The translations under genes were made by a program, and so were the position numbers. Positions 1 to 55,033 of a DNA stretch of 55,033 nt are shown here, piece by piece. Positions within the stretch are counted from its first letter, which is position 1, and each line of letters opens with the position of its first letter. Below the pieces are notes generated by a model. The model saw nothing but the letters and a program-made list of their open reading frames with translations, had not been told where the DNA came from and searched no databases. This stretch comes from an uncultured Lachnospiraceae bacterium (GTDB lineage: Bacteria > Bacillota > Clostridia > Lachnospirales > Lachnospiraceae), in the NCBI GenBank assembly GCA_947626985.1, contig CANQUG010000018.1:1-55033 (forward strand), given 5' to 3'.

Positions 1-53
1 TGCTGAAAAAACAATGAAAAAGAATTGAAACTACGTGGGAAGGTCGAAATTGA

Positions 54-239
54 CGAAAACCCACTTTATTAGAGGAGACTTCTTGGCAGCCCCGGACACG
101 CGCTTTGTGTGAGTATGTAGAAAGATCGGTAAGTGTTACAAAAGAGCAGGATGATATACTCAAACAGCAAAGCCTGCAGATTGAGGAACTGAGACGCAGG
201 TTTCAGGCATTGGAGAACAGAGAGGAATCCGACGTCTGA
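54..239 (+). pseudogene. Open 3' end of an unidentified reading frame, probable gene remnant
   Basis: One frame stays open after a stop at 51-53 and ends at a TGA at 237-239, giving about 61 codons without a convincing start codon or ribosome site. The second half is rich in Glu, Gln, Arg and Lys (it contains DDILKQQSLQIEELRRRF) and would form a short coiled coil. I do not recognise the family. It could be the tail of a transposase or regulator whose 5' part lies outside the window or has been lost. The following stretch, 240-430, holds nothing I can identify. Confidence 0.3.
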
Positions 240-430
240 GCTGTCTTAAAGCTGCTGTCCACATGTATTGTATCGAACCAGTATTCTGTTTTATAAATAA
301 CCGGACTGTAAAAATACGGTAAGATACTCTTCTGTCGGCTATCTATTCTGACAGCTTCCTCAAACTATAGCAAAAAATCAGAAGATTACACTGCGCCGTC
401 TTTTGCAGCACTACATACAACTCCTGTTCC

Positions 431-459
431 TTGCGAATCAGTTCCCCCTGTGTTACAAT
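431..459 (+). promoter_or_regulatory. Putative sigma-A promoter of the molybdoenzyme gene
   Basis: TTGCGA at 431-436 and TACAAT at 454-459 are separated by exactly 17 bp and lie about 50 bases upstream of the start at 513. The gene itself has an AGGAGG ribosome site at 501-506. The boxes are near-consensus but not perfect, and no operator was recognised. Confidence 0.5.
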
Positions 460-512
460 TTAAAAAACTTTGATGGTTTTCCGGGGACGACGGCAAGTTC
501 AGGAGGTTTCCA

Positions 513-2735
513 ATGAGTGAAGTAAAAATTATCCCTACCACAGGGCGGAATAACTGCGGAGGACGCTGCCGCATCTTCGCCCATGTGCAGGATGGGAGAA
601 TTATAAAATTAACCACGGAATGCGGAGGGGGAGATGAAAAGCACCCTCCGTTAACTGCGTGTGTGCGCGGTATGAACTATGATACCACCTTTCTGAATGA
701 CAGGAGGCTGCTGTATCCCATGAAGCGCACGGGGGAAAGAGGCAGCGGCAGCTTTGAGCGCGTGACCTGGGATGAGGCGCTGGATATCATTGCATCTGAA
801 TGGAAGAGGATTCGGGGGACATACGGGCCGCTGTCCACGTACAGTAATTATGCCACGGGTATTTCAGCCATGATGAGCGGCACCGGCCTGATTTCCCGTC
901 TGGCTGATCTGGACGGGGGTCTGCTGAGAAGATATAATTCCTACAGTACGGCCTGTCTGACTTATGCTGCGGAACTGATGTACGGCACCAGTCAGTCGGG
1001 AAGTACCATGGATACTGTGCTGGACAGCCGTCTGATTATTCTGTGGGGGCATAATCCCCAGGAGACGCAGTTTGATCATTCCATGCATCAGCTGCGCATG
1101 GCGAAAGAGAAGGGGATTCCCATTGTGTGCATCGATCCGCGGCGCTCCGATACCTGCAGAGTGCTGCAGGCGGAGTGGATTGGCCTGCGTCCGGCCACCG
1201 ATGCGGCGCTGGCTGCCGGGATGGCTTACGTTATCATGACGGAAAAGCTTTATGATGAGGAGTTCGTTACCCGCTGCTGTATGGGCTTTACGCCGGAATC
1301 GCTGCCGGAGGGAATTCCTGCTGACCAGTGCTATTTTGCCTATCTTTCCGGTGAACAGGATGGCGTGCCGAAAACGCCCCGATGGGCGGAGGAGATCACG
1401 GGGGTTCCGGCGGAGACCATCGTTTCACTGGCACGCCGGTATGCCCGAAAGCCTGCGGCGCTGATCTGCGGTTACGGCGCTCAGCGCCACGCCAACGGCG
1501 AGCAGGGTGCGCGGGCTCAGATCATGCTGGCCTGTCTGACAGGCAATGTGGGAATCCGGGGCGGCTGGGCGGCCGGCTCCGGTTATTATCATGCCCATAA
1601 TCAGCCGCAGATGCCGGAGGTGCATTTGCGCAGCCGCGTGTCCATTCCGTGCTTTTTATGGACGGATGCCATCGTGCGCGGCAGAACGATGACTGCGGAA
1701 AAAGACGGCGTCAGGGGAGCGCAGAGGCTGAATACCGATATCAAGATGCTTTTTAATCTGGCCGGCAACTGCCTCATCAATCAGCACAGTGACATCAATC
1801 GGACAGCTGAGATACTGAAGGATACCTCGAAATGCGAGTTCATTGTGGTAAGCGATCTGTTTATGACTTCCTCAGCCATGTACGCGGATATTCTGCTGCC
1901 GGGAATTTCCTTCCTGGAGGGAGAGAACATCACCATGCCGTGGGAGCGGGGAAGCTTCCTCGGCTACAATAATCAGGTTGTGGAGCCTCTGGGAGAATGT
2001 CGCTTTGAGTACGACTGGATCTGTGATCTGGCCCGCCGTCTCGGGCTGTATGAGGAATTTGCCGCCGGTCATGCCACTGTGCGGGACTGGCTGCGGGACT
2101 GTTATGAGAAAGTGCGTCCGCTGGAGCCGGAACTGCCGGATTTCGATACTTTTCGGCGCGAGGGAGGCCATGAATATAGAGATACTCCCAGTGTCATCGG
2201 CTTTGAGGCCCAGAGGAGGGATTTTGAGCATCACAGATTTCCCACGAGGTCGGGGAAAGTGGAGATTTTTTCTCCGGAGATATGGGAACGACATAATCCT
2301 GAAAAACCACCGCTGCCCGCCTATGTTCCCGCTTTTGAGGGACATGAGGATCCTCTGAGGCAGCGTTATCCGCTGCAGCTGATCGGCTGGCATACCCGCC
2401 GCCGCTGTCACAGCATCGGCGACAATAATCCGAAGCTGGAGCGGGTGGATCCTCAGCGTGTCTGGATGCATCCGGAGGACGCCGGGGCGCGGGGAATCGG
2501 AGAGGGCGACATGGTGGAAGTCTTTAACGATCGGGGACGGACCCGTCTGCCGGCGCATCTTTCCGAGAATCTGGTGCGGGGCGTGGCTGCCATGGCGCAG
2601 GGAGCATGGTACAGACCTGACGAGGACGGAACGGATACGAACGGCAGCATCAATGTGCTGACCACACTGCGGCCCACACCTCTGGCGTACGGAAATCCTC
2701 AGCATTCCAACCTGGTGGAGATTGTAAAGCTGTAA
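513..2735 (+). CDS. Molybdopterin-dependent oxidoreductase, DMSO reductase family
   Basis: This 740-residue protein is a catalytic subunit of the DMSO-reductase superfamily, which binds a bis-molybdopterin guanine dinucleotide cofactor and reduces or oxidises small substrates. The N-terminal region carries CGGRC (C15, C19) and C50 in TACVRG, as in DmsA-type iron-sulfur sites, but the position of the first canonical cysteine is Gly11; C37 is an additional cysteine. The motif YNSYSTAC (around residues 141-148) aligns with the DmsA segment holding the serine molybdenum ligand, so Ser145 is the likely ligand. The C-terminal third has the molybdopterin-binding fold with HTRRRCHSIGDNNP. There is no twin-arginine signal, and no neighbouring gene for an electron-transfer (DmsB-like) or membrane-anchor (DmsC-like) subunit. 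It is therefore probably a solitary soluble cytoplasmic enzyme; its substrate cannot be told from sequence. The start is fixed by AGGAGG at 501-506. Confidence 0.88.
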   Translation: MSEVKIIPTTGRNNCGGRCRIFAHVQDGRIIKLTTECGGGDEKHPPLTACVRGMNYDTTFLNDRRLLYPMKRTGERGSGSFERVTWDEALDIIASEWKRIRGTYGPLSTYSNYATGISAMMSGTGLISRLADLDGGLLRRYNSYSTACLTYAAELMYGTSQSGSTMDTVLDSRLIILWGHNPQETQFDHSMHQLRMAKEKGIPIVCIDPRRSDTCRVLQAEWIGLRPATDAALAAGMAYVIMTEKLYDEEFVTRCCMGFTPESLPEGIPADQCYFAYLSGEQDGVPKTPRWAEEITGVPAETIVSLARRYARKPAALICGYGAQRHANGEQGARAQIMLACLTGNVGIRGGWAAGSGYYHAHNQPQMPEVHLRSRVSIPCFLWTDAIVRGRTMTAEKDGVRGAQRLNTDIKMLFNLAGNCLINQHSDINRTAEILKDTSKCEFIVVSDLFMTSSAMYADILLPGISFLEGENITMPWERGSFLGYNNQVVEPLGECRFEYDWICDLARRLGLYEEFAAGHATVRDWLRDCYEKVRPLEPELPDFDTFRREGGHEYRDTPSVIGFEAQRRDFEHHRFPTRSGKVEIFSPEIWERHNPEKPPLPAYVPAFEGHEDPLRQRYPLQLIGWHTRRRCHSIGDNNPKLERVDPQRVWMHPEDAGARGIGEGDMVEVFNDRGRTRLPAHLSENLVRGVAAMAQGAWYRPDEDGTDTNGSINVLTTLRPTPLAYGNPQHSNLVEIVKL

Positions 2736-2873
2736 TATAAAATGTAAAGGGAATCATGTTTTATTTTCTGTAATCAGGAAAATTTATGAATTTGCCGCTA
2801 GCCACAGCGCCGGCATTTTGGTACAATAAGATTGCCGTATCTGTTAAACTAACATAGAAGAGGTGCGAATCTT

Positions 2874-3374
2874 ATGGTCTGCCAAAACAACAAAACAGAA
2901 AAAAGCCGGAATCAGATTTCCAGCACAGTCAGGGAACTCCAGCTCTGGAAAGAGTGCAAATCCTGGATAAAATGCGCTGCCGTGAAGTCGGATACCGTCA
3001 TGCTGCTGGTAAAATGGGCATTGAATACCGGTATCTGTGCCGATTATGTTCTGATGGACATATGGTTTGAGGCAGATCCCAGGATCGGCGCCATTCTTGA
3101 GGAAGGGCTGGATGTTATAGGCATGGTAAAGCATTTGAATCAGTGCTACAGCTATCAGGGCAGGATCTATCCCCTGTCTGAGCTGCAGAAATTTGTCTGC
3201 TTTAACGGCGGGGAGGATGATCTGGGTTCCCTCTGCGCGGCTACGAAAAGCGGGATTCCCGTGAAGCTCGTCTTTATGCGGGACCGCAGTGAAAAAAATA
3301 AATGTCTGTACCTGCTGAGCACCGACTGCAGTCTTTCGGATCGTGATATTGTAAACATTTATGGGAAAGGCTGA
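2874..3374 (+). pseudogene. IS4-type DDE transposase, central fragment
   Basis: The 166-residue frame matches the middle of IS4-family transposases (DDE group 1): CADYVLMDIWF contains the second catalytic Asp, GLDVIGMVK and IPVKLVFMRDR are family blocks, and LSTDCSLSDRDIVNIYGK is the segment just before the final helix with the catalytic Glu. The frame stops immediately after IYGK, where intact members continue with RWDIE. Both the N-terminal part with the first Asp and the C-terminal Glu part are missing, so it cannot be active. No inverted repeats or target duplications were found around it. It lies between the molybdoenzyme gene and the response regulator as a scar of an old insertion. Confidence 0.8.
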
Positions 3375-3440
3375 AGGTGAATGCGCGGAAGGTGTCTCTT
3401 GCTTCCATGCGCATGGCGGGCGTTATAAAGGAGGCATTTT

Positions 3441-4574
3441 TTGTATAAGGTACTGTTCGCGGAGGATGAGCTGCTGGTGCGGCTCGGACTGCAGAATTCT
3501 ATTCCATGGAGAGAATTTGATATGGAGCTGGCGGCGCAGGCGGAAAACGGCACGGATGCGTTCCGGCTGTTTCAGGAGATCCGTCCGGACCTGGTGATCA
3601 CGGATATCCGGATGGATGGGCTGGACGGCCACGAGCTGATCCGCCGTATCCGGGAGATCGACGGAGAGTGCGCCATCATTGTGATTTCCTGTCTGGATGA
3701 TTTTGACACGCTGAAAAGGCTGCTGCCCTACAAGCTCAGCGGATACATCACCAAGGCCAGTATGAGTATGGAGGAGATCTTTGACCTGCTGAGAGAGGTG
3801 GAGGAATATCTGGGCCGCATCGGGCGGGGCCATGCGGCTGAAGAGGAGGAGAGCACCGTCATGCAGAGGCTTTCCCGGTACCTCACCGGAGAGGAGGGGG
3901 AATGCCCCTTGCCAGGGGAGGAAAACATATCCGCCATGCTCCTGTTCCTGCTGAGCGACGAGGATCAGAAAAAGATCAACAATCTTGCCATAAAATTTGT
4001 GTGCGACCTTATCCGCCGTCAGATTCCGGACGGGCTGCTGGCGGAGACGAGCCCGAGAGAGCTTTGTCTTCTGATAAGAGACGGAGCCGGCTGCGACGAT
4101 TCGGGGATTGAGCGCGTGAACCGGTCGGTGGAAGGGTTTCTCGGTATCCGTTTCATCATCGTCAGAGAAAAACGGAGAAGCGGAATCTCCCTCCGGGAGC
4201 TTTACCGCAGCCTGAAAGACCGCGCGGAGACGGAATACGGGGAGCCGGACCGGGACAACCGTCTGGTGAATTCCGCCATTCGTTATATGTACGAGCATCA
4301 TCAGAACTCTCTGGGGCTTATGGAGATGTCGGGGGTGCTGGGGATCAGTCCCAGTTATTTTTCCCATTTGTTTAAGAGGGTGACCGGCAAAACATTTGTG
4401 GAATTTCTTAATGAGATCCGTCTGGAGGAGGCGATGAAGGAGATGAAGAGCAGCGACAGGACCATCTCGGAGATTGCCGGGAGTCACGGATTTATGAATC
4501 TGGAATATTTCAGCCGTTTTTTCAAAAAAGCCACGGGGCTCCCACCTTCCAGATGGAGGAAACGGAATCGATGA
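3441..4574 (+). CDS. Response regulator with AraC-type DNA-binding domain (YesN-like)
   Basis: The 377-residue protein has an N-terminal receiver domain (residues 1-120) with the acidic pocket at FAEDE, phospho-acceptor Asp55 in ITDIRMDG and the conserved Lys105 in YITKAS. The last about 100 residues form two AraC helix-turn-helix motifs (MSGVLGISPSYFSHLFKRVTG and ISEIAGSHGFMNLEYFSRFFK). The linker is short: YesN proteins usually have about 500-540 residues. Start is TTG at 3441, with AAGGAGG just upstream. Its stop overlaps the next start in an ATGA (4571-4574), so it is translationally coupled to the histidine kinase. By position it is expected to activate the fucosidase/ABC importer genes starting at 6717. 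Confidence 0.9.
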   Translation: MYKVLFAEDELLVRLGLQNSIPWREFDMELAAQAENGTDAFRLFQEIRPDLVITDIRMDGLDGHELIRRIREIDGECAIIVISCLDDFDTLKRLLPYKLSGYITKASMSMEEIFDLLREVEEYLGRIGRGHAAEEEESTVMQRLSRYLTGEEGECPLPGEENISAMLLFLLSDEDQKKINNLAIKFVCDLIRRQIPDGLLAETSPRELCLLIRDGAGCDDSGIERVNRSVEGFLGIRFIIVREKRRSGISLRELYRSLKDRAETEYGEPDRDNRLVNSAIRYMYEHHQNSLGLMEMSGVLGISPSYFSHLFKRVTGKTFVEFLNEIRLEEAMKEMKSSDRTISEIAGSHGFMNLEYFSRFFKKATGLPPSRWRKRNR

Positions 4575-6283
4575 AGTATATCAAGAAGCTGGACTGGAAG
4601 AAAAAACTGATGCTGTCAGTCCTGGTTTCCGCACTGCTGGTGATCCTTCTGCTGTTCAGCGCAACCTATTATTATTTTCTGGGAAAGCTTGGCGAAGCCA
4701 ACGAAAAGCTGGTTCGTCTGTCCTTTCAGGAAACGGAGAAAAATCTGGGGGACGTCATCGACATGGCCGAGATGTGCCTGAGCCGTCTTTCCAATCACCG
4801 GAGAGTATGGGAATTTTCCGAGGGTGAGTATGAGAGCCCGGCGCAGCGTTCCGTATCTGTCAAGATGCTGGTGAACAGCTTTGATGAAATGATTTCCCAG
4901 AACGGCAGTATTGAGGGATTCGGGATCTGGAACGGCGACGGGAGATGCGCCGTGTCCACCGGGGTGAAGAGCCGGACAGGCTATACCGAGGTGAGCGGTG
5001 GGATGAAGGTGCTGCTGCGCCGCTGCAGGGAAAATTATCCCTATGTTCTCTGGGTGGGCAGCGGGCAGCTGGATATTCCGGAGCAGGCTCCTATGTACTG
5101 TCTCACGGAGGAACCGGCTCTGGTGGGCCTGAAGGCCCTGGGAGAAGCCTCCGAATATCTGGAGGACAGCTACCTCGTGGTGACCCTCAGCGAGGAGAAG
5201 GTGCAGAAAAGCTTTGAACAGGTGGTATATAACGACAGCAGCGCCGTTCTGCTGGATCAGGATGAGATCATCATGTCCGCTACGGATTCCTCCCTTCTGG
5301 GAAGCCGGTTCGTGCCGGATTCCGGGAACCAGAATATCCGGTACGAGCTGTCCGGCAGAAACTGGACGCTGGTAAATATGATCCCTCTGGAGCAGTATCA
5401 GATGGAAGCCAGGGGCATCCGGAATGTGGGGATTGCGCTGGGAGTCGCCGCATTTCTTGCAATCACTCTCTTCGCCATGGTCTGGTCCCGCAGGTATGTC
5501 CGTCCCATTCAGACGCTGATGGAGCAGTTCGACAGCGTGGGAAAAGAGAACCTGGATATTCCTGTCCCGAAAAAGGAGGGCTGGCCGGAGCTGGCCAGAC
5601 TGAATGAGGAATTTTATCTGACGGTTCAGAAGCTGAGGGACTACATACGCAGGCTGCGGGAAGCGGAGCAGGAAAAGGCCGTGGAGGAGCTGCGGACCCT
5701 GCAGTATCAGATCAATCCCCATTTTCTCTACAATTCCCTGAATTCCATCCGGTGGATGGCCATGATGACCAACAGCACGAAGGTGGCGGATTCCCTGACC
5801 ACCCTCAGCCGGCTGATCATGCCTGTTCTCCGGAATCCCGGATTTACCTGGACACTGCGGGAGGAACTGCAGTTTCTGTCAAATTATGTGGAGATGATGC
5901 AGCTTCGCTACGGCAATGATATGGATTATTCTCTGGAATGTCCGGAGGAGATTCTGGGAGAAACCTTTCCCAGATTTATTCTGCAGCCGGTGATCGAGAA
6001 CTGTTTTGTTCACGGCGGCACCGCCGGAGAGGGCCGGCAGGTGATGGTCCGGATTTCCAGGCCGGACGGGCATTTTTCCGTTATGGTGCGGAATACCGGT
6101 GTTTTTATTGAGGAAGACAGGGTGAGGGAGATCAATGACAAAATCGTCCGGGAGGAGGTCCATGGCAAAAATCTTGGCCTTGCCAATGTGCACCGGCGCC
6201 TGAAGCTGCTCTGCGGGGAACAGGCGGGCATCCGTCTTGAGTCGGAGCCGGAAACCGGCGTGACGGTGCGGATGAATTTTTAA
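4571..6283 (+). CDS. Sensor histidine kinase, YesM/LytS-like
   Basis: This is the membrane kinase partner of the preceding regulator, 570 residues. It has a first membrane helix at about residues 13-36, an extracellular sensor of about 250 residues, a second helix at about 286-305, a HAMP linker beginning RRYVRPIQ, then a His_kinase domain with YQINPHFLYNSLNS (phospho-acceptor about His384) and a HATPase domain with LQPVIENCFVHG and GKNLGLANVHRRL. I chose ATG 4571 over the upstream in-frame ATG 4553 because GGAGG at 4555-4559 fits 4571 and the start overlaps the regulator stop. The sensor domain probably reads an extracellular sugar or a sugar-loaded binding protein, as inferred for the family; the ligand is not visible. 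Confidence 0.9.
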   Translation: MKYIKKLDWKKKLMLSVLVSALLVILLLFSATYYYFLGKLGEANEKLVRLSFQETEKNLGDVIDMAEMCLSRLSNHRRVWEFSEGEYESPAQRSVSVKMLVNSFDEMISQNGSIEGFGIWNGDGRCAVSTGVKSRTGYTEVSGGMKVLLRRCRENYPYVLWVGSGQLDIPEQAPMYCLTEEPALVGLKALGEASEYLEDSYLVVTLSEEKVQKSFEQVVYNDSSAVLLDQDEIIMSATDSSLLGSRFVPDSGNQNIRYELSGRNWTLVNMIPLEQYQMEARGIRNVGIALGVAAFLAITLFAMVWSRRYVRPIQTLMEQFDSVGKENLDIPVPKKEGWPELARLNEEFYLTVQKLRDYIRRLREAEQEKAVEELRTLQYQINPHFLYNSLNSIRWMAMMTNSTKVADSLTTLSRLIMPVLRNPGFTWTLREELQFLSNYVEMMQLRYGNDMDYSLECPEEILGETFPRFILQPVIENCFVHGGTAGEGRQVMVRISRPDGHFSVMVRNTGVFIEEDRVREINDKIVREEVHGKNLGLANVHRRLKLLCGEQAGIRLESEPETGVTVRMNF

Positions 6284-6305
6284 ACAGAATAGAAAAGCGC
6301 GGTCT

Positions 6306-6356
6306 GCCGCTGCAGAGGAACGGAGAAAATGCCCCGGGATTCTGCAGCGGCTTTTT
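6306..6356 (+). terminator. Rho-independent terminator after the two-component genes
   Basis: GCCGCTGCAG (6306-6315) pairs perfectly with CTGCAGCGGC (6342-6351), followed by five T. It ends the regulator/kinase transcript and isolates it from the importer operon starting at 6717. Confidence 0.75.
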
Positions 6357-6477
6357 AATGCTTTTTCGTTTCGTATCTCAAAGACCGTGAATAATGTACA
6401 TATACTGACGACGGATATACCTGCGGCTATAAAAAACACAAAAAGAAGGAACTGACACTCCGGATATCATGTGTAAT

Positions 6478-6513
6478 TTGACCAATTTAATGATAAACCT
6501 AAAAATTGGTCAA
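6478..6513. promoter_or_regulatory. Perfect 11-bp inverted repeat upstream of the fucosidase operon, candidate operator
   Basis: TTGACCAATTT at 6478-6488 and AAATTGGTCAA at 6503-6513 are exact reverse complements separated by 14 bases. There is no T-run, and AT-rich arms make a terminator unlikely. It lies about 65 bases upstream of the proposed promoter boxes. Centre-to-centre spacing of about 25 bp (two to two and a half helical turns) suits binding by a dimer, for example the AraC-type regulator at 3441. Apart from this site and the promoter, the 6357-6716 gap shows nothing recognisable. Confidence 0.5.
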
Positions 6514-6575
6514 GTTTATATTTGCACAGCTTTTAAAAACAGCCATAAAATTCAAAAACTTCAAAAAATAGGTCA

Positions 6576-6604
6576 TTCAATTCCCGTAAAAGATAAGATA
6601 GAAT
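6576..6604 (+). promoter_or_regulatory. Putative promoter of the fucosidase/ABC importer operon
   Basis: TTCAAT (6576-6581) and TAGAAT (6599-6604) are 17 bp apart. The -35 box is poor and the -10 box good, as is usual for activator-dependent promoters. The leader to the start at 6717 would be about 105 bases. Confidence 0.4.
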
Positions 6605-6716
6605 GAAAGCTATCTAATAATAAACGGTCTGAAGGCAAAAAAATCCAATTTTATTGCGGAAAAGGAACGGCAGGGATTTTTGACGGGAGGGCCGTAAATA
6701 TAAGGAGGAGGAAGAA

Positions 6717-8447
6717 ATGAGTAAAAGAAAAATGATGAGCGTGCTGCTCGGCGCTGTGATGGCCGCGGGAACTCTCAGCGTGAGCGTACCGGTGTTCGCC
6801 GAAGAGGCGGGACCGGATGTGTCCCAGCATGTGGACATTACCATCGGCGGTATCAATGTGGGAGACTCGGAATCCAGTGACAGATGGCCCAATGAGGTGG
6901 TGGACCTGATCGAGGAAAAGTTCAATGTCACCTTAAAGTGCGTGGCCTACGACAATGAAAGCCTGAACCTGGACCTTTCCGGCGGCACCACTGCGGATAT
7001 CGTTCAGATCAACGACGATCATATCGAAAGCGTGGTCAGGGGAAAGCATGCGGTGAATCTTGAGGATTACGCCGATATCGCCACGAATATTTTTTCTGAC
7101 GATATGGCGTTCCGGAATGAAATCCTGAAGGCCTACAAGAGCAATGATGAAGGCGTTCAGTACTTCGTTACGCCCCGTGTCACCTTCGCGGATACGGTGA
7201 TCAATTACGGAACGGTTCTGAATAACGGCTATATCGTGCGGTATGACCTTTATAAGGAGATCGGATGCCCGGATATCACGAATGACGACGAGTATATCGA
7301 AGCTCTGAAAGCCATGAAGGAGATTTATCCCGAGACCGAGGACGGGCTTCCCACCTACGCCATGAGCGTTTACAACGACTCTCAGCTTCACGCGTACTTC
7401 TACAAGGGCTGTCTGTCCGAGGGCTACAGTAACCTGGAAGGCGGCATCTACGTGCAGAACGCGGTTACCAATGAGCTGGTGCCGGATCTGTACGATGTAG
7501 GCGTGGAGAGCGATACTCCCTTCTGGGCAGGCGTGAAATTTTACAATAAGCTGTATCGGGAAGGACTGCTGGATCCCGATGTGTTCATTACCAAGTCCGA
7601 GGATATCCAGGAGAAATATGACAAGGGCCAGTATCTGGGCGGCGTTGTAAACTGGTATTACGGCAACTATAACAGCCTCCAGAGGGCCGCGGATCCCGAG
7701 ACGCTGAAGGAGTATATTACCCTTCCGTCTCACCTGGGCTGGGCCAACGAGAAAAACCTGGCCGGCTGGTTCGGTAAATACTTTTTCGTATCCTCCCATT
7801 CTCCCAATGCGGAGCGCGCGGTGATGATCCTGGATTATCTTCAGGGCGAGGAGTGCTCCAGAATCGTGGACTCCGGTACGGATACGAGATGGGGCGTGAA
7901 TGAGGACGGCGTGGCTGCTCTGACAGAGGATACGCTGGATCTGAAGACAAACGGCGCGCGTTTGGATGAGTACAATAAGAGCGGTATCAACGCTCCGTTC
8001 CTCAGCGATATGGTTGGAGAGGATCACCACAATTTTGCGGACGACGGAAGCCGTGTGGATCTGTGGTACGCCGATGACGTGCTGGCGAAAAGCATGACCT
8101 TTGCAGAGAGGGATCTGTGTGAAACTCTTGGTCTGGAGATACCCAGCGACATGCTGAAAAAGCATGTGGAGGCCGGCGTGAGCATCGACCTGGGCAGCCA
8201 GATCACTGCGATCCAGCTGGGCATGCCTACCACTCCCCGTGATATCGTTCGTATTGACAGCAACTGTGAAGAGCTTACGCTTTCCGCTCTTCCCGGTCTG
8301 GTACAGGCAGAGTCCGACGAAGAGTTCGCAGCTGCTAAGGAAGCTCTGGTTCAGCAGCTGAAGGACGCCGGCGCGGAAGATTCCGTGGCATGGTGGACAG
8401 AGGCATGGAAGAGTGCCAGAGAAACCATCGAGGGAATGCTGCAGTAA
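6717..8447 (+). CDS. Carbohydrate ABC importer, extracellular solute-binding protein
   Basis: The 576-residue product has a Sec signal peptide (MSKRKMMSVLLGAVMAAG, cleavage probably after VFA at residue 28) and a large periplasmic-binding-protein fold of the family associated with LplB/LplC-type permeases (residues such as GWFGKYFFVSSHS and AWWTEAWKSARETIEGML near the end). The signal peptide has no lipobox cysteine, which is unusual for a binding protein of a single-membrane bacterium. It begins an operon with two permeases and a GH29 fucosidase, so its ligand is probably a fucose-containing oligosaccharide (inference from context). GGAGGAGGAAG precedes the ATG. Confidence 0.85.
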   Translation: MSKRKMMSVLLGAVMAAGTLSVSVPVFAEEAGPDVSQHVDITIGGINVGDSESSDRWPNEVVDLIEEKFNVTLKCVAYDNESLNLDLSGGTTADIVQINDDHIESVVRGKHAVNLEDYADIATNIFSDDMAFRNEILKAYKSNDEGVQYFVTPRVTFADTVINYGTVLNNGYIVRYDLYKEIGCPDITNDDEYIEALKAMKEIYPETEDGLPTYAMSVYNDSQLHAYFYKGCLSEGYSNLEGGIYVQNAVTNELVPDLYDVGVESDTPFWAGVKFYNKLYREGLLDPDVFITKSEDIQEKYDKGQYLGGVVNWYYGNYNSLQRAADPETLKEYITLPSHLGWANEKNLAGWFGKYFFVSSHSPNAERAVMILDYLQGEECSRIVDSGTDTRWGVNEDGVAALTEDTLDLKTNGARLDEYNKSGINAPFLSDMVGEDHHNFADDGSRVDLWYADDVLAKSMTFAERDLCETLGLEIPSDMLKKHVEAGVSIDLGSQITAIQLGMPTTPRDIVRIDSNCEELTLSALPGLVQAESDEEFAAAKEALVQQLKDAGAEDSVAWWTEAWKSARETIEGMLQ

Positions 8448-8464
8448 TATGGAAAAAATGATCT

Positions 8465-8552
8465 GCCGGCCCATTGGGGCCGGCGGAGAGAAGGAGAACA
8501 GGCGCTGCCGCTTACAGAATTGAAAAATTCGGTGGCGGCGCTTGTTTTCCTT
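8465..8552 (+). terminator. Two intercistronic hairpins, the second an attenuator-like terminator
   Basis: The first hairpin is GCCGGCCC / GGGCCGGC (8465-8484) with an ATTG loop and no T-run. The second pairs about 13 positions between 8499-8511 and 8531-8544 (with G-U pairs) and is followed by TTTTCCTTT. They lie between the binding-protein and permease genes. Such structures commonly protect the upstream mRNA and reduce read-through, which would give more binding protein than permease. Confidence 0.6.
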
Positions 8553-8558
8553 TAGACT

Positions 8559-8574
8559 CTTAACGGCCGTTAAG
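8559..8574. promoter_or_regulatory. 16-bp perfect palindrome before the first permease gene
   Basis: CTTAACGGCCGTTAAG is self-complementary over all 16 bases and ends 8 bases before the AGGAGG of the permease gene. It could be a protein operator or a translation-modulating hairpin. No matching second copy was seen near the other operons. Confidence 0.35.
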
Positions 8575-8595
8575 AAGTTCAGAAAGGAGGTTTTC

Positions 8596-9513
8596 ATGAG
8601 AAAATCAGCTCTGGCGGCGCCTGCGCAAAGAAAAAAGCAGTACAAACTGCTCTTTATGGCTCTGCCCTTTATGCTCATTGTTCTGCTGTTTAATTATGTG
8701 CCGATTTTCGGATGGATCTATGCGTTTTTTGATTATCTTCCCGGAATACCGCTGTTTGAGTGCGATTTCATGGGACTGGATTATTTTAAGCTGATTCTGC
8801 GGGATCAGAATGTACTGCGCGTACTGAAAAATACAGCGATCTTTGCCTTGATCAGCATCTGTCTGACTCCCCTTCCCATGCTGTTTGCCATTCTTCTGAA
8901 TGAAGTGAAGAATACCGCTTCCAGGAAATTTATCCAGACCTTTACCACTCTTCCCAATTTCATCAGCTGGGTGATTATTTTCTCTCTGGCCTTTTCCCTG
9001 TTTGCCACAGACGGGCGGGTGACCAACCTCCTGATAAAGCTGGGACTGCAGGCGGAGAATCAGTCGCTTCTGAGCTCCAAAGAGGCGGTATACTGGTTCC
9101 AGACCTTCCTGATGCAGTGGAAGACGCTGGGGTGGAGCTCCATCATTTATTTGGCAGCCATCGCCGGGATCGATCAGGAACAGTATGAGGCGGCCCGGGT
9201 GGACGGTGCGGGTCATTTCCGCTGCGCGGTGCACGTGACGGTGCCGGCTATGATGGAGACTTACGTGGTGCTGTTCATTCTGAATATCGGCAATTTCCTG
9301 AATACCGGCTATGAACAGTATCTGCTTTTCAAGAACGCGGTTACCGCGTCCAATATCGAGGTGCTGGATCTGTACGTGTACCGGATCGGTCTGGAAAACA
9401 TGGATTATTCCTACGGCGTAGCCATCAGTATTCTGAAATCCGTTGTCAGCGTTTCTCTTGTGGTGATCGCCAACCTTGTGGCCAAAAAAGTGCGCGGCAG
9501 CACGGTAATTTAG
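8596..9513 (+). CDS. Carbohydrate ABC importer permease, LplB-type
   Basis: The 305-residue polytopic membrane protein has six predicted helices and the coupling (EAA) motif EQYEAARVDGAGHFRCAVHVTVPAM, cited here by its core EAARVDGAG, which docks onto the ATPase. I start at ATG 8596 because AAAGGAGG lies at 8583-8590; the longer frame from 8542 has no ribosome site and would run through the hairpin and palindrome region. It is followed after 13 bases by the second permease. No ATPase gene is present in this operon, so an ATPase encoded elsewhere, for example the MsmK-like one at 18671, must energise it. Confidence 0.88.
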   Translation: MRKSALAAPAQRKKQYKLLFMALPFMLIVLLFNYVPIFGWIYAFFDYLPGIPLFECDFMGLDYFKLILRDQNVLRVLKNTAIFALISICLTPLPMLFAILLNEVKNTASRKFIQTFTTLPNFISWVIIFSLAFSLFATDGRVTNLLIKLGLQAENQSLLSSKEAVYWFQTFLMQWKTLGWSSIIYLAAIAGIDQEQYEAARVDGAGHFRCAVHVTVPAMMETYVVLFILNIGNFLNTGYEQYLLFKNAVTASNIEVLDLYVYRIGLENMDYSYGVAISILKSVVSVSLVVIANLVAKKVRGSTVI

Positions 9514-9526
9514 AGGAGGGATTTAT

Positions 9527-10450
9527 ATGAAAAACGTCAGTTCCCAGAACAAGATCCATGAGTCGGCGTCCCGCCGGATCTTCCAGGTTTTTAACTATAT
9601 CCTGCTGTATGCCATTACGTTTATCTGCCTTTATCCCTTCTGGTATGTGGTGATCTACACATTCAGCGTGGCGGCCCAGGCGGATATCAATCCGCCGGTA
9701 TTTCTGCCCCGGGGATTTTCCATTAAAAATTATACGGATATTTTTGCCATCAGCGGATTTTTCCATTCGGTGCTGGTGTCCGTGCTGAGGACGGTGGTGG
9801 GTACCTTCACGTCGGTGCTTGCCTGCACCTTCCTGGGATATCTGTTTACCAAGGACGAAATGCCCGGCAAGAAGATCCTGTATCGTTTTCTCATCATGAC
9901 CATGTACATCAACGGCGGGTTGATTTCTACCTATATTGTGATAAAATCTTATGGACTGCTGAACAATTTCTGGGTTTATATTCTGCCGATGCTGGTGTCG
10001 GCGTACAATGTGGTGCTGATCAAAACCTATGTGGAGCAGCTGCCGCCGGCCCTGGAGGAGTCCGCCCGTCTGGACGGGGCGGGCTACGTGACGGTGTTTA
10101 CGAAGATCATTCTGCCCCTGTCCAAGCCCATCATCGCTACGGTGACGGTGTTTGTGGCCGTGGCCCACTGGAATTCCTGGTTTGACAATCATATCTATAC
10201 CAGAGGAGCGGATGATCTGAAGACGCTGCAGTATCTTTTGTACAATTATCTGAATGAGGCCCAGAGAGTGGCCAACCAGATCAAATCGGCCACAGGCGCC
10301 GGAAGCATGGCAAATCTTGTGACGTCCATCTCGTCCAAGGGAGTGCGGATGACCATCACGGTGCTTGCTTCTCTGCCGATTTTCCTGGTATATCCGTTTT
10401 TGCAGAAATATTTTGTCAAGGGTATTATGGTAGGCGCGGTAAAAGGATAA
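9527..10450 (+). CDS. Carbohydrate ABC importer permease, LplC/YtcP-type
   Basis: This 307-residue partner permease has six membrane helices, starting with NYILLYAITFICLYPFWYVV, shown here only as its core LLYAITFICLYPFW, and the EAA loop LEESARLDGAGYVTVF. AGAGGAGGG precedes the ATG. It is 13 bases downstream of the first permease and 19 bases upstream of the fucosidase, so the genes are one transcript. The C-terminus FVKGIMVGAVKG is typical of the family. Confidence 0.88.
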   Translation: MKNVSSQNKIHESASRRIFQVFNYILLYAITFICLYPFWYVVIYTFSVAAQADINPPVFLPRGFSIKNYTDIFAISGFFHSVLVSVLRTVVGTFTSVLACTFLGYLFTKDEMPGKKILYRFLIMTMYINGGLISTYIVIKSYGLLNNFWVYILPMLVSAYNVVLIKTYVEQLPPALEESARLDGAGYVTVFTKIILPLSKPIIATVTVFVAVAHWNSWFDNHIYTRGADDLKTLQYLLYNYLNEAQRVANQIKSATGAGSMANLVTSISSKGVRMTITVLASLPIFLVYPFLQKYFVKGIMVGAVKG

Positions 10451-10469
10451 GGAAGGAGAATGGAGTTTG

Positions 10470-11843
10470 ATGATGGATTTTCTGAAGGAGGCGGCCCGGG
10501 TGGCGCCCTCAAAACGGCAGCTGGACTGGTTTGACCTTGAAATGTATGCGTTTATTCATTTCGGCCCCAACACCTTTACCAACCGGGAATGGGGACTGGG
10601 AACGGAGAAGGAGGAAATCTTCCATCCGGAAAAGCTTGACTGCGATCAGTGGGTGGACGCCATAAAGAAGGCGGGAATGAAGGGAATGGTGCTGACTGCC
10701 AAGCATCACGACGGCTTCTGCCTGTGGCCGTCCCGGTACACGGAGCATTCCGTGAAGAACAGCCCCTTCCGCGGGGATGTGGTGAGGGAGGCCGCCGAGG
10801 CCTGCCGCCGGGGCGGGATCAAATTCGGCTTTTATCTGTCTCCCTGGGACCGGAATTCTCCTTATTACGGTACGCCGGAATATAATGAATATTTTTGCAG
10901 TCAGCTGACGGAGCTTCTGACGGAATACGGGGATATTTTTTATGTCTGGTTCGACAATGCCTGCGGGGAAGGCCCGAACGGAAAGAAACAGACGTATGAC
11001 TTCCGGAGATATTTTGAACTGATCCGCAAATATCAGCCCGATGCGGTGATCTTTAACGACGGCGGTCCGGATGTGCGCTGGTGCGGAAACGAGGCGGGAA
11101 AAGCCCGCCATGCGGAATGGGCCGTGGTGCCCTCCGAGCTGTGCTTCCACGGGGAGGTGCAGACAGGGCCGGGTCCCATGGCGGATGAGGGAAGCCTTTC
11201 CTGGATGTACAATACGGAGGATGAGATCGGCACGATGGCAAATATTCTGTATTCCAGGGGACTTACTTATGTTCCGGCGGAAATCGACATGTCCATCCGT
11301 CCGGGATGGTTCTGGCATCCCGAGGAGGAGCCCCATTCGCTGGAGCGTCTGTTCCACACTTATCTCACAAGCGTTGGCGCAAATGCGTGCCTGCATCTGA
11401 ATATCCCGCCCACCAGGGAAGGGCTGCTGGATGAGAGAGATGTGCGCAGGCTGGCCGAATTCGGGGATATGATCCGGAAGCATTTCGGCACTCCTCTTCC
11501 GGCGAAGGTGACGAAACGGGAGAATACGCCGCCCACCCAGCCGGTCTACCGGATCGAGTTTGACGGGGATGCGCCGGATATCCGCTACGTGGTTTTGAAG
11601 GAGGATATCGCCAGGGGGCAGCGGGTGGAAAGCTTCCTCATTACGGCGGAGACGTGGAACGGCGGGCAGTATCCGCTGTTCCAGGGAACGTGCATCGGGC
11701 ACAAAAAGATCTGTCCCCTCAGGGATCCTTTTGCGCTGCAGAATCCTCTCATCGATGTTGCCGGCGAAAAGATTTCCGCGCTGAATGTGCAGGTGACGGC
11801 GGCACGGGATGAGGTGCTGATGAAATCCGTGGAGGTATATTAA
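10470..11843 (+). CDS. Alpha-L-fucosidase, glycoside hydrolase family 29
   Basis: The 457-residue enzyme shows the GH29 barrel landmarks: FIHFGPNTFTNREWG (about residues 28-42), KHHDGFCLWPS (79-89) and the nucleophile region FYVWFDNACGEGPNG, with Asp162 as the likely catalytic nucleophile. GH29 enzymes release alpha-linked L-fucose by a retaining mechanism. No signal peptide is present, so it acts in the cytoplasm on imported fucosylated oligosaccharides, matching the importer just upstream. TTG 10467 and ATGs at 10470 and 10473 are all in frame; I chose 10470 from spacing to GGAAGGAG at 10451-10458. The acid/base residue cannot be assigned with certainty. Confidence 0.88.
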   Translation: MMDFLKEAARVAPSKRQLDWFDLEMYAFIHFGPNTFTNREWGLGTEKEEIFHPEKLDCDQWVDAIKKAGMKGMVLTAKHHDGFCLWPSRYTEHSVKNSPFRGDVVREAAEACRRGGIKFGFYLSPWDRNSPYYGTPEYNEYFCSQLTELLTEYGDIFYVWFDNACGEGPNGKKQTYDFRRYFELIRKYQPDAVIFNDGGPDVRWCGNEAGKARHAEWAVVPSELCFHGEVQTGPGPMADEGSLSWMYNTEDEIGTMANILYSRGLTYVPAEIDMSIRPGWFWHPEEEPHSLERLFHTYLTSVGANACLHLNIPPTREGLLDERDVRRLAEFGDMIRKHFGTPLPAKVTKRENTPPTQPVYRIEFDGDAPDIRYVVLKEDIARGQRVESFLITAETWNGGQYPLFQGTCIGHKKICPLRDPFALQNPLIDVAGEKISALNVQVTAARDEVLMKSVEVY

Positions 11844-11854
11844 GACGCGGAAAC

Positions 11855-11938
11855 AAAATCAGGTTTTTTCAATCCTTTTGCAGTCCGGGGGAACGGTGAG
11901 CATTTTCTCGCAGAAATAAAATCAGGTTTTTTCAATCC
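11855..11938. repeat. Two 21-bp direct repeats, 63 bp apart
   Basis: An identical 21-base sequence beginning AAAATCAGGTTTTTTC occupies 11855-11875 and 11918-11938, with similar flanking bases (GCGGAAAC / CGCAGAAAT), so a segment of about 63 bp seems to have been duplicated. Neither copy forms a terminator hairpin by itself. Confidence 0.65.
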
Positions 11939-12101
11939 CTCAGCGGGCGGTTTTTTCGCAAAATTGAAAAATTTTCAGTGGCATTTTCTTTTCAGTGTGG
12001 TAAAATGGATGAAAAGGCAGAAACTATGATTTCTGCCGGAACTGAAAATCTGCAGGCGGCCGGGGCTGAGCCGCTTTCGGCCGGATTATAGAATTATGGA
12101 A

Positions 12102-12141
12102 GGGGATTCCTTCTTTCTCATGGAAGAGGAATCTCCTTTTT
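12102..12141 (+). terminator. Rho-independent terminator in the gap after the fucosidase
   Basis: GGGGATTCCTTCTT (12102-12115) pairs with AAGAGGAATCTCC (12124-12136) with one bulge, followed by five T. The rest of the 11844-12397 gap, apart from the direct repeats at 11855-11938, contains nothing I recognise; an in-frame extension of the next gene up to 12191 lacks a ribosome site and protein-like composition. Confidence 0.65.
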
Positions 12142-12397
12142 AAATGGAGCGAAGTCTGCGGAACCAGGAGCCTTATATACTCTTTGGGATTTGTTCCTGG
12201 CCAGAAGATGGACAACGATTCGTGTAATACGGATACGGATCGGTCCATATAAAAAATCCGATTATGGTCGCTGCAAGACAATGATAAACAGAATACCGGC
12301 TGATTTGCATAGGAAAAAAGAGACTGCGGATGACAGCAGGGATGGGCTGGAGTTCTATGCTGATTTTGATGATATAGATATTTATGGAGGGAAAAGT

Positions 12398-13114
12398 ATG
12401 GGAGACGCTGCTTCTTTGCATAGGATTGCTGTGATATCGGATACTCACGGGATGCTGAGACCGGAGGTGATTCAGATACTCCGGTCGGCGGAGCTGGTTC
12501 TTCACTGCGGGGATTTTGCCGATCAGGGGGTATTTGAAAAGCTGAAGAATATAAAGAAGATGACGGCAGTGCGGGGGAACTGCGACGGCGGCTGGGCGGA
12601 GACGCTGCCGGAGGAGACTCTTTTTGAGCTGTATGGAAAAACGATCTATATGATTCACAATAAGAAGAAGGTCACCCGGAAAGCCGAAGCGGCGGATCTG
12701 ATCATTTATGGGCATTCGCACAAATATAAGGAAAAGTCGGAGGATGGAAAGCTGTGGCTGAATCCGGGCAGCTGCGGGCCGCAGCGTATGGGCAGGCCGG
12801 CCACTATGGCAGTGCTGGAGTTTGACGCCGGGTCGGGACGCATGGAGATTCAGCGGATTGATCTCACCGGAGATACCGGGCAGGAACAATCCGGGGAGCT
12901 CTTTCAGCCGGATCTCCGGTCGGGAAATCTGCGGGAAGCGGTGGAACTGGTGGTTGCGGACCTTCAGAAGGGAAAGACTGTTGATAAGATTATAAAGAAG
13001 CGGAAGCTGAGCCGGGAACTGACGGAGCAGATCTGTCAGATTTATTTTACCCATCCCGGAGTGGACGTAGATGGTGTGCTGAACAGGATGGAACTCAGAC
13101 GGGAGCTGCTGTAA
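12398..13114 (+). CDS. YfcE/MJ0936-type metallophosphoesterase with C-terminal extension
   Basis: The first about 160 residues are a calcineurin-like phosphodiesterase of the YfcE family: IAVISDTHGML (metal ligands D and H), LHCGDFAD, VRGNCDGG, YMIHNKK and IYGHSHK followed by LNPGSCGPQR. These enzymes bind two metal ions and hydrolyse phosphodiesters; the natural substrate is usually unknown. At 238 residues it is longer than the usual 155-185. The extra C-terminal 65 or so residues (NLREAVELVVADLQKGK onward) are helical and look like a small separate domain I do not recognise. ATG 12398 has GGAGGG nine bases upstream; the longer frame from 12191 was rejected. Confidence 0.82.
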   Translation: MGDAASLHRIAVISDTHGMLRPEVIQILRSAELVLHCGDFADQGVFEKLKNIKKMTAVRGNCDGGWAETLPEETLFELYGKTIYMIHNKKKVTRKAEAADLIIYGHSHKYKEKSEDGKLWLNPGSCGPQRMGRPATMAVLEFDAGSGRMEIQRIDLTGDTGQEQSGELFQPDLRSGNLREAVELVVADLQKGKTVDKIIKKRKLSRELTEQICQIYFTHPGVDVDGVLNRMELRRELL

Positions 13115-13120
13115 AGCTGC

Positions 13121-13260
13121 GCTGCTTTTACGGGAAAAAAGTAAAGTTGTTTTGTCTTTGTGGGAAAAAATAAAGCCGCTTTGTTTTTGCTGAAAAAAGT
13201 AACGTTGCTTTGACTTTGCTGAAAAAAGTAAAGCCGCTTTGCCTTCGCCGGAAAATTTTT
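13121..13260. repeat. 29-bp tandem repeat array, five units, with two alternating variants
   Basis: Units start at about 13121 (partial), 13146, 13175, 13204 and 13233 (degenerate), with a 29-base period. A typical unit reads GCCGCTTTGTTTTTGC then TGAAAAAAGTAAC. Units 2 and 4 begin GTTG and units 3 and 5 begin GCCG, so the array probably grew by duplicating a two-unit block of 58 bp. It fills the space between the phosphoesterase stop and the promoter of the AspRS gene. Confidence 0.8.
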
Positions 13261-13261
13261 G

Positions 13262-13289
13262 TTGATTTTGGCAGAGGATTTATTATAAT
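13262..13289 (+). promoter_or_regulatory. Putative promoter of the aspartyl-tRNA synthetase gene
   Basis: TTGATT (13262-13267) and TATAAT (13284-13289) are separated by 16 bp and lie about 43 bases upstream of the ATG at 13332, immediately after the tandem repeats. Confidence 0.6.
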
Positions 13290-13331
13290 ATTAGAGAGTT
13301 GTATTTTAAAGGCAGAGATGGAGGAAAAATA

Positions 13332-14666
13332 ATGGACAGGACATATATATCCGACGTGAAGGACAGGCTTGGGGAGCGCATCAAGGTGCAGGGATTTGTG
13401 GAGAATTTCCGCAACAGCAAATCCATGGCTTTTATCGTTCTGAAGGATATTACAGGGAAGCTGCAGATCACCATTGAGAAGGAGAAGAGCCCGCAGCTTC
13501 TGGAAAAGCTGGATCAGCTCACCGGCGATTCCGTGATTACGGTGATCGGAACGGTGATGGAAAATGAGTACGTGAAAATGGGCGGAATGGAGATGATTCC
13601 GGAGGATCTGATTCTGGAGAGCATTGCGGAGGCCCTTCCCATTGTGCGGAAGACCATTCCCGCCACGAAGAAGAAAAAAGCCCTGGAGCGCTCCAGCATT
13701 GACCAGAGAATCGACTACCGCTGGATCGACCTGAGAACAGACGAGAATCAGATGGTGTTCAAGGTGCAGACGGTTCTGGTAAACGCCATGCGCCAGTTTC
13801 TTCTGGAGCGGAATTTTATTGAGATTCATACGCCCAAGCTCATCGGCGCGGCCAGTGAGAGCGGTTCCGATGTGTTTGAGGTGAAATATTTTGACAGGAA
13901 TGCCTATCTGGCCCAGAGTCCCCAGTTCTACAAGCAGATGGCCATGGCCAGCGGATTTGAGCGGATTTTTGAGGTGGGTCCGGTGTTCCGGGCGGAGAAA
14001 TCCTATACCAGCAAGCATACCACGGAGTTTACGGGCTTCGATCTGGAGTTCAGCTACATCGAGTCCTTCCGGGACGTGATGAAGATGGAGGAGGAGCTTC
14101 TGAAGGCCGCTCTGAAGGCCGTGAAGGAAAAATACGGAGAGCAGATTCAGGAGATGTTCGGCCTGGAGGTGATCGTGCCGGAGACGCCCTTCCCGGTGGT
14201 TACCCTGAAGGAACTGTATCAGGGTCTGGAGGAGGATTTCGGATATACCGTGGATGATTCGGAAAAGGGAGATCTGACCACGGATGCGGAGCGTCTCAGC
14301 TTTGAATGGACGAAGAAGCATTTCAATCATGAATTTCTGTTTGTGACGGATTATGACGCTGAGAAGAGAGCGTTCTATCATATGAGGGACGAGGCGGGCG
14401 TGCCCATGGGCTACGACCTGATCTGGAGAGGTGTGGAGATCACCACCGGCGCTCAGAGAGAGCATCGCTATGAGGTTCTGAAGGCTCAGGCCGACGAGAA
14501 GGGACTTACCGAGGATGTGAAATTCTATCTGGAGTTCTTCCGGTACGGATGTCCTCCTCACGGCGGCTTCGGACTGGGTGTGGACCGTCTGACCATGCTG
14601 CTTCTGGGACTGCATATCAAAGAGGCCATGTTTATCTTCCGCGGTCCCAACAGACTGAATCCGTAA
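13332..14666 (+). CDS. aspS: Aspartyl-tRNA synthetase, archaeal/eukaryotic type, possibly acting on tRNA(Asn) as well
   Basis: The 444-residue class IIb synthetase has an N-terminal OB anticodon-binding domain (residues about 1-105) and a catalytic core with YRWIDLRTDENQ, LAQSPQFYKQ, GPVFRAEKS, ITTGAQREHRY and motif 3 GFGLGVDRLTMLLLG. It lacks the large insertion domain of bacterial AspRS, which marks it as the archaeal type. Several clostridia carry this type as a non-discriminating enzyme that charges tRNA(Asn) with Asp for later amidation. In the OB domain the segment GFVENFRN lacks the Trp seen at that site in discriminating archaeal enzymes, which favours relaxed specificity, but this is inference. 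An AsnRS is not excluded by sequence alone, although motif SPQFYKQ and overall length suit AspRS. GGAGG precedes ATG 13332. Confidence 0.8.
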   Translation: MDRTYISDVKDRLGERIKVQGFVENFRNSKSMAFIVLKDITGKLQITIEKEKSPQLLEKLDQLTGDSVITVIGTVMENEYVKMGGMEMIPEDLILESIAEALPIVRKTIPATKKKKALERSSIDQRIDYRWIDLRTDENQMVFKVQTVLVNAMRQFLLERNFIEIHTPKLIGAASESGSDVFEVKYFDRNAYLAQSPQFYKQMAMASGFERIFEVGPVFRAEKSYTSKHTTEFTGFDLEFSYIESFRDVMKMEEELLKAALKAVKEKYGEQIQEMFGLEVIVPETPFPVVTLKELYQGLEEDFGYTVDDSEKGDLTTDAERLSFEWTKKHFNHEFLFVTDYDAEKRAFYHMRDEAGVPMGYDLIWRGVEITTGAQREHRYEVLKAQADEKGLTEDVKFYLEFFRYGCPPHGGFGLGVDRLTMLLLGLHIKEAMFIFRGPNRLNP

Positions 14667-14737
14667 AGAATGTGATGCAGAATTTCGATCATCGTATTGT
14701 GATATGCAGGGTTCCAACAGACTGAAGCCCTGAAGAA
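14643..14737. repeat. Duplicated 3' tail of the AspRS gene
   Basis: The 28 bases ending the AspRS gene (14643-14670, encoding the last residues GPNRLNP and stop) recur 67 bases downstream at 14710-14737 with four mismatches, including a second in-frame stop. This looks like a small tandem duplication after the gene. Confidence 0.6.
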
Positions 14738-14762
14738 AGCGTTCAAAAAGGAGGGAATGAAC

Positions 14763-15293
14763 ATGAACGAAGTTATAAAAGCGCTCCAGGAGAGAAGCTC
14801 TACCCGCGGCTATACGGAAGAGAAGCTCACGAAGGAAGAACTGGACACGCTGCTGAAGGCGGGCCTGCAGGCTCCCACAGCCGCGAACAGACAGGAGATT
14901 CACATTTCTGTGGTGGATGGAAGCAATCCCATCCTGGCGGAGGTGGAGGAGGAGAAAAACCTTCTCCGGAATCTTCAGGATCCCAAACACAATTTCTATT
15001 TTGAGGCTCCTGTGGTGCTGATCATAAGCGGCGACAGAGCTTTCCACTGGAGTTCGGTGGATGCGGGAATCGCTGTGGAGAATATTGCCATTGCCGCCGA
15101 GGGAATGGGACTGGGCAGTTTGATTATCGGCTGCGTCAAGGACGCTCTCACAGGAAAAAAGAAAGAGTATTTTGACAAAGCGCTGAAGGTTCCGGAGGGA
15201 TATGATTACCTGATCGCCATTGCTGTGGGACATAAGGCGGTGTCCAAAACGCCTCACGAGTATGACTGGGATAAAAATGTAAGTTTTGTATAA
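14763..15293 (+). CDS. Nitroreductase family protein (FMN-dependent)
   Basis: The 176-residue protein has the nitroreductase fold: the FMN phosphate-binding start RSSTRGYTEEKL, APTAANRQ, GIAVENIAIAAEGMGLGSLIIG and a C-terminal GHKAVSK segment. Such enzymes use NAD(P)H and FMN to reduce nitro groups, quinones or other oxidised compounds in the cytoplasm; the true substrate is unknown. Two ATGs are six bases apart; 14763 is better spaced from GGAGG at 14750-14754 than 14757. It stands alone between AspRS and a terminator. Confidence 0.85.
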   Translation: MNEVIKALQERSSTRGYTEEKLTKEELDTLLKAGLQAPTAANRQEIHISVVDGSNPILAEVEEEKNLLRNLQDPKHNFYFEAPVVLIISGDRAFHWSSVDAGIAVENIAIAAEGMGLGSLIIGCVKDALTGKKKEYFDKALKVPEGYDYLIAIAVGHKAVSKTPHEYDWDKNVSFV

Positions 15294-15320
15294 AAAGAAA
15301 ATTGCGGTGTGAGAGGATTT

Positions 15321-15376
15321 CCGGAAGAAGGGAAAGGGACGTGTGGGTGGCCATGCGTCCTTTTTTCTTCTTCCGG
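15321..15376 (+). terminator. Nested Rho-independent terminator after the nitroreductase gene
   Basis: The inner stem pairs GGACGTGTGG (15337-15346) with CCATGCGTCC (15351-15360) and is followed by six T. An outer perfect 10-bp pairing, CCGGAAGAAG (15321-15330) with CTTCTTCCGG (15367-15376), encloses it. Confidence 0.8.
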
Positions 15377-15462
15377 CAAAGGATTCCGTTCAAAGTTTCT
15401 CAGCGGGAAAATTTTTTAACCCCAAAATCACAGATGACTGATGAAAGAACAAAGGAGAGCTT

Positions 15463-16242
15463 ATGGAAAAGAAATTGAAAATATCCCCCAGAAATATGGC
15501 GATCTTCCTGCTGGCGGCGGTGGCCGTGATTTCCGTGATCTTTTCGCGTACGGCTTCTTCGCCGGAGTTTCATGAAGATACCATCACGTCCCTGAATGAA
15601 AAGAAAATTACGGTTACGGAGCTCACCGCGGCTACTGCACTGGCTTCCGTGGCGATTGCGGCAGTGCCGGGAGATTCCACCACGCCCATTTCCACCCAGA
15701 TTTCAGAGCTGAGCTCCAAGCTGCTTCTGGTGATCAGCGCCATCATGCTGGAGAAATCTCTGGTGTGCGTGCTGGGGTACGTGACCTTTCTCTGGATGGT
15801 TCCTCTGGCCTGCGTGCTGGAAATCATCTATATTTTCAAAAAGAAGAAGATTCTGCAGAAGCTGGCGGTGAGCTTCTGGGTGCTGGGTGTGGTTATGTAT
15901 CTTCTCATTCCCACCAGCGTGAAGATAGGCAACTTTATAGACGACACCTTTAAGGTGGACCAGACCATCGAGGCGGCCAAGGAGGCGGCCGGCGAGATCG
16001 GGGAAAACGTGGATGAAGAAAGCGGGGAAGAAGAGGAAGAGAAGGGAATCGGCGACCGTATCGCAGATTTCGGAAACAGTCTTGTGAGCGGGTTCTCCGC
16101 CTCCTTCGGAAGTATGGAAAATGCGGTGGGGAATCTGATGGATGCTATAGCGGCGCTGCTGATTACCTCCTGTGCCATACCGGTTCTGGTTCTGCTGATT
16201 TTTGTGTGGATGTTTAAGATTGTGATTGATAATCTGAAGTAG
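15463..16242 (+). CDS. Uncharacterised membrane protein with acidic central segment
   Basis: I do not recognise this 259-residue protein. It has an N-terminal hydrophobic helix (MAIFLLAAVAVISVIF), a Thr/Ser-rich external segment, three to four helices between about residues 85 and 150 (CVLGYVTFLWMVPLACVLEI, IFKKKKILQKLAVSFWVLGV as parts), a charged stretch with VDEESGEEEEEKG around residue 185, and a last helix at the C-terminus (AIPVLVLLIFVWMFKIVI). The middle contains VDQTIEAAKEAAGEIGEN, likely amphipathic. AAAGGAGAG precedes the ATG. It is alone between a terminator and the promoter at 16387, so context gives no function. Confidence 0.65.
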   Translation: MEKKLKISPRNMAIFLLAAVAVISVIFSRTASSPEFHEDTITSLNEKKITVTELTAATALASVAIAAVPGDSTTPISTQISELSSKLLLVISAIMLEKSLVCVLGYVTFLWMVPLACVLEIIYIFKKKKILQKLAVSFWVLGVVMYLLIPTSVKIGNFIDDTFKVDQTIEAAKEAAGEIGENVDEESGEEEEEKGIGDRIADFGNSLVSGFSASFGSMENAVGNLMDAIAALLITSCAIPVLVLLIFVWMFKIVIDNLK

Positions 16243-16386
16243 GGGACGCGCCGGGGGAAGTCTTAAATTGCCTGATGATTCCGGTTGGGCAAATTCTTAA
16301 ACGGACTGGTGCATCCGACTGGAAGAAGCAAGACTGATGATTCAGGTCGATAGAAATAGGATTGGCATCTGTGGTCAGTAGAAATA

Positions 16387-16415
16387 TTGTATTTTGTTCA
16401 GGAGTTTATTATAAT
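16387..16415 (+). promoter_or_regulatory. Putative promoter of the metallo-beta-lactamase-fold gene
   Basis: TTGTAT (16387-16392) and TATAAT (16410-16415) are 17 bp apart. Upstream, around 16262-16300, TTGCC and GGCAA arms form a weak hairpin without a T-run; nothing else was recognised in the 16243-16507 gap. Confidence 0.6.
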
Positions 16416-16507
16416 AAAGTGCGGGTACACTGGAACTTTCATGGGATTCTTTTTGCAGCTTCCGTGGTTTCAGAGGATAAATGCCGAAAGGGAGGGTTAC
16501 ATTATTT

Positions 16508-17389
16508 ATGTATGAACTGGTACAGGTTTCGGGAAACAGTTACTATATTCAGAGTCCGGCGAAGATGGGCCTGGTGAGGCTTGGCGATACGGATGTCTGT
16601 CTCATCGACAGCGGCAATGATAAGGATGCAGGGCGGAAGGTACGTCAGCTCCTGGACAAAAACGGCTGGAAGCTGAAGGTTATTTATAATACCCATTCCA
16701 ACGCGGATCATATTGGGGGAAACAAGTATCTCCAGGGCCAGACGGGATGCAGAATTTATGCGCCGGGGATTGAATGCGATTTTACCAGGCATCCGGTGCT
16801 GGAGCCATCATTTCTCTACGGCGGATATCCCTGTAAGGATATGCGCCACAAGTTTCTCATGGCTCAGGAGAGCGTCGCGGAAGAACTGACAAAGGTGGTT
16901 CTGCCGGAGGGGTTTGAGCTGATTTCCCTGCCGGGGCATTTCTTTGACATGGTGGGATTCCGCACTCCAGATGACGTGGTGTATCTTGCGGACTGCCTGT
17001 CCAGCAGGGAAACCCTGGACAAATATCAGATTAGCTTTATTTACGATGTGGGCGCTTATCTGGAGACGCTGGAGAAGGTGAAGACTCTCAGCGCGAAGGT
17101 GTTTGTTCCCGCCCATGCGCCGGTCTGTGAGGATATCGTTCCGCTGGCTCAGTACAATATTGACAAGGTGCTGGAGATTTCGGATAAAATCGGGGAGATC
17201 TGCAGAGAGCCGTTGTGCTTTGAGTTGATTCTGCAGAAGCTCTTCGGTGAGTACGGTCTGGTGATGAATTTCGAACAGTATGCTCTGGTGGGCAGTACAG
17301 TGAGGTCCTATCTGTCCTGGATGAAGGACTCAGGAAGGCTGGATGTCCGCTTCGCGGAACACATGATGCTGTGGGAGACCGTGAAGTAA
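16508..17389 (+). CDS. Metallo-beta-lactamase-fold hydrolase
   Basis: The 293-residue protein has the metal-binding signature THSNADHIGG (T-H-x-N-x-D-H), a later metal ligand in SLPGHFFDMVGF, the bridging Asp in VYLADCLSS and the terminal His in VPAHAPVCED. The first His of the usual HxHxDH is retained and the second is Asn, which is a common variation in this superfamily. Members hydrolyse thioesters, lactones, phosphodiesters or similar bonds; the substrate here is unknown. The last about 90 residues are helical (winged-helix-like), as in several stand-alone MBL hydrolases. ATG 16508 fits GGGAGGG at 16490-16496; the ATG at 16481 has no ribosome site. Confidence 0.82.
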   Translation: MYELVQVSGNSYYIQSPAKMGLVRLGDTDVCLIDSGNDKDAGRKVRQLLDKNGWKLKVIYNTHSNADHIGGNKYLQGQTGCRIYAPGIECDFTRHPVLEPSFLYGGYPCKDMRHKFLMAQESVAEELTKVVLPEGFELISLPGHFFDMVGFRTPDDVVYLADCLSSRETLDKYQISFIYDVGAYLETLEKVKTLSAKVFVPAHAPVCEDIVPLAQYNIDKVLEISDKIGEICREPLCFELILQKLFGEYGLVMNFEQYALVGSTVRSYLSWMKDSGRLDVRFAEHMMLWETVK

Positions 17390-17409
17390 GGGATCAATCT
17401 GGAATGTTT

Positions 17410-17697
17410 CAGGCCGAGAGAAGCGACAGATGAGAATGAGCAGGCCTGATCGATTGAAATTTGAAATGATGGAAAGGCTTCAGGCTGAGAGAAGCGACAG
17501 ATGAGAATGAGCAGGCCTGATCGATTGAAATTTGAAATGACAGAAAGGGCTCAGGCCGAGAGAAGCGACAGATGAGAATGAGCAGGCTTAATTGATTGAA
17601 GTTAAAATGGGTGAAAAGTTTCAGGTCAAGTGAAGCGATAGATGAGAATGAGCAGGTCTGACAGATTGGAATTTGAAATGCGTCAGGCTGAGTGCAA
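17410..17697. repeat. 71-bp tandem repeat array, four units plus a partial
   Basis: Units start at 17410, 17481, 17552, 17622 and 17684, so spacings are 71, 71, 70 and 62. The unit core reads GAGAAGCGACAGATGAGAAT then GAGCAGGC and TGATCGATTGAAATTTGAAA. Within a unit TCAGGCC and GGCCTGA can pair to make a hairpin. The array fills the space between the MBL hydrolase and the EamA transporter; the units contain stop codons in all frames I checked and do not encode a protein. Confidence 0.9.
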
Positions 17698-17770
17698 TGG
17701 CGGATAAGAGTATATCCGTCTGATGAGTCGGCACGAGGGACTGAAATTTATTATGTGAGGTGGTTGCAGT

Positions 17771-18634
17771 ATGTGGGTTTTGTTTGCGGTTGGATCTTCT
17801 TTCTTTGCAGGGGTTACGGCGATCCTTGCCAAATGCGGAATCCGGAAGACGGATTCGGATGTGGCGACGGCTGTACGAACCTTCGTCGTGCTGATATTTT
17901 CCTGGCTGCTGGTGGGAATCAGCGGCGCCTGGAAGGGAATAGGAGCGATAGAACCTCGTACTCTCTTGTTTCTGATTCTGTCCGGGCTGGCTACGGGAGC
18001 CTCCTGGCTGTTTTATTTCCGGGCGCTTCAGGCGGGGGATATCAACAAGGTGGTCCCTGTGGACAAATTCAGCACCGTGCTCACCATCCTTCTGGCATTG
18101 ATCTTTCTGGGTGAGGGCGTCACGCCTGCAAAGGGAGCGGCGGTCGTTCTGATCGGCGCGGGCACCATGCTGATGATCACGAAAAAAAAGTCGGATCCCG
18201 GGAAGGCTACAGACAGCCGGTGGTTTCTGTACGCATCGCTGTCCGCTGTGTTTGCCAGCCTTACCGCAATTCTGGGCAAGCTGGGCGTAACCGGAATAGA
18301 CTCCAATCTGGGCACGGCTATACGAACCATCGTGGTCCTGGTGATGGCCTGGGTGATGGTTGGAGTTACAGGAAAAACCGGTCTGGTCCGGCATATTGAC
18401 AGTAAGGAGCTGGGATGGATCACACTGTCCGGACTGGCTACAGGAGCCTCCTGGCTGTGTTATTACAGGGCGCTTCAGGAAGGGCCGGCCAGTGTGGTGG
18501 TTCCCATTGACAAGCTAAGTATTCTTGTAACCGTTGCGTTTTCATGGATTGTTTTCCATGAGAAACTGTCGGCGAAGGGAATAGCAGGCGTTGCTCTGCT
18601 CACTGCGGGAACGATCCTGCTGGCTGTATTGTGA
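17771..18634 (+). CDS. EamA/DMT-family transporter
   Basis: The 287-residue protein has ten predicted membrane helices arranged as two homologous EamA halves, visible in the repeated phrases TAVRTFVVLIFSW / TAIRTIVVLVMAW and LSGLATGASWLFYFRALQ / LSGLATGASWLCYYRALQ. Each half ends with a conserved VVPVDK or VVPIDK. Such proteins move small metabolites across the membrane, often outward; the substrate is unknown. The two halves are unusually similar, suggesting a comparatively simple internal duplication. GAGGTGG precedes the ATG. Confidence 0.85.
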   Translation: MWVLFAVGSSFFAGVTAILAKCGIRKTDSDVATAVRTFVVLIFSWLLVGISGAWKGIGAIEPRTLLFLILSGLATGASWLFYFRALQAGDINKVVPVDKFSTVLTILLALIFLGEGVTPAKGAAVVLIGAGTMLMITKKKSDPGKATDSRWFLYASLSAVFASLTAILGKLGVTGIDSNLGTAIRTIVVLVMAWVMVGVTGKTGLVRHIDSKELGWITLSGLATGASWLCYYRALQEGPASVVVPIDKLSILVTVAFSWIVFHEKLSAKGIAGVALLTAGTILLAVL

Positions 18635-18658
18635 TGAAACATACGATTATTTTATAAT
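18629..18658 (+). promoter_or_regulatory. Possible promoter of the MsmK-type ABC operon
   Basis: TATAAT (18653-18658) is a perfect -10 box; the best -35 candidate is TTGTGA (18629-18634), 18 bp upstream and overlapping the stop of the EamA gene. Confidence 0.4.
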
Positions 18659-18670
18659 ACGAGGAAGCAT

Positions 18671-19774
18671 ATGAAAGTTGTATTACAGAATCTGACTAAA
18701 AAATTCCCCGGCCGCGACCGGAAATCGCGGCAGGAGGTGGTGGCGGTGAACCATTTCAGCTTTGAAATTCCTGATGGAAAGCTGATCGGACTGCTGGGGC
18801 CCTCCGGGTGCGGGAAGAGCACCACACTGAATCTGCTTTGCGGGCTTTTAAAGCCTACGGAGGGCAGAATCTTCTTTGGGGACGACGATGTGACGGAGCT
18901 GCCGCCGGAGAACCGGGGCGTAGGCATGGTGTTTCAGAATTATGCACTGTATCCCCATCTCACTGTAAAACAGAACATTCTGTTCCCACTTCAGAATCTG
19001 AAGGGAGCTCAGCGCCCGTCAAAATCCGAGATGCTTTCCAGAGCGCAGGAAGCGGCGAAGCTGGTGCAGATCGATGAACTGATGGAGCGCAGGCCGGGAG
19101 AGCTTTCCGGTGGGCAGCAGCAGAGGGTGGCGATTGCCCGGGCACTGGTGAAGATGCCCCGCATTCTGCTTATGGACGAGCCCCTTTCCAATTTGGACGC
19201 CCGCCTGAGGCTCCAGACCAGAGAGGAAATCCGCAGGATTCAGCGGGAAACGGGTATCACTACGGTGTTTGTCACTCACGATCAGGATGAGGCCATGAGC
19301 ATTTCCGACATGATCGTAGTGATGGATGCGGGAAACATCCAGCAGATTGGAAAACCTCAGGAGGTGTATGACGATCCGGTAAATCTTTTTGTGGCAAAAT
19401 TCCTGGGCACCCCGCCAATCAATGTGTTCAGGGGAAGAGTGCAGAAAAATCAGCTGTACATAGGTCAGGACGCTATTCTGGATATTCAGGGCGTTTCTGA
19501 TCAGGAAGTAACGGTGGGCATCCGCCCCGAAGGTTTTCTTCTCAGGAAAAACGGAAGGCTCCGCTGCACGTTAAGCGGAGTGGAGGTGATGGGCAGGGAT
19601 ATCAGTGTGGTTGCCGCCCATCCGGAGGGGGAGAATTCCTCCGTCCGCGCCATTATCAGCGCTGACAGCCCTGTGGAGGTTTCCGGCGGGGAGGCGCGCT
19701 TCGATGTGAAGCCGGGCAAGATATTTCTCTTCCGGCGGGATACTCAGGAACGGATTTATTTTCAGGCGGAATGA
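18671..19774 (+). CDS. Sugar ABC importer ATPase, MsmK/UgpC/MalK-type
   Basis: The 367-residue ATPase has Walker A GPSGCGKST, Q-loop VFQNYALYPH, signature LSGGQQQR, Walker B ILLMDEPLSNLD and H-loop VFVTHDQDEA, followed by the C-terminal OB-type regulatory domain typical of MalK/UgpC (VGIRPEGFLL). It dimerises beneath the permease pair and powers uptake. It heads an operon with two permeases and a binding protein. Because MsmK-type ATPases are known to serve several importers, and the importers at 6717 and 43597 have none, this gene may supply them too (inference). Confidence 0.92.
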   Translation: MKVVLQNLTKKFPGRDRKSRQEVVAVNHFSFEIPDGKLIGLLGPSGCGKSTTLNLLCGLLKPTEGRIFFGDDDVTELPPENRGVGMVFQNYALYPHLTVKQNILFPLQNLKGAQRPSKSEMLSRAQEAAKLVQIDELMERRPGELSGGQQQRVAIARALVKMPRILLMDEPLSNLDARLRLQTREEIRRIQRETGITTVFVTHDQDEAMSISDMIVVMDAGNIQQIGKPQEVYDDPVNLFVAKFLGTPPINVFRGRVQKNQLYIGQDAILDIQGVSDQEVTVGIRPEGFLLRKNGRLRCTLSGVEVMGRDISVVAAHPEGENSSVRAIISADSPVEVSGGEARFDVKPGKIFLFRRDTQERIYFQAE

Positions 19775-19789
19775 CGGGGGAGATGCGAA

Positions 19790-20683
19790 ATGGAAAAACG
19801 AAGTATGAAAAGCTGGCTGTATCTTTTGCCGGCGATCCTGTTTCTGGCTGTGTTTATGGTCTATCCCCTCATCGACGTGTTTATTTATTCCACGGAGGAG
19901 GGATATAACTTTGCCTCCCAGACCTATTACGGGGTCGGTCCCTACAATTATTCCTATGTTCTCCATGATCCTTATTTTCTGATGGCGCTGAAAAATACCT
20001 TTATTCTGGTGGTGATCACGGTGCCCCTTTCTACCATACTGGCGCTTCTGATCTCCACGGGACTGAATTCCATACGTCCGCTGAAGGAGCTTTTTCAGAC
20101 GGTTTATTTTCTGCCCTATGTGACCAATACGCTGGCCGTGGGCCTGGTGTTTATGATTCTGTTCAAAAAGACGGCTTACACGGACGGGTTTGTAAATCTG
20201 ATTCTGAACTGGTTCGGCCACAGCTCCATTGACTTTATTGACGGACCTTACTGGGCAAAGATGTTTGTGCTGTGTCTGTATACGGTGTGGGTGGTGATGC
20301 CTTTTAAGATTCTTATTCTGACCAGCGCGCTGGCTTCCGTGAATCAGGAGTATTACAATGCGGCCAGAGTGGATGGGACGTCCCGTTTCCGGATTTTTAT
20401 GAGGATTACGCTGCCCATGATTTCTCCTACGCTGGTTTATCTGATTATTACGGGCTTTATCGGGGCCTTTAAAGCGTACAGCGACGCTGTGGCGCTGTTC
20501 GGAACGGATTTGAATGCGGCGGAGATGAATACCATCGTAGGATACGTGTACGATATGCTGTACGGCAACAGCGGAGGTTATCCTTCTTATGCGTCGGCGG
20601 CGGCCATTATTCTGTTTGCCATAGTGCTCACCATCACATGTATTAACCTGCTGGTGAGCAGAAAGCATGTACATTATTTCTGA
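19790..20683 (+). CDS. Sugar ABC importer permease, UgpA/MalF-type
   Basis: The 297-residue protein has six membrane helices starting at YLLPAILFLAVFMVYPLI and the EAA loop NQEYYNAARVDGTSRFRIF. The short N-terminus before helix 1 is typical of UgpA-like proteins. A GGGGGAG ribosome site precedes ATG 19790, 15 bases after the ATPase stop. Confidence 0.9.
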   Translation: MEKRSMKSWLYLLPAILFLAVFMVYPLIDVFIYSTEEGYNFASQTYYGVGPYNYSYVLHDPYFLMALKNTFILVVITVPLSTILALLISTGLNSIRPLKELFQTVYFLPYVTNTLAVGLVFMILFKKTAYTDGFVNLILNWFGHSSIDFIDGPYWAKMFVLCLYTVWVVMPFKILILTSALASVNQEYYNAARVDGTSRFRIFMRITLPMISPTLVYLIITGFIGAFKAYSDAVALFGTDLNAAEMNTIVGYVYDMLYGNSGGYPSYASAAAIILFAIVLTITCINLLVSRKHVHYF

Positions 20684-20704
20684 GTGGTTAGTCCTACGAG
20701 CAGA

Positions 20705-20754
20705 GGGGCGTGTGTATGGCAGAAAATGCGGTTTTGCCAATGATCCTGTGCCCC
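20705..20754 (+). other. Structured spacer between the two permease genes
   Basis: GGGGC (20705-20709) pairs with GCCCC (20750-20754) and encloses a hairpin TGGC-(A)-GAAAA / TTTTGCCA (20717-20739). There is no T-run. The 125-base gap between these permease genes is much longer than elsewhere in the operon, so the structure may modulate translation or processing. Confidence 0.4.
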
Positions 20755-20808
20755 ATGTCCGTGAGAAGAAATGAGTTTTTAGCTCCAGACCAGATATAGA
20801 GGTAGAAA

Positions 20809-21684
20809 ATGGAAAAACAAATAGATTATGTAAAAATAGAAAGGGCGGAGAAAATCCGGGAGCGGGTGCTGAAAACAGTAACCTATGCAGCGCTTTCCTT
20901 CTGGGCGCTTGTGGTGTTGTTTCCGTTTTACTGGATGGTGCTCACCTCCGTAAAAAGCTACGGTTCCTATAATGCGGAACACATTCCCAGACTGTTTACC
21001 CTTTCGCCCACCCTGCAGAATTATGTGGACGCTTTTACCACGGTATCTCTGGCCAGGTATTTTACCAATACGGTGATTTTTACCGTGGTTACCACAGGGG
21101 TGATGCTGGTGGTGACGGTTCTGGCCGCCTACGCCTTCGCCAGGCTGGAATTCCGGGGAAAGAACCTGCTGTTCACCCTGTTCCTTTCCCTGATGATGAT
21201 TCCCAATGAGCTGGTGATCATTACCAATTATGTGACTATCACGGACTTTGACCTGCGGAATTCCTTTGCCGGACTGATTTTGCCCTCCGTCACATCGGTG
21301 TTTTATATTTACCTTCTGAAGGAAAATTTCGAGCAGGTGCCGGATCAGCTGTACTACGCGGCCAAGGTGGACGGGACTTCGGACCTGAAATATCTCTGGA
21401 AGGTGATGATCCCCATCTGCCGCCCCACAATTATTACCATCACGATTCTGAAGGCCATAGAGTGCTGGAATTCCTATGTGTGGCCGCGTCTCATCACGGA
21501 CGATGAAGCGTATTTTCTGGTTTCCAACGGAATTCAGGAGATTCGGGAGAACGGCTTCGGCCGGGAAAATATTCCGGCAATGATGGCGGCAGTGGTGGTG
21601 ATCTCTGTTCCTCTTATCGTGCTGTTTCTGATTTTCCGGCGGATGATTATGGCCGGCGTGTCGAGAGGGGGAACTAAGGGATGA
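20809..21684 (+). CDS. Sugar ABC importer permease, UgpE/MalG-type
   Basis: The 291-residue permease has a first helix near AALSFWALVVLFPFYWMVL, six helices in all, and the EAA loop PDQLYYAAKVDGTSDLKYLW. Its stop overlaps the start of the binding-protein gene in an ATGA at 21681-21684, so the two are translationally coupled. Confidence 0.9.
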   Translation: MEKQIDYVKIERAEKIRERVLKTVTYAALSFWALVVLFPFYWMVLTSVKSYGSYNAEHIPRLFTLSPTLQNYVDAFTTVSLARYFTNTVIFTVVTTGVMLVVTVLAAYAFARLEFRGKNLLFTLFLSLMMIPNELVIITNYVTITDFDLRNSFAGLILPSVTSVFYIYLLKENFEQVPDQLYYAAKVDGTSDLKYLWKVMIPICRPTIITITILKAIECWNSYVWPRLITDDEAYFLVSNGIQEIRENGFGRENIPAMMAAVVVISVPLIVLFLIFRRMIMAGVSRGGTKG

Positions 21685-23375
21685 AAAAGCGAAGAGCGGA
21701 ATATAAGGCAAACCGGCACAGCCGGATAGAAATGTTTAAAGAGAGACTTCGTGTGCCGGCGGGAAGGAATGCCGGTAAAGCTGCAGTGGGGTTCCTGGCG
21801 CTGACGATGACAGCGGGACTTCTTACTCTCACCGGCTGTCACGGCTCCCGGGATACCAGCGAATTCCAGATACCGGAAGCCTTCGACGAATCCAGAGATT
21901 ATGAGATCACCTTCTGGGCCAAAAATGACACAAACAAAACCCAGACCAACATTTATGAAAAGGCGATTTCTGATTTTCAGGAGCTGTATCCCAATATCAC
22001 GGTGAACCTTCGCCTTTATACGGATTACGGCAAAATCTACAACGATGTGATTACCAATATTTCCACCAATACCACTCCCAATGTGTGTATCACTTATCCG
22101 GACCACATTGCTACATACCTTACCGGCAGCAACAGCGTGGTCCCTCTGGACGGACTGTTTGCCGATGAAAAATACGGGCTTGGAGGCAGTGAGGTCCGGT
22201 TTGATTCTCCCACTCTGGAGGAGATGATTCCCCAGTTCCTGGAGGAATGTTCCTTTGACGGAAGCCATTATGCTGTTCCCTATATGCGCTCCACGGAGGC
22301 CTGCTATATCAATAAGACCTACGTGGAGAAGCTGGGATACACTCTGCCCGAGACCCTTACCTGGGACTTTGTGTGGGAGGTGGCTGACGCCGCCACGGAG
22401 AAGAATGAGGACGGTACCTTTAAGATCAACGGTCAGGAGGTAATGATTCCCTTCATCTACAAGTCCACGGACAATATGATGATCCAGATGCTCCGCCAGA
22501 AAAACGGAGGATATTCCACGGAGGAGGGAGATATTCTCATCTTCAATGACACTACGAAGGAACTGCTGTACACCATTGCGGATCACGTAAAGAAGGGAGC
22601 CTTCTCCACGTTTAAGATTTCCAGCTACCCGGCCAATTTCCTCAATGCGGGACAGTGTATTTTCGCGATCGATTCCACAGCGGGAGCTACCTGGATGGGC
22701 AGCCATGCGCCTCTCTCGGATATCAGTGAGGAAAATTTCGTGGATTTCGAGACGGCGGTGATGGCGATTCCCCAGTTTGACCCGGAGAACCCCCAGATGA
22801 TCTCCCAGGGCCCATCCGTATGTGTCTTCAATAAGAGTGATCCCCAGGAGGTACTGGCTTCCTGGCTCTTTACCCAGTATCTGCTCACCAACGATGTGCA
22901 GATTGCCTACTCTCAGACGGAGGGCTATGTGCCGGTGACTTCCAAGGCTCAGGAAAGCCCGGATTATCAGGATTACCTTTCCAGATGCGGCGAAGATTAC
23001 GGAACTTACTATGATGTGAAGATCAAAGCTGCTCAGCTGCTCTTGGACAATGTGGATCACACCTTCGTGACGCCTGTATTTAACGGTTCCACTTCTCTCC
23101 GCGACGCGGCAGGACAGATGATCGAGAATGTGACTAAATCCATCCGGAGAAAGCAGACGGTGGACGAAGCCTACATGGAGTCGCTTTATTCGGATATGAC
23201 CTCCCTTTACCGTCTGGACCAGAGCGGCGACACCGGAGGAGCCGCCGCGGGCAAGCGGGATCTGGGTCCCCTTCCGCGCACTTCCGTCGTCCTGCTCAGC
23301 GTGCTGGCCGGGGCGTGGGTGCTGATGGGGCTGTACGTAATATTCCGCAGGATACATACGTCCGGCGGCAGATAA
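21681..23375 (+). CDS. Extracellular solute-binding lipoprotein with a C-terminal membrane anchor
   Basis: The 564-residue protein is a family-1 binding protein (core DYEITFWAKNDTNKTQTNIY, GQCIFAIDSTAGATWMG). It has a long basic N-terminus, then a hydrophobic stretch ending in the lipobox LTLTGC (Cys about residue 53). Unusually, after a Gly/Ala-rich linker (GDTGGAAAGK) it ends with a second hydrophobic helix SVVLLSVLAGAWVLMGLYVI and basic residues, so it may be fixed to the membrane at both ends. It is the last gene of the operon, coupled to the permease. The substrate is probably a sugar or glycerol-phosphate-like compound from permease type only. Confidence 0.85.
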   Translation: MKKRRAEYKANRHSRIEMFKERLRVPAGRNAGKAAVGFLALTMTAGLLTLTGCHGSRDTSEFQIPEAFDESRDYEITFWAKNDTNKTQTNIYEKAISDFQELYPNITVNLRLYTDYGKIYNDVITNISTNTTPNVCITYPDHIATYLTGSNSVVPLDGLFADEKYGLGGSEVRFDSPTLEEMIPQFLEECSFDGSHYAVPYMRSTEACYINKTYVEKLGYTLPETLTWDFVWEVADAATEKNEDGTFKINGQEVMIPFIYKSTDNMMIQMLRQKNGGYSTEEGDILIFNDTTKELLYTIADHVKKGAFSTFKISSYPANFLNAGQCIFAIDSTAGATWMGSHAPLSDISEENFVDFETAVMAIPQFDPENPQMISQGPSVCVFNKSDPQEVLASWLFTQYLLTNDVQIAYSQTEGYVPVTSKAQESPDYQDYLSRCGEDYGTYYDVKIKAAQLLLDNVDHTFVTPVFNGSTSLRDAAGQMIENVTKSIRRKQTVDEAYMESLYSDMTSLYRLDQSGDTGGAAAGKRDLGPLPRTSVVLLSVLAGAWVLMGLYVIFRRIHTSGGR

Positions 23376-23510
23376 AGTACAGCAGCATTCCCATATCGTC
23401 ATTTCATGAAACAGCTTCTCCTAAACAGCCGCTTCACCAAACAGCTGTACTTTTACACTGTCAGTTACTTTTTGCAGCCGAGGCAAAAACTGTGAGTGCT
23501 TCGATATACA

Positions 23511-23689
23511 GCTGTCAGGACTGTGCTTCCTGTCTGGCAGACCGTTCGGGCGCGGTTTTAGCGGAGACGAAATCCACCGCTTACGGAGACTTAGGCGCGA
23601 AGGCTCTTCCTGAGCGCCTTAGTCGTAGTTGGCGGTTAGTTCGGCGGAGTGTTGCGCCGTCAACAGACAGGAAGCACAGTCCTGGCAGC
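23511..23689 (+). repeat. Structured intergenic element, copy A of three
   Basis: The 179-base element is closed by a 26-bp helix (23511-23536 with 23664-23689, one G-U pair; it starts GCTGTCAGGACTG). Further helices are GGCGC (23549-23553) with GCGCC (23654-23658) and GACTTAGGCGC (23588-23598) with GCGCCTTAGTC (23614-23624, one mismatch). The unpaired GACGAAATCC and GAAGGCTCTTCCTGA segments are shared with the other copies. Short flanks CGATATACA and GTCCGT are also conserved. It lies between the binding-protein gene and the promoter at 23754; nothing else was recognised in the gap from 23376. Confidence 0.85.
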
Positions 23690-23753
23690 GTCCGTGCGGT
23701 TATGATACCGGGGAACAATCTGGGAAAAATGTCGGAAAACGGCGACTTAGACA

Positions 23754-23781
23754 TTGATTTCTGACTTTTTTGGTGTATAAT
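23754..23781 (+). promoter_or_regulatory. Putative promoter of the secreted acidic protein gene
   Basis: TTGATT (23754-23759) and TATAAT (23776-23781) are separated by 16 bp. The leader to the ATG at 23922 is about 135 bases. Confidence 0.6.
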
Positions 23782-23921
23782 AGGCTTGTAATTCAGGTAT
23801 CCTGTTGTACTTCCATGATGCACGAAGGATACCGCGATGTGCAGAACAATGCGCAGCTGAAAGAAAACCCCGGAAGGGGCAGCGAGATGTGCGAAAAACG
23901 TGCACAGATAAGGAGGAAAAA

Positions 23922-24776
23922 ATGAAAAAACCTGTTGTATTGATGATGATCCTTTCATTATCCCTGGTTCCCTGCACCGCAGCCATGGCAGAAAGCGAAG
24001 ACACCGCAGTGGAAGAGAGCGCAGAAGCAGCTGAAGGCGAGGAAGCCGCAGCAGAAGAGGACGCAGACGCCGCAGAGGGCGAAGATGCAGAAGCTCCCGC
24101 AGAGGATGCCGCTGAAGAAGACGTAAAATCCGAAGGCGTCATGACCTATGATGAGTATGTAGCGGCAGAACTGGATTCCGAGGTTGTAATCGAGACCTAT
24201 GTGCAGGCGAAGCAGTCCTGGTGGGAGGATAAGGCTACCGTTTATACCCAGGATAAGGATGGCGCATATTTCCTGTATGATATGGCCTGCTCCGAGGAGG
24301 ATTACGAGAAGCTGACCGAGGGAACCAAGATCAAGGTTACCGGATTTAAGTCCGAGTGGTCCGGTGAAGTGGAAATCATCGACGCTACTTTTGAGATCGA
24401 GGAGGGCGAGTATATCGCTCCCGTAACCGATGTAACCGACCTTCTTGGAAAAGACGAGCTCATCGATCTTCAGAACCAGAAAGTTTCCTTTAAAGGCATG
24501 ACTGTGGAAGCCAGCACGGACGCTGACGGAAACGAAGCCGCTTTCCTGTATAACTGGGATGGTTCCGGTCAGGACGGAGACGACCTGTACTTTAACGTTT
24601 CCCTGGATGGAAACACCTACACCTTCACCGTAGAATCCTATCTCTGCGATAACACCACTGATGTATACGCAGCGGTAAAAGACCTTCAGATCGGCGATGT
24701 GATTGATATGGAAGGCTTCCTGTACTGGTACGAGGGCGTAAATCCCCATATCACTTCTGTGACAGCGGCAGAATAA
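23922..24776 (+). CDS. Secreted acidic protein with OB-fold-like repeats, function unknown
   Basis: The 284-residue product has a signal peptide (MKKPVVLMMILSLSLVPCTA, cleavage near AMA-ES), then about 45 residues of Glu/Ala/Asp-rich low complexity, then two similar beta-rich segments. The first holds VVIETYVQAKQSWWEDKATV and GTKIKVTGFKSEWSGEVEI; the second holds KVSFKGMTVEAS and IGDVIDMEGFLYWY. The pattern (strand, then 'G-x-x-I-x-V-x-G' then strand) resembles OB-fold domains of small secreted proteins, but I cannot name a family. The cysteine of the signal region is not in a good lipobox. AGGAGG precedes ATG 23922. It is a single-gene transcript with its own promoter and terminators. Confidence 0.65.
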   Translation: MKKPVVLMMILSLSLVPCTAAMAESEDTAVEESAEAAEGEEAAAEEDADAAEGEDAEAPAEDAAEEDVKSEGVMTYDEYVAAELDSEVVIETYVQAKQSWWEDKATVYTQDKDGAYFLYDMACSEEDYEKLTEGTKIKVTGFKSEWSGEVEIIDATFEIEEGEYIAPVTDVTDLLGKDELIDLQNQKVSFKGMTVEASTDADGNEAAFLYNWDGSGQDGDDLYFNVSLDGNTYTFTVESYLCDNTTDVYAAVKDLQIGDVIDMEGFLYWYEGVNPHITSVTAAE

Positions 24777-24801
24777 AGAAGAAATTCTAAAGACGCTGAA
24801 G

Positions 24802-24841
24802 CGGAAGATACTGTTACTGTTACAACTGATTTTCCGTTTTT
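24802..24841 (+). terminator. Terminator of the secreted-protein gene
   Basis: CGGAAGAT (24802-24809) pairs with ATTTTCCG (24829-24836), one G-U pair, followed by five T. Confidence 0.6.
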
Positions 24842-24878
24842 CACAGCAATAAAAAAATAAAACCGCTGTAAACCGGGG

Positions 24879-25418
24879 CTATCGTAAGAAAGTTTTATCA
24901 AGTTTTGCAGGGACGGCATGATTTCGGTCATGCCGTCCCTGCTTTTTCTGTTCCATCAGCTTATCCAGCGGGATGTAACCCACAAGGTCATACTCAATGC
25001 GAATTTCCTGCTGTAATGTCTGCACTTCGGCTTTGAGCTGCTCCTGCTCATCTTCGTGGTTCCTGCTCATCATGGCGAACCGTTCGCCGTTCACCCGTCC
25101 GGCTGCGTTACCCTCATAGATATGGATAAAAAGCCGGTCAAGTTCAGTGATGCGCTTTTCATCCTGCGCCGGCTTTTTGCTGTGCATCCGAATCGTTTCC
25201 TGACTTTGCAGCAGAAGCCTTTGTTCCATCTGCCGGACAACCGGCCCCTCATGGATTGTTGGAAGCTGGTTGATGCCCCGGGGTTCATTACTGCGGTGAT
25301 TGACACGGACGGAAAGTCCTTTCTCCGCAAACTTGGCATTGCAGCGGTTCGCCCATTCCTCGCTATCTCTGTACTTTATGCCTTGCGCCAGTGTTGTAAA
25401 AACAAGCCCCAGTTGTTT
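24879..25418 (-). pseudogene. Chimeric mobile-element relic: relaxase fragment joined in frame to serine-recombinase fragment
   Basis: The minus-strand frame is open from 25418 to the stop at 24879, but no start with a ribosome site is visible. Its first part (GLSVRVNHRSNEPRGINQLP, PTIHEGP) matches the end of the MobA/MobL relaxase domain, where family members read along the lines of 'R-S-x-x-x-x-G-I-x-x-x-P-T-I-H-x-G'. The middle (ITELDRLFIHIYEGNAAGRV, NGERFAMMSRNHEDEQ, LKAEVQTLQQEI) matches the C-terminal region of large serine recombinases of conjugative transposons. The tail is unrelated. The joining of pieces of two different proteins indicates deletion within an integrated mobilisable element. 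Confidence 0.7.
24907..24947 (+). terminator. Strong 15-bp perfect hairpin with T-run
   Basis: GCAGGGACGGCATGA (24907-24921) and TCATGCCGTCCCTGC (24928-24942) pair perfectly around TTTCGG and are followed by five T. It lies inside the end of the minus-strand relic and backs up the terminator at 24802 for the plus strand; it may originally have belonged to the mobile element. Confidence 0.75.
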
Positions 25419-25509
25419 TTACCCAAGTTTCCATGCCTTGCATACAAACAGAGCTTTCGCTATAATAAAACCAAGATCAAGGCCAAGATCAAAGCGAGGA
25501 GGTTCCATC

Positions 25510-26421
25510 ATGGACAACAACCTGTTAGGCGAGCAGATCGCCAAGTATAGAAAAGCCGCAGGACTGACCCAGGATGAGTTAGGTAAGGCCGTTGGCATCA
25601 GTGCCCAGGCGGTGAGCCGCTGGGAGTGCGGCGGCGCACCGGATATTACGCTGCTGCCCGCCATCGCGGACCGGCTGGGGGTGACCATCGACGCCCTGTT
25701 TGGGCGGGAGCGGGAGATTCTGCCGGACGTGGAGGACGCGGTGCGGCGGTGGATCGTTACAGTCCCCCAAAGACAGCGATTGAACGAATTGTGCCGGCTG
25801 GTGTGGTCGGCCATGGGGCCGCTTGTCCTGCTGAAAGGCGGGGACTACAAAACTGCCCCGGAATTTACCCGCGAAAGCCGCTGTGAATGGATCGATGAGG
25901 CGGATGGAAAATCATATCCCATCCTGCGGCGGACATCCATTTTCAAGGAGGACGGTTTAGTGTTTGGGGTCAACGCCGATGATATGTCCTTTGTCTCCAT
26001 CTGGCCGGAGCCGGAGGCTGGCTATGAACCGTTCATGGCTAAAAACAATCTGTGTCGGAAGCTGTTTCAGGTGCTGGCCATGCCCCACTGCCTTGAACTG
26101 CTGGAATATCTGAACAGCAAGCCTGCCGGCGACTACCGTCACTATACCCCCGGGGCGATAGCAAAGGCTTTCGGCATTGAAGTTCAAGAGGCAGAAAACC
26201 TGATCGCGGCGCTGACAGAACTTGGTATGCTGAAACCGGCAACGCTGGAGACGGAGAACGGGGTATGTCACTCCTTCCGCATATGGGGGTATGACGCAAT
26301 CGTACCGCTCCTTTATTTTGCCCGCTGGCTGACCACGGGAGGCACCCCGCCTATCACTTCGGCCGGACGGACTGCCCCTGTGCTGCGGGGAGAAAAATGG
26401 AAAGAAAAAGAATTGATATGA
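25510..26421 (+). CDS. XRE-family transcriptional regulator with long C-terminal domain
   Basis: The 303-residue protein has a Cro/C1-type helix-turn-helix at about residues 7-60 (IAKYRKAAGLTQDELGKAVG, ISAQAVSRWECGGAPD). The remaining 240 residues are a ligand- or partner-binding region I do not recognise; near residues 190-260 it has a winged-helix-like segment (CLELLEYLNSKPAGDYRHYT). GCGAGGAGG precedes ATG 25510. Its end overlaps the start of an ABC exporter gene by 25 bases, so it most probably regulates that exporter. It lies between mobile-element relics and is likely to be part of acquired DNA. Confidence 0.85.
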   Translation: MDNNLLGEQIAKYRKAAGLTQDELGKAVGISAQAVSRWECGGAPDITLLPAIADRLGVTIDALFGREREILPDVEDAVRRWIVTVPQRQRLNELCRLVWSAMGPLVLLKGGDYKTAPEFTRESRCEWIDEADGKSYPILRRTSIFKEDGLVFGVNADDMSFVSIWPEPEAGYEPFMAKNNLCRKLFQVLAMPHCLELLEYLNSKPAGDYRHYTPGAIAKAFGIEVQEAENLIAALTELGMLKPATLETENGVCHSFRIWGYDAIVPLLYFARWLTTGGTPPITSAGRTAPVLRGEKWKEKELI

Positions 26422-28031
26422 CATATTATTTGAAAAAATTTTGGAAGCAAAACTTTGTTGTTCTTCTGCTTCAGATTGTAATGTATGGCCTGATCTCCTG
26501 GCAGTCTTTGGTACAGATTCAGCTGTTTCAGGCGATCATTGACTGGGACACTCATCGGTTTCTTCTGATTGTAGCCCTTAACATCGGAATATGGCTGACA
26601 GTCTCGGTGCTGGAAATCTTATGTGAGAAATCTGCATCCCACGCGATCCTGGTTATGAACAACCAGGTCAGGCAGGATATGGCCGCCACGCTGCTGCGCG
26701 AAACGTATCAAGACTACCACGCCCGGGAGAGCGGAGAATACCTGTCCTGGCTCACCACCGGGGTAGAGCGCATCGAGTCCTCCGCATGGAACTCATTTTT
26801 CGGTTTTACTGCCTATGTGACCCGGGTGATTACCAGTTTGGTGGCGCTGGCTGCCCTCCACTGGTCCCTGTTGTTGGCCTCAGTATCAGTGGGATTGATC
26901 CTGCTGGCTGTGCCACAACTGTTTCAAAAGAGGATGGAGCGTTTAGGGGAGGTCTGTGCTCAAGAGCAGGCAGCGGCCACTGGAAAGCTGAAAGAACTGC
27001 TGGGTGGGTTTGATGTACTGTGCTTCTTCGGCAGAAAAGACCGTTTCCTCCGAGGTATTGAGCAGGTCAGCAATCAGATTGAGGAACCAAAGTACCGGCA
27101 GGCATATATCCAGCGGGCAGTTTCTGCTGGTATCATCGGGAATGTCCAGATTCTGCTGAGTATTGGCACCACCGTCCTGGTAGCCATGCTGTCTTTCCAA
27201 GGGATCATCATCCAGGCTGCGCTCACCGGCACAGGCAATCTTTGCAGTTACGTCAGCAGCGGCATCAAAGAGATCGCGGCGCTGCGTCTGGCGCTGGCAT
27301 CCTCTAAAGCGTATTTTGAGCGTATTGCCGTTCATAGCAATGGGATCGATTACCAGTCCAAGGCGGGCATTGCCCCAGTGAAAAGCGCCATTACTGTGGA
27401 AAATCTCAGTTTTGAGTATGGCGGGAAACCCGTTCTTCAAGACTTGTCCCTCCAGTTCCAAAGGGGCGGCAAATACGCCCTCACCGGCCCCTCCGGGTGC
27501 GGAAAGTCCACCCTTTTGAAGCTCCTGCTGGGCTGGCTGCCGGATTATGCCGGGTCTATCCGCTTCGACGGCAAAGACGCCAAGGACTTCACCCCAGAAC
27601 AGCTTCAGCAGCAGATGAGCTACATTGAGCAGAACGTGTTCCTGTTCAACTCCACCATCCGGGACAACATCACTTTGGGCGAAACGTTTACCGATGAGCA
27701 GATGAAAAGGGCCCTGCGGGACAGCGCCCTCATGGGTGATCTGGCCTCCATGCCGGACGGTTTGGATACCATCGTTGGCGAAGAAGGCGGCAGCCTCTCC
27801 GGCGGGCAGAAGCAGCGTGTGGCTATCGCCAGGGCGCTGATTCATGACCGCTCCATCCTCCTTGTGGACGAGGGCACCAGCGCATTGGACCAGAAGAATG
27901 CGGACATTGTAGAAAAGAGTTTGCTGGCGAATCCCGGCCTGATGCTGATTTTGGTCAGCCACCACCTCACTCCCGAACGGAAAGAACAGTTTACCCAAGT
28001 GTACAGCTTAAAGCCGGTGGCTTCCATCTAA
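26397..28031 (+). CDS. ABC exporter, fused membrane and ATPase domains
   Basis: The 544-residue half-transporter has an exporter-type membrane domain with about six helices (residues about 20-310) and a C-terminal ATPase domain with Walker A GPSGCGKST, Q-loop SYIEQNVFLF, signature LSGGQKQR, Walker B ILLVDEGTSALD and H-loop LVSHH. It probably works as a homodimer exporting a peptide, drug or lipid. ATG 26397 has GGGGAG just upstream; the internal ATG 26418, which overlaps the regulator stop as ATGA, is an alternative. The preceding XRE gene is its presumed regulator. A bacteriocin or toxic-compound immunity role is possible but not shown. Confidence 0.87.
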   Translation: MERKRIDMTYYLKKFWKQNFVVLLLQIVMYGLISWQSLVQIQLFQAIIDWDTHRFLLIVALNIGIWLTVSVLEILCEKSASHAILVMNNQVRQDMAATLLRETYQDYHARESGEYLSWLTTGVERIESSAWNSFFGFTAYVTRVITSLVALAALHWSLLLASVSVGLILLAVPQLFQKRMERLGEVCAQEQAAATGKLKELLGGFDVLCFFGRKDRFLRGIEQVSNQIEEPKYRQAYIQRAVSAGIIGNVQILLSIGTTVLVAMLSFQGIIIQAALTGTGNLCSYVSSGIKEIAALRLALASSKAYFERIAVHSNGIDYQSKAGIAPVKSAITVENLSFEYGGKPVLQDLSLQFQRGGKYALTGPSGCGKSTLLKLLLGWLPDYAGSIRFDGKDAKDFTPEQLQQQMSYIEQNVFLFNSTIRDNITLGETFTDEQMKRALRDSALMGDLASMPDGLDTIVGEEGGSLSGGQKQRVAIARALIHDRSILLVDEGTSALDQKNADIVEKSLLANPGLMLILVSHHLTPERKEQFTQVYSLKPVASI

Positions 28032-28066
28032 AATCGGCATACATAGAATAGTGGCGGTTCACAATT

Positions 28067-28327
28067 TCATTTCAATTTTTCTGACCGTTCTTTGATGTCC
28101 TGTCCATTTGCCTGATTTTTGATTTTGCTGTTTTGCATGACTTCACATTGTTCCATGAAAAGCTGCGCCGGTCGGCGATATATGTTCGCTGCCCGGCGTG
28201 ACGCTAGGGGCATGAAGCCATAAAACTTTTCGTTGTTTTGATAAAGCCCTGTTATGCCGCTCTCCCTGAAAGCCGTTTCTGCTCCGAATCTCACGGCGGC
28301 ATTTTCGTTCCCCCTGGTGCGCTCATG
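28067..28327 (-). pseudogene. Short minus-strand reading frame, probable mobile-element remnant
   Basis: The frame is open from 28327 to the stop at 28067. It contains VRFGAETAFRESGITGLYQN and FMPLASRRAANIYRRPAQLF, which look like protein rather than chance sequence, but I cannot assign a family. The only start in frame is a GTG at 28292-28294 with no ribosome site. Position on the far side of the XRE/ABC pair from the relaxase/recombinase relic suggests that it marks the other boundary of the island. The rest of the gap, 28328-28453, holds nothing I recognise. Confidence 0.35.
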
Positions 28328-28453
28328 TTATTGCGGTCACTTTGCCGGAGAACATATTCCTTTCAGACGGTCATGTAGTTTTCAAAGTGCGTTGTCTGTT
28401 GACATGGAGTGTCTACTGATTACCTGATGGGTCTGACAGAAACCCTGTACTTT

Positions 28454-28714
28454 TTATCGTGCATTCAGCTTCCCCCGCAAATTTTCGAAAACTTCTTCAT
28501 GGCTCATGCAGGCACTGTTTTCTCCTGCCGCTTTGTCTGCTTTGTCTAAAGCGAGCTCTGCGCTGTCTGTCAGTTTGGAATATTCTTCTAAACTAAGCAC
28601 CACCATTGCTCCATAACCGTTTTTTGTTAAATAAACCGGTTCTCCTGCATTTAAGATTTTTTCAATATCAGAAAATTTGTTCCTTAAATCCGAAACTGGT
28701 CTGATCTGCAGCAT
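28454..28714 (-). CDS. Phd/YefM-family antitoxin, apparently without toxin partner
   Basis: The 86-residue protein has the Phd/YefM N-terminal DNA-binding part: IRPVSDLRNKFSDIEKIL, GEPVYLTKNGYGAMVVLSLE and EYSKL. The C-terminus, which normally wraps the toxin, is HEEVFENLRGKLNAR. Such antitoxins repress their own operon and neutralise a RelE- or Doc-type toxin. Downstream on the minus strand (below 28454) no toxin gene is visible, and the RelE-like toxin at 52991 has its own partner, so this looks like an orphan left after loss of the toxin. Confidence 0.85.
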   Translation of the reverse strand: MLQIRPVSDLRNKFSDIEKILNAGEPVYLTKNGYGAMVVLSLEEYSKLTDSAELALDKADKAAGENSACMSHEEVFENLRGKLNAR

Positions 28715-28774
28715 ATCTCACAACTCCTTATCAGAATTTTATCAAAATCTTACCTTAACTTTATCATTTTCTGC

Positions 28775-28803
28775 ATTATACCAGACTATTCATAAAGAAA
28801 CAA
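28775..28803 (-). promoter_or_regulatory. Promoter of the Phd-like antitoxin gene
   Basis: On the minus strand TTGTTT (28803-28798) and TATAAT (28780-28775) are 17 bp apart, about 60 bases before the start codon. Confidence 0.6.
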
Positions 28804-29008
28804 CCTTGTTTCACAATCATTCGGTCGCTTTTACTTTTACTTTGGATGTAGAAAGGAATCGGCTTGATAGGGAATATTTCTTATGGTAAAATTACCAGAA
28901 AAGAACACGGCTGTCCAGAGTGTTCATCTGCGGCAGAATGTGACAGCAGCAGAACGGTGGTTTAACGCAGTGTGATCCTGTCCGGCAGGACAGATGGGAG
29001 GGTATGAC

Positions 29009-30142
29009 GTGAAGGAATTTAATGTGACGGGGACCTGTATTCCGGAAGAAAATTATATGGCGGATATCACGGAAAAGCTGGAACGGATCACGGAAATGGT
29101 CGAAAAAGGACAGTATTTTACCATAAACCGGGCACGACAGTACGGAAAAACTACTATGCTTGCGGCGTTGTACCGCAGGCTGAAAAATAAATATTATATG
29201 ATTCGGATGAGCTTTGAAAGCTGCTCCGAAGAAAGTTTTGAGAACAACGGAACGTTTGTGAAGGTTTTTATTTCTCTTGCAGCGGACAGTTTGGAAGTTA
29301 CAGATCTGAATCCGGAAATCGTCAATGAATGGAGCAGTCTGGACTTATGGGAGGGAAAAGGAGAAAAATCCCCGTTTGAATATCTGAGTAAAAAAATCAC
29401 CAGCCTTTGCAAAAAGAGCGATAAGGAAATTCTTCTGATGATCGATGAGGCAGATAAAAGTTCAGATAACCAGAGCTTCCTGAATTTTCTGGGAATGCTC
29501 AGAAATAAATATCTCAGGAGGCGTGAGGGTCTGGACGTAACGTTTAGAAGCGTGATCCTGGCGGGCGTCTATGATATCAAAAATTTAAAGCTGAAGATTC
29601 GTTCTGATGCGGAGAAGAAATACAACAGTCCCTGGAACATAGCTGCTGATTTTAATGTGGACATGAGTTTTTCACCGGAAGAGATCGGGGGAATGCTCAG
29701 CGAATATGAAAAAGACCATGGTACGGGAATGGATATTTTGGAGATCAGCAGGGAAATCTATTTTTATACCAGCGGATATCCGTATCTGGTGAGCCGGTTG
29801 TGCAAGTGGATTGACGAAGAGGGAGGAAGAGTCTGGAGCACAGAGAATGTGAGAAAGGCAGAGTGCGCCGTGCTTAATTCAGAAAATACTCTTTTTGACG
29901 ATCTGATAAAGAATATTGAAAATGACGCGGAACTGAAGCGGATCGTAAAGGATATGCTTTTGAATGGTCTGGAGGTTCCTTTTGTGCAATCGAATGAAAT
30001 AGTAAAAAAAGGACTGCTCTTTGGGTTTTTCTCCAGACATGAAAATAATGTGCGAATAGCAAATATTATTTTTGAAACATATCTGTATAATCATTTTCTG
30101 ATAGAAAAATTGCTGGAAAACCGCCGGCAAACCGCAATCTGA
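29009..30142 (+). CDS. AAA-ATPase-like protein, lacking the usual C-terminal nuclease-like domain
   Basis: The 377-residue product belongs to the clostridial and Bacteroides family that begins FNVTGTCIPEENYMADI. It has a degenerate Walker A (NRARQYGKTTML), Walker B with EILLMIDEADKS and a later SGYPYLVSRLCKWIDEE segment. Full-length relatives are about 520-570 residues and carry a PD-(D/E)XK-like C-terminal domain; this one stops after YLYNHFLIEKLLENRR, where that domain would begin. GTG 29009 is preferred because GGGAGGG (28996-29002) fits it; the ATG at 28994 would overlap that site. The family's role is unknown, though it is often linked to mobile or defence DNA. Confidence 0.78.
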   Translation: MKEFNVTGTCIPEENYMADITEKLERITEMVEKGQYFTINRARQYGKTTMLAALYRRLKNKYYMIRMSFESCSEESFENNGTFVKVFISLAADSLEVTDLNPEIVNEWSSLDLWEGKGEKSPFEYLSKKITSLCKKSDKEILLMIDEADKSSDNQSFLNFLGMLRNKYLRRREGLDVTFRSVILAGVYDIKNLKLKIRSDAEKKYNSPWNIAADFNVDMSFSPEEIGGMLSEYEKDHGTGMDILEISREIYFYTSGYPYLVSRLCKWIDEEGGRVWSTENVRKAECAVLNSENTLFDDLIKNIENDAELKRIVKDMLLNGLEVPFVQSNEIVKKGLLFGFFSRHENNVRIANIIFETYLYNHFLIEKLLENRRQTAI

Positions 30143-30184
30143 AGTAATCTCTCAATTCCTATCGCCCAGCATACAAAGTCAGAA

Positions 30185-30223
30185 CTCTCCCTCCCGGTAC
30201 CTCCGCGGGGGAGAGAATTTTTT
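30185..30223 (+). terminator. Terminator after the AAA-like gene
   Basis: CTCTCCC (30185-30191) pairs with GGGAGAG (30209-30215), followed by AA and six T. Confidence 0.65.
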
Positions 30224-30232
30224 ACAATTTAC

Positions 30233-30261
30233 TGGACATTGCTTTGTTAGTGTGCTATACT
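30233..30261 (+). promoter_or_regulatory. Putative promoter of the opp operon
   Basis: TGGACA (30233-30238) and TATACT (30256-30261) are 17 bp apart. The leader to ATG 30346 is about 80 bases. Confidence 0.55.
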
Positions 30262-30345
30262 GATGAAGTGCGCAAAGGAGCGTATTACCTCTTTGTTTGC
30301 GCTTTTTTTATTATCCATTTTCAATTTCATAAAGGAGGATGTTTT

Positions 30346-31989
30346 ATGAGAAAGACAAAAGCAGCAGCTGCACTGGTAACTGCCTCCGCTCTTGTTCTCG
30401 GCTCCATGAGCATGGGCACCGCAGTTTTTGCGGAAGCAGGCGGCTCTGACCTGAACATCATGCTGGAAACTCCTGTTGAGTCTCTGGACCCTCAGCAGGC
30501 TACTGACGGTACTTCCTTCGAAGTCATCGCCGACTACACAGACGGTCTTATGCAGATGGACGCAGACGGAAAAGCAGTGGAAGCTCTGGCGGAAAGCTAT
30601 GAGATTTCCGAAGACGGTCTTACCTATACCTTCCATCTTCGTGACGCCAGCTGGAGCAATGGAGACCCGGTAACTGCCAATGACTTCGTATACGCATGGC
30701 AGAGAGCCGTAGATCCGGACATTGCTTCCGAGTACGCATACATGCTCAGCGATATCGGCCAGATCGTGAACGCTGCAGAGATTATCTCCGGCGAGAAGGA
30801 CAAGAGCGAGCTGGGAGTTACCGCTGTGGATGATAAGACTCTGGAAGTGAAGCTGAATGTTCCTGTCAGCTATTTCCTGTCTCTGATGTACTTCCCCACC
30901 TACTATCCTGTAAACCAGGCGTTCGTGGAGGAGGTTGGCGATACCTTCGGTACCAGTCCCGAGACCGTTCTTTCCAACGGCGCGTTCGTGCTCGACACCT
31001 ATGAGCCGGCGGCGACCGCCATTCATCTCACGAAAAACGAAGATTACTGGGATGCTGAGAGAGTACAGCTTTCCGGACTGAACTATCAGGTTATCCAGGA
31101 TTCTCAGCAGGCCCTCATGAGCTATCAGAGCGGCGACCTGGACACCACCCTTGTAAATGGCGAGCAGGTGGATCAGGTGAAGGATGATCCGGAATTCCAG
31201 ACCATCGGCGCAGGTTATCTCTGGTATGTAAGCCCCAACATGGACGGTGTTCCTGAGCTTGCGAACCTGAATATCCGTCTGGCCATGAGCAACGCCATCA
31301 ACCGTGTTTCCATCACAGAGGACGTATTAAAGGATGGTTCCATTCCTACATACACTGCGGTTCCCCTGCAGTTTGCTACCGGTCCCGACGGCTCCGACTA
31401 TTCCGCAGATCAGACAAAATATTCGGATGTTTGCGCGGACGACGCGGAAAAAGCAGCGGAATACTGGGCAGCAGGACTGGAAGAGCTTGGTATTTCCGAA
31501 CTCACTCTTGACATGGTAGTGGATGCGGACGACGCTCCCCAGAAGGTTGCTCAGGTGCTGAAGGAGCAGTGGGAGACCACTCTTCCCGGACTGACCGTAA
31601 ACCTTGTAATCGAGCCCAAGAAGAACCGTGTGGAAGACATGCAGAACGGCGACTTCCAGCTGGGACTTACCCGCTGGGGCCCGGACTATGCTGACCCCAT
31701 GACCTATCTCGGCATGTGGATTACCGGCAACTCCAACAACTATGGTTTCTGGAGCAATGAAGAGTATGATTCCATCATCGCTGAGTGCACCACCGGCGAC
31801 CTTTGCACCGATGCGGAAGGACGCTGGGCAAGACTGTATGACGCAGAGAAGATCGTTATGGATGAAGCGGTGATCTATCCGCTTTACACTCAGGCGAACG
31901 CAGAAATGCTTTCTTCCAGCGTTACCGGTATTGAATTCCATCCGGTTGCCCTGAACCGTGTTTACAAGAACGCAGTTAAGGCAGAATAA
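30346..31989 (+). CDS. oppA: Oligopeptide ABC importer, substrate-binding protein
   Basis: The 547-residue protein is a family-5 binding protein: ESLDPQQATDGTSFEVI, the core YTFHLRDASWSNGDPVTAND, with FVYAWQRAVDP following, and RWGPDYADPMTYL near the C-terminus. It has a Sec signal peptide ending near AVFA-EAGG but no lipobox cysteine, as in the binding proteins at 6717 and 43597. These proteins bind oligopeptides of varied sequence; specificity cannot be read here. AAAGGAGG precedes ATG 30346. It heads a complete importer gene set. Confidence 0.92.
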   Translation: MRKTKAAAALVTASALVLGSMSMGTAVFAEAGGSDLNIMLETPVESLDPQQATDGTSFEVIADYTDGLMQMDADGKAVEALAESYEISEDGLTYTFHLRDASWSNGDPVTANDFVYAWQRAVDPDIASEYAYMLSDIGQIVNAAEIISGEKDKSELGVTAVDDKTLEVKLNVPVSYFLSLMYFPTYYPVNQAFVEEVGDTFGTSPETVLSNGAFVLDTYEPAATAIHLTKNEDYWDAERVQLSGLNYQVIQDSQQALMSYQSGDLDTTLVNGEQVDQVKDDPEFQTIGAGYLWYVSPNMDGVPELANLNIRLAMSNAINRVSITEDVLKDGSIPTYTAVPLQFATGPDGSDYSADQTKYSDVCADDAEKAAEYWAAGLEELGISELTLDMVVDADDAPQKVAQVLKEQWETTLPGLTVNLVIEPKKNRVEDMQNGDFQLGLTRWGPDYADPMTYLGMWITGNSNNYGFWSNEEYDSIIAECTTGDLCTDAEGRWARLYDAEKIVMDEAVIYPLYTQANAEMLSSSVTGIEFHPVALNRVYKNAVKAE

Positions 31990-32052
31990 GAGGACGCGTC
32001 TTTTGCTGTCTGGCAGCTGAGCATCCTGATATAGAAGCAACGGACACTTATT

Positions 32053-32091
32053 CGGCCGCACTAAGGGAGACTTTAGTGCGGCCGGTCTTTT
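32053..32091 (+). terminator. Intercistronic attenuator between oppA and oppB
   Basis: CGGCCGCACTAA (32053-32064) pairs perfectly with TTAGTGCGGCCG (32073-32084), followed by GTCTTTT. Partial termination here would give more oppA than downstream transcript. The oppB ribosome site (GGAGGAG) lies only a few bases downstream. Confidence 0.75.
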
Positions 32092-32103
32092 GGAGGAGAA
32101 AAT

Positions 32104-33039
32104 GTGAAAAATTACGTCCTGAAACGATTAGTAACCTCTGTTTTTACACTCCTGGCGATTCTTCTGGTGCTCTTCGTACTGATGCAGCTTATGCCGGGAT
32201 CACCCTTTAACGATGAAAAACTCAACGACTCCCAGAGGGAAGCTCTCTATGCCAAATATGGTCTGGACGATCCGGTGGTGGTGCAGTTCGGCCGTTATGT
32301 GGGCAATATGCTTCACGGAGACCTGGGCGTCAGCTACAAGATTTCAAAAAACACTCCTATTTCACAGATGCTTGAGACGAGGCTTCCCGTATCACTCTTT
32401 ATCGGAGGCTTTGCCGTCAGTATCGGCGCTGTGGTGGGCCTGATCCTGGGTCTGATCGCGGCGCTGAAGCATGACACTATCCTGGATTCGCTGGCCACCA
32501 TCATTTCCGTTATCGGTGTGTCAGTTCCTTCCTATGTATTCGCGCTGGCATTAAGCTACAGCCTCGGGTTTAAGCTGCAGTGGTTTCCCATGCTCTATAA
32601 TCTGAAGGATTCCTTTAATTCCAGCGTTTTGCCCAGTATTTCCTTGTCCATGTTTACCATGGCCTCCATCGCCCGTTTTACCCGGAGCGAAATGCTGGAA
32701 GTTCTCGGCAGCGATTACATGCTGCTGGCAGAGAGCAAGGGGATTTCCGGTTTCTCTCTCATCTTCCGCCATGCTCTTCGAAACGCGCTGATTCCCATCG
32801 TAACGGTTCTGGCGCCGCTGGTAGTGGACCTGATGACCGGCTCCCTGGTGGTGGAAAAGATTTTTGCCATTCCAGGCGTGGGAAGCCTTCTGGTAAACGC
32901 CATCCAGTCCAACGATTACAACGTGGTTATTTCCCTGAGCTTTATCTACTCCGCCCTCTACATACTGATCATGCTGGTGGTGGATATTCTCTACGGAGTC
33001 ATCGATCCGCGGATCCGTCTGGCAAAGAAAGGAGACTGA
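32104..33039 (+). CDS. oppB: Oligopeptide ABC importer permease B
   Basis: The 311-residue permease has the OppB start MKNYVLKRLVTSVFTLLAI, cited by its first 19 residues, six helices, a long extracellular loop after helix 1 (MPGSPFNDEKLNDSQREALY) and the EAA motif SDYMLLAESKGISGFSLIF. The start is GTG at 32104, because the ATG two bases before it is out of frame. Confidence 0.92.
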   Translation: MKNYVLKRLVTSVFTLLAILLVLFVLMQLMPGSPFNDEKLNDSQREALYAKYGLDDPVVVQFGRYVGNMLHGDLGVSYKISKNTPISQMLETRLPVSLFIGGFAVSIGAVVGLILGLIAALKHDTILDSLATIISVIGVSVPSYVFALALSYSLGFKLQWFPMLYNLKDSFNSSVLPSISLSMFTMASIARFTRSEMLEVLGSDYMLLAESKGISGFSLIFRHALRNALIPIVTVLAPLVVDLMTGSLVVEKIFAIPGVGSLLVNAIQSNDYNVVISLSFIYSALYILIMLVVDILYGVIDPRIRLAKKGD

Positions 33040-33043
33040 GCCC

Positions 33044-34102
33044 ATGAAAACGACTGCTACCATTGGCACAGCAGGCGCGTATGTTCCTGTTGACGCCGAT
33101 TTTCAATTAAAAAATAACGCGGAAGAGATCGCTCTGGACAGCAACTTTGCCTCCCAGGGCTTCTGGAAGGATGTGTGTATCCGCTACTTCCGCAACGTCA
33201 GCGCAGTGATCGGGCTGGCGTTCATTATCATCATCACCGTCATGGCCATTATCGGGCCGGGTATGAATGCCTACACGTACTCCGGGCAGGAGCTGAGTCA
33301 GAAGAATCTGGCCCCCAGGATCAAATTTCTGGAAAAATTCGGGATCTTTGACGGAAGCGAGACCATGTCCACCACCACCGGTTCCAAGGAAGTAAATTAT
33401 TACGAGGAAAAAGAACTGGACGATGTGTACTACTGGTTCGGCAGCGACAACTTCGGCCGGGATATCTGGACCCGTACCTGGTCCGGCGCCCGGGTTTCCC
33501 TGATTATCGCCGTGGCAGCCGCCATCATCGACATGCTCATCGGCATGAGCTACGGACTGATCTCCGGTTATTTCGGCGGCAAAACCGATATTCTGATGCA
33601 GCGTTTTCTGGAGATTGCCAACGGTATTCCCAGGCTGGTTATCGTTACGTTGCTGCTCCTGGTTCTTCGTCCCGGCATGCTGACCATTATCTTTGCCCTG
33701 ATGCTCACGGAATGGGTGGGCATGAGCCGTATCGCCCGGGCGGAAATGCTCAAGCTCAAAGAGCAGGAATTCGTTCTGGCCTCCAGAACCCTGGGCGCGG
33801 GAAGCTTTTTTATCATCTTTAAGGAAATCCTTCCCAATATCATCGGCCCTATCATTACTCAGGTTATGTTTTCCATTCCCACGGCTATTTTTACCGAGGC
33901 CTTCCTGAGCTTCGTAGGTCTTGGGATTCCCGTGCCGCAGTGCTCCCTGGGCTCCCTGATCTCCGAGGGATTCAACAGCTTTACCACCCATCCCTACCAG
34001 ATCATCCCGCCTATTGTGGTGATGGCGCTTCTGATGCTCAGCTTCAATCTGGTGGCCGATGGCCTCAGAGAAGCTCTGGATCCCAAAATGAAGGAAATGT
34101 GA
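33044..34102 (+). CDS. oppC: Oligopeptide ABC importer permease C
   Basis: This 352-residue permease has an N-terminal cytoplasmic segment before the first helix (NVSAVIGLAFIIIITVMAII), the DNFGRDIWTRTWSGARVSL block typical of OppC and the EAA motif EFVLASRTLGAGSFFIIF. It is separated from oppB by four bases. A roughly 40-residue extra loop (SQKNLAPRIKFLEKFG to NYYEEKELDD) follows helix 1, making it somewhat longer than the usual 300-residue OppC. Confidence 0.92.
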   Translation: MKTTATIGTAGAYVPVDADFQLKNNAEEIALDSNFASQGFWKDVCIRYFRNVSAVIGLAFIIIITVMAIIGPGMNAYTYSGQELSQKNLAPRIKFLEKFGIFDGSETMSTTTGSKEVNYYEEKELDDVYYWFGSDNFGRDIWTRTWSGARVSLIIAVAAAIIDMLIGMSYGLISGYFGGKTDILMQRFLEIANGIPRLVIVTLLLLVLRPGMLTIIFALMLTEWVGMSRIARAEMLKLKEQEFVLASRTLGAGSFFIIFKEILPNIIGPIITQVMFSIPTAIFTEAFLSFVGLGIPVPQCSLGSLISEGFNSFTTHPYQIIPPIVVMALLMLSFNLVADGLREALDPKMKEM

Positions 34103-34112
34103 GGTGACGATC

Positions 34113-35207
34113 ATGGCAGAAGCAAAAGAAAAAATACTGAATATCGAAAACCTGGATATCACCTTCCGCACCACGGCCGGACCCGTTCATGCCATCCGCG
34201 GCGTGAATATCGACCTGTATAAGGGCGAGACAGTAGCCATCGTGGGGGAATCCGGTTCGGGCAAATCCGTCACCATGAAAGCGGCCATGGGAATTCTGGC
34301 CGGCAACTCTGTCATCAACAGCGGAACCATTGAGTTTTCCTACAAACATGAGGACGGCACTCCGGAAAAGGTGGACATCCTCACGAAGGACAAAAAATGG
34401 ATTCGCCGGCACATCAACGGCAAACGAATGGCCATGGTGTTCCAGGACCCCATGACCTCCCTGAATCCCACCATGACCATCGGAAAGCAGATCATGGAGG
34501 GAATGATCTGGCATTTTAAGACGCCCAGACAGGAAGCATGGAACAAGGCTGTGGAGCTTTTGAAGGAGGTGGGGATCGAGGACGCGGAAAAGCGTATGAA
34601 GAACTATCCTCATCAGCTTTCCGGCGGTATGCGCCAGCGGGTAGTCATCGCCATCGCGCTGTCCTGTAATCCGGACCTGCTGATCTGCGACGAGCCCACC
34701 ACGGCGCTGGACGTGACGATTCAGGCCAAGATCATCGAGCTGATCAGGCGGGTGCAGAAGGAGAGGGGAATATCCGTAATCTACATCACGCATGACCTGG
34801 GCGTGGTGGCAAAAGTGGCAGACTACGTGAACGTCATGTACGCCGGCAAAATCGTGGAAAAAGGCAATATCAACGAGATCTTCTATGATCCCCGCCATCC
34901 CTATACCTGGGGCCTTCTGTCCGCCATGCCGGACCTTGACACCGATGACGAGCGGCTTTATACCATTCCCGGCTCTCCGCCAAACCTTCTTCATGAGAAG
35001 CCCGGAGACGCCTTCGCTCCCAGAAACCGCTATGCTCTGGTTCTGGACGACAAGGCGGAGCCGCCCATGTTCCGGATCACCGAAACCCACTCCGCGGCCA
35101 CCTGGCTTCTGGATCCCAGAGCGCCGAAGGTGGAGATGCCGCAGGAGCTGAAAAATCGTATTGAGCGTATGAAGAAGGAGGCGATGGCAAATGGCAGCAG
35201 ATTATAA
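34113..35207 (+). CDS. oppD: Oligopeptide ABC importer ATPase D
   Basis: The 364-residue ATPase has Walker [10 protein letters not shown], signature LSGGMRQR, Walker [13 protein letters not shown] and the H-loop YITHDLGV, followed by the C-terminal oligopeptide-transporter ATPase domain ([25 protein letters not shown]). GAGGTGA (34101-34107) suits ATG 34113; the in-frame GTG 34104 lies within it. Such ATPases often have a C-terminal cysteine cluster for an iron-sulfur site; here those cysteines are absent ([12 protein letters not shown]). Confidence 0.92.
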
Positions 35208-36129
35208 GGGGCAGCCCATCCTGGCTGTGGAAGGTCTGAAGCAGTATTTCAGAGTCAGCAGTAGCTTCACAGTAAAAGCCGTAGACAACGTTTCCTTCCG
35301 GATTTATCCCGGTGAAACCTACGGTCTGGTGGGAGAGTCCGGTTCCGGCAAATCCACCATCGGCCGAAGCGTTATCCGCCTCTATGATCCCACTGCGGGA
35401 AAGATCACGTTCAACGGCATGGATATCAGCAAAAAGATTTCCAAATCTGACAGCAAAGCTCTCCGGACGCAGATGCAGATGATCTTCCAGGATCCCATGG
35501 CGTCCCTGAATCCCAGAAAAAAAGTGGAGGATATCATTGGCGAGGGACTTGATATCCACCATGCGTATTCCAGCAGATCGGAGCGAAAGCAGAAGATCGA
35601 CGCGATTCTGGCGAAGGTGGGGCTGGCTCCGGAGCATTCCTCCAGATATCCTCATCAGTTTTCCGGCGGACAGCGCCAGAGGGTGGGAATCGCCCGGGCG
35701 CTGATCATGAATCCGAAGCTGATCATCGCCGACGAGTGCATTTCCGCCCTGGATGTTTCCATTCAGGCCCAGGTGGTGAACCTGATGAAGGATATTCAGC
35801 AGGAGACGGGAGCGGCCTATCTGTTTATCGCGCATGATCTGTCCATGGTGAAGTACATCTCAGACCGGATCGGCGTCCTTCATCTGGGACACCTGCTGGA
35901 GACAGGTACTACGGATGAGATTTTTGAGAATCCTGTTCATCCTTACACCAGAAGTCTTCTTTCCGCCATTCCTTCTCCCAATCCTGTTCTGGAGAAGAAC
36001 CGCACAGCGGAAAGCTACGACTACCGCACGTCGGGGCTTGACTATACGAAGGGAACGGACCATCATGTGTCCGGTTCGCATTATGTGAAATGTACGGATG
36101 AAGAATTTCAGCGGTTCACCGCGAGGTGA
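35191..36129 (+). CDS. oppF: Oligopeptide ABC importer ATPase F
   Basis: The 312-residue second ATPase has Walker [10 protein letters not shown], signature FSGGQRQR, Walker B LIIADECISALD and H-loop FIAHDLSM, followed by HPYTRSLLSAIPSPNP. It overlaps oppD by 17 bases and is the last gene of the operon. OppD and OppF form the heterodimeric motor. Walker B has Cys-Ile in place of the usual Pro-(V/T) (DECISALD rather than DEPVSALD). Confidence 0.92.
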   Translation: MAADYKGQPILAVEGLKQYFRVSSSFTVKAVDNVSFRIYPGETYGLVGESGSGKSTIGRSVIRLYDPTAGKITFNGMDISKKISKSDSKALRTQMQMIFQDPMASLNPRKKVEDIIGEGLDIHHAYSSRSERKQKIDAILAKVGLAPEHSSRYPHQFSGGQRQRVGIARALIMNPKLIIADECISALDVSIQAQVVNLMKDIQQETGAAYLFIAHDLSMVKYISDRIGVLHLGHLLETGTTDEIFENPVHPYTRSLLSAIPSPNPVLEKNRTAESYDYRTSGLDYTKGTDHHVSGSHYVKCTDEEFQRFTAR

Positions 36130-36158
36130 AGCGCAGAACTGCATGCGAAGGCAGGCAG

Positions 36159-36195
36159 AATGGGGTTGTCAGCATTTATCAACAGCCCCATTTTG
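36159..36195 (+). terminator. Terminator of the opp operon
   Basis: AATGGGGTTGT (36159-36169) pairs with AACA-G-CCCCATT (36181-36192, one bulge), followed by TTTGTC. Confidence 0.65.
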
Positions 36196-36280
36196 TCTCT
36201 TTACAGGAAATTTTTTCTTTTGCAGGTTTTGTAGAATCCATCCTGTCAATGGTATTTGGAATCGAAAGATCATCAGAGGC

Positions 36281-36342
36281 AAATAACACCTTTTCGTTGT
36301 TAAATAACACTTTTTATTGTTAAATAACACTTTTTCATTGTC
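36281..36342. repeat. Three 20-21 bp tandem repeats
   Basis: Units at 36281, 36302 and 36322 each read AAATAACAC followed by CTTTT or TTTTT and (C/A)TTGT(T/C). They lie in the gap between the opp terminator and the convergent AAA gene; no other feature was seen there. Confidence 0.75.
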
Positions 36343-36394
36343 AGCCAGCATCTTGTTTTCATGCGGTCATCAAAAATGCCAGGCAAGGATTATT

Positions 36395-37729
36395 TTATAG
36401 TTTTTTCATCGCCATTCCAATGAGTTTTTCTGTCTGATCCGCCATAAACAGCGGAATGTTCAGCACGTCGCCGTCCAGCTTCAGGTTGTTTAAGGAAAAG
36501 CGGATGCGAACCCTGATTTCCTCCGGAAACAGTTCTTTGAATTTCCGCAGACTTTTTCCGGCGGTATTGGTTTCGGACTTAACCTCCACAGGGAAGATGT
36601 TGTTTTCCCGCTGAATCAGGAAATCTACCTCATAGGGCGGATTGGTCTGGCTCCAGTAACGGGGCAGGACCTCGAACTGGGTGATGAGCGTCTGGAGCAC
36701 ATAGTTTTCTGTCAGCGCACCCCTGAATTCCGTAAAGAGCCGGTTCCCTTCGCCAAAGGCTGTGGGAGCAAGCCGGGCCAGCCGCCGCAGGAGTCCTACA
36801 TCTACCAGATAGATTTTGAACGCCGACAGATCATCGTAGGCGGCTATGGGCAGCCGGGGAGCGGTGCTGCGGTAAATTTTGTGTACAAGCCGGGCATCCA
36901 CCAGCCATTGAAGGGCGTCCTCGTATTCACGGGCGCGGGCGCCTTCTTTCACGACTTTGTAGATGAACTTTTTGTTTTCCCGGGCAAGCTGAGAGGGAAC
37001 TGATTTCCAGATCATGGAAATTTTCGGGAATTCCTTCACATCCGGATGTTTGGCAAAATCCCGTTCATAAGCTCCGAGGATGCCGGAAAGTTCCTCCTGC
37101 ATGGCTTCCACATCGCGCTCCTGCGTCCACAGGGCTACCGGTTCCGGCATCCCTCCGGTGACGTAGTACATCTTAAGCTTTTCTGTCAGCGGATTAAAAA
37201 AGGCGTCCGGGATTGGTTCGATAGTGTCAATACTATTCAGGTATTCTGCCAGATTTCCGTCCCCGTTGGCCATCAAAAATTCCGTGAAGTTCATGGGATC
37301 AATCTGCATAAAACGGACCTTCCCTACCGGGAAGGAGGACGGCTTTGCCAGCGCAATACCCAGGAGGGAACCGGCACACGCGATGTGGTACTGCGGGGCG
37401 TTCTCACAGAAGTACTTCATGGAATTGAGAACTTTGGGACAGTCCTGTACTTCGTCGAAGATAATCAGTGTTTTTTCAGGCAGAATGCGCTGGCCGCCGG
37501 CCAGCATCAGGTTTTGCAGGATACGTTCCACGTCTTTGGTGGTTTCAAAAAACTGTTTGTATTCCTCATGTTCGTCAAAGTTGAAATAGGCCGTATTCTC
37601 ATAGTATCGTTTTCCGAATTCCTTTAAAATCCATGTTTTGCCCACCTGCCGCACGCCTTTTAAGATCAGGGGCTTGCGGTGGCTGGAATTCTTCCATTTC
37701 AGCAGATTATTCAGGATCAGTCGTTCCAT
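36395..37729 (-). CDS. AAA ATPase with DUF4143 domain
   Basis: The 444-residue protein has an AAA_14 domain with Walker A LKGVRQVGKTW and Walker B TLIIFDEVQDCP, and a C-terminal DUF4143 region with a PD-(D/E)XK-type signature, YEVDFLIQRENNIFPVEVKS (D, E-x-K). The family is widespread in gut bacteria, and its function is unresolved. I start at 37729 (MERLILNNLLKW) because GAGGTG is upstream on that strand; the frame continues to 37744. It lies convergent to oppF and stands alone. Confidence 0.88.
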   Translation of the reverse strand: MERLILNNLLKWKNSSHRKPLILKGVRQVGKTWILKEFGKRYYENTAYFNFDEHEEYKQFFETTKDVERILQNLMLAGGQRILPEKTLIIFDEVQDCPKVLNSMKYFCENAPQYHIACAGSLLGIALAKPSSFPVGKVRFMQIDPMNFTEFLMANGDGNLAEYLNSIDTIEPIPDAFFNPLTEKLKMYYVTGGMPEPVALWTQERDVEAMQEELSGILGAYERDFAKHPDVKEFPKISMIWKSVPSQLARENKKFIYKVVKEGARAREYEDALQWLVDARLVHKIYRSTAPRLPIAAYDDLSAFKIYLVDVGLLRRLARLAPTAFGEGNRLFTEFRGALTENYVLQTLITQFEVLPRYWSQTNPPYEVDFLIQRENNIFPVEVKSETNTAGKSLRKFKELFPEEIRVRIRFSLNNLKLDGDVLNIPLFMADQTEKLIGMAMKKL

Positions 37730-37950
37730 CACACACCTCATCACATTTTTATAAAGAAAATATGGGTAAAAATCACACTTTTATGTTATTATATGTTGCG
37801 ATCGGCGAAAATACAAGGGGAATCACAGAAAAAGAATTTGAAAGACAATCGGATGAGGCGGAAAATTAAAGGTTGTGAAGGGGAATGATTGGTGATATGA
37901 TGATGAAACAGGATGATAAACGGAATTTCTGGAGAGGATGAGAAGAGATC

Positions 37951-39009
37951 GTGAGAGCGGAAGTCGTGAGAATGACAGCGGATAAACCGGATATGGAGGC
38001 CCTTCGCCGGGGAGGAAAAATTCTCCGGGAGGGCGGTCTTGTGGCGTTTCCCACGGAGACGGTGTACGGACTGGGAGGAAACGCCCTGGATCCGGAAGCG
38101 TCCCGGAAGATTTACAGGGCCAAGGGACGTCCCTCGGATAATCCCCTTATTGTACATATTGCGGACAGGAAGGATCTGGATGAGATTGCCGCTTTCGTGC
38201 CGGAGAAGGCCCAGATTCTGGCGGAGAAATTCTGGCCGGGGCCTTTGACTATGATTTTTCCGAAAACAGGGAGGGTGCCTCTGGAGACTACCGGGGGACT
38301 GGACAGTGTGGCGGTTCGATTCCCCAGCGACCGGATTGCGCAGCTTCTCATCCGGGAAGGCGGAGGATTTATCGCCGCTCCCAGCGCGAATACCTCCGGA
38401 CGGCCCAGCCCAACCCGGTCGGAGCATGTGGAGGAGGACCTGGGGGACGCGGTGGATATGATCATCGACGGCGGACCGGTGGGAATCGGTCTGGAGTCCA
38501 CGATTGTGGACTTTACGGAGACGATTCCGGTGGTTCTGCGTCCGGGTTATATCTCCCTGGAAATGCTCCGGGAAACTCTGGGAGAGGTTCGGATGGACCG
38601 GGGACTTCTTATTACAGACAGCTCCGTGAGGCCGAAGGCGCCCGGTATGAAATACCGCCACTATGCGCCTAAGGCAGATCTGCTGATCGTGGAGGGCGAG
38701 CCGGAGGACGTGATTTCCGCCATCAATGGATACGCGCAGAAAGCCCAGGCTGAGGGAGAGACGGTGGGGATCATCGCCACGGACGAAACCTTCGGGAAAT
38801 ACCCTTACGGCGTAGTGCGGAGCATCGGAAGCAGAGCCCATGAGGAGACCATTGCCCGGCACCTTTACGATGTCCTGAGGGAGTTCGACAAATATCAGGT
38901 AAAGGCCATTTATTCAGAAGCATTTTATACTCCCAGAATAGGGCAGGCCATCATGAACCGGCTTCTGAAAGCAGCAGGCCACAGGATCATCCAGGTGACG
39001 GAACATTAA
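37951..39009 (+). CDS. tsaC: L-threonylcarbamoyladenylate synthase, Sua5 type
   Basis: This enzyme makes threonylcarbamoyl-AMP from threonine, bicarbonate and ATP, the first step in forming the t6A37 modification of ANN-decoding tRNAs. The YrdC domain shows GGLVAFPTETVYGLGGNALD, KGRPSDNPLIVHI and SAPSANTSGRPSPT; the linker and C-terminal Sua5 domain end with FYTPRIGQAIMNRLLKAAGH. At 352 residues it matches the two-domain Sua5 form. I use the GTG at 37951; ATG 37972 is a possible alternative since the ribosome site (GAGAGG) is weakly spaced. Confidence 0.92.
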   Translation: MRAEVVRMTADKPDMEALRRGGKILREGGLVAFPTETVYGLGGNALDPEASRKIYRAKGRPSDNPLIVHIADRKDLDEIAAFVPEKAQILAEKFWPGPLTMIFPKTGRVPLETTGGLDSVAVRFPSDRIAQLLIREGGGFIAAPSANTSGRPSPTRSEHVEEDLGDAVDMIIDGGPVGIGLESTIVDFTETIPVVLRPGYISLEMLRETLGEVRMDRGLLITDSSVRPKAPGMKYRHYAPKADLLIVEGEPEDVISAINGYAQKAQAEGETVGIIATDETFGKYPYGVVRSIGSRAHEETIARHLYDVLREFDKYQVKAIYSEAFYTPRIGQAIMNRLLKAAGHRIIQVTEH

Positions 39010-39106
39010 ACTTATAGAAAGAGTATTCCGCTTCTGCAAAGCAGGAGGTAAACGCTCTTGTGGCGTTTAAGTGCCTGCGCCGGGAAAGTTGATTTGTCGA
39101 TACACA

Positions 39107-39286
39107 GCTGGCGAGGCTGCCCCTTCTGTCAGGCAGACCTTTCAGCCGCGGTTTTAGTGGAGACGAAATCCACCGCTTATGCAGACTTGGGCGCGAAGGC
39201 TCTTCCTGAGCGTCCTAGTCGGAGTTAGCGGTTAGTTCGGCGAAACGTTGCGGCGTCTGCATGACAGAAGGGGCAGCCTTGCCAGC
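39107..39286 (+). repeat. Structured intergenic element, copy B of three
   Basis: The 180-base element is closed by a 25-bp helix (39107-39131 with 39262-39286, one G-U pair; it starts GCTGGCGAGGCTG). Inside, GCAGAC pairs with GTCTGC, GCCGC (39145-39149) with GCGGC (39250-39254), and GACTTGGGCGC (39184-39194) with GCGTCCTAGTC (39210-39220). The stem sequences differ from copies A and C, but every change checked keeps pairing, while GAAATCCACCGCTTA and GCGAAGGCTCTTCCTGAGCG are unchanged. It lies between tsaC and rpiB; nothing else was seen in 39010-39420. Confidence 0.85.
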
Positions 39287-39420
39287 GTCCGTTCGCATGG
39301 TTCTCTCCGAATTGATTGGTCATAATGTCCGTCTGCAACGTCGAGCTACACGGACCTTTTAGTTGTATAATTGAAAATTTAGTTTATAGTTATATTTTAA
39401 AAACAGGGAGGAAATACAAT

Positions 39421-39858
39421 ATGATAGCTTTAGGATGTGATCACGGCGGTTATGAACTGATGCAGGAAGTAAAACAGTATCTGGACCAGAAGGGATATGA
39501 GTATGAGGATTTCGGCTGCCACAGCACGGAAGCCACGGATTATCCCATCTATGCGAAAAAAGTGGCCCGGGCAATTCTTTCCGGAAAATGCGACAAAGGA
39601 ATTCTGATCTGCGGAACAGGCATCGGCATTTCCATCACTGCCAATAAATTTAAAGGAATCCGCGCGGCTCTCTGTACTGATTGCTTCTGCGCGGAAGCCA
39701 CCAGACAGCACAATGACGCCAACGTTCTGGCCATGGGCGGAAGAGTGGTAGGTCCCGGCCTTGCCATCAAGATCGTGGAAACCTTCCTCACCACGCCTTT
39801 CTCCGGCGCGGAACGCCACTGCGCCCGCATCGCTCAGATGGAGCAGGATATTGACTGA
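39421..39858 (+). CDS. rpiB: Ribose-5-phosphate isomerase B (RpiB/LacAB family)
   Basis: The 145-residue protein has the RpiB motifs IALGCDHGGYEL, GYEYEDFGCHS, GILICGTGIGISI and RQHNDANVLAMGGRVVG, and interconverts ribulose-5-phosphate and ribose-5-phosphate. Cys in ICGTGIG is the catalytic base of the family. GGGAGG precedes ATG 39421; the longer frame from 39316 has no ribosome site and passes through AT-rich noncoding sequence. Confidence 0.9.
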   Translation: MIALGCDHGGYELMQEVKQYLDQKGYEYEDFGCHSTEATDYPIYAKKVARAILSGKCDKGILICGTGIGISITANKFKGIRAALCTDCFCAEATRQHNDANVLAMGGRVVGPGLAIKIVETFLTTPFSGAERHCARIAQMEQDID

Positions 39859-39880
39859 TAACTGCTGGCCGGACCGTTTG

Positions 39881-39940
39881 GGAAGGCGGCGGAGCGTGTG
39901 AAGAACTGCTGGAAATTTTTGCGTCTGGGAGCCGCCTTCC
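39881..39940. other. Long hairpin between convergent genes
   Basis: GGAAGGCGGC (39881-39890) and GCCGCCTTCC (39931-39940) are perfect reverse complements enclosing 40 bases. It lies between rpiB and the convergent regulator gene and could end transcription from both sides, but it has no clear T-run on either strand. Confidence 0.5.
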
Positions 39941-39977
39941 ATGGGCCGCTCTGGAACAGCTCCGGGGGCGGCGCTGT

Positions 39978-41597
39978 TTACCGGGGGGAAGGCAGGGAAC
40001 TCTGTCCGGCGGCTTCCCTGTAGGCAGAGGGAGATATTCCCAGCCGTTTTTTAAAGCTGGTGCTGAAATAATACTGGTTGGCGTAGCCGCACCGGGCGCT
40101 GATTTCCTTCAGAGTCATATTGGAAGCGGACAGGAACTGACAGGCAGCTTCGATACGCCGGGAGGCGATGAAATCGCTGATGCTGCTCCCCTGATTTTTG
40201 CTGAACAGAGCGCTTAAGTAGGCCGGGCTTACGTTTGCCTGTCCGGCGATATCGTTCAGGCAGAGGGTATTGTCCATGTAGTTCTCATTGATATAGGAGA
40301 TCACCACATCGCACAGTTTTTTGTGGTAATCATTCATGGAGGAATCCAGCTTCCTGCATACCTGATGGAAAATCGTTTTCAGCCATGCACACAGCTCGTC
40401 TGTGTTGCGAAACTGGTCCAGATGGTTGTAAACATGAATAATGCTTTTTTCCAGCTCCCGGGTGTCCAGATTCAGTTCATAGAAAAACTTCAGGATTCTC
40501 CCCAGAAGGGTGTAGATCTGGATAAAGGCAAAATCTGTTGTATGGAAGTTTTCTGATAAGCTTCTGGTAAACGCCTGGAGCCAAAGATTGATAGCGTTTT
40601 CGTCTTTTTTGCAGAGGAGCCGGATCAGCTCCTCTTCTTTATGCTCCGAAAAATCAGAGACGGAGAGTTCATGCCCCAGGGCTTCTCTGCCGTCAAAAAC
40701 ATTTTTATGCGGAAAAAAGAAACGGTATTCCAGTGCGTGAAGAGCGGTTTCGCAGGAATGGCTAAGATTCCACAGATCTGTGACAATGGACCCGATTCCT
40801 GCATTCAGGGTGATTCCCCGCTTCTGGCAGTCCTCCACAGCCGCGGAGATAATCTTGTAGGTGAGCTGCAGAAAGTGATTGGGCTGCTGTCCGTTCTGTC
40901 CCAGGATACAGAAGTATCTGTCGAACTGGGGCAGGATATAGGAATAGCCAAAAGCGCCTGCATGTTCTGCAAGAAGATCCTGCACATTCAGGAAGGTCAC
41001 CTGATAGCTTTCCACCCCGTAGGTGTTTTTCCACTCCTGGGCGTTTTCCATATCAAGGACCACCACATTATAAAAAGAATAATGCAGGCTCAGATTCAGA
41101 TATTCCAGGGAGGATTCCAGATGCAGGCGGGCCTCTCTCCGGGGAGTATTCAGCAGTTCCTGAAAAAATTTTTCTGTCAGCAGCGGGCGGCTCCGCCTGA
41201 TGAGCTCCAGATTCCGTTTTTCTTTTTCAATAATGTCAAAGGCTTTTTTTACCTTCTGGATGAGATAATTGTAATCCAGAGGCTTTTCGATGTAGTCCAG
41301 GGCTCCCAGCAGCAGAGCACGCCTGGCATATTCGAACTTGTCATAGGCGCTGATCAGGATGATCTTTACCATGGGATTCACTGCGAGCGCCTGTCTGCTC
41401 ATGGTGATCCCGTCGATGTCCGGCATTTCGATGTCCGATATGATGAGGTCTACAGACTCCTCCTGCATGGTGCGGATGGCGGAGCTTCCGTTGTAGCACA
41501 CGCAGACCACTTCCCCGTTCAGGGATTCCCAGTCGATATTTTTTTCGATCCCCTCCGCCGAGAGATGATTGTCGTCAACAATCAAAATCTTTTTCAT
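39978..41597 (-). CDS. Response regulator with AraC-type DNA-binding domain (YesN-like)
   Basis: The 539-residue protein has a receiver domain with acidic pocket IVDDN, phospho-acceptor Asp55 in IISDIEMPD and Lys105 in YIEKPL. A long linker follows, and the last about 100 residues are AraC-type (IAGQANVSPAYLSALFSKNQ, ISARCGYANQYYFSTSFKKR). This is the usual YesN length, unlike the short regulator at 3441. Its start lies 23 bases inside the end of the kinase gene, so the two are translationally coupled. It probably controls the divergently transcribed importer/GH172 genes at 43597-49182. Confidence 0.92.
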   Translation of the reverse strand: MKKILIVDDNHLSAEGIEKNIDWESLNGEVVCVCYNGSSAIRTMQEESVDLIISDIEMPDIDGITMSRQALAVNPMVKIILISAYDKFEYARRALLLGALDYIEKPLDYNYLIQKVKKAFDIIEKEKRNLELIRRSRPLLTEKFFQELLNTPRREARLHLESSLEYLNLSLHYSFYNVVVLDMENAQEWKNTYGVESYQVTFLNVQDLLAEHAGAFGYSYILPQFDRYFCILGQNGQQPNHFLQLTYKIISAAVEDCQKRGITLNAGIGSIVTDLWNLSHSCETALHALEYRFFFPHKNVFDGREALGHELSVSDFSEHKEEELIRLLCKKDENAINLWLQAFTRSLSENFHTTDFAFIQIYTLLGRILKFFYELNLDTRELEKSIIHVYNHLDQFRNTDELCAWLKTIFHQVCRKLDSSMNDYHKKLCDVVISYINENYMDNTLCLNDIAGQANVSPAYLSALFSKNQGSSISDFIASRRIEAACQFLSASNMTLKEISARCGYANQYYFSTSFKKRLGISPSAYREAAGQSSLPSPR

Positions 41598-43392
41598 TAT
41601 TGTCCTCCATTTGCTGAAATTCTATGGTGATCAGGGTTCCTGATCCTTCTTCGCTTTCAATGTCCACATGTCCGCTGCCGTAGAGCGGGCTGGAAATCCG
41701 GGCGTTCACGTTGGATATCCCGAAATGTTTTTCATAATTTACGACTTTATTTTCCAGGGCATATCGGAGCTGGCTGAGAGTTTCCGGGGAAATTCCCGCG
41801 CCGTTGTCCCGGATGGTGATGATGACGGTGTCGTCGCCGTAATTCACCTGAATGGCGATGAAAAGGCTGGCTATGCTGCCGGAAAGTCCGTGGAGTATGG
41901 CATTTTCCAGGAAAGGCTGCAGTGTGAATCTGCAGATCATATAATTTTCCACGCCGTCCTCCGCCTCGATCCTCCAGTTCAGCTGATTTCTGTGGCAGAG
42001 TTTTTCGATATTCAGGTACAGTCTGGCAATCTCCAGTTCATCCCGAATGGAAATCAGCTCCGAGGATTTTCTGAGGGTCAGCCGGTAAAATGCGGTCAGG
42101 TCCGTGATCATCTGGTTGGATACGTCCAGTTTGCCCAGAACCTGGCAGGTCTGGATGGAGCCCAGAATATTGTAAAGAAAATGCGGATTGATCTGGGACT
42201 GGAGCAGCTGGTACTTCAGACGTTCCTCATTGAGGGACAGGTCCACGATGGACTTCAGATTGCAGATGATGGTGTGTTCCATATCTTCGAAGGTCAGGCC
42301 GAGCTGATCAATCTCGTCATACAGATCCGGGTCCTTTCCGTGAGGAACGGCAATGATCTTCATTTCCTCCGGGTTCTGTTCCAGGCGGAAGGACTGCATG
42401 GCTTTGGAGAGCTCATGGAGCCGGCCGGCAAGATTGCGGGAAAACACAATAATGATGAGAATGGTAAGCGGGATGAACAGGAACAGTGCCAGCAGGATGG
42501 TCTGGATCAGTACCCGGGTGTTGGAATGGATATAACTGTCCGGGATTTCGGTCACATGGATCCAGCCGTTATTCAAAATCGTGTGATGAAAGTAGGTATG
42601 ACCGCTGTGAAACAGTGACTCCGTATTAGTTTTAATTTTTTCGAGAGTTTCTTTGTCCAGATAAAGTCCGTTTCGGGAAGGATCTGTGTGTGCGGTGATC
42701 TGTCCTTCCGGCGTCAGAATATAGCTGGTGATCTCATCTGTTCCATAGGACCGGAGCCTCTGAGAAAGCTCATCTGCTTCGAGGGCGATGCAGTAGGCGT
42801 ATTCCAGTATGCCGGTTCCCTGGTTGTTTAGTCCCCGAAAACAGAGGATGGAGGCATCAGAGGTTTTTCCCAGAGATATCATGTAGGGAAGGGGGATCTC
42901 CTTCCTGAGGAGCCAGAGGGAGGAGGAACCCAGGAGAGATAACTGTTCCTCCGTCAGGTTAAAATCGGACAATTTGTCTATGGAAAAAAAGTACAGGCCT
43001 TCCTCCGCGCCGATCCGGTCCGGCTGCAGAAAGACGAAAATATGCTCAAAGTCGAAAGTGGATTTGTACAAAAAAACGGCGTTGCGCGCAGCGCTGATGG
43101 TTTCCAGGGAAGAAACCCTGTCATCGGAGGTCCGGTTCAGGGAGTACATCTGGTACAGAACGGAATCCGCCGCATTTTCCGTCTGCCTGATCCGGTCGTT
43201 GACCTGAGCGGACACCTGTTCATCGGACATCAGAACTGATGTGAGTATTTTGTCCTCCGCAATTTTATAGGAAGTCCGATAGGAGATGGTGGCTGTGGCG
43301 ATGAGAGGGATCAGCGTGGCAACCAGAAAAGCCAGTATCAGCTTTGCCCGGAAACCGGAGCATTTCATCTTGATTATATGTGCCAGTTTCAT
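41575..43392 (-). CDS. Sensor histidine kinase, YesM-like
   Basis: The 605-residue membrane kinase has helices at about residues 17-36 and 295-318, an extracellular sensor region of about 255 residues between them, then a HAMP-like linker and the His_kinase domain LQSQINPHFLYNILGSI (phospho-acceptor His404) with a HATPase domain (LQPFLENAILHG, IRDNGAGI, FGISNVNARI). It is the first gene of the minus-strand pair. AAGGAGACTCT lies just before the start. Its signal is probably the sugar taken up by the neighbouring importer or the loaded binding protein (inference). Confidence 0.92.
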   Translation of the reverse strand: MKLAHIIKMKCSGFRAKLILAFLVATLIPLIATATISYRTSYKIAEDKILTSVLMSDEQVSAQVNDRIRQTENAADSVLYQMYSLNRTSDDRVSSLETISAARNAVFLYKSTFDFEHIFVFLQPDRIGAEEGLYFFSIDKLSDFNLTEEQLSLLGSSSLWLLRKEIPLPYMISLGKTSDASILCFRGLNNQGTGILEYAYCIALEADELSQRLRSYGTDEITSYILTPEGQITAHTDPSRNGLYLDKETLEKIKTNTESLFHSGHTYFHHTILNNGWIHVTEIPDSYIHSNTRVLIQTILLALFLFIPLTILIIIVFSRNLAGRLHELSKAMQSFRLEQNPEEMKIIAVPHGKDPDLYDEIDQLGLTFEDMEHTIICNLKSIVDLSLNEERLKYQLLQSQINPHFLYNILGSIQTCQVLGKLDVSNQMITDLTAFYRLTLRKSSELISIRDELEIARLYLNIEKLCHRNQLNWRIEAEDGVENYMICRFTLQPFLENAILHGLSGSIASLFIAIQVNYGDDTVIITIRDNGAGISPETLSQLRYALENKVVNYEKHFGISNVNARISSPLYGSGHVDIESEEGSGTLITIEFQQMEDNNEKDFDC

Positions 43393-43439
43393 AGAGTCTC
43401 CTTTTTTGGCGTTACTGTAAATCAGTTGTGCATATTTTC

Positions 43440-43467
43440 ATTATATAAAATCAGATGGGAATTTCAA
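43440..43467 (-). promoter_or_regulatory. Promoter of the kinase/regulator pair
   Basis: On the minus strand TTGAAA (43467-43462) and TATAAT (43445-43440) are 16 bp apart, about 50 bases before the kinase start. The plus-strand promoter for the binding-protein gene must lie in the same 204-base divergent region, but I see no convincing boxes. Confidence 0.55.
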
Positions 43468-43596
43468 TGGAACAAAAAATAATATAAAGGAATCAAAAGA
43501 TATTATATTTTAGAAAAATTTACTCTTTGCTATGCTTATTTTGCAAAAACAAATACAGAGCAGGGCAGGCAGAGGCCGCCCGGAAAGGACAGAGAT

Positions 43597-44835
43597 ATGA
43601 AGAAAAAAGCAGTAAGCATCCTTTTGGCAGCAGCACTGGCAGCGGGAATGACGGGAAACACGGCGACAGTATTCGCGGGGGAGGAATATGATCTGACTCT
43701 GTACAGCATTCAGACCACAGATCCGGACTTTGACGAATGGCTGGCTAATGTGGAGGAGGCCACCGGATTGAATATCAATGTGATTGCGGCGCCTACAGAT
43801 TCCGATACCCGTCAGCAGAAAGTGACTACGATCCTCTCCACGGGAGATTCCTCCGTGGACATTCTGGAGGTCAATGATGAGATGTGCGCGGCGTTTAAAA
43901 ATTCAGGATGGCTGGAAGGCCTGAATGACACGGTTATGACGGAGGATATCCGCGGGGAATTCCCTCAGGGTTATATGGCTGATATGATCACGGATAAGGA
44001 TGGAAACATCATCGGCGTGCCCAGCTACTCCGGCTATCTGGCGTTCTGGGTGAATCAGGAAATCCTGGATGAGCTGGGAATTGAGTCTCTGGATACAAAA
44101 GATGACTTTATCGCGTACATGGAAGCGGCATCCGGGGACGGGCGCTACGGTTACGGCGGCTCTTGGGAGAAAACATATGTATTCAATGAGATCGCTCAGT
44201 TTGTGAATATGTTCGGCGGAGATTATTTTGACTGGACCAGGGAGGAAAATAAGGAAGCCATTCAGTTCCTGCGCGATATGGTAGCCAATGGCTGGACGCC
44301 CATCGATCAGATTGCGGATAAATATGAACAGATGAACCCGAAGGCCAATGACGGCAAATACGGCAGCTGGTTTATGTGGGGACTTGGTACAGATTACGCC
44401 AATGCGGATATGCTGGGAGCGGACAAGATTCATATGGCCATGGTTCCGGATTTCAGCGGCAAAGGGGAGCGGGCGATCTTTACAGATTCCTGGAGCTATG
44501 TGCTGAATACCGCGTCAGAGCATAAGGACGCTGCTATTACCTTCCTGAACTACATGGCTTCCGAGGGCGGTATGGAAATCGCCTACAAGACCTTTGACAG
44601 ATACCCCGCCCGGGCGGATGTGGCTGAGAAGGTGGTTCCGGATTCTGATCCTTCGAAGGAGATGTACACCCGCTATGCTACCGAGTGCAACGTGAAGGGA
44701 CGTCCCATGGTGGCACAGACCATGGAGTTTATCAGCGACATGGGAACGATCTTCCAGTCCTGCATGAAAGATGAGATTACTGTGGACGAGTTCTGTGAAA
44801 AAGCGCAGCAATATGTGGATACCTATACGAATTGA
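43597..44835 (+). CDS. Carbohydrate ABC importer, solute-binding protein without lipobox
   Basis: The 412-residue family-1 binding protein has the signal peptide MKKKAVSILLAAALAAGMTG with probable cleavage after VFA; where a lipoprotein would have Cys (after LAAGMTG) this one has Asn. Core features are DSDTRQQKVTTILSTGDSS, VDILEVNDEM and FWVNQEILDELGI. It heads an operon with two permeases, a GH172 enzyme and a second, related binding protein at 47941, with which it shares TILSxGDxSVDI and VNDEM. The ligand is probably a fructo- or arabino-oligosaccharide, by link to GH172. Confidence 0.88.
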   Translation: MKKKAVSILLAAALAAGMTGNTATVFAGEEYDLTLYSIQTTDPDFDEWLANVEEATGLNINVIAAPTDSDTRQQKVTTILSTGDSSVDILEVNDEMCAAFKNSGWLEGLNDTVMTEDIRGEFPQGYMADMITDKDGNIIGVPSYSGYLAFWVNQEILDELGIESLDTKDDFIAYMEAASGDGRYGYGGSWEKTYVFNEIAQFVNMFGGDYFDWTREENKEAIQFLRDMVANGWTPIDQIADKYEQMNPKANDGKYGSWFMWGLGTDYANADMLGADKIHMAMVPDFSGKGERAIFTDSWSYVLNTASEHKDAAITFLNYMASEGGMEIAYKTFDRYPARADVAEKVVPDSDPSKEMYTRYATECNVKGRPMVAQTMEFISDMGTIFQSCMKDEITVDEFCEKAQQYVDTYTN

Positions 44836-44874
44836 TCTGAAGGATGCCGCATGAAAAATGAATGAGAGAGAAGG

Positions 44875-44936
44875 GTGCGGCGGATGCCGCACTCTTTCCT
44901 CACTGAACGGAAGCGGGAGCTTCTGCCGGCTCCCGC
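44875..44936 (+). terminator. Two intercistronic hairpins between binding protein and permease genes
   Basis: GTGCGGC / GCCGCAC (44875-44881 and 44886-44892) is followed by TCTTTCC, and GCGGGAGC / GCTCCCGC (44913-44920 and 44929-44936) follows close behind. They occupy the same position as the structures at 8465-8552 and 32053-32091. Confidence 0.6.
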
Positions 44937-44966
44937 GGATTACCCAAAGAAAGGAGGTTTCCACCT

Positions 44967-45845
44967 ATGGCAGTCAGTAAAAAATCAATGAGATGGATTC
45001 CCTGGATTCTGATTCTGCCGGTGCTTCTGATCCGGACATTTACCACGATCTACCCTATTTTTGTCACGATAAAAAACAGCTTTTTTGATATTCGGATTTT
45101 GGCCGGAGTGGATGACTTTGTGGGCTTTGCCAATTATCTGAAGGTTTTCAGCGACCAGAAGGTCATCACCTCCATTACCTTCACTGTGATTTTTACAGTG
45201 GTATCTATGGCTTTGCATATTGTGCTGGGCGTAATGCTGGCGTTGATTTTGAATATGAAATTCAAGGGGCGGAGATTTATCCGTACCATCGTGCTGATCC
45301 CCTGGGCAATGCCTTCCGTAGTGATCGGTATGGCGGCAAAATGGGCGTTTAATAATGACTACGGTCTGATCAATGATTTTATCCGGTGGTTTGTGCCCGG
45401 CTACCAGAACAGTTGGCTGATCAATACCGGTTCCGCCAGAGCGGCGGTGATCGCCATGGACCTCTGGAAGGATCTGCCATTCTTTGCAATTCTGGTGCTG
45501 TCAGGACTGCAGTTTGTATCGGAGGATATTTATGAGGCGGCCAGAGTGGACGGGGCTAACGGAATCCAGTGTTTTTTCAGGATCACCCTTCCCCTTATTG
45601 CCAGGAATGTGCTTACTCTGTGTATTCCCTTTACTCTGTGGCGGCTCACTTCCTTTGATCTGGTGTACGCCATGACCTCCGGAGGTCCCGGCGAAGATAC
45701 GGCTCTTATCGCATACCGGATCACCATGGAGGCGTTTACCAATCTGAACATCGGGTATGCCGGCGCTCTTGCGATCATGCTGTTTCTGGTCATGGCTGTT
45801 TTCAGCTGGCTCAACATCCGTGTGACCAGCCGATTAGCGGATTAG
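44967..45845 (+). CDS. Carbohydrate ABC importer permease, MalF/UgpA-type
   Basis: The 292-residue permease begins with basic residues and the helix WIPWILILPVLLIRTF, has six helices in all, and the EAA loop SEDIYEAARVDGANGIQCFF. AAAGGAGG precedes ATG 44967. As in the fucosidase locus, no ATPase gene is nearby. Confidence 0.9.
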   Translation: MAVSKKSMRWIPWILILPVLLIRTFTTIYPIFVTIKNSFFDIRILAGVDDFVGFANYLKVFSDQKVITSITFTVIFTVVSMALHIVLGVMLALILNMKFKGRRFIRTIVLIPWAMPSVVIGMAAKWAFNNDYGLINDFIRWFVPGYQNSWLINTGSARAAVIAMDLWKDLPFFAILVLSGLQFVSEDIYEAARVDGANGIQCFFRITLPLIARNVLTLCIPFTLWRLTSFDLVYAMTSGGPGEDTALIAYRITMEAFTNLNIGYAGALAIMLFLVMAVFSWLNIRVTSRLAD

Positions 45846-45859
45846 AAGGAGGAGATTCC

Positions 45860-46714
45860 ATGAACAGTGTTAACAAATACAAAATTTACCGGGGAGCTGT
45901 GGCGGTGGGAAGATGGATATTATTTGCTCTGGTTTCTTTTATTATCCTTTTTCCGGTATACTGGATCTTTATTTCTTCCATTACGCCTCCGGGAGAACTG
46001 TTTAAGACTCCCATAGATTATCTTCCGGATCATCCTACACTGGAAAGTTATACCTTTCTGATCGAGAATGTAGGCCTGATTCAGAAAATCGGAAATACTG
46101 TTTTGATTGTAGGTTCTACACTGGTGATCAGTACTGTTCTGTGCTCCATGGCGGCATATGCGTTTGCGCGCTTCGGCAGCAGAGGAATCGGAGCGGCCTT
46201 CGGATTTATCGTGGCCACCATGCTGATCCCTGAAGTGGTTACCGCCCGTCCGCTCTATGAATTTATGAGGGCGGTAAATCTTTATGATACGTATCCGGGA
46301 CTGATCCTGCTGTATATCAGTACGATTATTCCCTTTACCGTGCTGATACTGAGAAACTTCGTGGGGGAGATTCCCATTTCTCTGGAGGAAGCTGCGGCGA
46401 TCGATGGGGCCAACTTTGCCCAGAGACTGTTTACGGTAGTGCTTCCTCTGATGAAGCCTGCTATTGCCACTGTATGTATCATTAATTTTGTCACCTGTCT
46501 GAATAACTTTTTCACGCCCCTGTTTTACTCCAACGGTATTCAGGTGCTGTCGGTGGCTATTGTGCAGCTTCCTCTGCGGGATAATATGTACGGCGTACCC
46601 TGGGATCTGACCAGCGCCATGGGCTGGGTTATTCTTCTTCCCATAATTATTTTCGTTGCCATCTTTGAAAAACAGATTATGGATGGTATTATGGCAGGAG
46701 GAGTAAAAGCGTAG
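45860..46714 (+). CDS. Carbohydrate ABC importer permease, MalG/UgpE-type
   Basis: The 284-residue permease starts with WILFALVSFIILFPVYWIFI, followed by the other helices and the EAA loop LEEAAAIDGANFAQRLF. It lies 14 bases after the first permease and ends with DGIMAGGVKA, typical of the family. It is followed by the GH172 gene, whose ribosome site (AAAGGAGG) begins 15 bases downstream. Confidence 0.9.
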   Translation: MNSVNKYKIYRGAVAVGRWILFALVSFIILFPVYWIFISSITPPGELFKTPIDYLPDHPTLESYTFLIENVGLIQKIGNTVLIVGSTLVISTVLCSMAAYAFARFGSRGIGAAFGFIVATMLIPEVVTARPLYEFMRAVNLYDTYPGLILLYISTIIPFTVLILRNFVGEIPISLEEAAAIDGANFAQRLFTVVLPLMKPAIATVCIINFVTCLNNFFTPLFYSNGIQVLSVAIVQLPLRDNMYGVPWDLTSAMGWVILLPIIIFVAIFEKQIMDGIMAGGVKA

Positions 46715-46739
46715 AAGCATAAAAGGAGGTAAAGGTGTC

Positions 46740-47849
46740 ATGTATCATTCATTTACAGGAGGTCTTGGAGGGCTTGCTCTGGCAAAATACGGAAAAAGCC
46801 GTTCTGTCAATGCGGAAAATCCTCATGGTGAAAAAGGAAGAGGAGGGATGGCGGCCAGCCATCTGGGACCGTCCAGAAAAGGAAGCCCCTGTCTTCGGGA
46901 CGTTCAGCCCGGGGAGACGGCGGTTCTGGCCGAGATAGAGGGTCCCGGGGAGATCCGCCATATCTGGATCACCGTGGATATGAAGACGACGGAGGCGGAC
47001 TGCTTCGTGCTCCGGGATCTGGTGCTCCGCATGTACTGGGACGATGAGGAGACGCCGTCGGTGGAAAGTCCGCTGGGAGATTTCTTCTGCTGCGGGTTTG
47101 CCAGGGGCTGTCTGGTGAATTCTGTTCCCATTGCGGTGGTGCCCAACAGAGGCTTCAACTGCTATTTTCCCATGCCCTTCCGCAAAAAGGCCAGGGTGAC
47201 GATTGAAAATCAGCATGCTAATCCCATTGGCGCGTTCTTCTATCAGGTGGACTATTTCCTGTATGAGGATCTGCCGGAGGACATCGCTTATTTCCATGCG
47301 CAGTGGAGAAGAGAACGTCTGACCGTGAAACAGAAGGATTATACGATCCTGGACGGAGTCAGGGGCAAGGGCCATTATGTGGGCACGTATCTTGCTCTGA
47401 CTACGCTGGAGCGCTACTGGTGGGGCGAGGGAGAAATGAAATTTTATCTGGATGGGGACAGGGAATATCCTACCATCTGCGGTACCGGGACGGAGGACTA
47501 CTTCGGAGGCTCCTGGAGCTTTGCTCATCAGGTGAACGGGAAGACGGTGGAGCAGACTTACTGTACGCCGTATCTGGGATATCCCTATTATTCCTCCCAC
47601 GACGAACTGATTCACAACGATTATCACAATGATGACTGTCCTCCCATGCGGGGATTTTACCGCTGGCACATACAGGATCCCATCTGCTTTGACGAGGATA
47701 TCCGAGTGACTATCCAGCAGATCGGCGTAGGGTACCGCGGGCTGTTTGAACGTCAGGATGATGTAGCCAGTGTGGCATACTGGTATCAGTCTGAGCCTCA
47801 TCAGAAATTCCCGGTTCTGATGGGAAAAGAGGATCGCTGGCCCAGATAA
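46740..47849 (+). CDS. Glycoside hydrolase family 172 (DUF2961)
   Basis: The 369-residue protein matches the DUF2961 family, now GH172: IEGPGEIRHIWITVD, YWDDEETPSVESPLGDFFCC, GTGTEDYFGGSWSF (a conserved Glu of the active site) and a jelly-roll core. Characterised members act on alpha-linked fructofuranosides (difructose dianhydrides) or on D-arabinofuranosides. There is no signal peptide, so it acts in the cytoplasm on imported sugar. Its placement after the permeases links it to this importer. The exact specificity cannot be told; family members form large assemblies. Confidence 0.85.
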   Translation: MYHSFTGGLGGLALAKYGKSRSVNAENPHGEKGRGGMAASHLGPSRKGSPCLRDVQPGETAVLAEIEGPGEIRHIWITVDMKTTEADCFVLRDLVLRMYWDDEETPSVESPLGDFFCCGFARGCLVNSVPIAVVPNRGFNCYFPMPFRKKARVTIENQHANPIGAFFYQVDYFLYEDLPEDIAYFHAQWRRERLTVKQKDYTILDGVRGKGHYVGTYLALTTLERYWWGEGEMKFYLDGDREYPTICGTGTEDYFGGSWSFAHQVNGKTVEQTYCTPYLGYPYYSSHDELIHNDYHNDDCPPMRGFYRWHIQDPICFDEDIRVTIQQIGVGYRGLFERQDDVASVAYWYQSEPHQKFPVLMGKEDRWPR

Positions 47850-47852
47850 CGG

Positions 47853-47940
47853 CATACGGTGGAAACGGGGACCCGGCAGTCCGGGTTAAGGGTGTACGGT
47901 GAACATGGAGGGCCGGCAGCCCGGGTTAAGGGGGTACGAT
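47853..47940. repeat. Tandem duplication of a 40-bp segment including the ribosome site
   Basis: The 26 bases at 47875-47900 (GGCAGTCCGGGTTAAGGG then TGTACGGT) recur at 47915-47940 with three mismatches, and similarity extends upstream to about 47853. Each unit ends with a purine-rich AAGGG(G/T)G ahead of a potential start codon. The downstream copy serves the TTG start at 47941. Confidence 0.75.
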
Positions 47941-49182
47941 TTGAAAAAGAAGAGACTGGCGCTGCTCTGTGTGTGTTTGCTCTCTGTCAGCGCCTGTAAA
48001 AACTCATCCGTGGATTCAGAATCCCCGAAGACGGAAAAGGATGGGGAGGAACTGACGATCATGCATGTGGACGCAGGTCTGGAGGGCTTTTCGGAATATA
48101 TCGCCAAGGCGGAGAAGAAGCTGAACCTTCGAATCCATGTGGAGGAATGTCCGGATAATGCGGACAACCGTCAGGCAAGAATTTCCACGATCCTGTCTTC
48201 CGGGGATCATTCCGTGGATATTATCTCCGTGAACGATGAGATGATCAGCGAGTTTAAATACAGGGATTATCTGGTGCCGCTGGATGAACTGGTAATGACG
48301 GAAGAAGTCAGGCAGGCGTATCAGCAGGAGTATCTGGAGGATATCTGCATGGCGGACGGAAGAATCTATTCCGTTCCCTACCTGATGGATATCATGATGT
48401 TCTGGGTAAATCAGGAGCTGCTGGATGAGGCAGGCATGGAGGGTTTTCATGATTACGGAGATTTTCGTGAGTTTGCCGGAAAAATGTCCGGGAAAAATGT
48501 GTATGCCTACGGAGATGCCTGGGAGCAGACCTACATTTATAATGCGGTATCACAGTTTGTCAATCTTTTCGGAGGGAATTATAAGGACTGGTCGGATCCC
48601 CGTACCCGTGAAGGGATTCGGACTCTGAAGGATATGCTGGAACAGGGATATGCCTCTGTGCAGCAGATGGTGGATTATTATGAACAGATGGAAGAAAAAT
48701 TTATGGAAGGAAGATATGGGAGTGTCTTCATGTACAGCGGAGCCATCAAGATTTTCATTGGAGCGGGCGTGTACGGTGAGGACAGAATCCATATCGCTCC
48801 TCTGCCTTCTTTCAGAAAAAAAGCCACCAATATCGCCGCCTGGCAGTATGTGCTGAACAATGCTTCAGAGAATAAGGATGCGGCTCTGAAGTTTTTAAGG
48901 TATGCTGCCAGTCCGGAGGGCAGTCTGGATTATGCGAAGATTATGAAGTGCTTTCCCGCGCGTCTGGATGTGCTGGAGGATGAGAGACTGGACATTGCCG
49001 GGATAGAGGAAGCGCGGCAGTATCTGAAGGAAGCCGAGCTTCATGCAAGGCCCATGTGTCAGGAATCCATGACGGCGATTTCGGAAACAGGAACACTGTT
49101 TCAGAAGTATCTGCTGGGAGAAATGGCGGAAGAAGCTTATTGCGGGGAAGCGCAGAGGCTGATTGATAAGTATTATCAGTGA
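47941..49182 (+). CDS. Solute-binding lipoprotein, paralogue of the first binding protein
   Basis: The 413-residue protein, from TTG 47941, begins MKKKRLALLCVCLLSVSAC with a clear lipobox (LSVSAC, lipidated Cys19). It shares with the 43597 protein the phrases ADNRQARISTILSSGDHSVD, VNDEM, FWVNQELLDEAG and FVNLFGGNYKDW, so it is a paralogue from duplication and divergence. I reject the upstream ATG 47899 because it would place 14 extra residues before the signal and has no ribosome site. The operon therefore codes one lipidated and one unlipidated binding protein for a single permease pair; they may bind different oligosaccharides or one may work as a sensor. Confidence 0.87.
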   Translation: MKKKRLALLCVCLLSVSACKNSSVDSESPKTEKDGEELTIMHVDAGLEGFSEYIAKAEKKLNLRIHVEECPDNADNRQARISTILSSGDHSVDIISVNDEMISEFKYRDYLVPLDELVMTEEVRQAYQQEYLEDICMADGRIYSVPYLMDIMMFWVNQELLDEAGMEGFHDYGDFREFAGKMSGKNVYAYGDAWEQTYIYNAVSQFVNLFGGNYKDWSDPRTREGIRTLKDMLEQGYASVQQMVDYYEQMEEKFMEGRYGSVFMYSGAIKIFIGAGVYGEDRIHIAPLPSFRKKATNIAAWQYVLNNASENKDAALKFLRYAASPEGSLDYAKIMKCFPARLDVLEDERLDIAGIEEARQYLKEAELHARPMCQESMTAISETGTLFQKYLLGEMAEEAYCGEAQRLIDKYYQ

Positions 49183-49251
49183 GAAGGTCCGGCAGTAGGA
49201 TTTCGCGGAAGAGTTTCATTTGTTCGGATTGAGAGAAATTTGGAAAAGTTC

Positions 49252-49280
49252 TTGACATGCCGTCCCTTTTCGAATAGAAT
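49252..49280 (+). promoter_or_regulatory. Promoter of the proS T-box leader
   Basis: A perfect TTGACA (49252-49257) and TAGAAT (49275-49280) are spaced by 17 bp. Confidence 0.85.
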
Positions 49281-49289
49281 AAGTGGAAA

Positions 49290-49573
49290 TCCAAACAGAG
49301 ACAAATGGCGATGATGAGAATAGTACATGGGGAGCAATCCCAGAGAGGGCTTCGGACGGTGTGAGGAGCCTGTGCGTGAACCATGGAACCGGCCTCGGAG
49401 TCCCGCGTGAATGAAGCGCGGCGCAGATCCGGCGTTAACGGAGAAGAGAGAGCGCACTCGGGCGCACTGCAGTATTGCGGAGGATCAGGCAGGCTGCATG
49501 GCGGCAGGCGCTAATCAGGGTGGTACCGCCGAAGCCTTTCGGTCCCTTTTACGGGATGGAAGGCTTTTTTCTT
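49290..49573 (+). promoter_or_regulatory. T-box riboswitch with proline specifier, controlling proS
   Basis: The leader has the Stem I features GATGATGAGAATAGTA and CAGAGAG, the specifier region ATGGAA-CCG-GCCTCGGAGTC with CCG (Pro) at 49389-49391, and the T-box core AGGGTGGTACCGCC (49517-49530), which binds the tRNA acceptor end. A terminator follows: GCCTTTC...GGAAGGC (49534-49564) with six T. Uncharged tRNA(Pro) should stabilise the antiterminator and allow proS expression. The specifier agrees with the downstream gene. Confidence 0.9.
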
Positions 49574-49666
49574 TTGGATTTCCGGCAGTATTCGATGCGG
49601 GAAACCGTAACATGCAGCGGTTTTGTTTGGTCCCGTGATAATTTCAGGAAAAAGGAGAAAAGGATT

Positions 49667-51106
49667 ATGGCAAAGGAAAAGAAACTTGTGGAAGCCATTA
49701 CTTCCATGGAGGAGGATTTTGCCCAGTGGTATACGGACGTGGTGAAAAAAGCCGAGCTCTGCGGGTATACCAGCGTGAAGGGCTGCATGGCGATCAAGCC
49801 TGCGGGATACGCTCTCTGGGAGAATATTCAGAAGGAACTGGATCAGAGATTCAAGGAGACAGGGGTGGAGAACGTTTACATGCCCATGTTTATCCCCGAA
49901 TCCCTGCTTCAGAAGGAGAAGGATCATGTGGAGGGCTTTGCTCCCGAGGTGGCCTGGGTCACTCACGGAGGACTGGAGCCCCTGCAGGAGCGGCTCTGTG
50001 TGCGTCCTACCTCTGAGACGCTGTTCTGCGATTTTTATCAGAAGGAAATTCAGTCCCACAGAGATCTGCCCAAGCTGTACAATCAGTGGTGCTCCGTGGT
50101 GCGCTGGGAGAAGACCACCCGGCCCTTCCTTCGTTCCAGAGAATTCCTGTGGCAGGAAGGCCATACTGCCCATGCTACCGCCGAGGAAGCGGAGGAGAGA
50201 ACGATTCAGATGCTGAACGTTTATGCGGACTTCTGCGAGGAGGTCCTGGCCATTCCCGTTATCCGCGGCCAGAAGACCGATAAGGAAAAATTCTCCGGAG
50301 CGGAATCCACCTACACCATCGAGGCTCTGATGCACGACGGCAAGGCGCTGCAGTCCGGAACCAGCCATAACTTCGGGGACGGCTTTGCCAGAGCCTTCGG
50401 CATTCAGTATACAGACAAGGACAACAAGCTTCAGTATGTGCACCAGACCTCCTGGGGTATGACTACCCGTATGATCGGCGCGCTGATCATGGTTCACGGA
50501 GACAACAGCGGACTGGTTCTGCCTCCCAGAATCGCTCCTGTACAGGCGATCGTGATTCCCATCCAGCAGCGTAAGGAGGGCGTTCTGGAGAAGGCGGAGG
50601 AACTGAAGGACATTCTGAAGGCAGCAGGAATCCGCGTGAAGGTGGATGTTACGGACAAGAGCCCCGGCTTCAAATTTGCGGAGCAGGAAATGAGAGGAAT
50701 CCCCATGCGTATCGAGTGCGGTCCCAAGGATATCGAGAACGGCCAGGCCGTGATCTGCCGCCGGGATACCAGAGAAAAATATGTGGTGAAATTTGAGGAG
50801 CTTGCGGACAAGGTGACGGAGGTTCTGGGAACGATGCAGACAGATATGCTGGAGCGCGCCCGTGCACACCGCGACGCCCATACCTATGTTGCGCTGAATT
50901 ATGAAGAGTTCAAAGATACCATTGTGAATAAACCCGGCTTTGTGAAAGCCATGTGGTGCGGAGACCAGGCATGCGAGGACAAAATCAAGGAGGATGTGCA
51001 GGCCACATCCAGATGCATGCCCTTTAAGCAGGAGCATCTCAGCGACGTGTGCGTGTGCTGCGGAAAGCCCGCGAAGAAAATGGTGTACTGGGGACGTGCT
51101 TATTGA
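49667..51106 (+). CDS. proS: Prolyl-tRNA synthetase, archaeal/eukaryotic type
   Basis: The 479-residue class II synthetase joins proline to tRNA(Pro). It has motif 1 [12 protein letters not shown], motif 2 [12 protein letters not shown] with [20 protein letters not shown], and motif 3, [20 protein letters not shown]. It lacks the editing insertion of the longer bacterial type. A C-terminal zinc-binding domain (CGDQACED and [10 protein letters not shown]) and the terminal Tyr (YWGRAY) are typical of this class. AAAGGAG precedes ATG 49667; upstream in-frame starts lie within the T-box leader. Confidence 0.95.
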
Positions 51107-51234
51107 TAAATATGAGCGGGATCATATCGTAATGTTTGCGATGTACCATGTATTTCCGAAATGATTGCGAAACGTTTCTGTCTGCTTATGCGCTGGAACA
51201 AGAATGTCTGGTTAAAATGAGAAAGGATGACGGC

Positions 51235-52572
51235 ATGAAACTTCAAATCCCTTCCCATGTGGAGGTTATCATCAGAACACTGGAGAAAAACGGCCATGAG
51301 GCTTACGTGGTGGGCGGCTGTGTCCGCGACCTGCTTCTGGGACGGAATCCCGATGACTGGGATATTACCACCTCCGCCAGACCGGAGCAGGTGAAGGCCC
51401 TGTTCCGCCGTACGGTGGATACGGGCCTGAAGCACGGTACGGTTACTGTGCTCATGGATAAAGAGAGCTATGAAGTTACCACTTACCGCATCGACGGAGA
51501 ATATGAGGACGGCCGTCATCCCAGAGACGTGACCTTTACCTCCAGTCTGGAGGAGGATCTGAAGCGGAGGGATTTTACCATCAACGCGATGGCCTATAAT
51601 CCCTCCGCAGGTCTGGTGGACCTTTTTCAGGGCTGTCAGGATATGGCGGAGAAACGGATCCGCTGCGTGGGGGATCCGGCGGAGCGGTTTACGGAGGACG
51701 CCCTGCGGATCATGCGTGCTGTCCGTTTTTCCGCACAGCTGGGATTTGAGATCGAGGAAAAAACCCGGGAGGCTCTTCGGGTGATGTCTCCCAACCTGAG
51801 ACATGTAAGCGCGGAGCGCATCCGCACAGAACTGGTGAAGCTTTTGCTGTCCCCTAATCCGGACTTTCTCCGGGAAGCCTACGAAACGGGAATTACCAGA
51901 GAGTTTCTGCCGGAGTTTGACGTCTGCATGGTCACGGAGCAGAATACCCCTCATCATTGCTTTACTGTGGGCGAGCATATCCTTCACAGTCTCACCCTGG
52001 TGCGGGCGGATAAGATTCTCCGGCTCACCATGCTCCTTCACGACATCGGCAAGCCTGCAGTGAAGCGCACGGATGAAAACGGACGGGATCATTTCAAGAT
52101 CCATGGTCCGAAGAGCGAGGAAATGGCATACGAAATTCTCCGCCGTCTGAAGCTGGACAACGACACCATCCAGAAGGTATGCACCCTGATTAAATGGCAT
52201 GATTACCGTCCGGAGCCGGAGCCTGTATCTGTCCGGCGCGCCATGAATAAGATCGGCGAAGAACTCTTTCCCCTTTATCTGGAGGTCCAGAGAGCGGACA
52301 CACTGGCTCAGAGCACATACCGCCGGGAAGAAAAGCTGGAACGCCTTCAGGGCGTCTGCCGGTGCTATGACCGGATTCAGGAGGAGAAACAGTGCATATC
52401 CCTGAAAACCCTGGCCGTATCCGGCAGGGATCTCATCAAAGCCGGATACCGTCCCGGCCCGGAGATCGGAGTTGTTCTTTCGCAGATGCTGGAGCATGTT
52501 CTGGAGTTTCCGGAAGACAATATAGAAGAAATCCTCATGGAAAAATTGCGCGCCGGGGAATTTCCATTTTAA
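51235..52572 (+). CDS. cca: CCA tRNA nucleotidyltransferase
   Basis: The 445-residue class II enzyme adds or repairs the 3' CCA of tRNAs. The head domain has AYVVGGCVRDLLLGRNPDDW with metal-binding Asp41 and Asp43 (DDWDIT), RRDFTINAMAYNP and RIMRAVRFSAQLGFEI. A helical C-terminal part with an HD-like segment (LTMLLHDIGKP, KWHDYRPEPE) follows, as in bacterial enzymes with phosphohydrolase activity. I start at ATG 51235 (AAAGGATG upstream); the frame is open to 51136. It is 128 bases after proS. Confidence 0.9.
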   Translation: MKLQIPSHVEVIIRTLEKNGHEAYVVGGCVRDLLLGRNPDDWDITTSARPEQVKALFRRTVDTGLKHGTVTVLMDKESYEVTTYRIDGEYEDGRHPRDVTFTSSLEEDLKRRDFTINAMAYNPSAGLVDLFQGCQDMAEKRIRCVGDPAERFTEDALRIMRAVRFSAQLGFEIEEKTREALRVMSPNLRHVSAERIRTELVKLLLSPNPDFLREAYETGITREFLPEFDVCMVTEQNTPHHCFTVGEHILHSLTLVRADKILRLTMLLHDIGKPAVKRTDENGRDHFKIHGPKSEEMAYEILRRLKLDNDTIQKVCTLIKWHDYRPEPEPVSVRRAMNKIGEELFPLYLEVQRADTLAQSTYRREEKLERLQGVCRCYDRIQEEKQCISLKTLAVSGRDLIKAGYRPGPEIGVVLSQMLEHVLEFPEDNIEEILMEKLRAGEFPF

Positions 52573-52655
52573 TGTCGAATGAATGATATACTGATGGTTG
52601 TTCTTGACGCTTTCTGCTGTTTGCCATAGAAATAGAATTTTCTTTATGATACATC

Positions 52656-52684
52656 TTGTATTTACTGGGTTTATAGTATATTCT
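52656..52684 (+). promoter_or_regulatory. Putative promoter of the toxin-antitoxin pair
   Basis: TTGTAT (52656-52661) and TATTCT (52679-52684) are 17 bp apart, about 24 bases before the antitoxin ATG. Confidence 0.5.
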
Positions 52685-52707
52685 ATAAAGAAAAGGAGGC
52701 GTTTCCA

Positions 52708-52977
52708 ATGGCTGTTAAAGCTTTGAATATTAAAATGGAGGAATCGGAAATCCGTGAAATGAAGAAAGTTGCGTCCGTATTTCATATGACAGTGACGGAC
52801 GTCATGAAAGAAGCGATAGGTGAATATATTGCGAAGATGAAAAAAGATCCGTTTTATCGATTGACTGCGAATGTGGAGGAGGCCTCTGCAGAGGAATCTG
52901 CTGAGGTTCTCGGAGCGATTGAAGAACTGTCCGATGATGATCTGAGTATCGCTTCTGTTCGACGGTTTGATGTCTGA
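52708..52977 (+). CDS. RelB-like antitoxin (ribbon-helix-helix)
   Basis: The 89-residue protein has an N-terminal ribbon-helix-helix (KALNIKMEESEIREMKKVAS and VTDVMKEAIGEYIAKM) and an acidic C-terminal segment (SAEESAEVLGAIEELSDDDL) that would bind and mask the toxin. AAAGGAGG precedes ATG 52708. The toxin gene starts 13 bases after its stop. Confidence 0.85.
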   Translation: MAVKALNIKMEESEIREMKKVASVFHMTVTDVMKEAIGEYIAKMKKDPFYRLTANVEEASAEESAEVLGAIEELSDDDLSIASVRRFDV

Positions 52978-52990
52978 CCGGAGGTATGAG

Positions 52991-53293
52991 ATGGGGGGTA
53001 AGAAAGGTTTTTTTTATGAAATTACATATACAAAAGTGGCTGAGAAATTCTTCCGGGTTCATGAGGATGTAAGAAAACAGTATGAAGATGCAGTCAGGGA
53101 ACTGCTCATGGGTGAGCATCCTGAAAAGATTAACGTAAAAAGAATTAAAGGAAAGCGGAATGATTACTACAGAATACGTCTTGGAGCATGGCGTATAGTT
53201 TACGGGATCATAAATGGGAAAATTGTTGTGATCACTACGCTGCTTGCTGGCCCGAGGGGAGATGTATATAAAAAGATGGATGGCCTGAACTGA
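52991..53293 (+). CDS. RelE/ParE-superfamily toxin
   Basis: The 100-residue protein has the RelE fold: FFYEITYTKVAEKFFRVH, the helical VRKQYEDAVRELLMGEHPEK, INVKRIKGKRNDYYRIRLGA and WRIVYGIINGKIVVITTLLA. RelE-type toxins cut mRNA on the ribosome; ParE-type members block gyrase. The basic KRIKGKRNDYYRIR region suits a RelE-like RNase, but this is not proof. CGGAGG (52979-52984) fits ATG 52991 better than the upstream TTG 52967, which would overlap the antitoxin. Confidence 0.87.
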   Translation: MGGKKGFFYEITYTKVAEKFFRVHEDVRKQYEDAVRELLMGEHPEKINVKRIKGKRNDYYRIRLGAWRIVYGIINGKIVVITTLLAGPRGDVYKKMDGLN

Positions 53294-53383
53294 CGGAATG
53301 GCCGGGTGCCTTTCCGCATTGTGAATATCCCCCGTTTTCCCCTCATAAGATAGAAGGTACAAAATCAAGAGGGGGACACGCAA

Positions 53384-54367
53384 TTGTATGATTACGGACT
53401 CAGTATCCTGGAACAGTACGGGCTTACAGCCAAAACCTCTTCCCGCACCAGAGGGGCGCTGCTGTGCCGTACCGACCAGGGGGTTCTCATTGTGAAGGAG
53501 TTCCACGGTTCGGAGAAAAAACTGAAAAAACAGCAGGAGCTGCTGCTTGCCCTTTCCGAAAGCGGGTTTCATGTGGACAGTTTCCTGGAAAATCAGGAAG
53601 GCTCCCTCATCAGCTGCGACAGGGACGGAATTCCCTATACCCTGCAGCGATGGTTCGAGGGCCGCGAATGTGATACCAGATCCAGAGAAGACATTCTGAA
53701 AAGCGTCCGTTCTCTGGCCGGATTACATAAGGCTATGAAACTGGAGCCGACAGAGGACTATGCGGAGAAATCTCTGGAGGATGAGTTTGTCCGCCATAAT
53801 CAGGAACTGCGGAAGATCCGGAAGTTTATCCGGAAGAAAAGCCCCGCCTGCCCCTTTGAGAAGGATTTTCTCTCCAGTGTGGAGTGGTTTCTGGATCAGG
53901 GAGAAAAGGCTCTCTGCATGCTGAGGGAATCCTCCTATCACGAGCTCCGGCAGAGTTCCCTGGACAGAGGGCTGGTCTGCCACGGAGACTTTAATCAGCA
54001 CAATGTGTGGATGCTGAAAAACACCTTCGCCGTCACGAACTTCGACCACTGGGTATTTGATGTTCAGATGGCGGATCTCTATCATTTCATGCGAAAAATT
54101 CTGGAAAAGTACAGCTGGGATATTTCTCTGGCAAAAGAGATGCTGTACGCCTATCACAGGGAGCGCCCCATCACCGGGGAAGAATGGCAGAATCTGCGGG
54201 TCCGCTTCACCTATCCTGAAAAATACTGGAAGCTTTCCAATTATTATTACACCCACAATAAAGCTTGGATCTCGGAAAAAAATGCAGAAAAGCTGAAAAC
54301 CCTCATCGCCCGGAAGGAACTCTGGGAAACCTTCACCGCTGCCTGCTTTTCCGATTATCCCTTTTAA
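53384..54367 (+). CDS. CotS-like kinase-fold protein (aminoglycoside phosphotransferase superfamily)
   Basis: The 327-residue protein resembles CotS/YutH spore-coat-associated proteins with a protein-kinase-like/APH fold. It has GVLIVKEFHGSEKKLKKQQE (ATP-lysine region), ACLVCHGDFNQHNVW-like catalytic loop (exact sequence LVCHGDFNQHN, catalytic Asp) and the following VTNFDHWVFDVQMADLYHFM (metal-binding D region, where the first Asp is preceded by NF rather than the usual ID). CotS-type proteins occur in spore formers, which hints at sporulation ability. Start is TTG 53384 with GAGGGGG upstream; no in-frame ATG lies near. Confidence 0.82.
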   Translation: MYDYGLSILEQYGLTAKTSSRTRGALLCRTDQGVLIVKEFHGSEKKLKKQQELLLALSESGFHVDSFLENQEGSLISCDRDGIPYTLQRWFEGRECDTRSREDILKSVRSLAGLHKAMKLEPTEDYAEKSLEDEFVRHNQELRKIRKFIRKKSPACPFEKDFLSSVEWFLDQGEKALCMLRESSYHELRQSSLDRGLVCHGDFNQHNVWMLKNTFAVTNFDHWVFDVQMADLYHFMRKILEKYSWDISLAKEMLYAYHRERPITGEEWQNLRVRFTYPEKYWKLSNYYYTHNKAWISEKNAEKLKTLIARKELWETFTAACFSDYPF

Positions 54368-54388
54368 TTATCCTGTGTTTTTTAATAT

Positions 54389-54486
54389 ATCACCCTCCCG
54401 GAACGTCGGACCTCCATAATATAGGAGGCGCAGACAGCTCAGCGCGTCTGCCCGGTCTGCTCCGCTTTCCGTCAGGGTGATTTTTT
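54389..54486 (+). ncRNA. Branched structured RNA ending in a terminator
   Basis: ATCACCCT (54389-54396) pairs with AGGGTGAT (54474-54481), followed by TTTTTT. Inside, CGGAA pairs with TTCCG, and two further hairpins form: CCTCC / GGAGG and GCAGAC / GTCTGC. A simple terminator would need only one stem, so this 93-base multibranched fold may be a small RNA or a regulatory 3' region of the CotS-like gene. Confidence 0.45.
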
Positions 54487-54505
54487 ATAGAAAGCTTTTA
54501 TTTCG

Positions 54506-54661
54506 CCGAACAGGATAAATTCTCTGATATCCCGCCCAAGATAATTTCCCCGATTTGCTTCCTAGGACAGATTTTCTGATTTCCCGAACAGGATAGATTT
54601 CCTGATTTGCCACCCAGGCAGGCTTTCCGATTCACAAAACAGGAATAAATTTCCTGAAAAA
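54506..54661. repeat. 26-bp degenerate tandem repeats, six units
   Basis: Units begin at about 54506, 54531, 54558, 54584, 54610 and 54636. The consensus is CCGAACAGGATAAATTTCCT followed by GATTTG. Identity between units is moderate. They stand between the branched RNA and copy C of the structured element. Confidence 0.7.
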
Positions 54662-54672
54662 TACGACATACA

Positions 54673-54851
54673 GCAGGCAGGACTGTGCTTCCTGTCTGGC
54701 AGACCGTTTGGGCGCGGTTTTAACGGAGGCGAAATCCACCGCTTACGGAGACTTAGGCGCGAAGGCTCTTCCTGAGCGCCTTAGCCGGAGTTAGCGGTTA
54801 GTTCGACGGAGTGTTGCGCCGTCAACAGACAGGAAGCACAGTCCTGCCTGC
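54673..54851 (+). repeat. Structured intergenic element, copy C of three
   Basis: The 179-base element has a perfect 26-bp closing helix (54673-54698 with 54826-54851; it starts GCAGGCAGGACTG) and is nearly identical to copy A. The outermost pairs differ from A (GCAGGCAGG versus GCTGTCAGG), with matching changes on the other arm. The remaining bases, 54852-55033, hold a small GGCAAA / TTTGCC hairpin and nothing else I can identify. Confidence 0.85.
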
Positions 54852-55033
54852 GTCCGTCAGAAGCGTGCGCTTATGAACGGAAGGCAAAGTACCGTTTTGC
54901 CAGTGCCCGTCCGAAGCATGCGCCGACGAACAGATAGCTAAGCCCAATCATCCTGTATCCGTCAGAGATGAAAAAATTATCCCGTCCGTCATACAGGCAG
55001 AAACTGAAAAAAAGCCGTAAAATCAACCGTTTT

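What the first reader, a model, noticed from the sequence alone, without database searches (positions are those of the whole stretch)
23511..23689. A covarying ~180-nt structured element occurs three times: candidate new structured RNA or mobile repeat
Copies at 23511-23689, 39107-39286 and 54673-54851 are in the same orientation, each between two plus-strand genes (copy C downstream neighbour lies outside). Each has a 25-26 bp closing helix. Copy B differs from A in this helix by substitutions and paired indels on both arms. In inner helices there are exact compensating changes: G23550-C23657 in A is C39146-G39253 in B, and A23593-T23619 in A is G39189-C39215 in B. Unpaired blocks GAAATCCACCGCTTA and GCGAAGGCTCTTCCTGAGCG are identical in all three. 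Conserved loops with covarying stems are expected for a functional RNA (or for a structured DNA substrate of a transposase). I know no described family with this pattern, though I could not search. Template-switch repair of palindromes could also keep arms matched, but it would not explain the conserved loops.
Basis: partly seen in the sequence, partly recalled or inferred. Interest (0 to 1): 0.85.

Follow-up and report, generated by a model that had tools for sequence, protein, structure and literature searches.

The report
Mobile hairpin repeat with structured head
A gut bacterium's genome carries about 33 copies of a roughly 180-letter mobile hairpin whose central fold is conserved in many related bacteria, which makes it a new kind of jumping element worth testing, though how it moves and what the fold does are not yet known.

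Summary
The three ~180-nt copies are there, and the same genome holds 33 full or partial ones. The element is patchy but multicopy: 19 of 60 genomes of the genus (Blautia group), 28 of 348 of the family; in a phylum scan 2 of 398, both in that family (each count includes this genome). Rfam has no match.

It has two layers. A ~120-nt head covaries strongly (21 of 32 pairs change on both sides, 0/500 shuffles) and tolerates G-U more than A-C (104:34; 56:18 without the richest column of each). The outer arms are copy-specific, nearly perfect inverted repeats without such asymmetry (198:214), as expected if DNA-level copying keeps them matched.

It is mobile: copies in one relative carry 7-bp target duplications, and copy B splits sua5 and rpiB, which lie 5-130 nt apart in 29 of 29 relatives examined. 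Copies lie just upstream of promoters, oriented with them (42 of 177 versus 7-10 elsewhere); close pairs are head-to-head (35 of 38).

Verdict: an undescribed MITE-like element with a conserved folded head. Its mover, and whether the head acts as RNA or single-stranded DNA, are unknown.

The parts
23511..23689 (+). Copy A, whole hairpin element
   Evidence: one of 33 full or partial copies in the genome
23500..23512 (+). Copy A, conserved 5' end motif (TTCGATATACAGC), overlapping the start of the arm
   Evidence: alignment of own-genome copies
23511..23536 (+). Copy A, 5' arm (long inverted repeat)
   Evidence: fold; one search reports the arm matching its partner in reverse
23547..23666 (+). 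Copy A, conserved structured head (model R1 match, 137.9 bits; the model includes this copy)
23572..23641 (+). Copy A, P4 hairpin of the head with the AUCC/UAG internal loop at its base
23664..23689 (+). Copy A, 3' arm
23688..23694 (+). Copy A, conserved 3' end motif GCGTCCG
23754..23781 (+). sigma70-like promoter just downstream of copy A (TTGATT, 16 nt, TATAAT), oriented with the element
   Evidence: read; general association
39107..39286 (+). Copy B, inserted between sua5 (37951-39009) and rpiB (39421-39858)
39143..39262 (+). Copy B, structured head (R1 129.8 bits; the model includes this copy)
39366..39371 (+). TATAAT box between copy B and rpiB (no good -35 box seen)
   Evidence: read
54673..54851 (+). 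Copy C, whole hairpin element; its downstream neighbour lies beyond the contig end
54709..54828 (+). Copy C, structured head (R1 134.4 bits; this copy was not in the model)

Best explanation
A non-autonomous, MITE-like mobile element of Lachnospiraceae, built as [end motif]-[5' arm]-[~120-nt head]-[3' arm]-[end motif]. Shown: it inserts (7-bp target duplications in one relative, an occupied operon gap here), it is multicopy and patchy, and it lies more often than chance just upstream of promoters in the same orientation. Shown: the head is under constraint to fold on one strand. Inferred: the arms stay complementary mainly because replication copies one arm from the other (template switching), so they change quickly between copies yet match within a copy. 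Inferred: an enzyme acting in trans, probably a DDE-type transposase given the end repeats and fixed-length duplication in that relative, moves it. Inferred and least certain: the head acts as RNA when read through from an upstream gene, or as a folded single DNA strand.
For: Copies: 33 in the own genome; 19 of 60 genus genomes; 28 of 348 family genomes; 2 of 398 in the phylum scan, both in the family. Covariation in a structure-blind MAFFT alignment. G-U vs A-C at fixed P4 positions in 162 distinct heads 104:34, arms 198:214, Fisher p = 2e-8; without the richest column of each, 56:18, p = 1e-5; B. schinkii alone 12:0 vs arms 33:36, p = 8e-4. Arm identity within a copy 0.865-0.93 in the five most-sampled genomes, between copies 0.66-0.76, head between copies 0.87-0.95 (the within-copy figure is from local alignment, which flatters it). 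Target duplications in G059: flank identity 0.77 at exactly 7 bp vs 0.47 for random flank pairs, 3 of 8 perfect among the 8 of 15 copies with both ends located; ATGTCCT in L104 and AATAGAT in L202 read by eye. Over all copies, direct repeats of 9 bp or more in 4 of 186 vs 0.25 expected. sua5-rpiB gap 415 nt here, 5-130 nt in 29 of 29 other genomes examined. Promoters: 42 of 177 in the 3' flank on the + strand vs 7, 10 and 10 in the other three settings, 3.3% in shuffles.
Against: No autonomous partner was found: no transposase recognised by eye near the G059 end repeats in the 24 loci read. Core-less short hairpins in G059 keep the ends and sometimes the duplication, so the head may not be needed for insertion. 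Of the 104 G-U cells 48 lie in one column, and 16 of the 34 A-C cells in another; cells are not independent events. In the innermost 15 arm pairs G-U exceeds A-C (46:27 summed), and in the own genome a stricter count gave 14:2, so selection on pairing may reach into the inner arm. Of the 19 of 186 copies with direct repeats of 7 bp or more (4.9 expected), five in B. schinkii (AGGGGAC) fall in the element's own end sequence. No clear duplication was seen at the three window copies. 5' flanks hold promoters little more often than shuffles (10 of 177, 5.6% vs 3.3%), so independent transcription of the element is not supported.
Confidence: 0.7

Rival explanations
1. A cis-acting or small regulatory RNA of the host, spread by duplication, that controls the downstream gene.
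For: Strand-specific covariation in the head. Co-orientation with flanking co-directional genes, 26 sense vs 12 antisense, p = 0.03. Position upstream of genes.
Against: Downstream genes share no obvious pathway, judged by eye. The promoter lies after the element rather than before it. Distribution is patchy, with tens of copies or none in genomes of one genus. Target duplications and an empty site are present.
Confidence: 0.13
2. A structured single-stranded DNA substrate for a hairpin-reading recombinase (IS200/IS605 or REP-RAYT type, IS110, or integron attC-like).
For: Long imperfect hairpin with variable stems and conserved internal loops; one-strand bias. Three of 11 B. schinkii pair spacers read enclose small genes (NUDIX, InPase-like, SnoaL-like), a content recalled as typical of cassettes.
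Against: Among 33 genomes tested, Y1 transposase is absent in the carriers G000, G003, G006, G018, G028, G034, G045 and G059 (G003, G006 and G034 are 81-83% complete); IS110 absent in 5 of 16 carriers, G000 included. Target duplications are recalled not to be made by these enzymes. Close pairs are inverted, not head-to-tail as cassette arrays are recalled to be.
Confidence: 0.11
3. A bacterial SINE-like retroelement: the head is the RNA that a reverse transcriptase recognises.
For: One-strand (RNA-like) constraint on the head; longer direct repeats of 9-11 bp at a few copies (L225, L330, L097, L067).
Against: RVT_1 not found in multicopy carriers that are 97-99% complete: G393, G085, G289; also not in G003, G006, G030, G039 and G057, some of them incomplete. 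Fixed 7-bp duplications and terminal inverted repeats in G059 point to a DNA transposase.
Confidence: 0.03
4. Orphan guide-RNA scaffolds of TnpB, as happened with the RAGATH-18 RNAs.
For: An orphan structured RNA family did turn out to be TnpB guide RNA (PMC11061315, search listing only). One G161 copy lies about 0.75 kb from a TnpB-like ORF (L308; PF07282 hit at G161:C1:3472734-3472934).
Against: PF07282 not found in 6 of 16 carriers (G039, G045, G174, G192, G289, G393). No TnpB-like gene was recognised by eye in the 11 loci, mostly around single or few copies.
Confidence: 0.03

Closest known systems
Bacterial MITEs and small interspersed repeats (BOX, RUP and SPRITE of pneumococcus; Correia/NEMIS; ERIC)
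   Same: Short, multicopy, intergenic hairpins with inverted repeats; target duplications in one genome here (PMC3049150 abstract and section 6; PMC10969869 passages; NEMIS recalled).
   Different: A ~120-nt head conserved with compensatory changes, found in 28 of 333 family genera sampled; copy-specific arms; directional placement before promoters. BOX, RUP and SPRITE are enriched between convergent genes instead (PMC3049150 section 6).
Template-switch-maintained hairpins
   Same: Inverted arms kept matched by copying one arm from the other (PMC8794818 abstract and start of introduction; PMC8604942 search listing).
   Different: There the subject is RNA genes or coding repeats; here the process would act on dozens of mobile copies and contrasts with a head kept by strand-specific pairing.
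IStrons (group I intron plus insertion sequence)
   Same: A mobile DNA element carrying a structured RNA (PMC4227781, search listing).
   Different: No group I intron match, no gene seen in the copies, much smaller (IStron size recalled).
Integron attC sites
   Same: Long imperfect hairpins with variable stems and strand-specific folding (recalled).
   Different: Conserved attC end boxes were not looked for; target duplications are present here; close copies are inverted rather than in tandem.

Membership tests
MITE | Short, multicopy, no gene of its own | tested here: met
   33 copies in G000, at least 60 in G052; no conserved ORF noticed in the copies read, not tested formally
MITE | Terminal inverted repeats | tested here: met
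   Clear in G059; in other genomes the arms are inverted but the extreme ends are only weakly so
MITE | Target-site duplication | tested here: met
   7 bp in G059; a few longer ones elsewhere (4 of 186 at 9 bp or more vs 0.25 expected). Not clear in G000, where repeats blur the flanks
MITE | Ends shared with an autonomous insertion sequence | tested here: not met
   None recognised by eye in the 24 G059 end-repeat loci read for ORFs, of 52 sites; the partner may be lost or diverged
REP/RAYT (Y1 transposase) elements | RAYT or Y1 transposase in carrier genomes | tested here: not met
   PF01797 absent in G000, G045, G059 and other carriers
Retroelement (SINE-like) | Reverse transcriptase in carrier genomes | tested here: not met
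   PF00078 absent in G393, G085 and G289
TnpB guide RNA | TnpB in carrier genomes | tested here: not met
   PF07282 absent in 6 of 16 carriers, though one G161 copy lies near a TnpB-like ORF
IS110 bridge RNA | IS110 recombinase in carrier genomes | tested here: not met
   PF01548 absent in 5 of 16 carriers, including G000
Any Rfam family | Match to a curated covariance model | tested here: not met
   0 matches at gathering on the window, 4227 families; 0 at E up to 5 on 23400-23800
Integron attC | RYYYAAC/GTTRRRY boxes and an IntI integrase | not tested
   Boxes recalled; neither they nor IntI were searched for

The most novel reading that the evidence does not exclude
A new class of transposable element in which a conserved folded single strand (RNA or DNA) inside an otherwise unconstrained hairpin is the recognition device, directing insertion to the region just upstream of active promoters and in their orientation; inverted pairs of copies can then bracket and carry small genes.
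Probability: 0.2. Interest if true: 0.88.

Novelty: new variant of a known kind. Interest (0 to 1): 0.62.

Why it matters
It is an unlisted, widespread repeat of common gut bacteria that lands in operons and next to promoters, so it probably shapes gene expression, and it breaks assemblies (several contigs end inside it). It also separates two causes of compensatory change in one element: strand-specific structural constraint in the head, and strand-symmetric, DNA-level copying in the arms. That matters for anyone who infers RNA function from covariation.

Tried and rejected
Rfam on the window and on copy A: nothing. Plasmid and phage records: no match to copy A; one viral-contig scan with an exact pattern: none. 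Y1 transposase, reverse transcriptase, TnpB and IS110 as universal mobilisers: each is missing from several carriers. Autonomous IS sharing the G059 ends: none recognised. Genes in the 11 loci: housekeeping or unnamed, by eye. Common pathway of downstream genes: none apparent by eye. Promoter in the 5' flank: near background. My first G-U/A-C count for the head (52:4) was biased, because local alignment drops end mismatches; the fixed-position count (104:34) replaces it. In that count 48 G-U and 16 A-C cells lie in one column each, and its inner six pairs also hold 102 other mismatches, partly from heads with longer tips that fall out of register. Heads entered these counts only if at least 3 of 6 P4a pairs were Watson-Crick. 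My gene caller is crude (ORF length plus ribosome-binding motif), so the orientation counts are approximate. The pair count (35 of 38 head-to-head, 3 head-to-tail, 0 tail-to-tail, within about 1.3 kb) was made by hand from the listings and; the listings are capped, so it is a sample; a first count of 31 of 33 missed five pairs. Paper searches that found no description of this repeat, judged from their listings: (open-licence PubMed Central only; supplements, including those of PMC8040213, could not be read, so it may be one of that paper's candidates).

Full report
WHAT IS THERE. The three copies (23511-23689, 39107-39286, 54673-54851) are real and share one orientation. On the + strand they fold with z = -8.6, -10.5 and -7.6; copy A on the - strand with -6.7. 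BLAST in the own genome (4.08 Mb, 200 contigs) finds 33 full or partial copies at 79-100% identity; model R1 also finds 33. Several contigs end inside or at a copy (C2, C127, C153), as expected for a repeat.

ANATOMY. Reading along the + strand: a conserved 5' end motif (TTCGATAYACAGC), the 5' arm, a linear chain of short helices P2, P3 and P4 with conserved internal loops (ATCC opposite TAG; TACGGAGAC opposite GTCGTAGTT; tandem G-A at the tip), the 3' arm, and GCGTCCG. In some members from other genera the tip of P4 is replaced by long, unrelated hairpins while the loops below it stay. A structure-blind alignment of 36 heads pairs in 92.8% of cells against 82.4% after shuffling; 21 of 32 pairs change on both sides, 96 cells do so (23 expected), and no shuffle of 500 reached any measure; slid structures pair in 26-47%. 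One three-pair helix is weak (61%). Shuffling does not remove relatedness, so this is strong but not a formal R-scape test.

DISTRIBUTION. R1 finds the head in 19 of 60 genomes of the genus, with 1 to at least 60 copies, in 28 of 348 genomes of the family, sampled from 333 genera, and in 2 of 398 of a phylum sample, both of them in the family; each count includes the window's own genome. A pattern scan of named genomes returned 94 stretches; of the 80 listed, 49 are Blautia schinkii DSM 10518 and the rest MAGs. None in viral contigs by the same exact pattern, and no match to copy A in plasmids or phages. Weak matches are under-detected because large scans use strict filters.

TWO DIFFERENT FORCES. 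If a helix is kept as a folded + strand, a half-made change survives as G-U but not as A-C; if DNA copying keeps arms alike, the two are equally frequent. At fixed P4 positions of 162 distinct heads I count 104 G-U and 34 A-C, against 198 and 214 in the arms (Fisher p = 2e-8). One column supplies 48 of the G-U and another 16 of the A-C; without them it is 56:18, p = 1e-5. In B. schinkii the head has 12:0 and the arms 33:36. A stricter arm count gives 122:100 over all genomes, not different from parity. Against this, the own genome's arms give 14:2 in that count, and the innermost 15 arm pairs lean to G-U (46:27 summed), so pairing selection may reach into the inner arm. Arms match within a copy (0.865-0.93 in the five most-sampled genomes, local alignment) better than between copies of one genome (0.66-0.76), while heads stay 0.87-0.95 alike between copies. 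I infer template switching between arms, a mechanism described for hairpins (PMC8794818, abstract and start of introduction), as the main keeper of the arms.

MOBILITY. In G059 the arms end directly in host DNA as GATGTCGGGG...CCCCGACATC. Flank identity at exactly 7 bp is 0.77 against 0.47 for random flank pairs (some of them true pairs) and only 0.25-0.36 at 5, 6, 8 and 9 bp, close to the random level there; 3 of 8 copies with both ends located (of 15 held) are perfect. Over all genomes, direct repeats of 7 bp or more flank 19 of 186 copies (4.9 expected), but five of these are element-end sequence in B. schinkii; of 9 bp or more there are 4 (0.25 expected). Copy B lies between sua5 and rpiB (Pfam), which are 415 nt apart here but 5-130 nt apart in all 29 other genus genomes whose loci were examined (29 of the 49 other genomes with an rpiB match, of 59 searched), 25 of them 43 nt or less. 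The extra DNA is larger than the hairpin, so more than the 180-nt element was gained there.

PLACEMENT. A sigma70-like promoter occurs within 200 nt in the 3' flank on the + strand at 42 of 177 copies, against 7, 10 and 10 in the three other settings and 3.3% in shuffled flanks (p = 2e-11). Of 60 copies with clear neighbours, 38 lie between co-directional genes, 26 sense and 12 antisense (p = 0.03). Close pairs (within about 1.3 kb) are head-to-head, 5' ends facing, in 35 of 38, head-to-tail in 3 and never tail-to-tail (hand count; p = 3e-18 against one in four); outside B. schinkii 13 of 16 (p = 4e-6). Of 11 B. schinkii spacers read, three hold a small gene: NUDIX (E = 2e-9), an inorganic-pyrophosphatase-like and a SnoaL-like protein, the last two below Pfam's cut-offs. 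Whether the placement reflects targeting or selection is open.

WHO MOVES IT. No tested family tracks the element. Y1 transposase is absent from G000, G045 and G059 among others; reverse transcriptase from G393, G085 and G289; TnpB from 6 of 16 carriers; IS110 from 5 of 16. One G161 copy does lie about 0.75 kb from a TnpB-like ORF. A DDE-type transposase is inferred from the G059 ends and duplications only. G059 also holds short core-less hairpins with the same ends, some with duplications, which argues that the head is not strictly required there.

WHAT IS KNOWN. I found no description of this repeat in the listings of seven searches of open-licence papers. The large human-microbiome RNA survey (PMC8040213, term search and passages) does not name Blautia or Lachnospiraceae in its main text, but its tables were not readable. 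BOX, RUP and SPRITE of pneumococcus are the nearest in kind, but they favour the space between convergent genes (PMC3049150 section 6).

VERDICT. A new, MITE-like mobile element with an unusually conserved folded head. Structure and mobility are shown; arm homogenisation is well supported; the mover and the role of the head are inferred.

Noticed in passing
L209, L250, L273 (Blautia schinkii), between head-to-head pairs: Small complete genes (NUDIX, InPase-like, SnoaL-like) sit between inverted pairs of the element, as if carried.
   Followed up: partly
L005, L014, L016, L022, L025, L026, L028 flanks and others (own genome): Tandem arrays (units 9-103 bp) touch the ends of 16 of 27 own-genome copies, and some include the last bases of the element; arrays are also common elsewhere in these loci (1.3 per kb), so the excess is not proven.
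   Followed up: partly
G059:C11:149-215, C16:6193-6255, C104 (L202), C118 (L203), L192: Short core-less hairpins with the same end repeats and, in L202, a perfect AATAGAT duplication.
   Followed up: partly
window 23511, 39107, 54673: The three copies are spaced 15,596 and 15,566 bases apart; I know no reason and take it as chance.
   Followed up: no
window 53384-54367: The gene upstream of copy C is a weak match to the APH phosphotransferase family (E = 8.7e-7).
   Followed up: no
L312, L316, L317, L320, L324 (other genera): The tip of the head is replaced by long hairpins that differ between genera while the internal loops below are kept.
   Followed up: no
L308 (G161:C1, copy at 3474634): A TnpB-like ORF lies about 0.75 kb from one copy.
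   Followed up: no
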